This document shows, in pieces, positions 1-64,000 of a stretch of 64,000 nt of DNA. This DNA comes from Diphasiastrum complanatum. Taxonomy: Eukaryota > Streptophyta > Lycopodiopsida > Lycopodiales > Lycopodiaceae. Position 1 is the stretch's first letter. The number at the start of each line of letters is the position of its first letter. The position numbers and the translations under genes are program-made. The notes below the pieces were generated by a model. That model was not told the origin of the DNA. It did not search any database and worked only from the letters and a program-made list of their open reading frames with translations. The DNA lies in the NCBI GenBank assembly GCA_029204225.1, contig CM055092.1:87408537-87472536 (forward strand), given 5' to 3'.

Positions 1-203
1 GGCTCCCCTATCGCTAACGAGTTCTAAGGGACATCCATATCCTGTGATAATGTTTTGGAATAAAAACTTTGCAACAGTCTTAGCATCGTTCTTAATTGTG
101 GCTTTGGCCTCTACCATCTTGGTAGCATAGTCCGTGGCAATGAGAATGTAACGTCGACGAGTTTTACGGGTGATTGGTTTGATAGGCCCTACAAAATCTA
201 TCC
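1..203 (-). pseudogene. Ty3/gypsy integrase core, left half (split by copia insertion)
   Basis: The minus strand reads as a gypsy integrase core: WGIDFVGPIKP, then ATDYATKMVEAKA with the first catalytic Asp, then ELVSDRGA with the second. The frame runs off the left edge of the window, so the final Glu is not visible. Reading continues on the far side of the copia insertion at 6513, where LAPFEKWGI leads directly into this block, so these are two halves of one integrase gene. The element's 5' end lies to the right (about 9.9 kb or beyond) and its 3' end lies outside the window. Confidence 0.9.
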
Positions 204-1069
204 TGATAAATTTTACAGTTTTTAGGACAATAATGATTGTACTTTGCAATCATAGAGAGTTATTGGTTGCTTAATCAACGAATCTATCAAGTTCTACACA
301 TTAGATCTTGATCTAGATTCACTACACTTGGATTTAAGCAACAACAATGGATCAACACATCATTTTTTTAGTGAGAGCGGCCTCACACGTGTGGAGTACT
401 ATTGTGCACAGTACGGCCTGCACCTGAAACAACAAGTACAATGATACTAGATAGCAATCATACATAAAAATCACAAGACAAAGGACTAGAAACCTCACAA
501 AAGTGTAGAGTGCAAAAGTCTCATCAATCTTCTTAGCAAAATGATGATCCTTTTATGGATCAAGTACATCCATGAGTTTGGAACAGTCCAGCAGGCCATC
601 ACACGTGTGAAGAGTGCCACATCACTCAGATCTATCCATTTGATCCATCCTTGATCCTTATCCAATAGTTGACCTTCTAGAATATGACTAAAATCCAAAA
701 AGCTAGTCTCCTAGAATATAGGAATATTCCCTACAAAATAGAATCTAAGAAAAATGGTCAACTCTTATCTTCTAGTACTCTATACACACGTGTGAACATC
801 CACTTGCCATGTGGGAGAATTTACTCATGCACTTGCAAGGAAAAGCTAATTTGTAGGTGACTAGTCAACTCGACTAAAAACTAGCCATTTCATGTTCACA
901 CTAACTAGAATGATACAAAATCAATTTGGATATATACAAACATGAAAAGTACATCCTTTCACACGTGGGAATAGGCTCCACACATGTGAAATCAGATCAT
1001 CAACATATTCTAATGTTTGATCAATATTTACATGAACCAATGTCAAGTGAGAAGTGACAATTTTCAACA
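204..1069 (-). repeat. 3' LTR of the copia element
   Basis: 866 bp. It begins TGTTGAAAATTGTC on the minus strand and ends TTTATCA, giving the usual TG...CA ends. It matches 5650-6512 throughout. It contains three exact CACACGTGTG palindromes (384-393, 600-609, 785-794) plus near-copies, an unusual density of G-box cores. Confidence 0.95.
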
Positions 1070-1080
1070 TATCCCCCACT
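1070..1080 (-). other. Polypurine tract of the copia element
   Basis: On the minus strand AGTGGGGGATA lies directly upstream of the 3' LTR, the position and composition used to prime plus-strand DNA synthesis. Confidence 0.85.
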
Positions 1081-1083
1081 CTT

Positions 1084-1693
1084 CTAACTTGGCAAATCTA
1101 GTGTACATCTATCTACAATTCCAAGAGAATAACTTAACTTAAAAAATGGATCTTTGGACAATGGTTTGGTTAAGATATTAGCTATGCATTCGGATGATGG
1201 TACATGATGTAGTTGCAATTCCTTGGATTGTACCTTCTCCCTCACAAAGTGGTGAGCTATCTCAATATGCTTTGTTCTAGCATGGAAGATCGTATTTGAA
1301 GCAATTTGTTGAGAAGCTTGATTGTCGCAAAATATGTAAGGGATCTCCTTGGCCTCTAGCACATGTAGTTCCATCAAGAGTCTTCTTAGCCATAGGAGCT
1401 CTTTGGTTGTCGAAGTCAATGCCTTGTACTCGACTTCACAAGAAGATAGTGAGATTGTATCTTGATTTTTGGAAAGCCAAGATATCACTCCTCCACAAAG
1501 AAATGTTGGAAATTGCACTAATGGACTTCTTATCCATCTTGTCACCTGCAAAATCTAAATCCGAGTACGCTCTCAAGTGCAAGTTAGATCCTTCATAAAG
1601 TATGCCAAAAAATCTAGTACTAGAAACATATCTAAGTACTCTCTTGGCACTTTTCCAATGATGAACTAAAGGAGGTTGCATACTTTGACTCAA
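1084..1693 (-). pseudogene. copia RNase H, C-terminal part of pol
   Basis: Two overlapping frames cover the copia RNase H. The first has the Asp-containing FAGDKMDKKS stretch. The second has the standard SLSSCEVEYKAL block, the FCDNQASQQIAS block, and the HARTKHIEI ... LTKPLSKDPF tail that ends pol. The frame changes near 1550, so a small indel separates them. The tail stops just short of the purine tract, as in intact copia elements. Confidence 0.9.
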
Positions 1694-1845
1694 CTTGATT
1701 ACACAAAAACTTAAGTCAGGTCTAGTGATGGTTAAATAGATTAGAGAGTCTATAAGCTCCTAAAGAGGGTGATTTCCTCAAAGGATGCTTCATCACCTTC
1801 ATTAGTTGCTTTCACAACATGCTCCATAGGGGTGTCAATCCCCTT

Positions 1846-2877
1846 TCAATCTTTCATACCAAATCTTTCAAGAATGGAAGTAGCATACTTAGATTGACTT
1901 ATGAAAGTACAATTGCTACTTCTAGACACTTTTATCCCAAGTATAAACTTTAGGAAGCCTAGATCTACCATCTTGAACTCACTAGATAAATCAACTTTTA
2001 CTTTGCTTATGTCTTCAACATCATTTCCTGTCAAAATGATGTCATCAACATAAAGTACCAAAATGATGATCATTCCTTCATTACATTTGAAATATAAAGA
2101 AGGTTCATAAGCACTCAGTACAAAGCCAAAAGAATAGAGAAAATCATGCAACCTAGAGTACCAAGCTCTAGGTGCTTGCTTCAAGCCATATAGGCTCTTC
2201 CTTAAGTAGCACACCTTTTGCTCCTCACCAACCTTGATGAAGCCCTCGGGTTGCATCATGTAGATTTCTTCTTCTAAGAAGCCATTCAAGAAGGCATTTG
2301 TCACATCCATTTGGTAGAGATCCCATTTGAACAAAGTAGCAATGCAAATGATTAATTTGATAGTTACAAGCTTAGCTACATGTGCAAATGTTTCTTCATA
2401 ATCCAATCCTTTTATTTGAAGAAATCCCTTAGCAACAAGCCTAGCTTTGTACTTACTAATAGATCCATCTTGATTGTACTTAATTCTATAATTCCACTTA
2501 CATGCAAGTGATTTCTTTCCTCTTGGAAGATTTACAAGATTCCAAGTATGATTCTCTTCTAATGCATCATACTCTACTTGCATTGCATCTCTCCAAACTT
2601 TAGATTTATATGCTTCTTCAAAAGATGATGGTTCTTCAAGCAATGTAGCTAAAAAAGAGTAAGAGGTAGAAGATGTAGAGTCTTCCTTTTGCTTTTCCTT
2701 GTCCACATAGGTAAGCCTTGAGGGCTCGACCTTGCTCCTTGATGATCTTCTCGGCCCCTTTTGACTCGGATCCAAATCTCCATCCTCGGGTTTGTCATGA
2801 TCCTCCTCAGGTTTGTCAAAATCCTCCTCGGATTTGTCAAGATCTTCAATGCACAATGGGTTAGATCCATTTGACAA
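1846..2877 (-). pseudogene. copia reverse transcriptase (343-codon open frame)
   Basis: An open frame with the whole copia RT fold: the Lys/Glu/Asp-rich linker between integrase and RT (first about 90 residues), WNLVNLPRGKK, the KARLVAKGF motif, YQMDVTNAFLNG with the first catalytic Asp, SLYGLKQAPRAWY, and the catalytic LYVDDIILTG. It looks enzymatically complete, but it is out of frame with the integrase upstream and the RNase H downstream, so no intact polyprotein can be made. Confidence 0.92.
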
Positions 2878-2924
2878 GCCCTTAGCAAATTGTGACTCAT
2901 CAAAAAGTACATCCTTGCTTACCT

Positions 2925-3646
2925 TTACTTTCTTGGACCATATATCCTATATCCCTTGCTATTTTCTCCATAGCCAACAAAGATTCCTTTGAAGGAGGTA
3001 GCATCTTCTTTCCTTCTAGTCTCCAAAGGAATGTGTACATAACAAGTACATCCAAAGATCTTAAAATCTTTTACATTGGGTTTCTTATCAAAAAAGACTT
3101 GATAAGGTGAGATCCCATCTATAGCACTACTAGGAAGTCTATTACACAAATAATTAGCACATGTTATGGCTTCTCCCCAAAATGAGATGGGAAGTAATGC
3201 ATCAAGTCTCAAAGACTTCGCACACTCACATAGACTCCTATTTTTCCTCTCGACCACCCTATTTTGTTGAGGGGTGTAGGAACAAGTGTATTTTAACTTA
3301 AAACCATTGATCTCACAAAAGTCTTTCATTTTATTGGAGGTGTACTCTCCTCCATTATCACATCTTAGTGCTTTGATAAAAGTACTAAGTTGTTTCTCTA
3401 CTAGAGACTTGAACTTAATGAAAGCTTCATAAACAAGACTTTTCTTTGATAGTAACTCAATCCATGTGAATCTAGTAAATCATCTATGAAAGTTACATAC
3501 ATCAAGGCACCTCCATTACTTGCATGTGAAAAACTAAGATACATCAGAATGTATGAGATCCAAGGGAGAGAGAGATCTTGATGAAGATCTCTTGTAAGAA
3601 AACTTGTGTGACTTTGCAAGGCCACATGTCTCACACATCTTTCCAC
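2925..3646 (-). pseudogene. copia integrase core (frameshifted)
   Basis: The downstream frame (3329-2925) has the YTPQQNRVVERKNRSL block holding the catalytic Glu region and the conserved CANYLCNRLP, followed by the GCTCYVHIP block that continues toward RT. The upstream part (3646-3401) is in a different frame and retains only the SNGGALMYVTFIDD portion. A frameshift around 3330-3400 therefore breaks the catalytic core between the second Asp and the Glu. Confidence 0.88.
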
Positions 3647-4262
3647 ACTTCTTGAAACCTCTTGGTAGGCCGAGAGCTAGTTCCTTGCTTGCCATTGACT
3701 CCATAGATTGAAGATTAGGATGGCCTAATCTCTTATGCCAAAGCTCCACTTGAGTTAGCTCCTCTCTAGCCAAGTTCACACTTTCACTTGCAACATTAGC
3801 ATCCAACTTGAAAAGTCTACCTTGCTTAATGCCACTAGCTATGCACTTATCATTTTTCAAGATGGAACAAACTCCATTATTGAAATGTACATCTAGTCCC
3901 TTGTCCATTAATTGTCCTACACTAAGCAAGTTTCTTGAAATGGTAGGAACATACAAAACATTATCTAGATCTATCCTTTTAGATGTGCCTAAGCAAAGAG
4001 GTATATATCCTATGCCATCTATCTTGCATGCTTGATCACTAGCAATGTATATTGACTTCTTAGAGTCATTACAAGATAGAAGAGTAGAAAAATAATGCCT
4101 GTCAAAGGACATGTGGGAACTAGCCCCACTATCTATCCACCATGTGTCTTGACTTGAAGTTGGTGTAGATGCAACCATTAAGGATGTGTTGAATCCATCC
4201 TCTTCTTCTTCCTCTTGAGCAATGTTCCCTTGATCTCCTTTGGCTTGTTGATTCTTCTTCAA
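3534..4262 (-). pseudogene. copia aspartic protease and GAG-pre-integrase domain
   Basis: Starts just after the gag zinc knuckle and is in frame with it. The aspartic protease motif is WWIDSGASSHMS, followed by SRNLLSVGQLMDKGL, then the integrase N-terminal zinc-binding region with LWHKRLGHPNL and CETCGLAKSH. This is the normal copia order. Both the catalytic DSG and the His/Cys zinc ligands are intact here. Confidence 0.92.
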
Positions 4263-4283
4263 GTAGCATTCTGAGGCAAAGTG

Positions 4284-5083
4284 TCATTTCTTTCCACAAA
4301 AGAAACACTTTAGTTTTGCCTTGTTCTTCACTTTGCCTTTGGAGGTAGATCCTCCATTCTTCATCTCGGCCTCCTTGCCTTGATTTTTCTTGAATGGATT
4401 TTGTTTCTTCTTTCCTTTAGATGTAAAGTTAGCTTTCTCCTCTCCTCCATTAAGTGACATGCTATCCATTCTTGGCTTGAGGTGTAGAAGCCTACTCTCA
4501 TGGGCCACAAGAACATTGTGCAACTTTTCAATGGATGGAAGAGAGTCTTGAATGGCAAATGATTGGACTAAGTTGGTGAACTCATCACTAGACCATTCAA
4601 GATGATTTGTACTAGTTCTTGATCTTGGATCTTCTCTCCTATTGCACTTAACTCCTTGTTAAGAGATTTGATCCTAAGGACATACTCTTGTCCACTCTCT
4701 CCACTTCCTTTCATGCTTTGGAAAACTTGATTTCTTAGCATGAGGATTCTTGAAGTATTTTTGGATTCATAAATGCTCTTTAATGAATCCCAAGCCTCTT
4801 TGGATGAGGTACAAGAAGACACCTCTTTTAAGAGGTCATTGCATACATTTAACTTTATGCAATGTAGAGCTAATCTTGCTCTCTTCTTGTATTTGGCTTG
4901 TTCTTGGGGAGTTTGAGGCTCTTCCTCTACTCCTTGAACTATGTCATATAGATTATGGATCACTAGGAGTGATTCTATTCTCACTTTCCAAATGGAATAA
5001 TTTGTGGAAGTGAGTCTCTCACTTGATTCCATCAAATATCCACCCATGGATGACATTTTAGAATGAATGCTTTTTAAAATCAC
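4284..5083 (-). pseudogene. copia gag with CCHC zinc knuckle, frameshift and nonsense codon
   Basis: The first frame (5083-4568) is a copia gag (UBN2/DUF4219 type), with the signature SSERLTSTNYSIWKVRIESLL near the N-terminus, normally a short distance after the start. A one-base frameshift near 4575 moves reading into the 4523-4284 frame, which is Lys-rich and ends in the knuckle CFFC-x-K-K. There the Gly of C-x2-C-x4-H-x4-C is replaced by TGA, and HFASEC follows in frame. Gag-protease read-through is therefore blocked twice. Confidence 0.9.
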
Positions 5084-5637
5084 AAAGATTTTTGAATTTT
5101 AAAAGATCTATGAAAAGTCCTAAAGCTTACTAGAATGCCTATAGGCTTGTCTCTATCAAACTAGCACACAAGCTTGAATGATACTCAAAGATCTTACCAA
5201 AAATTCCTAGCCTTCACTCTCACAAAAAAAAATTGCTTTACACTTTTCTTAGAGATTTCACTTCAACTAAGGATCTGAACGAATCAGCCTCTAAGATCTG
5301 ATCTTAGACTCTAAAAGGAAATGCTTCAATGATCCAAAACACTATTTGGTCATAGGCATTAGCTAGAATGAATCTAGATCAATACTATGCTTCAAAAAGC
5401 ACCAAAAATGAACTAGTATTGTGATTTTGGGACCAACAAACACAAAGTAACTTGAATTGAAAGTTGCTGTACGATTTCACACATGTGAAAAGTACATACA
5501 CAGCCTCCAAGTCGTTTTGATCCAAATGATTACAAGCTATCACTCTAGAAGAACTCGCCCTCACTAGTATTGGCCAAAAACAAATTTTGCCAATGATCTT
5601 TACAAGATTTATGATTCAATGATCAGCCTCTTACTTA

Positions 5638-5649
5638 GCTCTGATACCA
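5638..5649 (-). other. Primer binding site, initiator tRNA-Met
   Basis: Minus-strand TGGTATCAGAGC, the standard copia primer site matching the 3' end of initiator tRNA-Met, abuts the inner edge of the 5' LTR. Confidence 0.95.
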
Positions 5650-6512
5650 TGATAAATTTTACAGTTTTTAGGACAATAATGATTGTACTTTACAATCATA
5701 AAGAGTTATTGGTTGCTTAATCAATGAATCTATCAAGTTCTACACATAAGATCTTGATTTAGATTCACTACACTTGGATTTAAGCAAGAGCAATGGATCA
5801 ACACATCATTTTTTTAGTGAGAGCGGCATCACACATGTGGAGTACTGTCCACAATACGGCCTGCACCTGAAACAACAAGTACAATGATACTAGATAGCAA
5901 TCATACATAAAAATCACAAGACAGATGACTAGAAACCTCACAAAAGTGTAGAGTGCAAAAGTCTCATCAATCTTCTTAGCAAAATGATGATCCTTTTATG
6001 GATCAAGTACATCCATGAGTCTGGTACAGTCCAGCAGGCCTTCACACGTGTGAAGAGTGCCACATCACTCAGATCTATCCATTTGATCCATCCTTGATCC
6101 TTATCCAATAGTTGACCTTCTAGAATATGACTAAAATCCAAAAAGCTAGTCTCCTAGAATATAGGAATATTCCCTATAAAATAGAATCTAAGGAAAATGG
6201 TCAACTCTTATCTTCTAGTACTCTATACACACGTGTGAACATTCACTTGCCATGTGGGAGAATTTACTCATGCACATGCAAGGAAAAGCTAATTTGTAGG
6301 TGACTAGTCAACTTGACTAAAAACTAGTCATTTCATGTTCACACTAACTAGAATGATACAAAATCAATTTGGATATATACAAACATGAAAAGTACATCCT
6401 TTCACATGTGGGAACAGGCTCCACACGTGTGAAATCAGATCATCAACATATTCTAATGTTTGATCAATATTTACATGAACCAATGTCAAGTGAGAAGTGA
6501 CAATTTTCAACA
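5650..6512 (-). repeat. 5' LTR of the copia element
   Basis: 863 bp, TG...CA on the minus strand, aligned along its full length to 204-1069. It keeps the CACACGTGTG palindrome at 6043-6052 and several others that differ by single C/T or G/A changes from the 3' LTR copy. Confidence 0.95.
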
Positions 6513-6760
6513 TATCCCCCACTTCTCAAAAGGTGCTAAGGGAATAATTGGAGTAAGTGGCCAATGTGTCGTGAAGCTGGGTTTCCCCATCTTCTGACAA
6601 GCATCACATTTCTGAATGAATATTTTAACATCTCTATAGACAGTAGGCCACTAATATTTAGCATTAAGGATCTTTCTTGCAATATTTTTAAGAGCATAGT
6701 GACCTCCCGAATCTTCCTCATGTAATGCACTTATTACAGCGATCATCTCAATTGGTTCTA
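6513..6760 (-). pseudogene. Ty3/gypsy integrase, HHCC zinc-binding N-terminus
   Basis: The first five bases (TATCC) are the copia target duplication. The minus strand reads LHEEDSGGHYA, then KILNAKY-stop-WPTVYRDV, then CDACQKMGKP, the H-x6-H ... C-x2-C integrase zinc module. The first of the two Trp codons in the YWWP motif is TAG. It leads into PLAPFEKWG, which continues at 203. Confidence 0.88.
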
Positions 6761-7040
6761 AACATCAGCGAAGACTATTGTCAGCTCCTAATTTATATAA
6801 TATTCTATTTATAATCGTATAAGGTCCTACTTTTGAAAGAAAAATAGTTTTTTGTTGTTTATTAAAATGTCCAAGATAAATCTGGTCCTGTAAAAAATCA
6901 ATAATGTCCATATAAATTATGTTTTCGATTGAATACACATTATATGTTCATCTGAAAATTCATCAGAAATTCAAACTGATGTTTCATCTGGAGGCAAGAT
7001 ATATAATTAGCATTTTGATGATCTTTGCCTCTTCTTAATT

Positions 7041-7310
7041 CTACTTCGTATTTAAACACTCCAATAACAATATCCATCTAGCTACCCTACCCGAAAGATC
7101 AAGTTTATTCACTAAATGTTTCAATGCATAGTGATCTACATGAAAAACAAAAGGGTATTCTAAAAGATAATGCCTAAATTTCTTTACTGAATAAATCATT
7201 CCTAGTGCTTCACGCTTTGTAGCGGAATAGTTCTTTTCTGATGCAGCGAGTTGCCTGCCCGCATAATAAATTGGGTAAACTATATTTTGGTCATCTTTCT
7301 GACTAAGCAC
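7041..7310 (-). pseudogene. Ty3/gypsy RNase H
   Basis: The minus-strand frame contains PIYYAGRQLAASEKNYSATKREALGMIYSVKKFRHYLL and VDHYALKHLVNK, the core of gypsy RNase H, with the conserved Glu in KREALG and the Asp in VDH. It lies between RT (right) and integrase (left), the correct gypsy order. It is one surviving open segment of a decayed pol frame. Confidence 0.9.
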
Positions 7311-7420
7311 TACACCTATTGCAAATGATGATGTGTTTACATATACATGGAACTTTCTAGTCCAATTTGGAGGTCTAACTCCAGTGGCTTCTACTAATGA
7401 CTATTTCAATTGATCAAAAG

Positions 7421-8485
7421 CTAAGGTTGATGGTCTTGTGAACAATGGTACTCAATAGATTTTTTTAATAAGCTTGCTAAAGGAGTTACTACTATGGCAT
7501 AATCCTTTATTATCCTATGATAATATCCTACATGTCCTAGAAAACCTCTAAGCTCTCGTAGATTAGTTGGTTGTAATAATTCTAGAATCATTTTTAATTT
7601 TTCGATGTCGGCTTGTATACTGTCCTTCAAAATTTTATGTCCTAACAGAATGCCTTCTCTCATTTCGAAGTAACACTTGGCTAGATGCAACTTAAGAGAT
7701 GTCTCTTGACATCCTCTCAATGTCTTCTCTAATGCGTCTAAATGGTCTTTAGTTGATGAATAGACACAAAAGTCATCCATGAAAATTTCTAAAAACTTCT
7801 TAAAAAAATTTTGAAAAATGTTTGTCATCATACGTTGGAATGTGGCAGGTGCATTACAAAGACCAAAGAGCATTCACGTATACGCGTACGTCCCCCAATC
7901 AGTGGTAAAAGTGGTCTTGGATCTATCTTCCTCTTTGATATAAACTTGGTTATAACTTGAGAATCCATCTGAAAAGCTATAACGTTCATGACCAGCTACT
8001 TGATCAAGAATAGTATCTGTATACGGCAGAAGATGATAATCCTTTGTTGTAGCAGCATTTAGTTTTCTAAATTCTTGGCAAACTCTAATCTTGTCCATCT
8101 TCTTCTTAGGTACTATAACTATTGGTGACACTCACTCACTGCTTAGAATAGGATATATAATACCCACTCTAAGACATCTATCTAATTCATCTTTAACTAA
8201 CAAGGAATACTTTGGATTCAATCTATATTGGCGTTGCCTAACAGGTATTGTTCCCCGAATAAGATCTATTCTATATTCGCCCCATTTAACTAGTATTCCT
8301 ATTAAATCGTCCATCGACCAAGAAAATACGTTTTCATATTTCTGAAGAAGTAATATATACTCTTCTTGTTCCTGATCCGATTGATGTTTATATAAATTCA
8401 AAAGTTTACGTTTATTAATTTCTATTTCTACATAATCTGTTTTATCTGCCATCCCTTTGGTCAGACTTGCTTTGGTTCCACCCAA
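7421..8485 (-). pseudogene. Ty3/gypsy reverse transcriptase with in-frame stops
   Basis: Three consecutive same-frame segments make one gypsy RT. The N-terminal part has VRQRQYRLNPK and VGIIYPILSSE. The middle has SPIVIVPKKK, VCQEFRKLN, DTILDQVAGHERYSFSDGFS and FTTDWGTYAY. The last has LFGLCNAPATFQRMM and the catalytic IFMDDFCVYS, then LGHKI and LRGFLGHVGYYHR. Reading is broken by TGA at the Trp expected between SSE and VSPIV and by another TGA before MLFGLC. The FMDDF form and overall wording resemble Tat/Athila plant gypsy elements. Confidence 0.92.
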
Positions 8486-8529
8486 AACTTCCCTCGTCGT
8501 AGATGTTGGTAGACTAGTTTATAATAGCA

Positions 8530-8860
8530 TCTGCTTGATATAGCCATAGTCTTCCAAATAATATTGAATAAGGTGGTGTATCTATTGGGTTTATGACAAA
8601 GAAATTCATAACGAACGTCTCTGTCTCTATAACTATGCTAATACCTTTTAGCTCCCCTACTGGTATGCATTTGGATGCGTCTGCTAAATGGATTTCATGG
8701 TAAGTGATAGGTTGTAACCATTGTTTCTATTATTAAGTTGATATTGGATCTTGAGTCTATTAGTATTCTATCTATAGTCTGATCTCCTATAATAGCATTA
8801 ATCTCTGGAACTCCACAATCTTCTCTATCTACATATTCTACTTTATTACTGTATGCAAGT
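8530..8860 (-). pseudogene. Ty3/gypsy retropepsin-like domain, second (RT-proximal) copy
   Basis: The minus strand reads DQTIDRILIDSRSNINLI, then after a frameshift HLADASKCIPVGELKG, VMNFFVINP and LFGRLWLYQADA: a full retropepsin-like layout (catalytic Asp, the LAD-x6-GEL strand pair, and the C-terminal L-x-GRPWL-like motif). The expected DSG or DTG is DSR. It lies just upstream of the RT frame. A second domain with the same motifs is found 0.3 kb further upstream. Confidence 0.72.
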
Positions 8861-9059
8861 ATACTTAGTGTGACAAACCTCCCCTTCCTCAGTCCTTACG
8901 GGTTGAAGATTTTCATCCTCCGAAGTATAGCTCGAGGATGATGTAGGTGTCTCACCTTCGTACCTATCCTTTTCCCAGGATATTGTAATTCTTTTGTGAC
9001 CTTTCCCCGTCAGTGTCTCCATCTGATCTCTGAAGATAATCTCCTTATTCTTTCCGGTT

Positions 9060-9445
9060 ATGACATCAGCCTGGTAGAGCCATGGTCATCCTAATAACAG
9101 TTTATATGACAATTCTCTTGTAGTTCTTAATATTATAAAATCCATAAAAAACTTATGGTCTCCAATATGGATTGTAACTTAGGACAATTCTCCTATTGGT
9201 GATCTTCTAGTTGCATCAGCTAATCTTAGATGTCTTAATGTGGGTGCTATTCTATGATGAATGCCTAATTCATATGATGTTTCTTCAGTTATTATGTTTA
9301 TGCTAGATCTAGAGTCTATGGGCATACTATCTAAAATGCAGCCATTGATTGCTACTTGAATCCCGGGTTGACCTTCATCACTGTAGCTAACTAATCCTAC
9401 GTTGACTAATGATAACTTCGCTTTTCTTTTCTTTTTCCTTTGCAA
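9060..9445 (-). pseudogene. Ty3/gypsy retropepsin-like domain, first copy
   Basis: The frame contains INGCILDSMPIDSRSSINII, then LRLADATRRSPIGELS, a stop, VTIHIGDHKFFMDFII, and LLLG-stop-PWLYQAD. This matches the plant gypsy protease fold, again with DSR in place of DSG and a stop where Arg of GRPWL is expected. Its upstream neighbour (right) is Lys-rich gag-like sequence. Confidence 0.75.
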
Positions 9446-9900
9446 AAATTGCTTAATTTATTTCTTGTAATACTGATTATCATCTAATAACTGTTTAAAA
9501 ATTATGTTGGGCATTTTGGAAACAAGGTCTTCTACTATATCATAAGAACGGTTTCTAAGTGGCGATGGATCTCTAGGTATCTCGCTACTTATAACTGGAT
9601 CTGAAAATGTTACTTAACTTTTCTAGTTTCTTCGTCTAAAAGCTTTTTAGCTTCTGAACTAATATCAACATCATAATATTTTTCAGTAAGCCTATCAAGG
9701 TCTAATTCTTTACTATTAGAATTTTTTACTGGTTGTTTTGCACTTTCGCTTTTTTCTGTCGCATTTTTCACATGTTTTGCGGATTTCGTCTTAGTTTTCT
9801 TCTTATCCTTAAGAGTTGAAGAATCTTTACTACTCTTAGTAGTTACTTTATTTATCTCTGTTAGAGGTTTTTCGGACGAGGGGTTGGTTCTGTCAAAAAT
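9446..9900 (-). pseudogene. Probable gag C-terminal linker of the gypsy element
   Basis: The minus strand gives broken open stretches very rich in Lys, Ser and Thr (for example KDKKKTKTKSAKH), typical of the variable region between gag and protease. No zinc knuckle is visible. The assignment rests mainly on position directly upstream of the protease domains. Confidence 0.4.
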
Positions 9901-10627
9901 CCCTAAAAGGGGAAGGGCCCACAGTGCCCTTACGGTAGGGACCGAGGATAGCTGCTTCCAATCCTGGTGGCTCGCTCGATTGCTCTGTGCTCTTCCAGCC
10001 AGTGGAAGTTTCCAGGCTTCCAGAGATATGGTAGAAAGATGGTAAGTTCAGCTTCGATAAGCTTGGTCTTGGTACAGTACTACGGTCATTCTCTCACACT
10101 ACTATCAAGACCGACTCTCCTAGAACAGTGCTAAAACTATGACATCCCGCATCCTTGCAAGATCCACTATTGGTAGGATGCAGGGCTTTGGCGCTCTAAG
10201 GATTTCATCCAACCTCTCTATCCCGAGCATGGATACATTAGGAGAAATCTCAACTCAAAAAGGGCCCCATAAGAAACTTGAACTTAGTGAGAGAATGACT
10301 AGAGAGATAAAGTAAAAACGGCAAGATTTGTTGCCATTTTTCTAGTTTCCGATGCTACCCACCATCTACCTGGTGTGGTTAACTCATTACAACTCAAATG
10401 AAATAAACACACCGCCTAAGCACACAGTCGACTAAGCACATGCCGCCTAAGCTATCAGTAGCGGGAGGAGAAGGAGAGGATAATTTTTTTATGTTCCCTC
10501 CAAAAAAATTTGAAAACATTTGAAAGGCAGATTATATAGCATGCATGTTTAATGATTTACAAGTTTGTTTTGGTTTCGTGTGAATCGTTTTTCTCGTTAC
10601 ATGATTTAGCTTGTTTGATTTTGAAAT
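9901..10627. other. No recognisable gene
   Basis: Higher GC than its surroundings up to about 10470, then AT-rich. I see no long ORF, LTR ends or primer site. It could be the 5' leader or LTR of the flanking gypsy element, or the left margin of the DDE-like gene region. Confidence 0.4.
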
Positions 10628-13257
10628 AATGGAAATGTTTGATCATATTGTGCTCCCACTTGATTGTGCTCCAATATATAAGAGATACACCAAAGCTGGT
10701 CAGATTAATGAGACTTGTAAGAAAGAACTTAGAGAAAAAAAATTGTAGAAATATTGATTTGTGGACAGATGGATCAATTTATTCCAATGATCCAAGTACA
10801 GGATGTTTTTAAGACTTTCAAACTACTAGCCGGTTATTGAATTTTGTGTGTAATGGACATAGTGGATTGTTGGGATACTGTCAAAAGTTGAGCCAATATG
10901 GGATGTATGAAGCAATGAAGCGAACACAAGTATTGGAGCATTTGTTGAATCAAACAAACAATGAGAAGGCAATACTTCAAGAAAATTTGCAAAAACAAAT
11001 ATACGAGAATACGACATTGAGCTCCAATATATTAGAATTGAAAACTATTATTACTGATCTTCAAATATCCAATCAAGTTATGTTGAGAGACGTTGAGAAT
11101 TTTAAAAGAGAAATCTTGAGTGCTATTGCTGAAGGCGAAGTTCTCAAGAGAAAATTAAATATAAGAAAACGCAAACGACTTCCAAAAAAAGACAGAGATG
11201 ATCTGTCTTCAAGAAGTGGAAACAAGAAGAAAAGGATTCAAGCATTCAAGTAAATATTAATTAAAAGAGCAAATGACATGCTTGCTATGTTTTTATGTGC
11301 TTGTTTTTCTAATGCTTGTTAATTTAATTCTTTATTATGTCTTGCAGACCATCTTTGGTGGCGAGAGAACATTATAAAGATTCTACGAGTATTGGAAAAT
11401 CTTTGGGTTCCATATTGTCATCAAAAACTACAAAAGAAATGTTAAATAATTCTCGTTATGACAGGATTAAGAATGATATTGCTGCAGTGATTATGCAGAG
11501 CATTCAACATGTCTTGGATGCAAGAGGTATCCAAGGAGCATGTGATGATTCAAGAATTAGTCATAAAGCATATATTCTATTGTTTAAAATTGTACAAGAA
11601 GCCTTTGCACATGTGAAGATTCGAAAGCTACCTCTTCCTCGTCCATTTAGAGTAAAAAAAACAAGATATTGTCTTAATGAGAGTATGCGTATGCTTATAG
11701 GTGAACCATTTCATATCAAGAAATTGTATACATGTGAGAGTGGAACATTGGAATACAATGAGTCCAACAATTTATTTTTGGATATTAACAAAGTAGTGGC
11801 ATACATGATTAAATATTACAAAATATTTGAAAGAGATGTCCAAGGAAAATTGATATTGGTTATCAAACTTGATGAGTCTGAAATTGTTAAGGGACAAAAA
11901 TTGGAATGGGTAAGTATCACCTTTATGAACAGAGCATTGAACAATACTGAAAATGATGCAGATGATTCCTCATTTAGTGTTCAATCAGAGAATGAAATAT
12001 GGTGGTTAGCAGCATTTCAGGTATATTTCAATTTTACTTAGTATTGTATTTTATCACCTAAGTTGCTGATGTCAATGTTCGTAACTTTGTATGTGTTTGT
12101 TATTTTTCAGGTTTTAAAAGAAGACCATGCTATCTTGTCATGGATTTTTTTGACATCAAATTATGCAAAGATTATTGAAGAGCATATGGGTGGAAACAAA
12201 ATATATGTGCCAAACTATGGCACGTTTCAAATTTTATGGCATCTTGCAGGTGATTTAAAGACACTGAAATGTATGTATAATGTTTCGCATGGGGCAAATA
12301 CTAAACACCCTTGTTTGTATTGTATGAAGAATTGTAAAGACTTGAATTTGACAAGATCACAAGTTGGTCCAACAAGAGATCGAGAGGATCCGAACTTTAG
12401 ACTTGTGATGGCAATTCCATTGATCAATGTTCACATATGCACATTGCATGCTGAGGTACGAATTATTGAAAAATTGATTTACAATCATATTTTGTATGTT
12501 TGGAATACCAAACCTGAATCGGCTTCTAAAATTGGATTTGAGAGATTAGAGCAAGTACTTTCAAAAGCAAGTTTGCACAAGGGAAATGTAAAAATAGAAA
12601 AAAGTGAAAAACTATCGGGTAAATCAGGGAACGTTCCAAACAAGCCATCTGTTGGAGGCGCAAAAGCTAGAAGGTTTTTATCCAATCACACTAGAAAATC
12701 TTCTATCGTGACATACAATGTTTGGAAAGACGTTGTTGCAGCATTAAAAGATTTTGTAGAGAGGGGCAACACAAGATTAAAAAAAAACTACAGTATTGCA
12801 AAATCTCGACAATTTGATTGGCATGTTGCGAAAAGAAAAGTTATCTGAAATTGACATTGCAAATCTACAAAAATATTGTGAGATATTTGTCAAATCGGTA
12901 GCAGAATGTTGAGGAGAGGATCATGTTACACACTATATGGTGATTCACTATTTGTTTTTGTGCAAAAATTGTTCTGCAACGTCATCTATTTGATTTTTGA
13001 TATATGTATTTTACTAGTTGCAGCATATTCTATTACATCACACCATATTTTTTGCAAAAGAATATGGAAGTATGAGCATATGGTCTTCTCAAGGTATGGA
13101 GAAATTGCATTGGCAAGCAAGAGGAGCTTTCATCGAGCAACCAACCATGGAGGATATAATTCAAAGAGATGCTACTTATATCAATTATTTCAATGGTTCT
13201 ACAGAAGAGCATAGTTTAGGTATCAAACCACATATTCAACAAATCTCATTTTATTGA
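10628..13257 (+). pseudogene. DDE transposase-like gene with coiled-coil N-terminus, copy 1
   Basis: Intron-containing gene. Exon 1 (from ATG 10628 to 11249) has a poly-A frameshift near 10735, an NGHSGLLGYC block, then about 100 residues of heptad-rich coiled coil and a basic KKKR end. Exon 2 is 11348-12020 and exon 3 starts at 12111, both with GT-AG borders that keep the frame. Exon 2 holds VIKLDESEIVKGQK. Exon 3 holds HLAGDLKTLK, then a C-x2-C (PCLYCM) and LHAEVRIIEKL. A last exon from 13024 has YGSMSIWSSQGMEKLHWQAR. The series Asp, Asp, C-x2-C, LH, Glu is the layout of RNase-H-fold DDE transposases with a zinc-binding insertion (Transib/RAG1, hAT and CACTA groups share it). A frameshift near 12820 and stops near 12910 suggest decay. 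Copy 2 is at 61982. Confidence 0.6.
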
Positions 13258-13326
13258 AAAAGGCATTTCAACATCTGAGAAGAAATAGTTCAATTTCATC
13301 ATCGTAATAGAAAAACAATTAGAATG

Positions 13327-14100
13327 TTACATATCCTCATCGGTATCAAAGGTCAGCTGAGCAGTATGTTCATGAAGAAATTGTCTCCTCTCATATGGAT
13401 CCAAATGCCCAATTGATCTTCTTTTGCTCAACTCTATGTAACTTGTGTACACTGCTAAAGCAGATGATCTTTTGGGTACATTTTCAGAAACATAACCCAA
13501 TATTTTGATAGCTATATCCCTCTTCAGAAAAATGATTTTGTATGTACTGTTAGGATATCTATGTCCATCATAGGATAATGCCTTTATTGCCATTACTATA
13601 GTTCCTACTTGTGAATAAAAGCTGTCATGTTGAATACAAATTTCATTTTGTACAAAGTATTTCAGGTATTGGCACAATGTTGAATCCTTATGGCCAACAA
13701 CACCTCAGACACCTCCTCTTCTCGTAGCAAAATCATCAACTTCAATTGTATCCTGCAACATAAATACGAAAATTTGTAATCAGTTAAATTTTCATATGGA
13801 TTTTCATTGAATACAATGCTAAATATGATTATAACAGAATAAGAAAATAAAAATCACCATGTCATGCTGATCATACTCCAACAATCCTTTTCCACGCAAG
13901 TCATGCCTGACAAGAAACGTATCCTCAGAAAAAAAGTATTGCTCTAGAGGAGGATATCTTTTTTGAAACTCAATGAACTCCTCCTCACTAGGAGAATTTG
14001 TGCCATAGGCTAGACATTGTTGCCTTGTAATTTGTAAGGCCTGCTCTCCAAACTTCCAATGACCTTCATCTTGATAGTCAATCCCTTCAATTAAAGTCAC
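13327..14100 (-). pseudogene. Unknown two-exon gene, convergent with the DDE-like gene
   Basis: Exon 1 runs from ATG at 14100 to 13858 (80 residues, acidic, with EEEFIEFQKRYPPLEQYFFSEDTF). A GT at 13857 and an AG before 13752 bracket an intron of about 105 bp. Exon 2 (13752-13327) encodes about 140 residues with one in-frame TGA early on, then a clean frame ending in FDTDEDM and TAA. I do not recognise the family. No signal peptide or membrane segment is seen. Its 3' end lies about 70 bp from the DDE-like gene and its 5' end 170 bp from the H3-like gene, so it sits inside the same cluster. The internal TGA could be a mutation or mark a missed short intron. Confidence 0.5.
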
Positions 14101-14269
14101 CGTCAGATATGTGACACTTCAGAGATACGTCAAGTCCTGTAACGCGCGTGAAACATTTATTTGAAATTTTGGCCAAATCCATAGGCGACACGTGGGTGGT
14201 TGAAATGCGAGAATCTGCGTTTGGAAAACTCATCTACAACCTAGTCACGTGTCTGCGATATCAAAAGCA
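14101..14269. promoter_or_regulatory. Divergent intergenic region between the unknown gene and the H3-like gene
   Basis: 169 bp separate two head-to-head start codons, so both promoters must fit here or overlap the genes. It contains ACACGTGG near 14188 and CACGTG near 14247. No clear TATA box is present. Shared regulation of the two genes is an inference from the spacing. Confidence 0.4.
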
Positions 14270-14905
14270 ATGGCAAGAACTAAACAAACCGCGCGTCCAA
14301 AGTCTATTGTCCCGTCTGTTGGTCAAGCCACATCATCCTTGCATCCTGCAGCTGCTCGACCTCGTGCTAGGGGAACTGGCAGAAAACCTCGCCCATGGTT
14401 CAGAGATATCAGAAGGTTACAGAAGTCCGCCAACCTTCTGATACCAAAAGCTCAATTCAATCGAATAGTGAGGGATGTGACAAGGTCTTTCTCCGTGGAT
14501 GTCAGATGGTGCGTGACTGCAATTGAAGCATTGCATACAGCCTATGAAGATTATCAGATTAGGTTTTTTGAGGATACTGTGCTTGCTGCTGTATACGCAA
14601 AGCGGGTGACTATCATGCCCAAGGATATGGAGCTTGTGTTTAGGCTAAGGAATCAGTACGAGCAGGTATTCAAGACACCTCCACCTCCCCGACCAGCTCC
14701 CGGGGTTAGATCCCCTTATCAGAGGAAAAGAAAGCAGTCAAGGCCAGTGAGGTTAGGAACCAGGGCCAAAAAAAACCAAATCAAGCTAGTTGAAGACCAG
14801 CCAACTCATGATCAAGCTGGGCCATCTAGGGTGGAACCTGAAGAATCCCCCTCTCCTCCACCTCCGCCTAAAAGAAGATTAGTACTATCAGATGAGACCG
14901 AGTAG
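14270..14905 (+). CDS. Histone H3-like protein with an 80-residue C-terminal tail
   Basis: 211 codons, intact. I start at the second in-frame ATG because the N-terminus then reads MARTKQTAR, the H3 start after Met removal. Residues 43-131 follow the H3 fold in register: FRDIRRLQKSANLLIPKAQF (alpha N), NRIVRDVTRSF (alpha 1), SVDVR in loop 1 with normal H3 length, a divergent alpha 2, then FFEDT and AKRVTIMPKDMEL as in H3. Unlike H3 (about 135 residues), it continues with a Pro-rich stretch (137-145), a basic KRKQSRPVRLGTRAKK block and an acidic/Pro end. N-terminal residues 10-40 differ from H3, and the usual K9/S10 context is lost. Loop 1 lacks the lengthening common in CENH3. It probably binds H4 and DNA if expressed. 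A related, broken copy is at 43.6 kb. Confidence 0.85.
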   Translation: MARTKQTARPKSIVPSVGQATSSLHPAAARPRARGTGRKPRPWFRDIRRLQKSANLLIPKAQFNRIVRDVTRSFSVDVRWCVTAIEALHTAYEDYQIRFFEDTVLAAVYAKRVTIMPKDMELVFRLRNQYEQVFKTPPPPRPAPGVRSPYQRKRKQSRPVRLGTRAKKNQIKLVEDQPTHDQAGPSRVEPEESPSPPPPPKRRLVLSDETE

Positions 14906-15061
14906 ATGATAGGCCAAACCCAATTGATTCTTGATACACTGAAAGGTCAAGAGGGTCTTCCTGTCACTCCTGGTCTAAATTTTTTACTAGATTACTCTTC
15001 TGATAGTGACCAGTCTTTGGATGTGCCGAGACGCCCACAGAGGATCTGGATAGATATATAA
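14906..15061 (+). pseudogene. In-frame continuation of the H3-like ORF beyond TAG
   Basis: After the TAG at 14903-14905 the same frame stays open for 51 codons to TAA at 15059, starting ATG. It encodes an acidic, Asp/Ser-rich segment (DYSSDSDQS) similar in character to the SSESDAGESNSD linker in the 43 kb relative. The TAG may therefore be a nonsense mutation in a longer gene, or the true end. Confidence 0.5.
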
Positions 15062-15263
15062 CAAAATCAATTGTTCTTTTTCCCTATAGCCCATCTCAAT
15101 CAATAGGAATTGTATATATAAATTTAGCTGTTCAATACTATGTCGATCCCATGCTGACATTTTTTTAATTCTGAGTGATATATAATTTTTGACAAGTACA
15201 TAGCTAAAAAAATAGATAAATTAGGTGGTCACTTTGTATTCAATATATATTCAGCCTCATATA

Positions 15264-16110
15264 TGAATTATTTTAATCCTGTTATCTGTAAGGAGTTATT
15301 GAATAAGTCTTCGGACCTCACAGACCCAGTTGTCGAAGCTGGACTCAATTATTGGGTTTAGTTGTACAAAAGCGACAGTGTTCCTGGTGTTTTTGTGCTT
15401 ACTCAATTTTTTTGTCACCTGCTTAAGGACGAGCAATCAGCTGCATCATGTTTTTTACGACGTATGCCATGCGACTCCAAAATTTTTGTTGTACCATACT
15501 GTCAAAAGTATGTATTGTTTAATTTGAGTTGTATGTATTGTTTTATTATATGCTTTATATGTATTTCTTCTCCTAAGTCATATCCCCGGTCTCGATTGGT
15601 AATATTGTCTGATCCAGGTGACCGTATCGCTGGTTTTCTAAGTAGAAGGGGGTGGCCTATATCTGGGTACGTGACAGAGGTGGCTTCTGTCAGATGCCAA
15701 AATCTATCTTCTATGAGTACATATGCTTCGAAGTAGTTGTACTCCCCACAATGTTGTGTTCTACGTAGAGTGTCTCCAGGGCATAGATACTAGTAGAGTT
15801 ATGGGGTGAAAAAATAGTAGCATGGAGGTCCTCTCTACCTTAGTTGACAGATGTCACTACGTGCAGGTTGGAACTGACCCTCTTCCTCCATCATACGGGG
15901 TCCAACTCATTGTTTCTATTATCTCACTTCTAGACCCCTACTTTGACATTAGGTTATGTGTCTGCTGAAGTTATAGGACTGTTAAGGGTATATCCATTGA
16001 AATTGTTCAGTTTTTATTGGACACCCTAGACACTATTCTTCTAAGTGGGGTAGGTCAAATGAAAAGTGGTGAATACATTACGCGTGCCATCATGTTCGCT
16101 GGACGGTAGC
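15264..16110 (+). pseudogene. Decayed Ulp1-like (C48 protease fold) region downstream of the H3-like gene
   Basis: The frame from 15264 reads SSDLTDPVVEAGLNYW, a stop, then VFVLTQFFCHLL and KIFVVPYCQ, followed by a GT donor at about 15505. Block by block this matches SEISDAIVEAG, IFVASPFFMGAV and KFYLIPYKN with a donor at the same place in the 43 kb gene, where HWSL follows. The His-containing exon cannot be found here. Another open stretch (15845-16110, one TGA) has YVQVGTDPLPPSYGVQLIV, which may correspond to the Gln/Cys end of the protease with Tyr at the Cys position. Recognition depends on the 43 kb relative, so the call is tentative alone. Confidence 0.5.
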
Positions 16111-17440
16111 GTTTCCTAGATTTTGGGTCTAGGTGTTTCGCTAGACAGTACCGAAAATGGAGTGCATACTTTGCGACTTAATTGTGACAACGTGTTTCAA
16201 CTATTTCCGACGTACTACCTGCTCTGGTGTTTCACAGAGGTCAGGCCCAGTTAACACTTTCCATAATAGAGTCACAAAATGATTTCAACTTGGAAATTTC
16301 AAACAGCGTACTAACAGAGATTTTAGCACAGAGTGGCTAGTGCTAGAAATTGCATAGTATCAAGCGATTGCTTAGTGTCCTATCAACAGGAAAGATGATT
16401 TCATCATGAGTGAAAAAATATTTAAGAGAAAGCATTTCATCAACTGTTCTAACAACCCTTATGTTTGTTAATTTCCAAATAATATGACATAAGCAAGTAA
16501 GGACCTCCAACCTTAAACCACCGTATGGTGACGTGACTTACTTGCTAGTCTAAACCCAACATAACATGCTTACAGAAAGTTGGTACACCAAATCACTTAT
16601 ATTCACTAGCATTGCAGGCATTGTATTGTAAAATCGCTTATCGGTCCCTTCACTATGCGTAATACGTTTTCGGATCACATATACTCTAGCACGGAATAAT
16701 TCAGCAAAATAACCATCTTTCACACAATTGGCATAACATGTAATGATCTGAGATGAAATTAAAGTACCTTAGTGACAAACTAGGTAGACGGGATGCCGCA
16801 AAGACCACTGGTCATGAATGTCTCAAAGTCCCAATCGTTTTGCCTGTAGGCAACAGGCTTTGAGTCTGATTCTTTGTGTCCTTCTCATTGTTTATTGGTA
16901 TTCGATTCTCTTGATTGCGAATACACTTTCCGAACACCTAAGGATATCCAAGCATCCCAAAAATACAGACATCTTGACACTCATTCAAGCACAACCCAAT
17001 TATTGTTTACGAAACAATTCTGCATCACGCATTCACAACGTTTCACTCAGCACTTGCATACAAACACTCAAGCACCTCATGCTAATGTACTCCATTTGAA
17101 CTGAGCAAGTCATGATCATTGTCCCATCACTCTCCCTCTTGAAACAAGTAACCAAATTTTTTTTACATATTTAAACCGTTAACTAACCTCACCATTGTTA
17201 TTGACCAACCATCAAAGGAAACCCTACTCAAAACTCTCAAACTTTCAACCAATCCACTCAACCATTTCTATTTATCAGCCAACCACACATGAGTGTTAAA
17301 CTCAATCTCCACGAATCAAACAAAACATTCCACATTTTAAGCAATTAACATGGAACAAAGTAACCACTACGAACATCCAATCAAACATGCCATGGGGTAA
17401 GTAACCAAAATCTTGGTTTAGACCGCGATTGTTGTGGGTG
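16111..17440. other. No recognisable gene
   Basis: AT-rich, with scattered short frames only. It may contain the remaining 3' part of the cluster above. The right boundary is where copia sequence starts. I found no inverted repeat matching the left side of the cluster. Confidence 0.5.
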
Positions 17441-17660
17441 AGAACATTACATCTATGGTACATCAATCTACAACTCCTAAGGCTGATCTTAACTTGATAA
17501 GTGAAGCCTTTGACAAGGCTTTAGTGAGTAGATCAGCAAGGCAATCTGAAGAAGATAGATGTTATAGCTTGATCTCCTTTGCTTGAACCTTTTCTCTCAT
17601 TGTGAGCAATCTCTATGTGCTTGCTCCTTGCATGGAATGTGGGATTGGTTGCTAATGCTT
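17441..17660 (-). pseudogene. copia RNase H tail, truncated (second copia element)
   Basis: The minus strand contains NPTFHARSKHIEIAHN followed by shifted, broken sequence corresponding to the end of copia RNase H. No purine tract or LTR follows at about 17440, so the element's 3' end is missing. Confidence 0.65.
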
Positions 17661-17857
17661 GGTTTGGTTGTCACAATATATGATTGGCTGCTCCTCGGCC
17701 TCCATGACTTGTAACTCCACCAAAAGCCTCTTCAAACACAAAATCTCCTTGGTTGTTGATGTTAATGCCCTTGTATTCCATGTACCTCGACACCCTTTTT
17801 GCATTTTTCCAATGACTAACCAGTGGATTTTGCATAGATTGGCTTAGCTTACCTACA

Positions 17858-18695
17858 CTATAACTCAGATCTAGTCATAGTAAGATAGATTAGAGAGCCT
17901 ACAAGTCTTCTATATAGTGTGATGTCTTCAAAGGATGCTTCATCATCACCATTAGAGACTTTTACATTTTGCTCCATAGGTGTATCTACTCCTTTACAGT
18001 CTTTCATTTCAAACTTTTCTAAGATAGAAGAAGCATATTTGGATTGACAAATAAAACTCAAATATTTGCCTCTTGATACTTCTATTCCTAGTATGAAATG
18101 AAGAACACCAAGGTCCACCATCTTAAACTCTTTAGACAATGCTACTTTCACTTCTTGTAAATTAGGATCATAAGCACTTACAACAAAATTTATAGAGTTT
18201 AAGAAAGCATTCAACCTAGAGTACCACGGTCTAGGTGCTTGCTTAAGCCCATAAAGGCTTCTTAGCAACAAACACACTTTTCGTTCTTGATCTTCTTTGA
18301 TGAAGCCCTCGGGCTGCCTCATAAAGATCGCCTCTTCCAAATAGCCATTTAGAAAGACATTAGTCACATCAAATTGAAATAGAGGCCAATTGAAAGTAGT
18401 TGCAAGAGAAATGATCAACCTTATAGAAACTAGTTTAGCAATAGGAGCAAAAGTTTCATCAAAGTCTATTCCCTTGGTTTGCAAGGACCCTTTGCCACTA
18501 GCCTTGCCTTATGCTTCCATCTTGGTTGTACTTAAATCTATAGATACATTTGCACTCAAGTGGTCTTTTTCCATGAGGAAGATCTACAAGCTTCCATGTA
18601 TGATTCTCCATAAGAGCACCATACTCCTTTTGCATGGCATCCCTCCATTCTTGTGACTCCATAGCATCTTCAACGCAACTCGGCTCATCAAACAT
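17858..18695 (-). pseudogene. copia reverse transcriptase lacking the catalytic YVDD block
   Basis: Two frames (18695-18498 and 18484-17858) form a copia RT: WKLVDLPHGKRPLECKC, FDETFAPIAKLVSIRLI, FQFDVTNVFLNGYLEE, SLYGLKQAPRPWYSR, then AYDPNLQEVKVALSKEF. In normal copia RTs about 30 residues with the YVDD active site lie between DPNL and the EVK-x-LSKEFKM block. Here they are joined without a frameshift near 18160. The fold's catalytic Asp pair is therefore absent while the 208-codon frame stays open. Confidence 0.88.
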
Positions 18696-18700
18696 AGATG

Positions 18701-19768
18701 TTAGGAAAGTATAAGAGGTAACTGAATGAAGATCTTATGTTTGTTCACCTTTGTCAACATAGGTGAGCCTGGATGGCTCGGCTTTCCTTCTTGTAGATCT
18801 TTTTGGAGCACTCGGGTCTTGAGGTGGATCCTCAAGATCTTGATCACATGTAGGCTCCTCCTCAAATCTTGCAAGATCCTTGACATAAGATGGATTAGTA
18901 GCACTTCATTCATCTTGTAGTAGTTACTTTCATCAAATGTAACATCTCTACTCACTAGAATCTTTTTAGTGATAGTATTATAGACTATATCCCTTGCTAT
19001 TTTCACCATAACCAAAAAAGATTCCCTTTATGGATGTAGGATCATCCTTCTTTCTTGTATCTAATGATTGAAAAACATAGCAAGTAGATCCAAAGATTCT
19101 AAGATATTTCAGATTTGGATTCTTACCAAATAGAGCCTCATAAGATGTTATGCCTCCAATAGGCTTACATGACAATCTATTACATAAATAAGTTGCACAA
19201 ACAATGGCCTCTCCCCAAAATGACTTAGGTAGATATGAATCTAGCCTTAAAGCTATTGCACACTCACAAAGAGTTCTATTCATTCTCTTGGCTATATCAT
19301 TTTGTTGAGGATTATAAGTACATGTAAGATCTCTTTTGATACCATTGGATTTACAAAACTCTATCATCTTAGTGGAGATAGACTCTCACCATTATCACTT
19401 CTCAATACTTTTACTTTAGCATCAAGTTAATTCTCAACTAAAGTTTTGAACTTTACAAAAGACTCAAACACTTTACTTTTGGAATCCAAAAGTTCAATCC
19501 AAGTGTATCTAGAGTAATCATCAATAAAAGATACATACATTAATGCACCTCCATTAGATTCTTGAGAAAAAGAGTGCACATCACTATGAATGAGATCTAA
19601 CGCTTTAGTAGATCTAGTGGAAGAGCTAACAAAAGGCAGCTTGTGTTCCTTTGAGAGGCTACAAGCTTCACATACTTTGTGAAAAAAGTGGATCTTGAAT
19701 GGATCCAAATTTCCAAAATACTTGGCTAACATCTTTGCACAACAAGCTACAAAAGCTAGAAATGGCAA
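18701..19768 (-). pseudogene. copia integrase (second copia element), frameshifted
   Basis: Frames at 19768-19427, 19367-18978 and 19015-18701 cover the integrase. The first has VCEACSLSKEHKLPF, LDLIHSDVHSFSQESNGGALMYVSFIDDYSRYTWIELL with both first Asp residues. The second has FCKSNGIKRDLTCTYNPQQN and ATYLCNRLS. The third has the DIVYNTITKKILVSRDVTFDE linker to RT. The N-terminal zinc module, protease and gag of this copy are missing, cut off by the LTR at about 19780. Confidence 0.88.
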
Positions 19769-19779
19769 AGCATCCTAAT

Positions 19780-20320
19780 GTTACCTTTGATACACATGAA
19801 CTTGACTAAGCATTCAAGAGACAAAAGAAACTGATAAAAGGTATTGATGGCAGCCAAAAACAACAGCATACCAGCCCTACAACATTAGCCTACCATTTTG
19901 GAAACCTCTTAAGATCATACACAAAAGCTTGAAGACAATACACAAAGCAATGCTCTCAATGGAGGAAGAACCTGACAATGATATACTGATCTCTCTCAAC
20001 AATACAAAAAGTTTCTCCAACCTGTTCTCCACAAATTTCAGCCTAATATAGATGAGAGAGATGACTCTTTCTCCTCTCTTTAGAAATTAGGGCCCAATTT
20101 TAGGGCACCAGTAGTCTAAAATAGCCAATTTTGGTCTATATGTCCAAATAACATGATTTTGGTGTCATTTCGAATGTCCTGAAGTTTGAGACTTCCTCAA
20201 TATGAAATATATACTAAACTAAAAGTATCTAGGCCTCTTTAACACGTGTGAAAGGTTAGACCCAAAACTATGTACAAAAATTGCCAATTTAGGCCTCAAA
20301 CTAGCTAGGAAATGTTGACA
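19780..20320 (-). repeat. 3' LTR of a copia-derived element
   Basis: The minus strand starts TGTCAACATTTCCTAG at 20320, directly after a purine tract. The segment 19950-20320 matches 43782-44161 in the same orientation with few differences. The left end near 19780 is placed by the change from integrase coding and is approximate. It contains AACACGTGTGAAAG near 20238. Confidence 0.75.
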
Positions 20321-20340
20321 ATTCTCACACTCCCTCTTCA
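20321..20340 (-). other. Polypurine tract
   Basis: Minus-strand TGAAGAGGGAGTGTGAGAAT directly upstream of the LTR start TGTCAACA. Confidence 0.75.
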
Positions 20341-20342
20341 AC

Positions 20343-20699
20343 TTAACTTTCTAGTTTTACAACACTACTTTGCTCCAACCTAAGAATGATCTCCATCATG
20401 ATAATAGATCTCTTCTCAAGTGTTCTAATATGTACAATATGAAGTAGAACATAATTTATATAGATGATAGTGTCCATATAGGATGCTTCACTATTTCTTA
20501 CATCAATTTTACATAGAATGGTGAACAAAATACATGTAAACAAACATAGAATCATAATGAAAGGATTCCTCCATGTATCCACCTTTGAATTCTCTGTAAA
20601 ACAGCAGCAAACAAGTTGTAAGTGAGAGTAAGCAACAAGTGTTTGCATGCCTCCTCCACATTCCACTATGCCCATAGTGAATGCACCATGTATCTCCAT
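20343..20699 (-). CDS. Small ORF with a membrane segment next to the 3' LTR, env-like position
   Basis: 118 codons from ATG 20699, and the frame is open upstream to about 20810. The middle holds one strong hydrophobic segment (FIMILCLFTCILFTILC), followed by a leucine/isoleucine-rich, partly charged stretch. It ends two bases before the purine tract. Copia elements with an extra envelope-like ORF carry it in this slot, but there is no sequence match to support that name. It may be non-coding 3' region that happens to be open. Confidence 0.35.
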   Translation of the reverse strand: MEIHGAFTMGIVECGGGMQTLVAYSHLQLVCCCFTENSKVDTWRNPFIMILCLFTCILFTILCKIDVRNSEASYMDTIIYINYVLLHIVHIRTLEKRSIIMMEIILRLEQSSVVKLES

Positions 20700-20869
20700 G
20701 AATGAACCTCCATCACCACCTTGCCCAATCCATGAAATCCCTTGAGTGAATGAATGCCAAAATGATGTGTTCTCTGTTCCATTTGAATAAGCAAAACCTT
20801 ATTTGAAATACTTGAAGTATCTCCAGAAGATTTGCATACAACCCTTAATCCTACATTGTCAATAATTTG

Positions 20870-21928
20870 TCAATTTGCCAATACTAGGATGCTAGATCTT
20901 GAACTTTGCTCAAAAGTAAACATATTGACCACTTCAATGTCTTTCAAGATTTGAATGAATGCATGTACATGATCATAAAAACCAGCAATGATAACTATTC
21001 CATCTCCAAGATCCAAAGGATGCAAAACTATGGAACTAGTTTCATTGAATTTTGACAATTCCAACACATTGACATGACAATGTTCATACATGAGATTAAA
21101 CAAGTAAGGTAGAGTAAAAAGACACTTTCTTGCTGCTCCAAGAACCTTAATTGGACCTTCAAGAACCTGTAAAAACAGATCCAAAATGCTTTGCCCATGT
21201 GGATCCCCTTTGATGCTTTTGACTAGCTTCCAATTGCTACTTGCCTCTTGGTGTTGATAAAGCAATTCAAGATCAACATCTTGATCTTCCAATAAAAAAT
21301 CAAGGACTGTGCATTTATAAACATATTCAGATCTGAACCTCTGAAGATACTCCCTCTCAAACACATGATTAACATCCCACAAGATCTCATCATTGCTTGA
21401 TTTCAACCTTTCACTATAGTTAGTGAAAACAATGTCACCATCATAAACCAAAAGATAGATTTCTACAATTTTGTCCAACATGAAGTAGAGTAGATGAAGT
21501 TGAGTATCAAACCTAATCAAACTAGCCCATTTGAGTTCAAACCAAATCTCAATGAGCTCACCAATGAGATATTTCTTGCCTTGAAGAAATTGCCACTTGA
21601 ATTGGTCCATGTAGTCTTCTTCATCCAACCTTTTGCCATCTTGATCATGCATGAACACTCCACCGCAAGCATAGCATCCTTTGAGTTGATGAAGAGATGT
21701 AAGATCCATGGCTTGGACATTCCCAAAAGTCACTCTTCCTTTTCCCTTTGCTTCACAAGACTCCCTCTTAATGATCACACCACAAAAGTTAGCAATCTCC
21801 CTCTTGATAGTTGCATCATAAAAAATGGAAGAATCTCGAACATTAGAAGCCATGAAAAGAATACATAGTACCTTCAACATAAGAATGATTGAAGCACTTT
21901 TTCTTGTCAAACCTGGACTTCTAATCAA
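20870..21928 (-). CDS. Unknown 352-codon ORF in the place of integrase/RT
   Basis: A long open frame directly following, in the same frame, the TAA that ends the protease ORF (the first codon after the stop is TTG). The product has none of the copia integrase or RT motifs (no YVDD, no second DSG). It has an YACGGVFMHDQDGK segment, acidic stretches such as LLEDQDVDLELL, and two related passages (LDPLDLKDGLVLP upstream of the stop and LHPLDLGDGIVIIAG here). I do not recognise the family. Absence of internal stops over about 1 kb argues that it was translated recently, probably fused to gag-protease. Confidence 0.55.
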   Translation of the reverse strand: MIRSPGLTRKSASIILMLKVLCILFMASNVRDSSIFYDATIKREIANFCGVIIKRESCEAKGKGRVTFGNVQAMDLTSLHQLKGCYACGGVFMHDQDGKRLDEEDYMDQFKWQFLQGKKYLIGELIEIWFELKWASLIRFDTQLHLLYFMLDKIVEIYLLVYDGDIVFTNYSERLKSSNDEILWDVNHVFEREYLQRFRSEYVYKCTVLDFLLEDQDVDLELLYQHQEASSNWKLVKSIKGDPHGQSILDLFLQVLEGPIKVLGAARKCLFTLPYLFNLMYEHCHVNVLELSKFNETSSIVLHPLDLGDGIVIIAGFYDHVHAFIQILKDIEVVNMFTFEQSSRSSILVLAN

Positions 21929-23190
21929 TTATATATGTAATGATAATGAAGCCTCACTGTCATTCAGAAAAGCATCATTCAAGGTACATCCTACCTTGAA
22001 CACTTCACATTCATCTCTCCCTTTTGACTTGAGATCTTCCTCACCAAGTCTCATGATAGAACATTTTGATCTACTTTCTTTATGAATACATGTGACACCA
22101 CTTGTTGCACAAATGACTTTCTTGGACTCATCACATAAAGATGCAAAAGAAACTTTTTCTTCAAACATGCTCAAAGCACCACCTTTTTTCAAATGAGTAA
22201 ATAAGTCATTAGCAACAAGCATTTCCAAAGAAGAGTTTTCATCACCTCCATTGATGAAGTTAGCTCTCTTCTTACCTTTTCCATTTTTGCACTTGCCATG
22301 TAGTTCCATTGAAGAGCCACCAAGACTTGGAAATCTATGAGTAGAAGAGTTCAAACATGATACTGATTTAGCACCACATGACTCCATTTGACTAGTAGGT
22401 AGCACTAGTCCATCTTTAAGATCCAATGGATCCAAAACATTGATCATAGATTCACCAAAAGTTGCCAAGTTAGCACAACAATAACTATCTCCAAAAAGCT
22501 CATTAGATCTCCACCTAGATCTAGCATAAGAAAGCTCTCTAGACTTTGCATAAGGTCTACCAATCTTATCAATGCTAGGAATTGACTTTTGAAAGTTGAG
22601 AGAACCACCAACATCCATTTCATTCCTCTTGTTAGACATAACAAATGCATCAAGCTTGTAAAGTATACCTTGTCTATTGCCCCTAGAAATCAAGACATCT
22701 CCCTTAGTAATGAAGCAAACATCCCCAACAAACTTTCTCTTGTACCCTTTCTTTAACATTTGACCAACACTTAGCAAATTCCTTGAAAGTGAAGGAATGT
22801 AAAGAACATCGTCAAGCCTTGCATTCCTATTAGTAGAAAGGCAAATAGGAACTGAGCCAATATCTTTGATCATACACTCACCACCATTTGGCATGTGAAC
22901 CACTTTCTTGGTTCCAACATAAGAGATCAAAGAAGTAAAGAACTCCTTGTGACTAGTCATGTGTGAACTAGTTCCACTATCTATCCACCATGAATCCTTG
23001 TCACTTCCACTTGACATTATACTCGAAGAACACATCATGAGAGAATCACAAGAATTTAGATCCTCATTAGAAGTACAAAAGTTGTTTTGCTTGCTACCTT
23101 CATTACTTTGCTTCTTATGACATTCATTTGCAAAATGACCTTTTATCCCACAATAAAAGCACTTGAACTTTGACTTTTCTTTCTTTCTAA
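21929..23190 (-). CDS. copia-type zinc knuckle and protease fused to an unknown C-terminal region
   Basis: From about 23180 the frame has an intact CFYCGIKGHFANEC knuckle, then WWIDSGTSSHMTSHKEF (catalytic DSG) and SRNLLSVGQMLKKGY, the normal copia protease. After the GNRQGILYKLDAF block the sequence leaves the copia pattern: no LWHRRLGHPN module appears. Instead about 220 residues of Ser-, Lys- and Gly-rich unknown protein follow up to TAA at 21929. The first Met in the frame is at 23038, but reading is open upstream through the knuckle. This is the core of a gag-protease-only copia derivative. Confidence 0.75.
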
Positions 23191-23195
23191 AAGAA

Positions 23196-23962
23196 TTAAA
23201 GACGAGGAGGAAGAGTGATCATCATGATCCGAGTTACCACGTTTGGATCATTTCCCTTTGCCTTTACCTTTGCCTTTGAATTTGCTGTTTGTGAAGAAGC
23301 CTCTTCACCTCCACCTTGCAAGGATGCACCATCAAGCTTTGATTGCAACCTATGTTCTTCAGCCAATAAGATTTCTTGCAAGTCAACCACACTTGGCAAG
23401 ACTCTTTGAATGGTAAAACTTTGCACAAGGTTAGCATGTTCATCTAGCAAACCATTCAACATAACCTGGACTATTTCACCATCTTTTATGCTTTCATCAA
23501 TGCATGCTAGATCATCACTTAAGGACTTAACCCTCAAATGCATGAGCACCTTCTCCCTCTCTTTGTCTACTAGAAAATATTTGCCTCCTTAGGGTCAATA
23601 CCCTAGATGTGGAATTTGATTCAAAGAGCTTCTTCAAGGCATTCCATGCCTCACTTGCACTTTGACTTTTACCAACTTCCTTGAGAAGTTCATTGGTAAC
23701 ATTCATTTTAATGATGTGAAGAGCCCTTTTAGCCTTCTTATCGAACCTTTTGTTGCTCTTGAACTATGGGTGGTCTCTCTTCAGTTCTTGCAACTATGTC
23801 CATGAGTTCATTCAACTCAAGTAAGGACTCCATCCTCACTTTCCAAGTAGAGTAGTTTGATGAACTCAGCCTATCATTAGTTTCTAACATGATCCCACCA
23901 TTTGGAAGCCATGAACATAATGATTCTTCAACTTTTAGGCTCTTTTCTAATGCACCTAGCAC
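23196..23962 (-). pseudogene. copia gag of the gag-protease element
   Basis: The N-terminal frame (23962-23738) has MLETNDRLSSSNYSTWKVRMESLLELNELMDIV, the copia gag signature. A second frame (23549-23196) has VLMHLRVKSLSDDLACIDESI and LPSVVDLQEILLAEEHRLQSK. They are out of frame with one another, with indels around 23590-23740. Wording is close to the gag at 37473, so the two belong to related families. Confidence 0.85.
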
Positions 23963-24680
23963 TCATTTTCTCTCAACAAATGATGGATAAGGAGATCTCA
24001 GAAGATCTAGGACCCTAAAACACTTCTATCTTGAACCTGGCTGGTTTCCAAGCATAGAAAGAAAGATTAAAACACATGCAACACTTTGCACACACTAAGA
24101 ATGGATTACAAGCTCAAACCAACCTGAACACACTCTTGCTTAAGCTCTCAAACTTTCCAGGAAGTGACCAAATCAAGTTATGGTGTGGAGTTACTTGCAT
24201 TCTTAGAAAATACAAAAGACTAGGCTGCCAAGAATACCTAGAATTGAACAAACTTGATCAACATATGATCAAAACACTAAGATATTGATTCAACCTATAA
24301 AACCACATGTAAAAGATTATAGTAGTTTGCATTTGAATAGGTGTAGAGAATGCATTGAATGCTAGTAGTACCACGAATTTTGGCTCTCCTATATATGTAC
24401 ATATGATTCCCTTCATTGTTAATGATGAATCAAGCTTTGGTAATGTCATAATATCAAATTTGGAACTCATTCTATGTTTCTTGTAATTGTATTCTCTCTC
24501 TAACTCAAAATTTGTGTCTTCTTCATACGTGATCTTGCTTGTGTACTTTTCCTATTTGTGAAGAATTAGTATTGCTTTGATTTGTAGCCCTTCACCGTGG
24601 AATCCGTCCATCTTGTTGGTACTTTGTTGATCTTGGGTCATGAAGACACGACGATTTTGTAGGCGCGTTTGCAGCCATAG
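23963..24680. other. Leader of the gag-protease element and unassigned sequence; no 5' LTR found
   Basis: Upstream of gag I expected a tRNA-Met primer site and a copy of the 19.8-20.3 kb LTR. Neither is visible, so the 5' end has been lost or replaced, probably near 24290. Confidence 0.5.
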
Positions 24681-25061
24681 ATGAAGTTGTTATTGGTTGA
24701 GCTTCGGTCTTCGCTTGTGGACCGCAAGTACATGATAGATGCACTCCCTATTGAGTGGATACCTGAGGATGTTTTTCTTACTGAGATATCCACCAGTGAG
24801 GATGGCATTCTTATTGTGGGAGAACTTGAGTTATCTGACAACCAGCTTATTTATTTGCTGGATCCCAAGCGTTTAGGTGTTTATAGGTTCTCTACTTCAA
24901 AATCTGTTGGTTTTTCTGTTTCTTTTTCGAGTTCATGTTTTGGTTCTTTCATCTTGTTACAGAATAGTTTCGAAGTTGGTTCTGCCTATTATCAGGCTTC
25001 GTGGGCATTCATTAGATGTATTCTTGTTATTATAATGCCCAAAGTAGGCAGAATGGACTGA
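24681..25061 (+). CDS. Unrecognised 126-codon ORF
   Basis: Open from ATG 24681. The first half is charged and regular (YMIDALPIEWIPEDVFLTEISTSEDG), the second half hydrophobic and Ser-rich. There is no family I can name, and no element with it can be delimited. It may be the end of an unidentified coding sequence or chance. Confidence 0.25.
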   Translation: MKLLLVELRSSLVDRKYMIDALPIEWIPEDVFLTEISTSEDGILIVGELELSDNQLIYLLDPKRLGVYRFSTSKSVGFSVSFSSSCFGSFILLQNSFEVGSAYYQASWAFIRCILVIIMPKVGRMD

Positions 25062-25911
25062 TTAACATTGTAGTATTTGTCATGCCTGTCAGAGGACACT
25101 CAGGTTTGTCACTCTTGCACTGAAGCACATGCATAAACGACCATAATCAGTCAAGCATGCATGCCAAAATGTTCAACCATCATATCAGCATGCAAAATCG
25201 TTGAACAGTGACTGAACTCCTATTCTAATGCTGCAAAAACGAACTGAAATCAGATCCTAAACACTACTAAACTTGCATAAATCCACAAAACAAGAAACAA
25301 GAAATTAATGTAAGGAGATATGCAAGAACTACACCACAAACCCAACCTATTTAGTTAACCTTAATGTTGATTCCTACATTACTCCACAAACAAGAAATGA
25401 AATCTAATCCACTCTAGGAAAGCAGGAAATCTAATCCACTCTACGAACCCCAACCACACACAAAGGAGGGAAGGGTAAGATCATGAATGCATTCACTCAA
25501 GAAACAAGCATGATCAAGGAGCTCAATGGATGCACCAAAACTCATGGAGGCTCTTCTCATTTGAGAATGCAGTAGGTACATTTCACAAAAAGCTCTTCTT
25601 CACAAAGAGGGAGTCTCTTAAATGAGCAAGAGAGCTCCTTAGGTGGCATCCTAGTGGCATTTCCACATTACCAAATTACAAGTGGACTAGAGGTCACCAT
25701 CAAAAGGTGGCTCACTCTACTTTCTTTAAGAGGGGTCTACTTGTATTTATTACTTTTCCTATAAATACTAGTTCCTACATGGTCATTCCATCTTCCGGGA
25801 TTCACCACGAGAATTACACGGTTTCTACTTGACAATACTGACTAGTATTTCTCGGCTCTCAGTCTTCGTTCATCTTGTCTTCTCAGAGACCTCATCGGTC
25901 TAAGGTGAGAG
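25062..25911 (+). promoter_or_regulatory. Non-coding region with a possible TATA box
   Basis: No gene. On the plus strand CCTATAAATACTAG near 25768 resembles a TATA box, and a short T-rich run precedes it. It could be the promoter of an unidentified LTR or of the doubtful frames that follow. Confidence 0.25.
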
Positions 25912-27836
25912 GTGCTCTTGGGTAGCTCTGGCCGAGCATCTTGGGGATTCGTCAGAATTAGCCAACATCATCAGATCCCTAATGTGTTGCAGGATCCACT
26001 ACAACTCATATTGAATGATGTCGGTGTGCTTTGCATTGGCATTTTTTATTGTCACTTGGAAAAGCATAGATCCTCGTTTGCTTACTTCCTCGTGTCTCTT
26101 TCTTTTATCACTTGTATTTGCCATTGACGGTTTCATCTCTGGTTTCTTGGCAGCTTCTAACTTCTGGGAGGTTTGTATCCTCCATTTGCTTTTGGCTGTT
26201 TCCCTAGTTCTTCTCTCAGTTGAAGTTCCAATCCCAAGGAAAACCTTCGATCTGCAGGTTGCACAAACTTCAATCAGTCTCAAGGGGATGGACTCATCAT
26301 CAAAAAAATTGGTGGTAGGAACAGATTTGGGTGGACGGTTTGGTAATAGTAAGAAAACACGATGAAGGCTTGGTGGAAGGGTGAAGGAACTGATAATTCT
26401 ACAATTGCAGCCTTGGACCCTTGCAATGTTGAGCTTTGACCACCACTTGCTGGGTGAGGAGCTCGGGTTATTTTGCAGGTTCACGATTGTCTTCATCTTT
26501 CTTTTTTTGCAGTTCTTTCTTTTGATCCATTACTTTTGGATCTCTTTGGCCTTCATAAGAGGGGATTCAACTATCATTGCTCCAGAGTCTCTTTTGATCA
26601 AGATTGATCTGACTCAATTGTTGCTTAAGTTTTTTCCTTTCCTCCTTAGCTTCTTTGCTTAATTTCTTATGTCTTCTAGCTGCTTCACCTGCTTCTTAGG
26701 CCTTCTGCTAATTAACCATTGTAGGTGGTAACTAGTCTCCATAGGACATTTGCAATGATCTATCAGCTACTTCGGTAAGACTATAAAAAACTAGAGATTT
26801 TACAGAATAACAATGAACTAATGATAAACAAACAGATGGAAGGTAGGGTGGAGGTGGTGACATCGGTAGATGGTGTGAATGATAGTCATGAGAATGGGTG
26901 CAGAAGTATGGCAAGAGGCCAGTTGAAGAAGGAAATTTTTTTTCCAATGCTTGTGTTTTCTTTTTCTAAAGAATCTTTGTCATGACTGGGGTACTTCTTC
27001 CGATTGAGTCTCTTTGGATTGCCCATCTGTCTTCTTTAGTCTTGTCTTTTTCATCTTTGGATTTGTGACCTTGGTTGTCGATCTTGTTGATGTTGTTGTT
27101 GGTAGCGTAATTGCCTCAGTGGATCCAAGCAAATCCACTCTCCCCCACCCAAAAAAAAAAAAATCTATTGATGGAGATGTTGTTGCTGGTAACTGTTCAT
27201 GCTCAAGATTGGATCGGTGTGTGAACACGTAGTTGAAAACACGTTGAACAAATTTTAACTAAATTTGTTTCAATCTTGCTGTAGTTGATTCGAATATTAA
27301 TATGACAATGAGATGCAAGAATCAACTCTGACGTAATCTGTACTTTGTAGAATTAAAATATGCTCAAAAATCCAAAACTCTGAATAAGGTGATTTGAAGA
27401 TTGATAGAGGAATGACAAGTTATTCTTGAGATACGCTACATGATGTCTCCTATCCAGTGGCTATCCTTGATGAACTAAAAATAATTTTAAAAAAAAAGAT
27501 GCAATTAGAAGAAATTACCAAGTCAAAAAATGATATAAAATAAACGAAAAAGATACCAATGTTATAGAGAGTGAAAGTCGTAGAGCACTTGTCAAACAAA
27601 AAGTCACTCATCAGCATGTATAATTCACCTGGACAATTTCATATTTCTATTGATTCTTTAGAGTAATGAAAGAACTCTCATAAGCCCTTGTCAAAAACAA
27701 TGCATGAATAGTGACACTGAATGTACCATCGTTGATAGTAGATGTTGTAACATATAGTTTGAGATGCAGTTATGGTTGAGGTACTATGTCTTGAGGACCT
27801 CTCTGAACAAGAGATTCAGAACCGAATCTCTATATA
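25912..27836. other. Weakly coding region, no assignable gene
   Basis: Several overlapping short frames on both strands (the longest is the minus frame 26496-25999, 165 codons, Lys/Ser-rich). On the minus strand around 26690-26520 there is a Lys/Glu heptad-like stretch suggestive of a coiled coil. None shows a domain I recognise. It may be downstream sequence of the gypsy element whose gag lies at 28.0-28.8 kb. Confidence 0.3.
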
Positions 27837-27990
27837 TTAGTGTGTTTTTGCATTATGGAGTTGGTGAATTGCATGGTAATGTAGAAGTTTGCAAGAAACT
27901 TCTTGAGTGAGCAGGAGGTTGAGTGGTTGGGTGCTATGGTGCTCGTGTGGTGTTCTCGTGAGGATCCTATCGTGATTCATAACTGACATG

Positions 27991-28841
27991 TCAGACAGGT
28001 AGGACCTTGTGGTTGTTTTGGACAGTCTTTGAAACTGTGTTTTCTGACACATTCGGGACACTCGACGTGGTACTTGGTCTTGACTGGGCACAATCAATCA
28101 TGAAATGGCCAATTTCACTACAAATGAAACATTTGTTATTCAATGGCCCTTGTATAACGACATAGCCATCTTGTATGGCTAATAATTCTGGACTTTCAAG
28201 TGGATATTCATAATAAGTCAAGGAAAGTCCAGAGTGTGATGGTTGTTCTTCATATTGTTGGACTGTATGTGCTTGGATAGGCTGATATGAAGGACAAGCA
28301 TCAGTAGGATGCGTAGCCCAGCAGTGTGGACACCATATTGGTTTTCGTCTATAAGGTACCTATGCAGGGTTTGGCTGACCATACATACTGCTTTGGATAG
28401 ACTTCAGGGTAGTTTGAAACTCATTGGTGAGTTTCTCCATTTGTAGTTCATGTTCTGATTAAGCAACTCCAGCTATGATTTCCAAAGCTAATCTCGGGTG
28501 TTCTTGATCGGCTTCGACTCATGGACAGAAGCACGTGGTGCTCCCTTTTCCCTGGATTCGTCAACATCTGATCCTTCATCTTTCTCCTTGATGGCATGTA
28601 CATGTTCATCTTTTGCCATCTTGATGTAACTCAATTTGACAAAAGGGCTCTCTATCAAGCGAAAGGGCTTAAAGCGCTTGATGAAGGACTCTTTCAAAAT
28701 TGACCAGTCTGTCTTATCTTCACGATCGAGGTTGAAAAACCAATCACGTGCTTTAGCAATCATGGACATCGAAAACAGTTGGACCATAGCATCGGGAGAT
28801 GTCAAATGTTGTAGTGTGGGTGTGTAATGAGATTCTATCAA
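27991..28841 (-). pseudogene. Ty3/gypsy gag with two zinc knuckles
   Basis: The frame 28841-28488 has MIAKARDWFFNLD and WSILKESFIKRFKPF, the Retrotrans_gag pattern. A later frame (to 27991) has KPIWCPHCWATHPTDACPSY and KCFICSEIGHFMIDCAQ, two Cys/His knuckles. The segment between is frameshifted. It is plausibly the gag of the minus-strand element whose 5' LTR is at 32578-33355, with copia sequences inserted in between (28.85-31.76 kb). Confidence 0.82.
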
Positions 28842-28849
28842 GCTACAAT

Positions 28850-29300
28850 CAAATCAAGTCAATTTTGGCTATTGGACAAAAAAATGGCTTTTCAAGACTT
28901 GCTAAACACTTTAAGAGGGCTTGATCCCAGCCTCAATTAATTAAATTTAATGATATCAAATCCAATCAATGCCATACAATCATTGATGCTTTTCCTAGAT
29001 CTAGCACCAAAAAACTTATCAAGATCAATCACTGTGAATTTTTATGGATATAATGAAAAATTAAAATTATTTTGAGGTACAGACCTATCCACACGTGTGA
29101 ACAATACGGATTTTGCCCTGATCTAATTCAATCCACAATTTTCCACTCTTACATCTGATTTCTAGTAGGCCTTCCAATACTACCTTTTTGCAACAAAAAC
29201 TTGCTAATTTTGGACTATACACAAGATTAATGATTGCCTGATTGCCAATGTGCTCGAAACATTCTATCTCCTCACTATGGAATGATGGATTGTATCTACA
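28850..29300 (-). repeat. Probable copia LTR or 3' non-coding sequence
   Basis: AT-rich, no ORF. It contains CCACACGTGTGAAC near 29090, the palindrome found in the other copia LTRs of the window, and it sits between the gypsy gag and the broken copia RT. Ends could not be fixed. Confidence 0.4.
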
Positions 29301-29309
29301 ACCTCAAAT

Positions 29310-29960
29310 TTATTCTTGTCAGCACTCTTGATATCTTTCACATCTTTATTGTCTCCACCACCATAGATGATATCATCCACATAGATTAGCAAAAAGGTAA
29401 CATCATTTCTAGCAAAAATAATAAAGTGAATGATTATACTCACTCATAACAAAGCCTTGAGAGAGTAAAAAGGTGTTAAGCTTAGCATACCAACTCCTCA
29501 ATGCTTGCTTAAGGCCATATAAGCTCTTTTGTAGAAAACACACATGATTTGGCTTTGTAGGTGAAATGTAGCTCTTGGGTTGCTCCATGTACACTTCCTC
29601 CTCAAGATCACCATTCAAAAAAGCATTTGTGATATCCAATTGCCATATATCCCATCCATAAAGAGTAGCAAGAGAGATGATGACCCGAATGCTTACCATC
29701 TTTGCCATGGGTAAAGACTTCATGATAGTCAATACCATGTTCTTTGCCACGGGTAAAAGTTTCATCATAGTCAATACCATGTTCTTGAGCATATCCTTTT
29801 GCCACCGACCTTGCCTAGTACTTTTTGATAGATCCATCTTGGTTTGTCTTTACCTCGAAGATCCATTTGCATCCAATATCTTTCTTGTCCTTAGGTAACT
29901 CCACCAATCTCCATGTTCCATTCTTCATAAGAGCTTGATACTGAAGATCCATTGCTTTGA
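29310..29960 (-). pseudogene. copia reverse transcriptase fragment with an internal 42-bp duplication
   Basis: Motifs in order on the minus strand: the DLPKDKK-like linker, EHGIDYDETFT followed by a second EHGIDYHEVFTHGK, VSIRVIISLATLYGW, LDITNAFLNGDLEEEVYM, SLYGLKQALRSWY, and in another frame LIYVDDIIYGGGDN. The 42-bp repeat (units start at 29709 and 29751) adds 14 residues in the fingers region. Sequence ends shortly after YVDD, so the thumb and RNase H are gone. Confidence 0.85.
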
Positions 29961-30063
29961 ATCCACTCCTCTTTGTTCCTTTTTTCATCTATACATGTAG
30001 GTTTCATTAAAAGAGATTAGGAAAGCAAAGTGTGTACCTCCAACAACTTGCTTACCTTTCTCA

Positions 30064-30789
30064 TCATATGTGATCCTTGAAGGCATTTGTCTTTCCCTTG
30101 ATGTTCTCCTTGGCTTTTGACTCAACATCATCACCATCTAAAGTTAGATCCTTTAAATCAACATCAAGAATGTTAGATCCATCCACATCACCATCAATAA
30201 TGCTTGAAGATACTTTTGGATTGTTTTCCTCATTAAAAATGACATCTCTACCAATAATCACCTTATTAGTAGAAGGAATATAAAACTTGTAGGCTTTACT
30301 CACCTCACTATATCCAACAAATATACCTTTCCTTGAAGATGGATCCTCCTTAGTCCTATCATCAAGAATTATGTTGGCATAGCATGTGCATCCAAAAGTT
30401 CTAAAAAAGTTGACACTCGGCCTCCTCTTAAATAGCATCTCAAAAGGTGTCCTTATATCCAAAATACCATTCGGCCACCTATTGCACAAAAATTAGCACA
30501 CAACAAAGCTTGATTTCAAAATGGCTTAGCACTTAACCTCATGGCTTTGGCACTTTCACGTAAAGTCCTATTCTTCCTCTTGACCACTCCATTTTGTTGT
30601 CTGGTCCTTGGTGTTGTAGACTCCCTCTTGATCCCATGCTCATCAAAAACATCCTTAAACTTGGTAGATATGTACTCTCCACCATTGTCACTCCTTAAGC
30701 ACTTAATCCTTAAGGAAAATTGGTTCTCCCTTGCATTCTTGAGCTTAACAAAGACATCATACACTTCATCTTTGCTCTTTAGTAAATAG
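30064..30789 (-). pseudogene. copia integrase fragment
   Basis: Two frames: 30764-30516 with IKCLRSDNGGEYISTKF, GIKRESTTPRTRQQNGVVKRKNRTL (second Asp and the Glu region), and 30489-30064 with RTPFEMLFKRRPSVNFFRTFGCTCYANI and the IGRDVIFNEENN linker toward RT. The first catalytic Asp and zinc module are missing. At about 30790 coding changes directly into LTR/leader-like sequence, an internal deletion. Confidence 0.85.
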
Positions 30790-30799
30790 ATTCAACAAA

Positions 30800-31337
30800 A
30801 TCTACTAAATTCATCAAAGAAAATTACATACATCTTGTGAAATAATTCAAATCAATTAAGATCCAAATCCATAAAATGATCTTGGGTTAGAGAGACAACA
30901 ACTCACCAATCTTGCCAATGTAGAAAAACCAACATCTACACTATGAATGAGATGCAAAATCTAATAGATCTTGATCAAACATCAATAAAAAAACGTTGTT
31001 TTGCATACAAAAATAGTAAGCTACTGTATTTCACACGTGTGGATATGAAAATAGCATTTAATGAACATTCTACACACAAAATTGTAAGATATCACAAGTA
31101 TATTGCACCAATGGATAGTAGAACCCAAGAGAACCATGTATAAGCATAAATGATATAAGAGAGAGAGAGAATGTCCTCACTTCCCACGAGTTACAACCTT
31201 TTATAGCATGTCCAAACCTAAGTTCAAACTTTGGTTTCCCTCCATAATGAAAAACCCTACTATTATTGTGACTAGATTCAATGTCTCTGCTACTCAAATT
31301 TAAATCTACTAAAACTCGTGTTCTATGGTTTCCCACA
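30800..31337 (-). repeat. copia 5' LTR and leader, directly joined to integrase
   Basis: On the minus strand the block starts TGTGGGAAACCATAG at 31337, has a TATA box GCTATAAAAGG near 31205, a CT-rich start region, then CCACACGTGTGAAATAC near 31035. The part from about 31090 to 30850 matches 36880-37110 on the plus strand, so both belong to one LTR family. No primer site remains at the inner edge. Confidence 0.65.
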
Positions 31338-31439
31338 CTTTCTAAAAGTGTTGATTAAAATTCTTTTAGACTAATATAACTTTGTTAACAATAGTGAAGT
31401 AAGAAAATCTTATAGGATTTACTTTCACAAGTAAAAAAA

Positions 31440-31758
31440 ACTTCACATTTCTAAGGATGTTGTCTTTGAAGAGGAGAATGTGGATAAGCTTTATGTTGTT
31501 GATGTTGATCAATCTAACATTTTTGGTGGTGATGAAGATGGTTCTTTGGATGGTGATGGTGGAAATGCCTCTCCAAGTAAAGTTCTAAGAAGATCAAAGA
31601 CAAAAGACATTTAGGCCTACATACGATGAAAAGAGTAAGCAAGTTGAACGTACAAACTTTTCTTTACTCACATGTTTTGGTGAATCTTCTTGTATAGATG
31701 ATACTATGCAAATGGATGTTGGTTTTCATGGTTTTCAAGCAACTAATGCATCTAGAAA
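31440..31758 (+). pseudogene. copia fragment: integrase-RT linker, plus strand
   Basis: The plus strand reads HISKDVVFEEENVDKLYVV, then an Asp/Gly-rich run (GGDEDGSLDGDGG) and PSKVLRRSK, a linker like the one before RT in the other copia copies, with broken continuation to about 31758. It is opposite in strand to its copia neighbour, so it is a separate fragment. Confidence 0.6.
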
Positions 31759-32554
31759 ATAGGTCTTAGTCAATGAATCCTCAAAAGATTCAGCGAAGGT
31801 TTCGGTGAAGGTCACAAATGTAATACTGTTATTTTTGAAAAAAATAGACTTTTTTGACAAAAATTGAACAATATGACACATGGCCTCTGCTTCGCCGGAG
31901 TATGGTGACAATTTTTGACGAAGGTTCTTTCTAGAAACTAGAAATTTTTTAAAACGGTATTAAACTCTTCACAAAAATTTATCCTTTTCTAGATGAACAG
32001 TCACTTTGACCTTTTATTTTTTGAATTACCTTTCGCCATCCTGACAGTAGATAGATCTGAATACACCTATGCACAGTGAATCGGACGAATGTTTTTTTTT
32101 TTGTATTTTTTTTGGGTTTTGGGTATTTTTTGGTGTTTTCGAATGGTTTTTCTGATGTTTCTAGAAATCTGGTAGGAAGGAATGTTTGCCCTTTAAACTG
32201 AAGGTTCTGTGATCAAAACCGAAAGTGTCTGCAACTTGGCGAATGTTTCCTGAAAGAGGGTAAAAAGTTATCAGCTCTGATGACAATTTTTGTCTCCTTT
32301 TGATCAAGATCTGGCATATTTGACCGATTTTTGTTGTTTTCTCTGATTTTTCAAATCCAGATAGATCTTAAGAATGGTGATCTGAGTAGCTATCTCTGTT
32401 CAACATATTCCAAACAAGAAGATCAACTCAAATTAGGCAAAATCACTTCCAAGCTAACCCTAAATGCAATTTTAACACTATTCATGCCACGACAAGATGC
32501 CTAATACAAGCTAACCATCCAACAACCATATTGCAAATTGAAAAATTGGCGTAG
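31759..32554 (-). other. Leader region of the gypsy element, no gene
   Basis: Between the primer site and the copia insertions. It includes a poly-T run near 32092 and AT-rich sequence without ORFs, as expected for a long gypsy 5' leader. Confidence 0.5.
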
Positions 32555-32576
32555 CTCCCCGACAATGGCGCTAAAA
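32555..32576 (-). other. Gypsy primer binding site
   Basis: On the minus strand TTTTAGCGCCATTGTCGGGG follows the LTR end CCCACTACA. It closely resembles the TGGCGCC...GCCGGGGA primer region of plant Tat/Athila gypsy elements. Confidence 0.75.
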
Positions 32577-32577
32577 T

Positions 32578-33355
32578 TGTAGTGGGTTTCTTTCCGAGCC
32601 TATCCTCAACCCAAGATCCAAGCAATCTAGCATCAAGGAGATGAAGTTAGTTGTCACGCGTAGGTTCGTTCCCATGAGAGCGATAGCATATCTCAGATTT
32701 CAGCATGAATGGAAGATCCACATCTAACTCTAACATCCATTAAATTAACACTACTCTATTAACCCTACGATCCACAATGATAATAGCTTACTCTCTCTCT
32801 CTCTCTCTCCCCCTTTCTCTCTCACAAAAAGTATAATAAAGATAAATCCCAATAACATTCAGATCCAACAATTAGCAAACATAACAAAAGTATGATAGAT
32901 GGAGGAAAGAGTTAGAGAGCAAGGACATTCACAAATCCATTCCATAAGAGAACCAATCAGCTTGTATTGAAATGAGGATATGAACATGAAGAGCAACTCG
33001 AGTTTGCCCCTATTTATAGTGGAGAAGAGGGCCTTAAAATCCTATTGGCCCATTTCTACCTCCCTAATTATTCAAACTTAAAAAAGAGTGGGAACCCATT
33101 CAAAATTGGAGGGAACCAATTTGAATTTGAATTTGAACCAATTTTGGTGGGAGTCCCAACTTTTATTTACTAACTTGATATTTAGGCCCTGCGACATTAA
33201 AAGTCCCACAAAAAGGCCTAAAGTCCTTTTATTGACTTTCTAATTATCAAATAACTATGTGATCATCAGGTTGGACTTACACACGTAGGGTGCCAGATCC
33301 CTCTCACTTATTAACTAGGTTTAGGGTTGCCTTCGGATCCACAAAGCCTCCAACA
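32578..33355 (-). repeat. 5' LTR of a minus-strand gypsy element
   Basis: 778 bp, starting TGTTGGAGGCTTTG at 33355 and ending CCCACTACA at 32578 on the minus strand, followed by a primer site. It contains a (CT)n run near 32790. It is the reverse complement of 36109-36850. Confidence 0.85.
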
Positions 33356-35260
33356 CTTTTCCAAAGCCCGGCTTTTGTTTTATTAATTATCTATAATTTA
33401 TTCAGTTTTTATTATTTTATAGTTTTTGAATTACAGTGACATTGTGTCGTTAACCGCATTGTGTGTTGTTTTGTGTCGTAGTTTTGTGTGGCTGATACCT
33501 TTGATGGTTCGTTAGTTATTCACAGGTCTTTGAGCCTCCATCCGAAGTTTTATAATTTCCATGGTGCTGCCGCGAGGCGACATAAAAATCAGACACAACA
33601 CAGTATATTTGCCAAGCACACATCAAGCATTTATTGAATTTCTAAAAGAAGCTACATTCAAATGAGACATCCATTCAGCCAATGTTTTCTTCCAAGGCGC
33701 AACCTTTATATTAAAGGTCTTGTCTCAGCCATTAAGGCCATAAACTAGTGAAGTCGCATGGCAGCTCCTACGACAGGTCGATGGCTTCCATTCTCTCTAT
33801 TGGGATGTTCTTGTGCTTTTTTATGATTCTGAAGCCTGTCAAGGTGTCATTGAGGGGCGCATTTATGAATGACTATTTACACTTCTCTCATGCACTCATC
33901 CTCACGCGGCCAGGCATATCGATTGAATACTTGAATGGCTGGTTTCTTCTCTCCTAGCCTTCCGAACTATCAAAGGTGGCGAAATATCGGGCAGATTTCA
34001 GACAACCATCATCGCATTTCCACAGCAGGGCATTTCAAACAGCCATCAACGCATTTCCAGAGCAGTGCACCAAATGGGCAGTTTTGAATTCCAGATGTTG
34101 CTCTTTTTAACACGTATTCGAATATTGAAGGATGGACATAGCTATCGTTTGCTCTTAATGCATGAACAATCGAGCTACCTTCACGAACAGTCGCCGCTTT
34201 CTACACATGAATAATCATGTTATCACCACTACAAATCGTGCCTGTTCTGTTTTTCAAGAAGCAGAAGCAAGGTGTGACCGGCTCTGTTTTGCTTCCATGT
34301 GCCATGAATGAACCAAGGACAGCCTACTGTGCTCTTTTCTATTTGACATTTATGGAGCATTCTGTTTATTGCACTGTAGATGGATATGAGAAGCTTGCAG
34401 TTCTGTTCATTGCCATGTTCTTTATACCGTATAAGGTTCTAACTAAGAAAGAGCGTTGCTAAAAACACTTTCATCTCTGTTGGACGTTGATCTTTCTGCT
34501 ATTTGGAAGCCTCTCTCTGTCAAATCATGTGCAAAGTCTCTGAAGATGCTTCTATTCCTAAGATGCTTCTATTCCTAGTAATGCAATCCAGTATAGCAGA
34601 TGTAGTACTGTCAAGCAGATGTAGTACTGTCAAGGAGAGATACGTTGGTGAGGACGACACTCTTTACATCCCTACTGTACTTTTGGTGACTGAAACTTGA
34701 TGAGAGACAACTCTACTGTGACTATAATGAATGGGGCTCATCGGTTCTTCTCGTCTCTTGAAGTAGCTAAAGTTACTGAAACATTTGCTGCGCCTTGATG
34801 TACATTGATGATTTTGAATTCTTGAAGGAACCGTATCTTATCATCTTTTCTCTAGTGTTGTTTTTGTTTTCTGGCTGCCATTTCCAACATCCGATGATGA
34901 CTAGTTATCTTCCACATTTCATCCATTCTCTGAACATCATTGCCAAATTATTTTTACCACCAATAATGGCAAATCACCTCTCACTGTTGCTCCTTGTGGG
35001 AACGATAACTTTTTATACTAAATTTTTGTCTCTTTTTGGGTTCACGATGCTACAATAGGCATCCATAGAGTTGGCCAAGGCAAAGTCCATTATCAAAGAT
35101 TATGAAAAGGCTGCCGCTCAAGTTTTAGAGTCGAATCCCCAGAATTTAGTTTTGGTTATATCGCAATTCTCACTGGCACATTGATGAACAAATGGATATA
35201 TGAATGGATTAAGGAGGAGATGCCGATATTGAAGAAGTAGTACTAGATGAACATGCTAAG
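33356..35260. other. Decayed sequence between two gypsy LTRs, no assignable gene
   Basis: Short frames on the plus strand only (the best are 33748-33957, 34217-34462 and 34795-35058, the last very hydrophobic). Two exact tandem duplications occur: a 17-bp unit at 34544-34577 and a 19-bp unit at 34596-34633. Confidence 0.35.
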
Positions 35261-36060
35261 GAAGCAGATCCATCTACTTCTAGGACCGGGCCGTTATTTC
35301 AAAAGCCAATCACCATCGAGGACCAAATTCAAACCTTTCCGCAACAACATCTGCATGAGTCCTCAAGGGGTGGATAGGTTATGAAGTTCAAGACCTCCGA
35401 GATCGAGGTTGGCAAAGAATTGGACAAACTATCTGCATTGGGTGAGCAACCAGCTTGGCAAAGGACCATTTTTGAGAAAGCTCCAGATTCCATTAGGAGC
35501 TATGTCGCAAGTCCTCGCCAATTGCGAGTAGATCCTTACTATGTGCCAATGCCGCAATGTAACAAATGGGAGATTCTAGTGGAACAAGTCAGCATCCACA
35601 CCTTAAATTGGCCCATCATATACCAAAAGTACAATTGGCAAATCTCAGTTGATTTCAACCTTGAGCTTCAATTTTATGATGCTGAGTATAGAAATTCGCC
35701 AGATCCAACTATTAGGCAATCTGCGGTCTTTGCAAATGACTTGACAATGTTGGCGTCAATATCCACATGTTGGGATGATTGTCTTCCAACATTGGCTTTT
35801 GATTCAAATACTCTGATGGCGTTCGACAAAGTTCAAGATCAGTTGCCAATTGCTAGGTTATACTATCGAGCTTCGATGTTGGGAGGATCATGGGAGTCCA
35901 GATTCACCGCATGGACAACCTAGAAATGGATTGTAGACGCGAATAAGTGTTTTTTGTTGCACAAGAAGGATTTTAATATGGATCGTTTGGAATTCATGGA
36001 GAAAGTGCGACACCACCTTATCAAGGTCAGAAGAGAGGCCAGCCAAAGCCTGAAGTAAAT
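35261..36060 (+). pseudogene. Unknown ORF just upstream of a gypsy 3' LTR
   Basis: A clean frame from 35381 to 35923 (180 codons), readable with single stops from about 35261 to 36060. The product is soluble-looking, with PAWQRTIFEKAPDSIRSYV, NWPIIYQKYNWQISVDF, and TWDDC-like Cys/Trp content, no membrane segment and no Cys/His knuckle. It ends 50 bp before the LTR at 36109 and is in the same orientation. The extra ORF between pol and the 3' LTR of Athila/Tat-type elements would lie here. I do not recognise the protein itself. Confidence 0.5.
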
Positions 36061-36108
36061 AATCTTGCGAGGTGTCATGGGACCGCCACCAGTTTTGGTG
36101 AGAGATAC

Positions 36109-36850
36109 TGTTGGAGGGTTTGCAGATCCCAAGGCAACTCCAATCATAGTTAATAAGTGAGAGGGATTTGGCACCTTGCGTGTGTAAGTCCAACCCAATG
36201 ATCACATAGTTATTTGATTAGAAAGTTAATAAAAGGACTTTAGGCCTTTTTGCGCGACTTTTAATGTCGCAGGCCTAAAAGTCAAGTTAAGGAATAAAAT
36301 AGGGTTCCCACCAAAATTCATTTTCAAATTAGATTCTCCAATTAATGATTTGGTTCCCTCCACTTTTTAAATATTTAGGTTAGAGTTTACCAATAGGAAT
36401 TGGGGTGCCCATCTCCTCAATCCACTATGTAAGTGGTTAATTCGGATCATTGTACATGTTCTCTCTTCATTTCAAAACAAGAAGGTTGGCCCTCTTATGG
36501 AATGGATCAAGAATGTCCTTGCTCTCTCTCTCTCTCTCTCTTTTCCTCCATCTCTCGTGCTTTTTTTGTGTTTGCTAATTGTTGGATTTGATGCTTATTG
36601 GGATTGCTCCTTTTTATGCTTTTTGTGAGAGAGAAAGGGAGAGAGAGAAGAGTGAATGGATGTAGTGTTAATGCTAGTGTTAATTCTTAGTGTTCATGAT
36701 GGATCTTAATGTTAAAATGCACATGCTGGATTTTGGATTATGCTATCACTCTCATGGAAACGAACCTCCATGTGACAACTAACCTTGTCTCCTTGATGCT
36801 TGTGTGCTTGGATCTAGGGTTGAGGCTAAGATAGGAAATAGCCCACTACA
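36109..36850 (+). repeat. Gypsy LTR, plus orientation (inverted relative to 32578-33355)
   Basis: 742 bp, TGTTGGAGGG...CCCACTACA, matching the other LTR in reverse complement including the (CT)n run (36521-36542). No primer site follows, so it is a 3' or solo LTR. The flanking 5-mers (GATAC and ATCTA) do not match, which argues against a clean solo LTR. Confidence 0.85.
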
Positions 36851-37472
36851 ATCTATCCATTTGTGCACTATATTGGAGATATCTTGAAATTTTGTGTATA
36901 ATGCTTTGATATATGGTCCATTGTGTTCACACGTGTGAAATACAATAGCTTAACAACAACTTCATGTTATGATATGTTTGATGTTTGATCAATATCTTAT
37001 TGAGTTTGCATCTCTTTCATTAAGTAGATGTTGATTTTCTACATTGTCATTGGTGCTAATTGTGTTGTCTTTGATAGAATTCTGATTTCAACGTGGCTTA
37101 CTAGATTTGGCTGATTTTAATTGCATTAGGAAGGCTTCATTAGAGGCTACAAGATTCCATATCAAGTTTGTGACAATTGCATGTAGAATTTGGAAGATTC
37201 AATTTTTTTGTGATTTTGTCAAAACCCTATTTTTGATTGGATCTCTATTTTTTGAGGTTGCTAGACTTCAGTAGAATGTGTTTTAATCTTAGGAAGTGGC
37301 AAGATTCATTAGATTTCTTCATTCTATGTGTTGATTTGCTAGTTATAAGTGCTAGAAGAGAATTGATAGGTTCCATATCTTTGTGATTTCTTTTTGAAAA
37401 CATTTGTTGTTGTTCAAAAGAGTGCTTTGTGCATTGGAACAAGTTGAAAGAGAAAGATCAATTCATTGCAAC
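36851..37472 (+). repeat. copia LTR fragment and leader
   Basis: No ORF. It contains GTTCACACGTGTGAAATAC near 36930 and matches the inverse of 30850-31090. It runs directly into the gag start at 37473. A primer site is not recognisable. Confidence 0.55.
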
Positions 37473-38349
37473 ATGGCTACATCAAGTGGATTCATGTTGG
37501 AAAGCAATGATAAACTTACCTCATCCAACTACTCTACATGGAAGGTGAGAATGAAATCACTTCTTGAAATGCATGAGTTGATAGATATTGTTGTAGGGTT
37601 GGAGGAGAGACCCTTGGTTCAACAAGATCAATTGAGTTATGACAAGAGAGCAAAAAAAGCTCTACACATGATCAAGATGAATATTACTAATGAGCTACTG
37701 AGTCAAGGAAATTGGTAAGTACAATTCATCTCATGAGGCTTGGGAAGCTTCAAAGCTTTATGAATCCAAGTCTACATATAGAGTGTTGAATATAAGAAGA
37801 CAAATCTTTCAAATCATACAAATGCTTCTTGGTTTCCAAGGGGAGGCTCGAACCTGGGACCAAAGAAACTTTGGATGCCAAGCCAACCAACTGAGCCAAC
37901 CCCGTTGGGTCAAATCATACAAATGAAAGAAGAGACTCCAAATACTTTTGTTGAAAGTGAAGGCTTAAAATGATGAGTTAGTTTGCATTGACGAGAGCAT
38001 TAAGAAAGGAGAGCTTGCTCAAGTTATTCTTAATGGTTTGTTGGATGCTCATGCTAACATTGTACATAGTGGTACTATTCAAAAAACTTTGCCAAGTTTG
38101 ATGGATCTTCAAGAGATCTTAATCAATGAAGAATATAGGCTTCAAGCAAGAGGTGGATCTACAACAACATCTCAAGATGGTGAGGCAATGTTCATCAAAG
38201 GCAAGTTCAAGGGCAAAGGAAAGGGCAACTGGTCTAAAGGACAAGATCATGGTGAGTCTTCTTCTTTTGGTAAGAAGAAAGATAGTTCTAAATTGAAGTG
38301 CTTCTATTGTGGCATCAAGGGCCACTTTGATGTTCAAAACACAAAATAG
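37473..38349 (+). pseudogene. copia gag, interrupted by a tRNA-derived insertion and truncated
   Basis: MATSSGFMLESNDKLTSSNYSTWKVRMKSLLEMHELIDIV is a standard copia gag start. It continues to about 37715, is frameshifted, is split by an 85-bp insertion at 37825-37909, then resumes with MLDAHANIVHSGTIQKTLPSLMDLQEIL (38038 onward), a Lys/Gly-rich stretch and the half knuckle LKCFYCGIKGHFD, where homology stops. Closest relative in the window is the gag at 23.2-23.96 kb. Confidence 0.88.
37809..37925 (-). mobile_element. tRNA-derived short retroposon (SINE-like) with 16-bp target duplication
   Basis: The 85 bp at 37825-37909 are bracketed by exact copies of TCAAATCATACAAATG (37809-37824 and 37910-37925). 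The minus strand has a TGGCTCAGTTGG A box and, about 40 bases later, a GGTTCGAGCCT B box, and GGGG/CCCC near the ends can pair as an acceptor stem. Removing the insert and one duplication restores the copia gag frame across QIIQMKEETPN. It is too degenerate in the anticodon arm to call a functional tRNA gene. Confidence 0.8.
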
Positions 38350-38835
38350 CATATATCCCTCATCGGTCCAGTAAAGCTCATTTGTCATGTCAATAAAAGG
38401 TTTAATGACACTCTTGGCATGCTTGTGGTTTGGTGAAGGCTGGGTTCCAGAGGATATGCCTATGGTGGTAGGGGCGGCTTCAGTAACACGCACCTTATTA
38501 CTTGAAAAAGTGCACTCGTGGATCCCCATTGACATGAGTAGAGGCTCAGCAAGGTTCATCCATTGAGCCACCATGCTTGTGCTAGAAAGTATTATGATGT
38601 CCGTTCTGGTTGGAACATAATGATAAATGACATAATGAGGAGACTGAGAAGTATCGATAGAAGACATGATGAGAGTGGGCAAATATTGAGAGTAAATAGC
38701 ACAAGAGTATATTAGAAAGCTAGAAGAAATTTTTGCAAAGTTCTGGTCATTGCAAAATTTGGCAAGAGCTTCGCTAGCACAAATGAGAAATGAAATCGAA
38801 TTCAGCCCTTTTATAAATTGATTTGGAGGGTCCAT
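38350..38835 (-). CDS. Unrecognised ORF fragment
   Basis: The minus frame beginning at 38835 (a second Met is at 38668) is open through the copia gag junction. The part outside gag has PHYVIYHYVPTRTDIIILS and VRVTEAAPTTIGISSGTQPSPN. No known domain. Its true 3' end is lost at the junction near 38350. Confidence 0.3.
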
Positions 38836-39099
38836 TAGACAAAGTAATAGTTTGGTTGTTTAGTTCTGGACATGCTCAGTACTATGAAAATAGCTTCCAA
38901 AATCTCAGCGAAAGTTTTTGAACATCTAAAGTGATCCGGCGAAGGTTTTGAAGATCTGGCGAAGGTTCAACATCTGCCTAAGAACATCTTTCGCCTAGGT
39001 ACTATAGATAAAAAAAACTTTTCAGGATCTAAACCTATGTCCAACCTAATTTTGGCATTCTAAATCCATCTGTCAGGTCAGCGAAGGTTAATAAAGACC

Positions 39100-39660
39100 A
39101 TAAGATGCTCGACGAATGTTTCCAAAATGGTATTTTTGAGTTTTTTCATGTTTTCTTCTTGTCTTTTCGAGATCTTTTCTAGCATCTCTCATGAAAATGC
39201 AAACGATAATGCTATTTTGTGGTAGGTTTGTTTTTCGCATCATTTCGTTTTCTAGTTTTGTTTGCCAAATTTTCTAGTGTCTTTCATGTGTGTCTCCATT
39301 TTCGAGATTTCTTCTTGTCTTTTCGAGATCTTTTCTAGTTTTCTTTGCCACTTTATCTTTTTCTAGCTCTTTTTCAGGACTTTTTCTTTTTCAATTTTTC
39401 ACGACTTCTTTTTTTTCAAGTTTTTTTTGTGACTTCGTTTTTTTTCGAGCCTTTCTCGTTTTTTTTTTTTTTTTTTTCACGTCATTTCGTTTTCTAGTTT
39501 TTTTTGCCAATTGTTATAGTTTCTTTCGTGCGTGTCTCCCATTACAGAAACTTAGAGCCCGACGAGGGCCTTTGAAAAAACTGCTTTTTTATTTTTTTTC
39601 TTATTTTTGTTGCCATGTGGACCAATTGAAACCTTAGCTTCGAGGTTCTACGTAACGTAG
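39100..39660. repeat. T-rich low-complexity tract, copy 1
   Basis: Imperfect repeats of CTTTTCGAGATCTTTTCTAG and TTTTTCGAG with long T runs on the plus strand. The segment from 39290 shares its opening phrase (TGTGTGTCTCCATTTTCGAG) with the larger tract at 48370. Frames through it are artefacts of composition. Confidence 0.75.
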
Positions 39661-39993
39661 AATTTTCCAAATATAAATAAAATAAAAACTTTTTAAAATA
39701 TTGTTGTTTCATTGGGCAGCATGTGGAAATGCTATTAGTTGATGAGGGCTACCCTTCCAGCTCATCACTGCCCGAAGAGACCCAAAAATATTGAAAATGA
39801 ATGTGACGGAAAATCGATGTACCATTAATGTATATGCATTGTCAAACCATGGTTAACAGGGATAACCAGAGTTAATTTGTGGTGCCAAATAGATCAGTGT
39901 TTCAAATTTTTGCCAACACATTCATGGCTTTTTGTCTATGCAGGTTTTCAGATTCATAGTTCATTGTTTCAGATTTTTGCATGCAAATTACGA

Positions 39994-41359
39994 ATGGCGC
40001 CATCAAGGAAGCCGTGCTCCTCAATTGACTCTGTGCTTCTATTCAACGAGACAGATGATAATGAATTATGGGTGCCAAGAAAATATTCAAAAAACTCTTG
40101 GGTTTTGATGCATCCATCATCAAGGAGAGCATTTTGAAAAAGGAAAAGGTCAAAACTATCATTTCAATCTTATTGGAAGGCCAGAATTTTGGATTTCAGA
40201 ACATCATCAGGACGAAAATCTATTTCTGAAATTCTAGTCCAACATGTATATATGCATTCAGAGATAAATGTGCAAGGATTCAATCGTCAGGATCACAAAA
40301 AAAGCAATTGTGAGTATTGATATTTTTGATACTTTGATTTTTGTCATTCATAAATATCTAATAGTAAACTTGCCAATCTGATCATTTTTCTTTTGCAGAT
40401 TTATATCCATCCAACATAAATGAATGAGAGCCGAGTGGATCTTTAGCAGGTGTGTTAGATGTTATTCACACTGATATTGGACAGCTGCAATATCGAGGTA
40501 GAACTGTAAAAGATCTAGTTGATAGTGGAATCTTTTTTTATGAATCAATGTACATTCCTGATACAAAAGGAAATTTTGGACAAATAGTACCAATTCCATT
40601 ACCTAATTTTGAAAGTGATGATTGGATTGCACCAAATACTACAGTTTTAAAATCATTTCGTTGCAAGATATATAATGATGTAAAAAATTCATTAAAAATG
40701 AGCATGAGATAAAAAACAGTCAGATTGAGTTGGTTTATTTCCTTGAATATATTTGTGGATTTTTTTTCAAGTGTCAATGTACACAAAATCCCAATGATGT
40801 TTGTATGCAAAAATTTATCAGATAGTTTATTTTCTGAACTTATGGATGAAGGCTGGGACAAAAGATCAGATGGAGAAATAGAATGCAGAATTAACATGTC
40901 TTCCATGTGCTTCCGTTATCAAATTGAAAAACAAATGTTGAGCTTATGCTTCTATTATCAAAGATGGAAAAATAAATAAAGGTAAATGGGTGCCACTCGA
41001 TCAAGACTTGGAAGTCAGTGGACATTCAAAACGAGAAAATATTGAAACTATATACAATGATGTCGTTTTGACATGTGTTGAGGTGGAAGAAGATTGGAGT
41101 CTAAACTACATCCGACCGGAACTATTGCTCCTACAAGATGATGTACTTTTAAATTTAGATTCATTTTTAATGGTAAACTATTAAGTAACTGTAAACACTC
41201 GATCTTTTGTGAATAGTTTCAATCAAAGCTTTCTAATACAAACTCTGTACTAATTCTAACTAACTTTGTATTAGTTTTATGCAGGTACGTAAAAGACATG
41301 AGCTCGAGATCAAATGCAGAGATATTGGCGAAATAATCCAACTTATGGAAGAACATTGA
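39994..41359 (+). pseudogene. Unknown intron-containing gene next to the H3/Ulp1-like gene
   Basis: Starts MAPSRKPCSSIDSVLLFNE at 39994. Frames then shift repeatedly, with a likely intron ending in TTTTGCAG at about 40399. The middle part (40455-40712) has VLDVIHTDIGQLQYRGRTVKDLVDSGIFFYE and IPLPNFESDDWIAPNT. The later part has KGKWVPLDQDLEVSGHS and LLLLQDDVLLNLDSF, then an intron closing with TATGCAG at 41284 and a last exon ending IIQLMEEH and TGA 41359. The consistent coding character across frames marks a decayed gene. I do not recognise the family. It is convergent with the H3/Ulp1-like gene 460 bp away. Confidence 0.5.
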
Positions 41360-41816
41360 GATTCACTATCAGCAAATACATGCCAATCATCATGTCTTTT
41401 TATCATTATAGAAAAACTGCATTCCAGTATTAGACTATGGACACAAGCTGATTGTAAGAATCTATTGTGATATCAATAAAAAAAACTCCTAAACGGGTTG
41501 TTTACAAGGAAAATAATTGTATCTTTTTTTTTATGTCTCTCTATTTACAAATAGATCTCTATTCAATCAATTTTTCTATATTTTCTATATCAGTATTAGG
41601 AACTGATAAGGCAATAGCTCCTTCTATAATCTCGCCTTCCTCTGTTTCGGGAAGGGAATTGTCTTTCTCTGTATTAGGAAGGACTTTTATTCCTTTTTGA
41701 TCATATACAATAAGATCTGCATCTTGAACAACCTGAAAGGTTGTTAAGGCAGGAGCAGCTTCCTTTTGAGGGCCCTCAATTGCAAGTGCAATGCTTACAC
41801 CGTACTAGGCAAAGGT

Positions 41817-43621
41817 TCAGATCAATTCTTGCCGAAATCTATATACATCATCAGGAGTATACGGCTCAAGGGTGAACTGTCATCACAAAATACGAGAATC
41901 AGCAAATTACAAACAATGATAGTAATAAAATATGAATTAGAATGAAATGAACTACAAATGAATAGAATATTACCTTTTCAATATCTACATCCGTTTGTAG
42001 ATTATACAATTCAAAAAATAGCTTCGTATTGTACAAGATGAACCATGCATAACTAAAAGCGTCATTTTGTTGTACACACTGCATATATAGAACGAAAATC
42101 AGTAATATTATGATAGGAATTTTATTTATGCTATGATGATAAATTTGAATTAAAAAAGAAATACATGCATATTAGAGATAAATTGAATATACCTTGAGAG
42201 ATTTAATGGTTATATCTCCAACTGAAGTTGCCGTTGTCGGTATTTTCTGAACGGCATCATGAAGTAGACAATCGAATTCTCTATGTGTATTTGCAGCTGA
42301 GTTTAATTTTACACATAGAAAATTTGATACTCCCTCCTTATTTATCTTTACAAAAAGAATGTTTAGGCTCCAATGCCGACTGCAACAACCAAGATACAAA
42401 TATCGATAAATTCATATTTATGAAAAAATATCGTTCTTATTAAAGCAATGAGGCATACAACAATCCATATTAAAGCAACAAAAACAAAAGAGAAATCCTT
42501 ACTTATTTTTATATGGAATCAAATAGAATTTTGCCATAGGACTGCACTCGATAAAATAGACAGCCTTCTCAAAATTGGATTCTTTCGCCTTTACCGCTCC
42601 CATGAAAAATGGACTAGCTACAAAAATTGTACCATGGGAATCGAAACTAATATTATTCTGCAAAAAAGAAACTCCGGCCTCTACTATTGCATCTGAAATT
42701 TCTGAGGTCTTACCTTTTAGCTTGGCACAAAATTTGGGACCTAATCTAAAACTTCTACGTGTATGTGAAAGAAAAAAATCAAAAAAGTTGCCGAGAAGAT
42801 CAATTTTGTTAGCTAGGTAGGCCTCGTATTGATTGTAATGGTCAAAATAAAAAAAAAACCTGGGCTGGATCATATGGAATTATCACAAAAAAATTATGTA
42901 CAGGAGTAGAAACAGAAGTGGAAACAATATTTACAGATTTTTCTATTATTTTGTCTAGCTCCTCTTGGGTAATCAACACTTTTGGTGATGAAACCTGCTG
43001 AGGAGCTGGACGAATAACATGAGGAGGAAGGGGTGAAGATTTTCGATCTGAGTTAGATTCTCCAGCATCTGACTCAGAGCTCAAGAAGACACGGGGGTCT
43101 CTTGGCTGAGATAACTCTAGAAGGAAGGGAAGCAACTGGCCTTCGAGATCCAGCCTTCTTGGGGATAGGCTGCTTTCTCTTCCTCCTAGAGATAGTAGAC
43201 AAATTGGTTCTATCCAGAGGCAGGTCTCTAGAGGTGCTAGCATTATCAACATGCAGACCAGACTATCTGTCCCTAAGTCTTTTGAGAATGATGAAATCCT
43301 TTGGCATGATGGTGACGCGCTTACCATGCACTGCCAAAAGACACGAATCCTCAAAAAATTGGGACATAAAATCTTCTACAGTACCTTGCAAGGCCTATGG
43401 TTGTCACGACAAAACGAACATCCAGCCCAAACTGACAGAGTGACATTCTGTACAGATCGACCAAAAGGAGCTCTGGGGATCAACAATTCAGTTGATCTCT
43501 GGAGTTTTCTGATCTTTCTCAGCCAAACCTGCTTCTTGCCACAACTACAGCCAGTACCAGGAGGAACATGTGATTGGGATGGCTGTACAGTGGTTATGGC
43601 ATTGGGCAATGGATTTATTCT
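41817..43621 (-). pseudogene. Histone H3-like plus Ulp1-like fold, one decayed intron-containing gene
   Basis: From ATG 43621 the N-terminus is MVKNKSIA. After a frameshift come WLRKIRKLQRSTELLIPRAPF, then LDVRFVVTTI, and in a third frame EDFMSQFFEDSCLLAVHGKRVTIMPKD, together the H3 fold. A basic RRKRKQPIPKKAG tail and an acidic SSESDAGESNSD linker follow. After a homopolymer frameshift near 42855 comes a Ulp1-like domain: SEISDAIVEAG, IFVASPFFMGAV, KFYLIPYKN. Introns with GT-AG borders separate exons ending 42503, 42379-42193, 42078-41974 and 41876-41817. These give RHWSLNILFV (catalytic His), CVKLNSA where Asp is expected, QQNDAFSYAW where the catalytic Cys would be (Tyr instead), and a closing RFRQELI. 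It is therefore a broken gene, and its protease triad would be inactive. Confidence 0.68.
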
Positions 43622-43781
43622 TGACCATTATACTCAGAGGAAGAACAAAAATATATAAAATTTGAACAAAAGAAAAGTGGATGAAAACAAAAAAATTTGC
43701 GATGAAATGGCGCTAGAGATCGATACCAGAACTGAATTCGGTTTCGAGCGCAAGATCTACAGAGATTATTTTATGAAATGA

Positions 43782-44161
43782 TATGCTCTCAATGGAGGAA
43801 GAAACTGTGACAATGATCTATTGATCTCTCTCAACAATACAAAAAGTTTCTCCAACCTGTTCTCCACGAATTTCAGCCTAATATAGTTGAGAGAGATGAC
43901 TCTCTCTCTCTCTCCTCTCTCTAGAACTTAGGACCCAATTTTAGGGCACCAGTAGCCTAAAATAGTCAATTTTGGCCTATATGTCCAAATAGCATGATTT
44001 TGGTGTCATTTCGAATGTCCTAAAGTTTTAGACTTCTTCAATATGAAATATATACTAAAATAAAAGTATCTAGGCCTCTTTCACATGTGTGAAAGGTTAG
44101 ATCCAAAACTATGTACAAAAATTGCCAATTTAGGCCTCAAACTTGCTAGGAAATGTTGACA
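43782..44161 (-). repeat. Truncated LTR, same family as 19950-20320
   Basis: 380 bp, ending at TGTCAACATTTCC on the minus strand like the 19.8-20.3 kb LTR and aligned to it with scattered differences and an expanded (CT)n run near 43905. No internal element is attached on either side. Confidence 0.85.
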
Positions 44162-44776
44162 ATTTTTGTCAAAATATTGAAAAATCTATCTAATGTTGTG
44201 AGTATGGGTCCTAAAAATGCCAAAGATGAATTGAGCTCTTTTGGCTTAGTAAAGACCCATCTTAGAATAAAATACTCAAGGTAGGTAGAAGTAGAGACTC
44301 GAGCTACCATAGGAATTGCCATTTGTACTTTACATGCCACATTTAATGCATGAAAAGACTAGGTGGCACAATTAGACATAGTGAGGTGGCTTGAATAAGT
44401 CTAGATAGCTTGAGAGGTGGATCCACAACTCCAATTCAACTCAAAGTAGGAGAAGAGCCCATGGATCTATATATATGTGATGTACTCTCATTGAGAAAAT
44501 GATGAAATTTGTGTGTAATGCAAATTTGGAGACAAGGTCTTTGTGCCCTCTCTCTCTCCACGAGTTTTGTACTTGCTATTTTCTCTCTCTAGTCGAGTAG
44601 AGATATTTATGATGATTTGTCTTATGTTTTGTTGACAGATCTTGCTTGTAACACAATAATATTGCTTGTATGATCAGCTTTCCTATTGACTACCAATGCT
44701 AGTCTGATTTTTATGGTGTTATTGTGCTTAGGAGATCAAAAATACATGTGTAGGGCATCCCACATGTGTGAATTCA
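44162..44776 (+). repeat. 5' LTR of an internally deleted copia element
   Basis: Ends CACATGTGTGAATTCA at 44776, three bases before a primer site. 44405-44776 is repeated at 47012-47385. The left end is uncertain (a TG at 44154 or 44167), because it abuts the previous LTR fragment. Confidence 0.8.
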
Positions 44777-44779
44777 GCA

Positions 44780-44791
44780 TGGTATCAGAGC
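44780..44791 (+). other. Primer binding site, initiator tRNA-Met
   Basis: TGGTATCAGAGC, plus strand, just inside the 5' LTR. The 736 bp from here to gag are an untranslated leader with one exact CACACGTGTG (near 45316). Confidence 0.95.
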
Positions 44792-45527
44792 CTACCTAAG
44801 TTTTACAAGCAAATCTAATCAAAAAGTTTGTAGATATGATCAGATTTCAAGCTAGAATTGTCTAGATTCTACCTTCTAGCTAGTTTGCAATTTTTTTGTG
44901 ATTTTGAACTTCAAACCACATTGAATGGGCCTGATCAGGTACTGTACGGAATTTCAGGTGCTGGTACGTGTGAAATCTACCCATTTTTAGATTGGTGGTT
45001 CTCTCTCACCTCAAATCCAAATTCAAGCAAATTAGCCCACTAGAAAGCTAAAAATGTGTAGAATCGGATGCAATTTGAATCATGACAGTTAGATAAGCCA
45101 ATCAGAAGTTATAAGCTTTTGAAGAGCCATAGGTAGGGCGCCTAGATTTGTGGCAAATCGTGTGTACATGTCATTTATCGCTTAAATGATCACAAAGTCA
45201 TCCAGAAGTTGCACAATCTCATTTATATGTGATTCAGACAAAATTTATACGTTCTAGGCAAATTGTTTCATACAAATAGTTGTATTTGAGTCAATTTGAC
45301 ATTTTTGGAATATCACACGTGTGAAATTCAAAGAACCATAACTTTTGCCATACCATCTTTTTTGATGATTCAAATCTTGTTTTAGAGAGATTGTCAAGCT
45401 AGTGAGATCTATTTCACAGTTTTTTGCTAGGTCTTACATAGGATTTGGTTCTGTACCCTTGATTGGTTCCTATAGTGAGAAGATAGGCAATTCTTTCATC
45501 CATCTTTTTTGATTTCCATCATTCTTT

Positions 45528-47015
45528 ATGACTTCAATGGGTGTCTTTCTATTAGAAGCAAGTGAAAGATTATCAACCTCGAATTACTCAATCTGGAAGG
45601 TTAGAATGGGATTTGTCTTAATACTACAAGATGTGATGGATATTATACTTGGCATTGAAGAAGAACCACAAATTCCTCAAGAAATTCCAAAGTACAAAAA
45701 GAGAGCCAGGATGGCTCTGCATTATATTAAGATGAATGTTTCAAATGACATCTTAAGAGAAATTGGTGCTTGTACTAATGCCAAAGATGCTTGGGATACC
45801 CTCAAGTCTATCTATGAGGCAAAAAATACTTCTAGACTTCTAACACTAAGAAACCAAATTTTTCAAAGTGTACAGAGAAGTGATGAATGTGATTCAGCTT
45901 ATGTAATGAGAGTTAAAGACCTCCATAGAGAATTGTCATGCATAGGAGACTCCATCAACCAAAATGAACTTGTTCAAGTCATACTTAATGGGTTAAAGGA
46001 GGAATATGACAACCTTGTTCAGAGTTATGCCATGAAGGAGGAGCTACCAAGTTTGGAAGCACTCCTAAGTGTGGTCATTTCTGAAGAATCAAGACAAGAG
46101 TATAAACTCTTGAAAATGGAGAGACTGTCTCTCAACATTGATGGTAAAGCTCTCTTTACCAAAGACAAGCACAAGACAAGAAGTAAGAATCAACACCAAT
46201 TCTCTTCAAACAAGAACAATCTTATTTGCAAGAAGAAAGGAGATGAGGATGAGTCCTCTCAAGCTTCCACATCCAAAAAGAAGAAGAAAAACATCAAGTG
46301 TTTCTTTTGTGGCAATAAGGGGCATTATGCCACCAATTGCTTCAAGAAGAAGAGTCAATTCGAGCAAGACAACATTTCTAATGAAGAGAAGGAAGACGCT
46401 CATGCAAGTGATGAAGAGGGATCTCTTATGGTCTCGAGTTTTTCTTCATCACCTTTCAAGAAGGATGGTTCATGGTATATCGATAGTGGAGCTTCCTCAC
46501 ATATGTGTAGCTCCAAGTATTCTTTTTCATCCATGTCACCTTATGAAGGAGCCAAGAAGTCCATCTACATAGCAAATGATCACGAGTGTGCTATTGAAGG
46601 CATAGGGACCATTCCCTTAAAGCTTTCTTCATCAAAAGTTCTTTCTCTGTCTAATGTACTTTTTGTTCCCAAGTTAACAAAAAATCTTATGAGTGTTGGG
46701 CAATTGTTTGATAGTGGACTAGATGTGAATTTCAATATTGATACATGTACAATCAAGAAGCATGATGAGATCCTTGCATTTGGGTCTAGATATGGTGGAA
46801 TCTACAAGCTTGATCCCAAAGAGTATGCTAACTCTTCCGATAGTGCTTTTGCTACTCATATGTCTTTGGAGGAACTATGGCATAGAAGGTTGGGACATCC
46901 TAACTATAGATCTATGGTGTCCATGGTCAAGAAAGCCAAAGCTATTGGCTTGCCTAATCTTATCTCCAAGAATTTCAAGCCATGTGAGGCTTGTGCCATA
47001 TCTAAGCCTCAATAG
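45528..47015 (+). CDS. copia gag-protease polyprotein, intact 495 codons, truncated pol
   Basis: One uninterrupted frame. Residues 1-200 are copia gag (ASERLSTSNYSIWKVRMGF near the start, then RLLTLRNQIFQSV). A Lys-rich stretch leads to the knuckle CFFCGNKGHYATNC (about 257-270), intact. The aspartic protease motif SWYIDSGASSHMCSS starts near 313, then TKNLMSVGQLFDSGL. The integrase zinc region LEELWHRRLGHPNYRSM is near 445 and is followed by CEACAISKP and a stop made by the join to 3' LTR sequence. It should yield Gag, nucleocapsid and protease without integrase or RT, so the element could move only with enzymes from another copia. Confidence 0.93.
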   Translation: MTSMGVFLLEASERLSTSNYSIWKVRMGFVLILQDVMDIILGIEEEPQIPQEIPKYKKRARMALHYIKMNVSNDILREIGACTNAKDAWDTLKSIYEAKNTSRLLTLRNQIFQSVQRSDECDSAYVMRVKDLHRELSCIGDSINQNELVQVILNGLKEEYDNLVQSYAMKEELPSLEALLSVVISEESRQEYKLLKMERLSLNIDGKALFTKDKHKTRSKNQHQFSSNKNNLICKKKGDEDESSQASTSKKKKKNIKCFFCGNKGHYATNCFKKKSQFEQDNISNEEKEDAHASDEEGSLMVSSFSSSPFKKDGSWYIDSGASSHMCSSKYSFSSMSPYEGAKKSIYIANDHECAIEGIGTIPLKLSSSKVLSLSNVLFVPKLTKNLMSVGQLFDSGLDVNFNIDTCTIKKHDEILAFGSRYGGIYKLDPKEYANSSDSAFATHMSLEELWHRRLGHPNYRSMVSMVKKAKAIGLPNLISKNFKPCEACAISKPQ

Positions 47016-47385
47016 CTTGAGAGGTGGATCCACAACTCCAATTCAACTCAAAGTAGGAGAAGAGTCCATGGATCTATATATATGTGATGTACTCTCATTG
47101 AGAAAATGATGAAATTTGTGTGTAATGCAAATTTGGAGTCAAGCTCTTTGTGTCCTCTCTCTCTCTCCACGAGTTTTGTACTTGCTATTTTCTCTCTCTA
47201 GTCGAGTAGAGGCATTTATGATGCTTTGTCTTATGTTTTGTTGATAGATCTTGCTTGTAACACAATAATATTGCTTGTATGATCAGCTTTCCTATTGACA
47301 ACCAATGCTCGTTTGATCTTTATGGTGTTATTGTGTTTAGGAGATCAAAAATACATGTGTAGGGCATCCCACACATGTGAATTCA
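47012..47385 (+). repeat. 3' LTR remnant of the deleted copia element
   Basis: Matches 44405-44776 almost base for base and ends at the same ATTCA. The first 240 or so bases of the LTR plus all of integrase core, RT and RNase H are deleted. The join occurs inside ATAGCTTGAG. Confidence 0.9.
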
Positions 47386-47534
47386 TCACACTCTGAGAGG
47401 GCAGAAGCTAGAACGGTGAAAGAGCGCGCTTGAGAGCGATATTGGGAGCAAAAAACAAAAATTTTGCGAAAAAAATTGAAAATTCCGAGGATTATATATA
47501 CAAAATTTCCGCACGTGGTAAAAGACGGCAAGGA

Positions 47535-47770
47535 CACGTGTCGATAGATTATTAGCCACGTGGATTGTCTATATTGACAATGATAATCCTATTATTAGGC
47601 CACATGGGCTGAGACACGTGCGTGAATGCGCTCTCGACGCGTGTCATTCTCGCACGTGACAGATGTCAGATCAATCATTCTAGGTACGGTGCATTTATTT
47701 TGACCAATCACAAGTCGACATGTGTTTCCTCATTGCTAGTCCACACATGCGAATCTTTTTTTTATAAATA
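47535..47770 (+). promoter_or_regulatory. Promoter-like block: four CACGTG boxes and a TATA box
   Basis: CACGTG occurs at 47535, 47557, 47615 and 47653, with ACACGTGTC and CGCACGTGAC contexts like ABRE/G-box sites, followed by TATAAATA at 47763-47770. Spacing of about 105 bp from the last box to TATA fits a plant promoter. Confidence 0.5.
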
Positions 47771-47778
47771 GGTCTTCT

Positions 47779-48196
47779 TTGGCTCAGATTTTCACGCAAA
47801 TTTATGACTGCTTTGCCGGATATCGATGTCAAGCACGCCGCTTGCTCTTATTACCCATTCGTTCACTATTTTGCGCCTGGATCCGATACTGCATCATCCG
47901 ATATCGCATTCAAGCGCTCTTCGCATCTCTTTTTTTTCTTGCTCTTTGTTCTTGCGCTCGGATCCGATACTTCAACTTGAAATATCTCTCTCGAGCGCAC
48001 GTTGCCTTGCCGTACTTGCTTGATCTGGGTTTCGCGCCTGAGAGCAATATTTAAAACATTAGTTCTATTGTTTTTGTTTAATATGTCTAATTTTGAATCT
48101 AGTTTGCTTTCTTTTTTTCATGAATTTGGTATTACCGATAGGTTGGAGTACTTCAAATCTTTTTTTTATCTTTTACCTATGGCTAAACACCAGTGA
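47779..48196 (+). other. Possible transcript start region with short frames
   Basis: Downstream of the TATA box are a 91-codon frame (47779-48054) and a short frame MSNFESSLLSFFHEFGI (from 48083). The GGATCCGATACT phrase recurs twice (47880 and 47960). No domain is recognised. It may be the R-U5 part of an unidentified LTR rather than a gene. Confidence 0.3.
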
Positions 48197-48349
48197 AGTT
48201 TGATGTGACTAAACTAAGGTGCATTCATTTACATGGAAAGTAGTGCGGGCAGATGCGTAAATGATACTATCATTATTTTATAGTTATTTTTCTCTCTCCT
48301 ACATGGCATTTCTTATAGGGCCCTCTTTGGGCCCATATTTTCTCTAATG

Positions 48350-50030
48350 ATTTTTTGTGTGTCTTTCGTGTGTGTCTCCATTTTCGAGGTTTCTTCTTGT
48401 CTTTTCGAGATCTTTTCTAGTTTTCTTTGTCACTTTATCTTTTTCTAGCTCTTTTTTTTTACTTGTTGTTTTCCACTTTTTTGTGACCTTTTTTTCAAGT
48501 TTTCTTCGCGATTTCATTCTTTTTTGAGCCTTTCTCGTTTTTTTTTTTGTTTTTTCGCGTCGTTTCGTTTTTAAGTTTTATTTGCCAATTTTTCTAGTTT
48601 CTTTCGTGTGCGTCTCCATTTTTCGTGTGTCTTTCGTGTGTGTCTCCATTTTCAAGATTTTTTCTTGTCTTTTCAAGAGCTTTTCTAGTTTCGTTCACGC
48701 TGTTTTTCGAGTTTCTTTCGTGTCTCTTTCATTTGTCGAGATTTGTTTGTGAATTGTTTGAGAATTGTTTTAGATTTTTTTTTCTAGATTTGTTCGAGAT
48801 TTTTTCTATGGTTCTTCTAGATTTGTTCTAGGTTTTTTCTAGGATATTCGTATTTTTTAAGTCTTTTCAAGACTTTTTAAAAAAATTCTAGGATTTTTCG
48901 ACTTTTTGCGAGATTTTTTTGTGTTCTTTGAGATTTTTCTAGGATTTTTCGAGTTTTTTCTAAAGCTTTTTAGAATCTTTTCGTGTTTTGAGATTTTTCT
49001 AGGATTTGTCGAGATGATTCGAGTATTTTCGAGAGTTGTCTAAATTGTTCGTATCTTTTCGAGTTTTTTTTGAGAATCTTTTCTAGATTTTTTGAGCTTT
49101 GTCATAGTTTTTCGAGCCTTTTTTGAGGCTATTTTCTAGATTATTATCGTGTTTTTTGAGATTTTTTAAAAACTTTTTTCAGCCTATTCACATTTTTTGA
49201 GCCTTTCGAGGATTTTTGAGTCTTTTCTAGATTTTTCTAAAATATTTTCGTGTCTTTCAAGATTGTTTTCGAGAATATTTTCGTGTTTTTTCTAGATTAT
49301 TTGAGTTTTTCCTAGTCTTTTTCGCGCTCCTTCAGTGTTTGAAGTCCATTCCATTTTTCTAGATTGTTTTCTAGATTTTTCTAGAATTTTTCAAGAATAT
49401 TTTCATGTTTTGCTAGATTGTTTTCTAGATCTTGATGTCTTATTTGAGATTTTTTAGATATTTTTTAGTCTTGTCTAGATTTTTCTAGATTTTTTGTGAT
49501 TGTTGAGCCTTTTCGAGAATTTTCGAGTTTTTTCTAGATTTTTTTTTTGGGTTTCTTAATTGTTTTTCTCGGTTTTTTTAAGCCTGTTTGTAATTTTTGA
49601 GCTTTTTCTAGATTTTTCTAAATTGTTCATATTTATTCAAGATTTTTCGAGCCTGTTCGAGTTTCTTCTAGATTTTTTTCGTGTATTTTGAAATTTCTCT
49701 AAATTTTTTGAGTTATTTTCGTGTCTTTTGAGATTTTTTCTAGAATTTTTCGAGAGTTTTTTTCAATTGTTTTTGTGTTTTTCGACTTTTTTTTCTAGAT
49801 TTTTACTTGATTTTCTGAGATTTTTTTCTAGATTTTTCGAGCAGTTTTTCAAGAATTTTTCGTGTTTTTTTCGAGATTTTCATCTAGATTTTTCGAGCAG
49901 TTTTCGAGAATTTTTCTAGATTTTTTCGAAAAAAAATTTGTGTCTTTTTGAGATTTTTTTACATCTTGTTTCGAGATATTTTTTGTGCCTTTTCGAAATT
50001 TTTTCTCGTCGATTTTTGAGCAAAAACAAC
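48350..50030. repeat. T-rich low-complexity tract, copy 2 (1.7 kb)
   Basis: Almost entirely T on the plus strand, broken by TCGAG, TCTAGA and CGTGT motifs, without a fixed period. It opens with the phrase shared with the 39.3 kb tract. Apparent Phe/Leu/Arg-rich ORFs here reflect composition. Confidence 0.85.
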
Positions 50031-50112
50031 CCTAAAATATCCAAAAACCCTTAAAAAAACAAAAGAAAAAGTGCAAAGCAAGGAAGTGTCATTGTTTTAC
50101 TATAGGACATAG

Positions 50113-50224
50113 TTGATGGCAGCAGATTACTTCACAAAAACTCTATCAAAGGAGCACCATCTTAGATTTAACGACATGTGAAATCTGAAGATCCAAGTTT
50201 TTCAAGATCCACATTAAGGGGAAG
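50113..50224 (+). pseudogene. copia RNase H tail and purine tract
   Basis: The plus strand reads ADYFTKTLSKEHHLRFNDM and a stop, the end of copia RNase H, then AAGGGGAAG (50216-50224), the purine tract. All upstream pol is missing: the T-rich tract begins just before. Confidence 0.75.
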
Positions 50225-50700
50225 TGTTGGATTTCAATGCTCAGGACCAAATCCATTGAGTAATGAGCATCGACTCCATTGACTTCAAAGTCATCAAAGT
50301 GTTGACAGTCCGACTCCATAAACTTCGACTTCTTAATGTATATAATCAAATGTTAACCTCCAAAGTGTCCGACATCAAAGTCATCGACTACTTCGACTTT
50401 GACTTCTCCCATGTACAACCGACTTCTCCCATGTACAATCGACTTTATCAACATCGAAGTCATCAACTTCATCGACTTCAACTTCTTTGACTTCAATGAC
50501 TTACCTACTGACGTCACCCGACTTTTCACCAGCTAACTCAACTTCATCGACTTCTTGTTTATCAAGGAAAAGTCGATCCAAGAACTGTCCAGATGACTTC
50601 AAGTACATCTCTAACAGTCCACCTAATTTGTACATACATTTACAGTTAGAGAATATGGCCATTTAATGCATAACGGCTATAGTTCATTAAGTAGTTAAGA
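50225..50700 (+). repeat. copia 3' LTR rich in CGACTTC repeats
   Basis: Starts TGTTGGATTTC after the purine tract. About a dozen imperfect repeats of (A)TCGACTTC and its partial complement GAAGTC(G)A occupy 50270-50570. The right end is not defined. Confidence 0.6.
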
Positions 50701-51223
50701 TCTCATGCTCCCAATGTACTGAGCACTGACATGCAGTCATCAATGTATAGCGGTGGTGGTTATCTAGAAAATAATAAAAAATTAGTGATGCATATATAGC
50801 CATTGCTAATATGTCACTATGACACAACGTAACACTAGCGCACAACTTTGGTAAAAGATAGCACCCGAGATGGTTAGTGAGGTTCAATTCAATTTAGAAT
50901 TCCATGCTTTGTAATGATTGAGGTCCCAAACATTGACGTTTGACCTCAAATCATGAATGTTGCATCAACGTTATATGTCACTAAAAGACATTTGAACATG
51001 AAAAAATCATCACTACATTTGTTCTTTGTGTTTTTGTTATGTCGCTATAGACATCATGGAGTGATGGTCCACTAGCGAAGTTTAAAATTTGCAATAGCGA
51101 AGTCTAAAATGTGCCATAACAATGTTTAAAATGAGCAATAATAATTTGCATAGGGACATTTTTTCAAAATATTTGTGTCACTAAACATTGCTATAGGTCT
51201 TTGATGTATTAGTGATTACTAGA

Positions 51224-52215
51224 TGAGCTATTTCAATTGATAAGAATAAAACTCAAGTTATCTTGCAACACATACATCAAACTTGAGCTATCTCTAGTGA
51301 GAGACATCAAATTTGAGCTATCTTGAGTGATATGGGTCAATTCCATTAATTATCAGTGGAAGACCTACAAACTGAATATCCTAGATTTGAATTGATTGAA
51401 TTCAATAACTCAATGAGCTATGTCAAATCATGAGGGTTAACACTAAGCTCTCTCAAAGTGCAGCCATGAAAATCAAGCTATCTTAAGTGACCGAGACAAA
51501 ATTTGAGGTATTTTGAGTGATAGGCATCGATTCCATCATTGAATGAGCAATGTCAAATGATAAGAACCATAATAGCAAATTAAAATTCAGCTATTTTGAT
51601 CTAAACTCAAGGTATTTTCTACTTCAATAACTCAATGAGCAATCTTGAGTGATAAGGGCCTAGCTTGAGTGATGGAGATCAAATTTAAGTTATCTCAAGT
51701 GATATGTGGAAAGGTGCTCACTGGATGCTCAATCATATGAGTTTCCCAAATTCCAATTGGGCACAAGTATGCAACATTGCAAATTTTCTATAAAATAGAA
51801 GCCTTGTTGCCATTTCTAATATTGTGACACTTGAGCAAGACTACTTAAAAATTATGCATGTCAAATGAACTATGCAATGATGTCCAAAATGATAAAATAT
51901 AGCAAGCATCTACTTTTGAGGAAACAAAGGGTAGTGAAATATGGCATAGCCGCATAAGGTAATGGAAGAGAAGATGGACTTTGACTATTGCTAGTTTCAT
52001 TAACAAGATCCTGCTATGAATCTAAATGTTCTTAACTAATGATTTATTTAATTTGATCATTTAATGAGCAATCTCAAGTGATGAGGGCCAAAAGTAACCA
52101 ATCTCAATTGATAGACATCAATTTTGAGTTTGAGCAAATATAAGGACTAGAGTTCAGTTATCTTTTGTGTACTAGGTTTAAAACTTGAGCTTTCTCAAGT
52201 CATGCACATCAAATT
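51224..52215. repeat. Degenerate repeat of about 30 bp
   Basis: About ten imperfect copies of a phrase like TTGAGCTATCTTGAGTGAT followed by GACATCAAAT, separated by 20-100 bp of other sequence. No gene between 50.7 and 54 kb is supported. Confidence 0.55.
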
Positions 52216-53435
52216 CTAGTCCTTATAATTGAATTTGACAACAAAGAGAGCTGTGGGCCAATGCTGAAATTTGACATTTAGGATTTTTAATTGTGCAAAT
52301 TTGGCATGGTGTGTTTGGCAAGTAGAATGTTCGACTTCCATGACTTTAATTTCATTTTGTCAAATGTGCCTTGCAAACTTTTTATTGCACATTTATATTT
52401 GTATAGTGGAAAGCATTGCATAGAGGACTTTTGGTGTTTAAGGCCTATACTATAGTGCAATAAATCCTAAACCCCTGAATGACGTCAAGAGTTGAAATTT
52501 TCATAGTGTAAAATATTTATTAATGTTAGCATGTTTGTAGTCAAAATCGTTCTTTAAGAGTTGGGCATCGCCAAGCTTTACGAGCAACATAATTTGCAAA
52601 AAATTATAAACTTTAGATTTTGCTATGTTTTTGTTGAATAATGTCTTTTGAAAATGAACAACTAGCCAAGGTTTTGGTCTTTACTTTAAGATGTCTTGAT
52701 ACTCTCTTTGTTGCATTTTATCTTTTTTAGTCTCATATTTAGATTGGAGTTATATTGAAAATATGATATACAACATGAAGACTCTTAATATCAAGGCTAT
52801 ATAAATTTATAGATTTTCATTTTTGAGTAGTTAAAATAGAAAAGAGAGACACAAATGCCTTCTAGTATCCAATTGAAATGCAATGACTTACTCAAAATTC
52901 ATTTTTCATTTCTAAAGTTTTTTGCACACTATGCTGGAGATAAGTGATGATGCCATGAACACTTACTCCCCATCGTTGGCTTCGTGATGCTACCCTCATG
53001 TCTGCCATGTTTCCACAATATCTCACTTTTTGCCATATTGTGGAACTTTGGGTGACACTTATAATTACGAGTGGTTGTGAAATAAGGTAAGGCCCATTTT
53101 TGCACAATACTAAACAAAATGCTTAGAATATATTGAACTTCTTTTGTTCAACTTGTAGGTGATCTAAGTTTGTGAAAATAAGCTTTCCTTCAACGTTAGT
53201 GTCCAAGATTTTTTCCCCCTTCAAATACTTTTAGATCAAGCTTTGACATATATGACGCAGTCATATTTTAACATGGGTGGTGCCATAGTTAAGGGACTGT
53301 CCCCATTGACCATCTAGGAAATAAATCAATACTTCAAACATTACTTAGCAAATAAATAAAAAATTTCTACTCGGAAATGTATCTAGCAAATTAACATTTT
53401 TCTAGATTGAATTGGTCCACATACATTTTTTAACT

Positions 53436-53559
53436 GGGCAAAAGTTTTTCTAGCTAGAAGTGGTTCTATTTGATTTTATAACTAATGAATTTTTCGTGGG
53501 CAAAAGTTTTTCTAGCTAGAAGTGGTCCTATTTGATTTTATAACTAATGGATTTTTGGT
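53436..53559. repeat. Tandem duplication, 62-bp unit
   Basis: Units 53436-53497 and 53498-53559 (GGGCAAAAGTTTTTCTAGC ...) differ at only a few bases. Confidence 0.9.
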
Positions 53560-53605
53560 GACTATTCTGCCCATTTCTGAATAGATTAAAAAGCAGAATA
53601 GTCAC
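53558..53605. repeat. Perfect 13-bp inverted repeat
   Basis: GTGACTATTCTGC at 53558-53570 and its exact complement at 53593-53605, 22-base loop. Confidence 0.9.
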
Positions 53606-53759
53606 CTGTTTTTTTTTTAAAATTTAGTGCAGATTTTGCCTGCGTCTGTCACATGGCAGCATCGGATTGGTCTCAAATTTTTTTAGTGCTGATTCTGCTT
53701 GCACCTGCCATGTGGCAACTAAGGATTGGTTAAAAAAGGGTCCAAAAATCCATTACGCA

Positions 53760-53896
53760 ATGGAAAGGGCCGGGCAGAGGCCATTTTGCCCGGTTCGGAT
53801 TTCCAAAAAAATTTAGGCTCGGCCCCTCCGAGCCTCGCCTAAAAAAATTCTGGAAATCCTTACTGGGCAGAATGGCCTCTGCCCGGCTCCTTCCAT
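53760..53896. repeat. Long hairpin, MITE-like
   Basis: Arms of about 63-69 bases (53760-53822 and 53828-53896) are near-complete inverse copies around a 5-base loop. They include GCCGGGCAGAGGCCATT and a matching segment ending GGATTTCC, and are much more GC-rich than the surroundings. The left flank has two diverged tandem copies of a 66-bp unit (about 53619-53750). Confidence 0.85.
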
Positions 53897-53899
53897 AAT

Positions 53900-56800
53900 A
53901 AGTAAATTCCATGGCTAACTAGAAATTTCACAAATATTTTATATACAACATGATTAAAAGTTCTTTATTGGGTGTGGTAGGTTCACCCATTGCCTCATAA
54001 TAAGCCCCAAGTTTATTATATTTATTGCTTAATCATAGGTTCATGAAGAAAAAGGAAGCGCCTGTGACCTCACATAATGGAAATTTGTGTTCCTGCCCTT
54101 TGTTTTAAACTTTCTTTACATGCACCTTTCCAGATATGGAGTGTGCATGTAAAAAATTAAATGCCCCAGCACATCCACTTTCAAGAAACTCCTTATGTTT
54201 CCTTTGTTTTCCTTATGTTTTCTTATGTTTCAGGGTTATTCCTCTTTGATGACAGAAAGTTTCTTACTAATAGGAAGTTAAATGGCAACAATTCACTCAC
54301 AAAGAGGATTGCTACATGTGCTATCTGTATGCGCCGTAAACACAGACTAATGCCACTTCCACAATCCTACGAAGAAAAACTATATCAAACCAACAGCCAA
54401 AATTTACAGGTCCAGATCATTACTCATCAACATCGATATCAAACCCGGTTCAATTGCAACATTTCCAGGTTCTAACTTCTAACAGTCGGCTGTGCTTCTT
54501 GCACGGTAATCCACAATTATCTACGCATTCGGTCGTAGTTTCGCGATAGAGATCTCCTAAGCTGTTCTTGTGACAACGAGAAATAAAATGAACTTGAACT
54601 CGTTCCGCCCAGCCATGTAACAGAATGATGTTAATGAATGCGTGCTTGTTATGATGCAATACATATTCCTAAACTTACTATCTATCAACCAAATATATCC
54701 AAAATCTACCGGTAACTGCAACGTCACTTCAACTTCACAACATCGAATCTTCCTCATACGATATTTAGGGAAAATTTCAAAGTACGTTCATATATCGTAA
54801 TGCACCTGTGGACAAAAGGTAAACTTCCAAATTTGTATACTTTAACCAAAAGATAGATACTACCGCTTTGTGAATCTCGAAAATGAATATCAAACATTCA
54901 ACGTTATTTGCTACTAAAATTCACTCGGATCCTCCTATTTTTCTATCAAATTATACAATTTATAATGAGTCTGAAAAAACTTGCAAGACGAATGCTACTC
55001 GTATCAAGTAGAGTTTAAATGACAAGCTATAGACACAATGTCTTGAAATTTTCCTCCATAGTCGTTGCAAACATTTACTCGTTGAGCAACTGCTCTCGTC
55101 TTAATTACCAACTCAAATGGCAAATGATTTTGAGATGGGAACAAGGGAACCTGGAAACATGACGGTGGTACGGAAACAGCCATATGTAGCATAAAAATAA
55201 CTGCAGGTTCATTCGAAGCCTAACAAACTTATATACATAGAACGAAGAAAATTGCTGGTGCCTGGTACGTTCAAGTTACTGGATTTACATAAGACGTGCT
55301 CAAACTTCAAATGCGAAGGCTCAAGGAGTAGTTTTTGGACGAGGAAACAGGAAACATGACAAGGAGTCAGGTTTCATGTACTCGAGTAGAATCACTACTG
55401 CCTAGATTCCCCTGTTTCCATCCAAAACCGGACACCAAAGGTTAGAGATGGACCAGTACGGGTAAAAGTTGCGTACGCGGGCCTGACGATTCGTCGGATC
55501 AGCAATTTACCGATATGAACGACTTTGCTCGTAGGAATAGCAGTGAAAAAGACTTGTAGGCAACCTCGTCAGTTTTCCTTCACAACGAATGAATGAATCA
55601 AAGGTGTCGGAGAAAGTACCGCAATGAGAGCAATGTGAAAGATTTAAAAGAGCAAAGAGCTCTATGGTGATTTGTACAGTCTATACTTCGCATCTAATAA
55701 TACCAGCTATTCCTGGATAGTCATGGCATATCAGTTTTCATAACACTTATCAAATTCAAAGGCAAATGTACTCAACTTTTCAAACTAACGTATAAAACGA
55801 TAATAAATCCAAAGTCGATGCTCACCACATACTTCTTCACGCCCAATTCACGTGAAAGAAACGGAGCTTTCTGCAATGAATGTGCAATAGACAGCCTGTT
55901 AAGCCAAATTTTCATCACCAATAAGAAGATGAGATGAAGTAGGATGACATTATCAACAAAAACAACGACACCATAGAATGCAAATTGCTGATATTATGAT
56001 TTATTGAAGAGGCCACTTACTTTTTAACTTTTAAGGTACTGTTTCATGTGTTCCTACCACAATATAATGAAACCTTACATGACATGCAACTCTTAACCAG
56101 ATACAAAAACGAATGTATTATGAGTAACGATCTTAGAAAATGACATAAATGGAAAACTGAATGCAGGTTTGCAAAACTGATTTCTTGGAACATGGCAAAT
56201 AACAAGGATTACTATGCGAGAGAGGGAATCGGATTTCTCGCCCATGATCCATGTTATGAAATCAGATACGATATAGGATACCTGACTAACCATTCACATC
56301 AAAGCGAAGTGGTCTACTTCGGAAGGCAGAAAAAACACATTGCAGAAGAGATAAATATTAAAGAGAGAGCTAATGAATAACTGAACAACTGAATGAAGTG
56401 ACTGCTTACGTCGATAGACAATTTGACCGTAACGTAGAGATGGACAGAAGAGGCGCGCCTTCTGGAAGATATTGATCAAGCTACGAATTGAAACGACCAG
56501 TTCAACTTGGTATTACCGGCAGGAAGGGTGGCTTTTGATATATCACCTAAACCTGCAGGTAACGTATCATTCTAATAGATTTCAGCTTCTCAGCATCAGT
56601 ACTGCTTATAAGATATCTGGAAAAATGGCAATTCACACATATCAGTAATATTGCAATAGTCCAGTTTGTCATATTTTCGTCTAAACCACCAAAGCTATCG
56701 CAGCGATTGCCTTCCATGCAGCACGTGTCTGTGTTTAATGAAACAGTCTGGACTCTGGAGATAATGCTTCCGGTCTAAATAAGACATTAATTTTTATTCA

Positions 56801-59640
56801 ACGCAAATGATATGCCCAAGATAGAATTTTCGTTGATCTGTACCTGTTTAGTGGTTTCAAATGAAATCGCTGAGCAATTATTGCTGTCGTTTAAACTTGT
56901 TGAGCAATTGGTATCTGAGTTCGAGTTGGAAACAAGGGAACCTGGAAACGTGATGTTCTTACCAGAAACATTGAGATTTATTTGAGAATGACTTCTCGTT
57001 CTAAGGCCAACTTATACAGGACATAGCATCAAGCTGTTAATAACACCGAAGGTAAACTCAAACTGGTAGATGTAACAAAGAACGTAAGGTCATTGAATGG
57101 TTTGAGGATGTAGAAACCTGTGGTTTCTGTTTTCATCTTAGGTGAAATTAATCGCCACGGTCTAGATTCCCCTGTTTCCATTCAAAACCGGACACCAAAG
57201 GTTAAAAAAGACGTGTAAGCGGCCTCGGTATTCTTCGCAGTGAAGATATTAACTCCTCAAGAATCACTCGGTTCGTAGAAGTACCAGCGAAAGATACGTG
57301 TATGCAGGCTCCTCAGTTTTCCTCAAAACGAATTTATAGATTGAAATGTTTGAGATTAACCACATGGCGGAAACGATTTGGCAAACCAAGCAACAATATG
57401 TAAAAACAGTATACTTGAAATGCAAGCGCTCTCTCTAAGGGACACTTATGCAAAGACAAAAAATGATCAAACCAGCTGTGAAATTGTGGCACCAAAGTTG
57501 TCAATTGTTTAACTCAAACGAAACCCTTAAATAGATTTTATGGTTTGAAAGGTGATCTTACCGTAGTTTTGGCATGACGGTTCAAACTTCAACCAATGTT
57601 CCTCAACTGCAAAAGTGTTAAGAGATTCACCGTGCTACAAAGTAAGACTCGCTAACTTTCACCTTGAAATGCTACCTAATTCACCCCTTTATAGAGATTT
57701 CACGTAGCTTTCAGCTTGAAATGCAATGTCAGCATTTCACCCTTCAAATGTAGAGGGTTACCACATGGCTCACATGTTAGTTATTTTTCTTGTTGCATGT
57801 CCCCATGGCTCACAGGTTACTTATTTTTCTTGCTGCACCTTCATAGAATTGGCTTCTATATGCAAAAATTTACATAATTTTCAACTTTGTATGCTACGTT
57901 TTTTGTGGCAATCTATTTAAAATCACTAGCTTCACAGATTTCAATGAGAAGGCCACGCTAAGACTGGGCCATGAGCTTTCCAAGTATAGCCCTGTCCAAA
58001 GGGCTATGTCCCATATCCAGCTCACATCTTGGACAATGGAGAAACCACTATTATCAAAATCTAGGTTGGACCATAACTTCATCTCTTAGAATACGATCTA
58101 CCCTTTGACTAACTCATCCTTTTGTTAACTAGAGAAACTCACGATGCTCTAAGTTCCTCTAACTTATGTTTAAATTTCAATTAATTAAATGGTCTGTATG
58201 TAACGTGCTCCTAACTCGAGTGAATGGGTTATCGTTCACTAGTCTTTTGGTTCGCAAAGAACCTACAAAGCTCAACAACCAATCTATAACCTTCATATTT
58301 AAAAATCAGTTTAAAAGCTAGAAAAATACAACTTCATCTTGAAGTAAAATGTGAAAATTATCAAGCAGATTTAGCTACAATATAGGCCTTTTTTTGTGAA
58401 CCCAGCAATGTTCACTAGCCACAACTACAAAGTCTAACGGTCAATACATCAGCGAATCAACCTTAATTTTGTCACCCTCCAAAAATGATAATTATATACA
58501 CATTCTCAGTCAAACTAAGAAGAAACTGATGAAAGTTGAATATTGGAAAAAGGAAAAAACTAGGCGGGTAGGAACTTGGAACTAAAGTTTAAAACTTTAA
58601 GCATGCCGTTGAAAAGAGAACTTTAAAAACTGGAAAAGGTTCTGTTACCTGTAAATTATTCTTCGCTACGTCACACCAGGACTGCACATTTGCTAACCGC
58701 AAAAGCCATGGACGGTGTTGTAGGTGATGCAACAAGTTTTTATTTTTCAATGCTGGCGTGAGGTTCTGTAGAGCTAGTGCCTTTGAAGTGTATAAGTTTA
58801 GAGACTACGTCACGATTGCACAATCAATTTACGGTGGAAAGCGTTCAAACAACTTCAAACTGTTACTTCACTGTGCTACTGCGCCTCTATTAGTAGACAA
58901 TACTATGTATGCACAATCAATTTAAGGTGGAAAGCCTTCAAACTGTTCGGTGCTACTGCTCTATTAGTAGACAATACTATGTATGTAGCTTCTAATTTAG
59001 AAAGCCAACAAAAAGATGTTTTTTAGTATCTAGATATACGAAACACAAGTAACTACTAACATAGTAAGTTCCAAGTAACATCACATTGTCACAAAAACAC
59101 AGCTTATACTACAATTGTCAAGTGATCAGAAATAGAAGCATCCCAAGATCTGCAAAGGACAACAAAGAAAAGTAAAATGGTAGACCTATGCAGACGCCAT
59201 ACAATGGCATCGGAAATCGTTGATAGGTGATGTGTTTAGAGTCTAGACTTTAGACCATACGAAACGCCAGGTGTAATACTATGTACGTTTCACTCAAAAA
59301 ATTAAACCAAGCTTCAAAATTGACTGATCCAAGAGAGTCATCCAAGTCCACAACTCACCAGTCACGACAGACAACCTCCAAACCACAAAACAAGTTAACA
59401 ACCATTCCTTGACAAAAACAAAATCACCGAAACTGGAAATTCTAAGTTCAAAATGCAGAATAAACTAAAACACGGCATATCGCTGTCGAGTTTTATATAT
59501 AACTCGATCACGTATAAATATAAAAACTTGTCAAACACAAAACGGCCTAAGCCCAAAAGTGAAATGAAAGTAGAAAACGCAAAAGAATGACCGAAAGAAG
59601 AAATTGCACATCTTCTACTCAAACGGATCGCGGATTTTTT
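53900..59640. other. No assignable gene; diverged duplication
   Basis: No frame above about 105 codons and no known domain. Segments around 55080-55620 and 56898-57350 are diverged direct repeats. Both contain ACAAGGGAACCTGGAAAC and TAGATTCCCCTGTTTCCAT followed by CAAAACCGGACACCAAAGG. A 40-bp unit is tandem at about 57765-57844. This may be intron or flank of a host gene, which I cannot show. Confidence 0.45.
58818..58985. repeat. Tandem duplication, 93-bp unit with deletion in the second copy
   Basis: Both copies begin GCACAATCAATTTA and end TAGTAGACAATACTATGTAT. The second (58911-58985) lacks about 18 bp from the middle. Confidence 0.88.
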
Positions 59641-60300
59641 AACGCTTCACAGAGGTAGGTGTCCGAGTCCCGACGAAGCTCAGCCTAAGGACTCAGGAGT
59701 CAGGCCAGGGCTTGCAGGCTATATGTACTGGCACAGCAAGCGATACGAAGAAAAAGGGGAGAGGAATGAGTATGGAAAGTGTAGACGTGTAGACCGTAGT
59801 CGCGCGTCCAATCGACGAAAACAAACAGCAAATTTCGAGGGCACGAGGACATACCGATAAAGCAAACGTAACAAATCTAGCCGCTATGGTTTAGCCTCGT
59901 GGGCTAGAGTATTTGGGAACGTATATTCACACAATGGGATACAGGTCATTTTAGTACAGCCGATGGTGACCCTCCAAACATCTGAGAACACATATCGTGC
60001 CTCCTTGTACCCTGCAAGCTCTTTTATGAACACGTCTCGTGCCTCCATGTACCGTCTTAATTCCTTTGTCCCCTTTAGGCTTTACTTCTAGTTTTACTAA
60101 TTCTTTGCTTCCTTTAGAGATTGTCAAATTGTAGGCACAATTGGGGGTAGGCAGGGGGAGGGGGAAGGGGAACGGTCCTGGGAGGACCAATGCCCGAAGC
60201 CGGCGGGAGCCCGAGTAGGGCAGAAACGACCGAGGGGAAGAGAGTTGGCTTCCCCTACATAATGTCAATGGCGAAGGTGGACGCTGTGGACGTCGGTTTT
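59640..60300. other. GC-rich island, no recognised gene
   Basis: Markedly higher GC and CpG than the surroundings, with a purine-rich GGGGGAGGGGGAAGGGG run near 60155. The minus frame 60268-59951 shows no domain. It could be a promoter or first exon of a host gene. Confidence 0.35.
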
Positions 60301-61981
60301 TTTTTCACATTTATAATGCAATTTTTTTTACACTTTTGTTGTTTGGTGGAATGTGCATGTGAACAACCAATGACAAGATGCCACATAGCACATTCCATCG
60401 GAAAGCTCATGTGTTATGTGTCAACATTTGATTGGCTGATTATGAGAAGAATGATCACCTAAAATTTTGGTTGTAAATCCACATGAACATTGTGTGGGGG
60501 GAGAGGTGCCTCCAAAATACAAAGGAAATCCGAGCACTTGGCATTACGGTGTAACCTTCACAAGGCAGACTTTTGAAGAAGGGACTCCACTGTCATCGTC
60601 CAAACTTCAAATTTGTTTATAAAAGTTGTCCACCACTAAATGACAATAACACTACACAAATAGGAAAAATCTACATATGTATGGGCATAAAAGAAATTCT
60701 TCAATGGTATATATCTTTGGATGTTTAACGTCACTGGCAAATTTAACTAGCTCCCCAGCTTGATTTTAGTAGTTTGATCCAAAAACATGTGCATTTCTAT
60801 CCCCCATTGAGAGCACTATATTTATCTTATCCAATGGCAGTTTGGTTCACGTGAAAATTGATAATTTTTTAGTCTACAAAGAAAGTAAATAGTTGCACCA
60901 CAATTTATACCAATTTGTTCGCTAATTTGTTACATATTTACAAATCTTCTTATCGCGACAGACACTTAGTTAAAGTTATGAGTAGCATGCATCAGTCCAC
61001 AATGTTTTGAATCATGTTGTTTTGTTCATGTTCATAGATAATTGATTGTAAATCAATATGTCGAGTTAGTATGGACTATTGGCATCACAAGTACATGATT
61101 CCAATTATAACATGCAAAGAATCATGAATTCTTGTTCCAAATCCTCCCGTAAACTTGCATGTTAGGAACATAAGGTGGAGTTGCAGTTGCTTCTACTTTA
61201 ATTTTGTGAGAAAAATTAAGCTATGAATGTAAGTAGAGACCAATCCCCTCCTTGGAACTGTTATTCTTTGCAAGAGTCTGTGTAAGGCTGTGGAAGAGTT
61301 GTGTGTTGCATGTCTACAACCATGGATTATATTTCCCTGCAATGGCAGCACCAAAAATGGAGTTGAAACGTTATGGTCATTGGCACCAGCAATGGTGGTC
61401 GTTGGATTAGAGGAGTTCTCAATATCAAAAAGACCCTTTAAGGAATGCCATGTAGGATATAGAAAAATATCAAAATAAAAAAAAACAATATTGTTTATTT
61501 GCTTGTCCCCACCACTCTCGAGGCCTCCCCAACTCCCAATGATCTAACCACAGTGTCTATACTCATAGTTAAGAACTGTTAACAGTTCGCAGTTTAACTT
61601 GACTAAATTCAAAAATATTTTCTCCATTGGTTACGAAAAGGGCAATATTTTCACTGGATCTAGAATATGACCGCCATCCCCAAATTCGAATCAGGAAAAA
61701 TTGCAAAATGTTTACATTTGCATTCCTTCCATGAGAATGGAAATATGGGTGCCATCTCCAATTATGAACGCCATCATCACTTTGGAATGAAAATATGAGC
61801 GCCAACTACCTATTGGAATGAAAAAAGAAGCAGCATTTCCAAATTTGAATCAAGCATACAAGCATGGAGATTGGATTGATCCTACCTAGTATATAATATA
61901 ATCAAAGATGAGTATTTTGTTTTGCTTCATAGAATATGGTCATAGTACTTTGATGCAACTGATTACTCTATTATTTTTTTT
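60301..61981. other. No recognisable gene
   Basis: AT-rich, short frames only. It immediately precedes the second DDE-like gene. Confidence 0.5.
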
Positions 61982-63578
61982 ATGATGACATTGTATCATC
62001 TACATGTGGATATCCCTATTGATTTGGCACCTTTGCAGAGAAGAGGAGGCAAAGGAATTCAAATATCTGCTGAGGATCGTTCTCGTTACAAGGCAGAAGG
62101 AAAAAAAAACTTGGATTTGTGGATAGAAGGAAAAAAAAAAACTTGGTTCTTCAATAACTCATTTAGTTACATGGATATGCAATGGGCATAGTGGATTACT
62201 AGGATATTGTGAAAGATTGCAGAACCATGGAAGACAACTATATATGAATAAAGTTTACTTTTTAGAAGGTGAGTTGATTTGGATATCCTCTTATTGTCAG
62301 AATAGAGATTGTCATCTCCAAAAGACGTTAGAAGAAAATGAACAACTTAAAAAAAATAATGAATCATTACAGAAGATAGCAATCAATATCAAATCAGAAC
62401 TAGAGCAAATGCAATCAGTCTTACAGTCTATTCGTATTGAAAACTTACAATTATTGAAGGATGTGGATTTGGCAAAGAAGAAGGCTGAAAGTAAGAAGCA
62501 AAAGCGACAAAGTTACAAGGATATTCAAACGCTTTCAAAAGGAGGTTATCGAAATAGAAGGATCTGTGCATTCAAGTAAGCATATTCTGAATTTTGCAAG
62601 TTTTTCAATGACATTTGGATTTAATTTCAGCTATGGTGATATTCTGTTAACTATCTATTTTTTTTGCAGATCTGCATTAGTAGCTCCTCGGAATATTAAA
62701 GACAATGCTTCACTAGGAATGTCATTGGGCACAATATTGACTTGCAAATCCACTGAGCGTATCATGATGAACAATAGGATTTCAAATGTAAAGTGTAGAA
62801 TAGTAGAGTCTTTGATGGTGGACATTCAAAAAAATTTAGATAAGACTATAGTTCAGGGTGCTTATGATTTTGTAGGTATTAGCAGGGAAGCATATGCAAC
62901 AATGTTTAAACTAATTAGAGAAGCTTTTAAGCAAGTTCAAATTAGAAAAGTCCCAATCCCTAGGACATATCACTTGAAGAAAGAGAGGGATACATTAAAC
63001 ATAGGTATGCATAAGATCACTGGAACTCCATTTCATATTGAGATGTATGAAACTGATGGAAAATCGATATTCTATAATTCATCAAACAATTTATTTGTTG
63101 ATCTAAATTACTTGCTGAGATACATCGTCACATTCTATGATATACCTATGAAAAGGTGAATGGCAAAATAATCATAGTACTTAAGCTAGATGAGTCAGAA
63201 ATTGTGAAAGGGCAGAAGATGGAGAGGGTTAGTATAACTCTCATGAATGGTGCTCTATCGCAAACATAGAACCAAGAAGATTTCAAATTCAGTGTCCAGT
63301 CAGAAAATGATATATGGTGGTTGGCAGCGTTTCAGGTAACTAGCCTCATTATTACATTACATTCATTAAATAGTATTAATACATTTTAAACTAATTCTGA
63401 TTAATTCTTTGGATAGGTGCTAAAAGAGGATCATCATATATTATCATGGATATTCTCAAGGACATCTTATCCTAGGATCATCAAGGACCATATGGATGAA
63501 AGACTTCTCAATGTTCCAGGAATTGGAGACTTCAATGTTTCATGGCACTTAGCAGGTGATTTGAAAACATTGAACAAA
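61982..63578 (+). pseudogene. DDE transposase-like gene, copy 2, cut by a copia LTR
   Basis: Same order as the gene at 10628: DLAPLQRRGGK start, a poly-A frameshift near 62140, CNGHSGLLGYCERL, coiled coil, basic end. The exon 1 donor is in the same codon phase (GCATTCAA then GTAAG) and the acceptor TTTGCAG lies near 62670. Then SALVAPRNIKDNASLGMSLGTIL, a frameshift near 63160, LKLDESEIVKGQK, FSVQSENDIWWLAAFQ, an intron at the same codon, VLKEDHHILSWIF and WHLAGDLKTLN. There, at 63578, gene sequence stops and an LTR starts. The first two catalytic Asp candidates are conserved with copy 1. The Cys pair, LH and Glu lie beyond the break. Confidence 0.6.
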
Positions 63579-64000
63579 TGATCAATAAGAGTGATTGGTA
63601 GCTTGGGATCTTGATCTATATCAAGACTAGCATCCAATTCTAGCTTCTACTTGACAATTTCTAGTGATCCAAGCAAGAACAATAAAAAAGGGATGATCCA
63701 AAGGCTTCACATGTGTGAAGTACAGCAGGTGTACGGCAGCTATTATCAAAAAATATGTTTACTAAAGAAATTCCAAGCATTCATCCACAAAGAATTAGTT
63801 TAAGAGAGTGAAAACACAATGATAGCTCCCAAATCAATGTTTCTCAAGATTAACCTCACAATGGATTCATCATGGATCAAGTACACAATCATCATAATCT
63901 CTCTCTAGGCTGCTTCCAACACGTGTGGGATAGCTCATTGTACTCATCCATATCCACTTTGGATAAGATCTATCTAATTTGCCACATCATTCATTGGTGG
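63579..64000 (-). repeat. copia-type LTR, start of an element leaving the window
   Basis: Begins TGATCAATAAGAG directly at the break in the DDE-like gene. It contains CTTCACATGTGTGAAG (63705-63720) and AACACGTGTGGGATAG (63919 onward), as in the copia LTRs elsewhere in the window. The rest lies outside. Strand is inferred from similarity of layout to 204-1069. Confidence 0.6.

Follow-up and report, generated by a model that had tools for sequence, protein, structure and literature searches.

A histone H3-like frame of the clubmoss Diphasiastrum complanatum as the probable truncated remnant of a transposon accessory gene

An open reading frame that begins exactly like histone H3, continues well beyond the histone core and lies beside a transposase-like gene raises the question of whether it is an aberrant histone of the host or a gene belonging to a mobile element. 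The frame is found in a stretch of 64,000 nucleotides (the window), placed by a whole-genome search at C1:87408537-87472536 of the 1.74 Gb assembly of D. complanatum. Taken as a whole, the best explanation, considered likely, is that it derives from the accessory gene of a multicopy DNA transposon, which would encode a fusion of an H3 domain, a linker and a C48-type peptidase domain. The narrower question of what the frame, the element and the fusion are can be answered with high confidence.

The 211-codon frame at 14270-14905 on the plus strand starts with MARTKQTAR and holds an exact AKRVTIMPKD, both as described in an earlier sequence-only reading of this DNA. The likeness to H3 proposed there goes far beyond chance: the frame matches the Pfam Histone family with an E-value of 2.1e-24 and H3 chains of the PDB with a best E-value of 1.7e-25, and its product is predicted to adopt an H3 fold. 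The H3-like part comprises the first ~130 residues, and its loop 1, already described as ordinary, has the canonical H3 length in the alignment, both in the window copy and in the copies of subfamilies A, B and C aligned with it. The features of the gene are the following.

14270-14674, plus strand: H3-like domain with an ARTKQTAR N-terminus (Pfam, PDB, alignment, fold prediction)
14675-14902, plus strand: Pro/Lys/Arg-rich linker, previously described as a tail; in relatives it leads on to the C48 region
14903-14905, plus strand: premature stop of the window copy (23-row comparison)
14270-15507, plus strand: broken first exon of the putative H3-C48 fusion gene (relatives read through; donor in relatives)
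15161-15507, plus strand: N-terminal part of a putative C48 (Ulp1-like) domain, interrupted by another stop (tblastx against the second copy of the window, tblastn, relatives, Pfam on relatives)
15566-15570, no strand: right limit of homology of the window copy, which has neither the catalytic half of C48 nor the right end

The sequence-only reading regarded this gene as intact, with a novel C-terminal tail, a view that had to be rejected because 22 of the 23 subfamily-A rows compared (some of them near-identical pairs) read through 14903-14905, and only the row of the window itself has a stop there. Further on, the window copy exhibits a frame change near 15020 and another stop before 15400, and the donor GT of its first exon is read from the sequence at 15508. 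Since the frame of one relative, A_C13, stays open into the C48 region, the supposed tail is the opening stretch of the linker. Thus, the roughly 80 residues after the core are present as claimed, but they are the start of the linker of a longer protein and not a histone tail; nor are they explained by intron read-through, the tail being open coding sequence in other copies. As homology stops at 15566-15570, the window copy lacks its right end, and no right-end motif of the element was found for it; the segment 15580-15736, considered as a C48 exon of this copy, was discarded on account of the same limit. Judged by these comparisons, the window frame is very probably a nonsense-truncated copy of a transposon accessory gene.

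In the relatives, a Pro/Lys-rich linker and a second domain follow in the same frame, which ends at an intron donor; three of the 11 copies checked (A_C13, B_C14, and B_C6) have no interruption between the start and this donor. The intron is followed by HHWSL or KHWSM and, one exon on, by SCGW with a preceding Q. The Pfam family Peptidase_C48 (cut-off 20.7 bits) matches the own spliced letters of B_C6 with 27.9 bits (E 2.5e-6) and B_C289 with 20.7 bits, exactly at the cut-off, while A_C13 stays below it with 16.8 bits and the own letters of B_C14 give no match. No C48 match was returned either by Pfam for the first spliced models of the window or by phmmer against the PDB. The catalytic motif of these peptidases, His, Asp, and Cys with a Gln before the Cys, is represented in B_C6 and A_C13 by HW and by SCGW with its preceding Q; by alignment, the position of the triad Asp reads Asn. 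Read from their frames, which establish the fusion in subfamilies A and B and not in C, the A and B copies encode an H3 domain, a linker, and a C48-type domain in a predicted product of about 600 residues. A role of the SUMO-cutting type may be suggested for the C48 domain by its family.

A second copy, which the sequence-only reading had passed over, is situated in the same window and holds the following remains.

43143-43558, minus strand: second H3-like copy, broken, in two frames and with a stop codon (tblastn)
42503-42822, minus strand: C48-like exon 2 of the second copy
42193-42379, minus strand: C48-like exon of the second copy with RHWSL, the motif of the catalytic His
41974-42078, minus strand: exon of the second copy with QQNDAFSYAWF, where the position of the Cys is Tyr (alignment)

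The exons located 3' of this second H3 copy match the stretch that follows the 14270-14905 frame; Pfam gave no C48 match on the second copy itself.

The gene is far from being a single-copy gene of the host. Of 6841 candidates in the genome search, 150 were scored and all of them match at E <= 2.1e-38, with identities from 100% down to 48%; by a hand count, 36 of these 150 copies have no stop in the matched part. Copy numbers include identical or near-identical pairs—such as L006/L007, L009/L010, and L005/L013, among others—whose members share a chromosome or are split between a chromosome and a small contig; such pairs point to segmental duplication or assembly haplotigs. Among the database matches listed, the nearest relative is P0009 (O6H91_14G014700, 137 aa), which is 52% identical and most likely represents another copy in the same D. 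complanatum genome. The protein searches with H3 were limited to proteins whose length is 0.55-1.75 that of the query, with the best 120 of 2031 and of 3076 hits listed, and a fusion of ~600 residues falls outside that length range. Seven further proteins (P0002-P0008) were rejected as relatives because each gene model contains two H3 sequences; they are probably mis-annotated or tandem fusions, and three of the seven are named centromeric H3 (from sunflower, Solanum dulcamara, and Cynara). An endogenous virus was likewise rejected, as nothing was returned by tblastn against phage records or by IMG/VR scans for which the H3 pair and the transposase alignment served as queries.

The surroundings of the H3 gene are those of a DNA transposon, and the DDE-type gene that the sequence-only reading had named as a neighbour was indeed found upstream of the H3 frame.

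10236-10280, plus strand: left end of the window copy, a terminal inverted repeat starting with CATTAG (start of DNA homology)
10684-13257, plus strand: decayed transposase gene of the RAG1/Transib-fold family (tblastn with relatives, splicing, family search, family fold)
13327-14100, minus strand: third gene of the element, broken by a stop (reading frames)
61979-63575, plus strand: second, distantly related transposase copy near the right edge of the window

The transposase gene has introns at 11250-11347 and 12021-12110 and is broken by a frame change near 12780, with stop codons after it. Pfam found no family above its cut-off, and no hAT match, on two exons of this broken gene. The model built for the family matches RAG1, and a RAG1-type RNase H fold is predicted for it. 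Across 34 transposase relatives, the CxxC columns are more than 90% conserved and the H, C, and H of HxCTxH are invariant, with the spacing H(4)H; the search for such relatives scored the 7997 candidates sharing most words. The product of the third gene, GIDYQDEG...LDPYERRQFLHEH, holds no known domain above cut-off, and reading frames similar to it are seen by eye upstream of H3 in A_C17 and B_C289.

The elements share the ends CATTAGGGG...CCCCTAATG, which lie within longer imperfect inverted repeats, and the DNA homology of the window, A_C17, A_C5, and A_C13 begins at 10236. Among the 150 H3 matches listed, one lies upstream and on the same strand of 17 of the 40 best subfamily-A right ends (out of 647), at 2.5-4.1 kb in 16 of them and at 11.4 kb in one. 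The best 40 of 231 subfamily-A left ends likewise include 17 with a listed H3 match downstream (0.8-5.8 kb in 16, 11.6 kb in one), and the best 40 of 820 subfamily-B left ends include four with a listed match. An end on the wrong side or strand within 12 kb was found for one, two, and none of the 150 listed matches (A right, A left, and B left ends, respectively). In five cases the H3 gene is enclosed between both ends, which are 9.0 kb (C3), 6.8 kb (C17), 9.1 kb (C2), 15.7 kb (C1, 29.2 Mb), and 7.8 kb (C1, 31.9 Mb) apart. Four H3-bearing copies, those of the window, A_C17, A_C5, and B_C12, have the DNA of the transposase and of the opposite-strand gene in common (despite their labels, B_C12 belongs to subfamily A and B_C5 to subfamily C). 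The H3 gene thus sits at a fixed place inside inverted-repeat elements, and the proposal of an H3-like protein on a mobile element is upheld by the side and strand of H3 relative to the ends, by the shared transposase region, and by the five enclosed cases.

Several observations weigh against the preferred explanation. In subfamily A, 23 of the 40 best right ends and as many of the 40 best left ends have no listed H3 match nearby. The 150 matches listed also include none in an element on C8 whose two ends lie 7.0 kb apart, and no single copy is known to be complete in all three genes. The target-site duplication of Transib is 5 bp; in the flanks of four elements no consistent duplication was found. 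Flank matches occur in C3, at 2 and 4 bases, and in C8, at 2 bases, within AT-rich repeats, with none in C1, C2, and A_C17. An 8-bp duplication, the length typical of hAT elements, was found neither in C3 and C8 by script nor in C1 and C2 by eye.

An alternative view would be that a histone variant gene of the host—CENH3 or another H3 variant—came to lie beside a transposon by chance. In plant CENH3 as in the element H3, the protein starts with MARTK, LLIP is present, and position 84 is W. The tree joining the element family with CENH3, computed with CENH3 sequences other than the host's own, is not rejected (p-AU 0.503). In the tree, five element sequences form a clade of their own (support 100/100), separate from all H3 and CENH3 sequences included. 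However, the 150 scored matches, the fixed place within inverted repeats, and the C48 fusion all argue against a host gene, as does loop 1. Plant CENH3, for which the comparison draws on part of one study (PMC4357034), has a lengthened loop 1, whereas the aligned A, B, and C copies show no such extension; the loop of the annotated relative P0009 is four residues longer. Moreover, the element H3 differs from plant CENH3 in that its residues 5-8 are as in H3, it is multicopy and it is fused to C48. A chance neighbour from the host is therefore considered very improbable.

If the gene belongs to the element, it could still be a mere passenger, that is, a captured H3-type gene of the host carried without use. 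There is a precedent in Pseudocercospora fijiensis, where a hAT transposon captured H3, and an amplified H3 is also named for Pyrenophora tritici-repentis (both in the portion of PMC6710886 consulted). The decay of many copies, visible in the small share without a stop in the matched part, would fit such a fate. On the other hand, the conservation of the gene is uneven. The H3 core of A_C13 shares 0.68-0.71 identity with that of B_C6 and B_C14, compared with 0.46-0.51 for the linker and 0.36-0.39 for C48; with the C copy the values are 0.61, 0.36, and 0.19. Non-synonymous distances follow the same order (core 0.27-0.29, linker 0.50-0.57, C48 0.62-0.66). Between subfamilies, synonymous changes have reached or almost reached saturation, so no dN/dS ratio is claimed at that depth; within subfamilies, three single pairs give core ratios of 0.19-0.30. 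The C48 part of B_C14 and B_C6, one pair with few changes, has a ratio of 1.58, which indicates no constraint and counts against the preferred explanation. The H3 core diverges far less between deeply diverged subfamilies than the linker or C48, which a useless passenger would not lead one to expect, and neither would the in-frame C48 fusion of subfamilies A and B. The fungal precedent also concerns a captured housekeeping H3, whereas the clubmoss H3 is strongly altered. A passenger is thus improbable.

In the tail, K4 is kept in all 61 copies compared and K9 in none of them (0/61). Most of these copies were picked for a match beginning at one of the first two residues, a choice that biases the set towards a retained N-terminus. 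The set consists of 28 A, 12 B, and 21 C copies, left from 67 after removing four duplicates, one copy without the N-terminus, and one unclassified. None of the five aligned sequences has K14, K18, K23, K27, or K36, and residues 9-36 hold a mean of 0.86 (A), 0.08 (B), and 0 (C) Lys, compared to six in H3. ARTKQTAR is exact in just 15 of the 61 copies, and position 10 is Lys (PKS), a possible substitute for K9, in 22 of the 28 subfamily-A copies; both observations speak against the preferred explanation. Regarding the fold, D123 is kept in all five sequences and both H113 and R129 in four, the window copy having Tyr in place of H113, while R63 is Pro and F84 is Trp in the element H3 domains. 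Of 20 DNA-contact positions of H3, nine are identical in all five sequences (among them R42, R52, R69, R72, R83, and R116), or 12 counting R/K exchanges; the figure of nine out of 20 is a further point against the preferred explanation.

For this pattern a mechanism of anti-silencing, acting through the H3 module and the C48 domain, may be proposed, although only tentatively and at rather less than an even chance. The fusion protein would be imported like a histone, and its H3 core would pair with H4 or be loaded on chromatin, where the H3K4-type tail would be read or methylated as active chromatin while offering no K9 or K27 for silencing marks. With K4 kept and K9 and K27 lost, any chromatin that the protein enters would no longer be able to bear the principal silencing marks. 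The C48 domain, brought to chromatin in this way, would remove SUMO from chromatin factors, and the element would resist silencing or open its targets. In its boldest form, this would be a transposon with a histone of its own, loadable into nucleosomes, with the activating K4 tail but neither K9 nor K27, and fused to a SUMO protease, that writes silencing-proof chromatin on itself, an idea to be regarded as speculative and fairly unlikely. Of the two functions offered by the sequence-only reading, targeting of the H3-like protein to chromatin is possible, while nothing in the analysis speaks for packaging of the element's DNA.

The main rival to anti-silencing is a role in transposition itself, in which the H3 domain would target or assemble the transposition complex: it would tether the transposase to nucleosomes or chromatin, choosing targets or aiding synapsis, and C48 would remove SUMO from the transposase or local factors. 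The conserved histone fold and pairing residues would suit this role, and the same kind of simple or satellite-like repeat on both flanks of three out of four elements (C3, C8, and C1 at 31.9 Mb) would fit targeting. However, these are just four flank pairs, repeats are common in such genomes, and the C8 element is the one with no H3 among the matches listed. This role is therefore judged somewhat unlikely, if less so than the boldest form of anti-silencing. In a further alternative, the ARTKQTAR tail would act as a decoy that titrates or engages the readers and writers of H3K4, with the protein staying outside nucleosomes. It could draw on the contrast within the tail, since identity at residues 2-9 (eight positions only) is 0.88 between A_C13 and B_C6/B_C14 and 0.75 with the C copy, versus 0.15-0.25 and 0.46, respectively, at residues 10-36 (20-26 positions). 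Nevertheless, a decoy leaves the conserved histone fold with its pairing residues unexplained, and it is about as doubtful as the passenger, by a slight degree less so.

Some components of the proposed fusion gene are familiar from other transposons: captured genes, anti-silencing proteins, and some Ulp1 domains in transposons are already known. The fungal hAT-H3 is, like the clubmoss element, an inverted-repeat DNA transposon with an H3-like sequence in many copies. According to the part of PMC6710886 used here, it combines hAT with a copy of a housekeeping H3, inactivated by RIP except for the original; by contrast, the clubmoss element has a transposase of the predicted RAG1/Transib fold, and its H3 is strongly altered and joined to C48, with a core less diverged than the rest of the gene. 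Among plant DNA transposons, Ulp1/C48 domains in accessory proteins are also found in the Kaonashi (KI) Ulp1-like genes of MULEs, known alongside the VANDAL/VANC anti-silencing proteins (PMC6117577 and PMC13317346, in excerpt). KIU-carrying Vandals have been linked to hypomethylation of related elements, and the precise function of the Ulp1 domain is called unknown in the available text of PMC13317346. Unlike these, the clubmoss element has a RAG1/Transib-fold transposase and an N-terminal H3 domain. In grapevine and rice, CACTA elements that combine Tnp2 and ULP1 domains share the Ulp1 domain as well, and are without a histone domain as described in the section of PMC2528002 consulted; CACTA, Transib, and RAG1 have transposase motifs in common (PMC12730594, in extract). 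The same extract reports fungal DNA transposons with TET/JBP dioxygenase genes, some of the CACTA-Mirage-Chapaev-Transib group, which like the clubmoss element carry a gene acting on an epigenetic mark; their enzyme works on DNA methylation, whereas the clubmoss element would bring an H3 domain and a SUMO-type protease domain. Apart from the fungal hAT cases, no H3-Ulp1 protein or transposon-encoded histone was found in a partial search of the open PMC literature (titles and abstract openings).

If the anti-silencing mechanism were true, it would constitute a new route, mimicking the substrate of silencing marks rather than editing the marks, and the protein would be a natural separation-of-function H3, with a K4 tail without K9 and K27. 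Its boldest form would mean a transposon that encodes a working histone variant and is mobilised by a RAG1-related recombinase of a plant. The element would also be an instance of a RAG1/Transib-fold transposase accompanied by two extra genes in a plant.

The remainder of the window holds other repeats. Rfam (at gathering thresholds) and ARAGORN returned nothing over the window. Direct repeats at 204-1080 and 5650-6523 (96.8% identical) flank copia-type coding sequence on the minus strand, and another pair at 44396-44776 and 47003-47385 (95.0% identical) surrounds a copia gag at 45513-47015. An inverted repeat of about 0.75-0.8 kb (32576-33355 and 36109-36852) has arms that are 76% identical and lie ~2.8 kb apart. 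Finally, 48894-49929 is a T-rich, degenerate array of 10-11 bp repeats of the TTTTTCTAGA/TTTTTCGAGA type, and the AT skew over 48001-50000 is -0.49.
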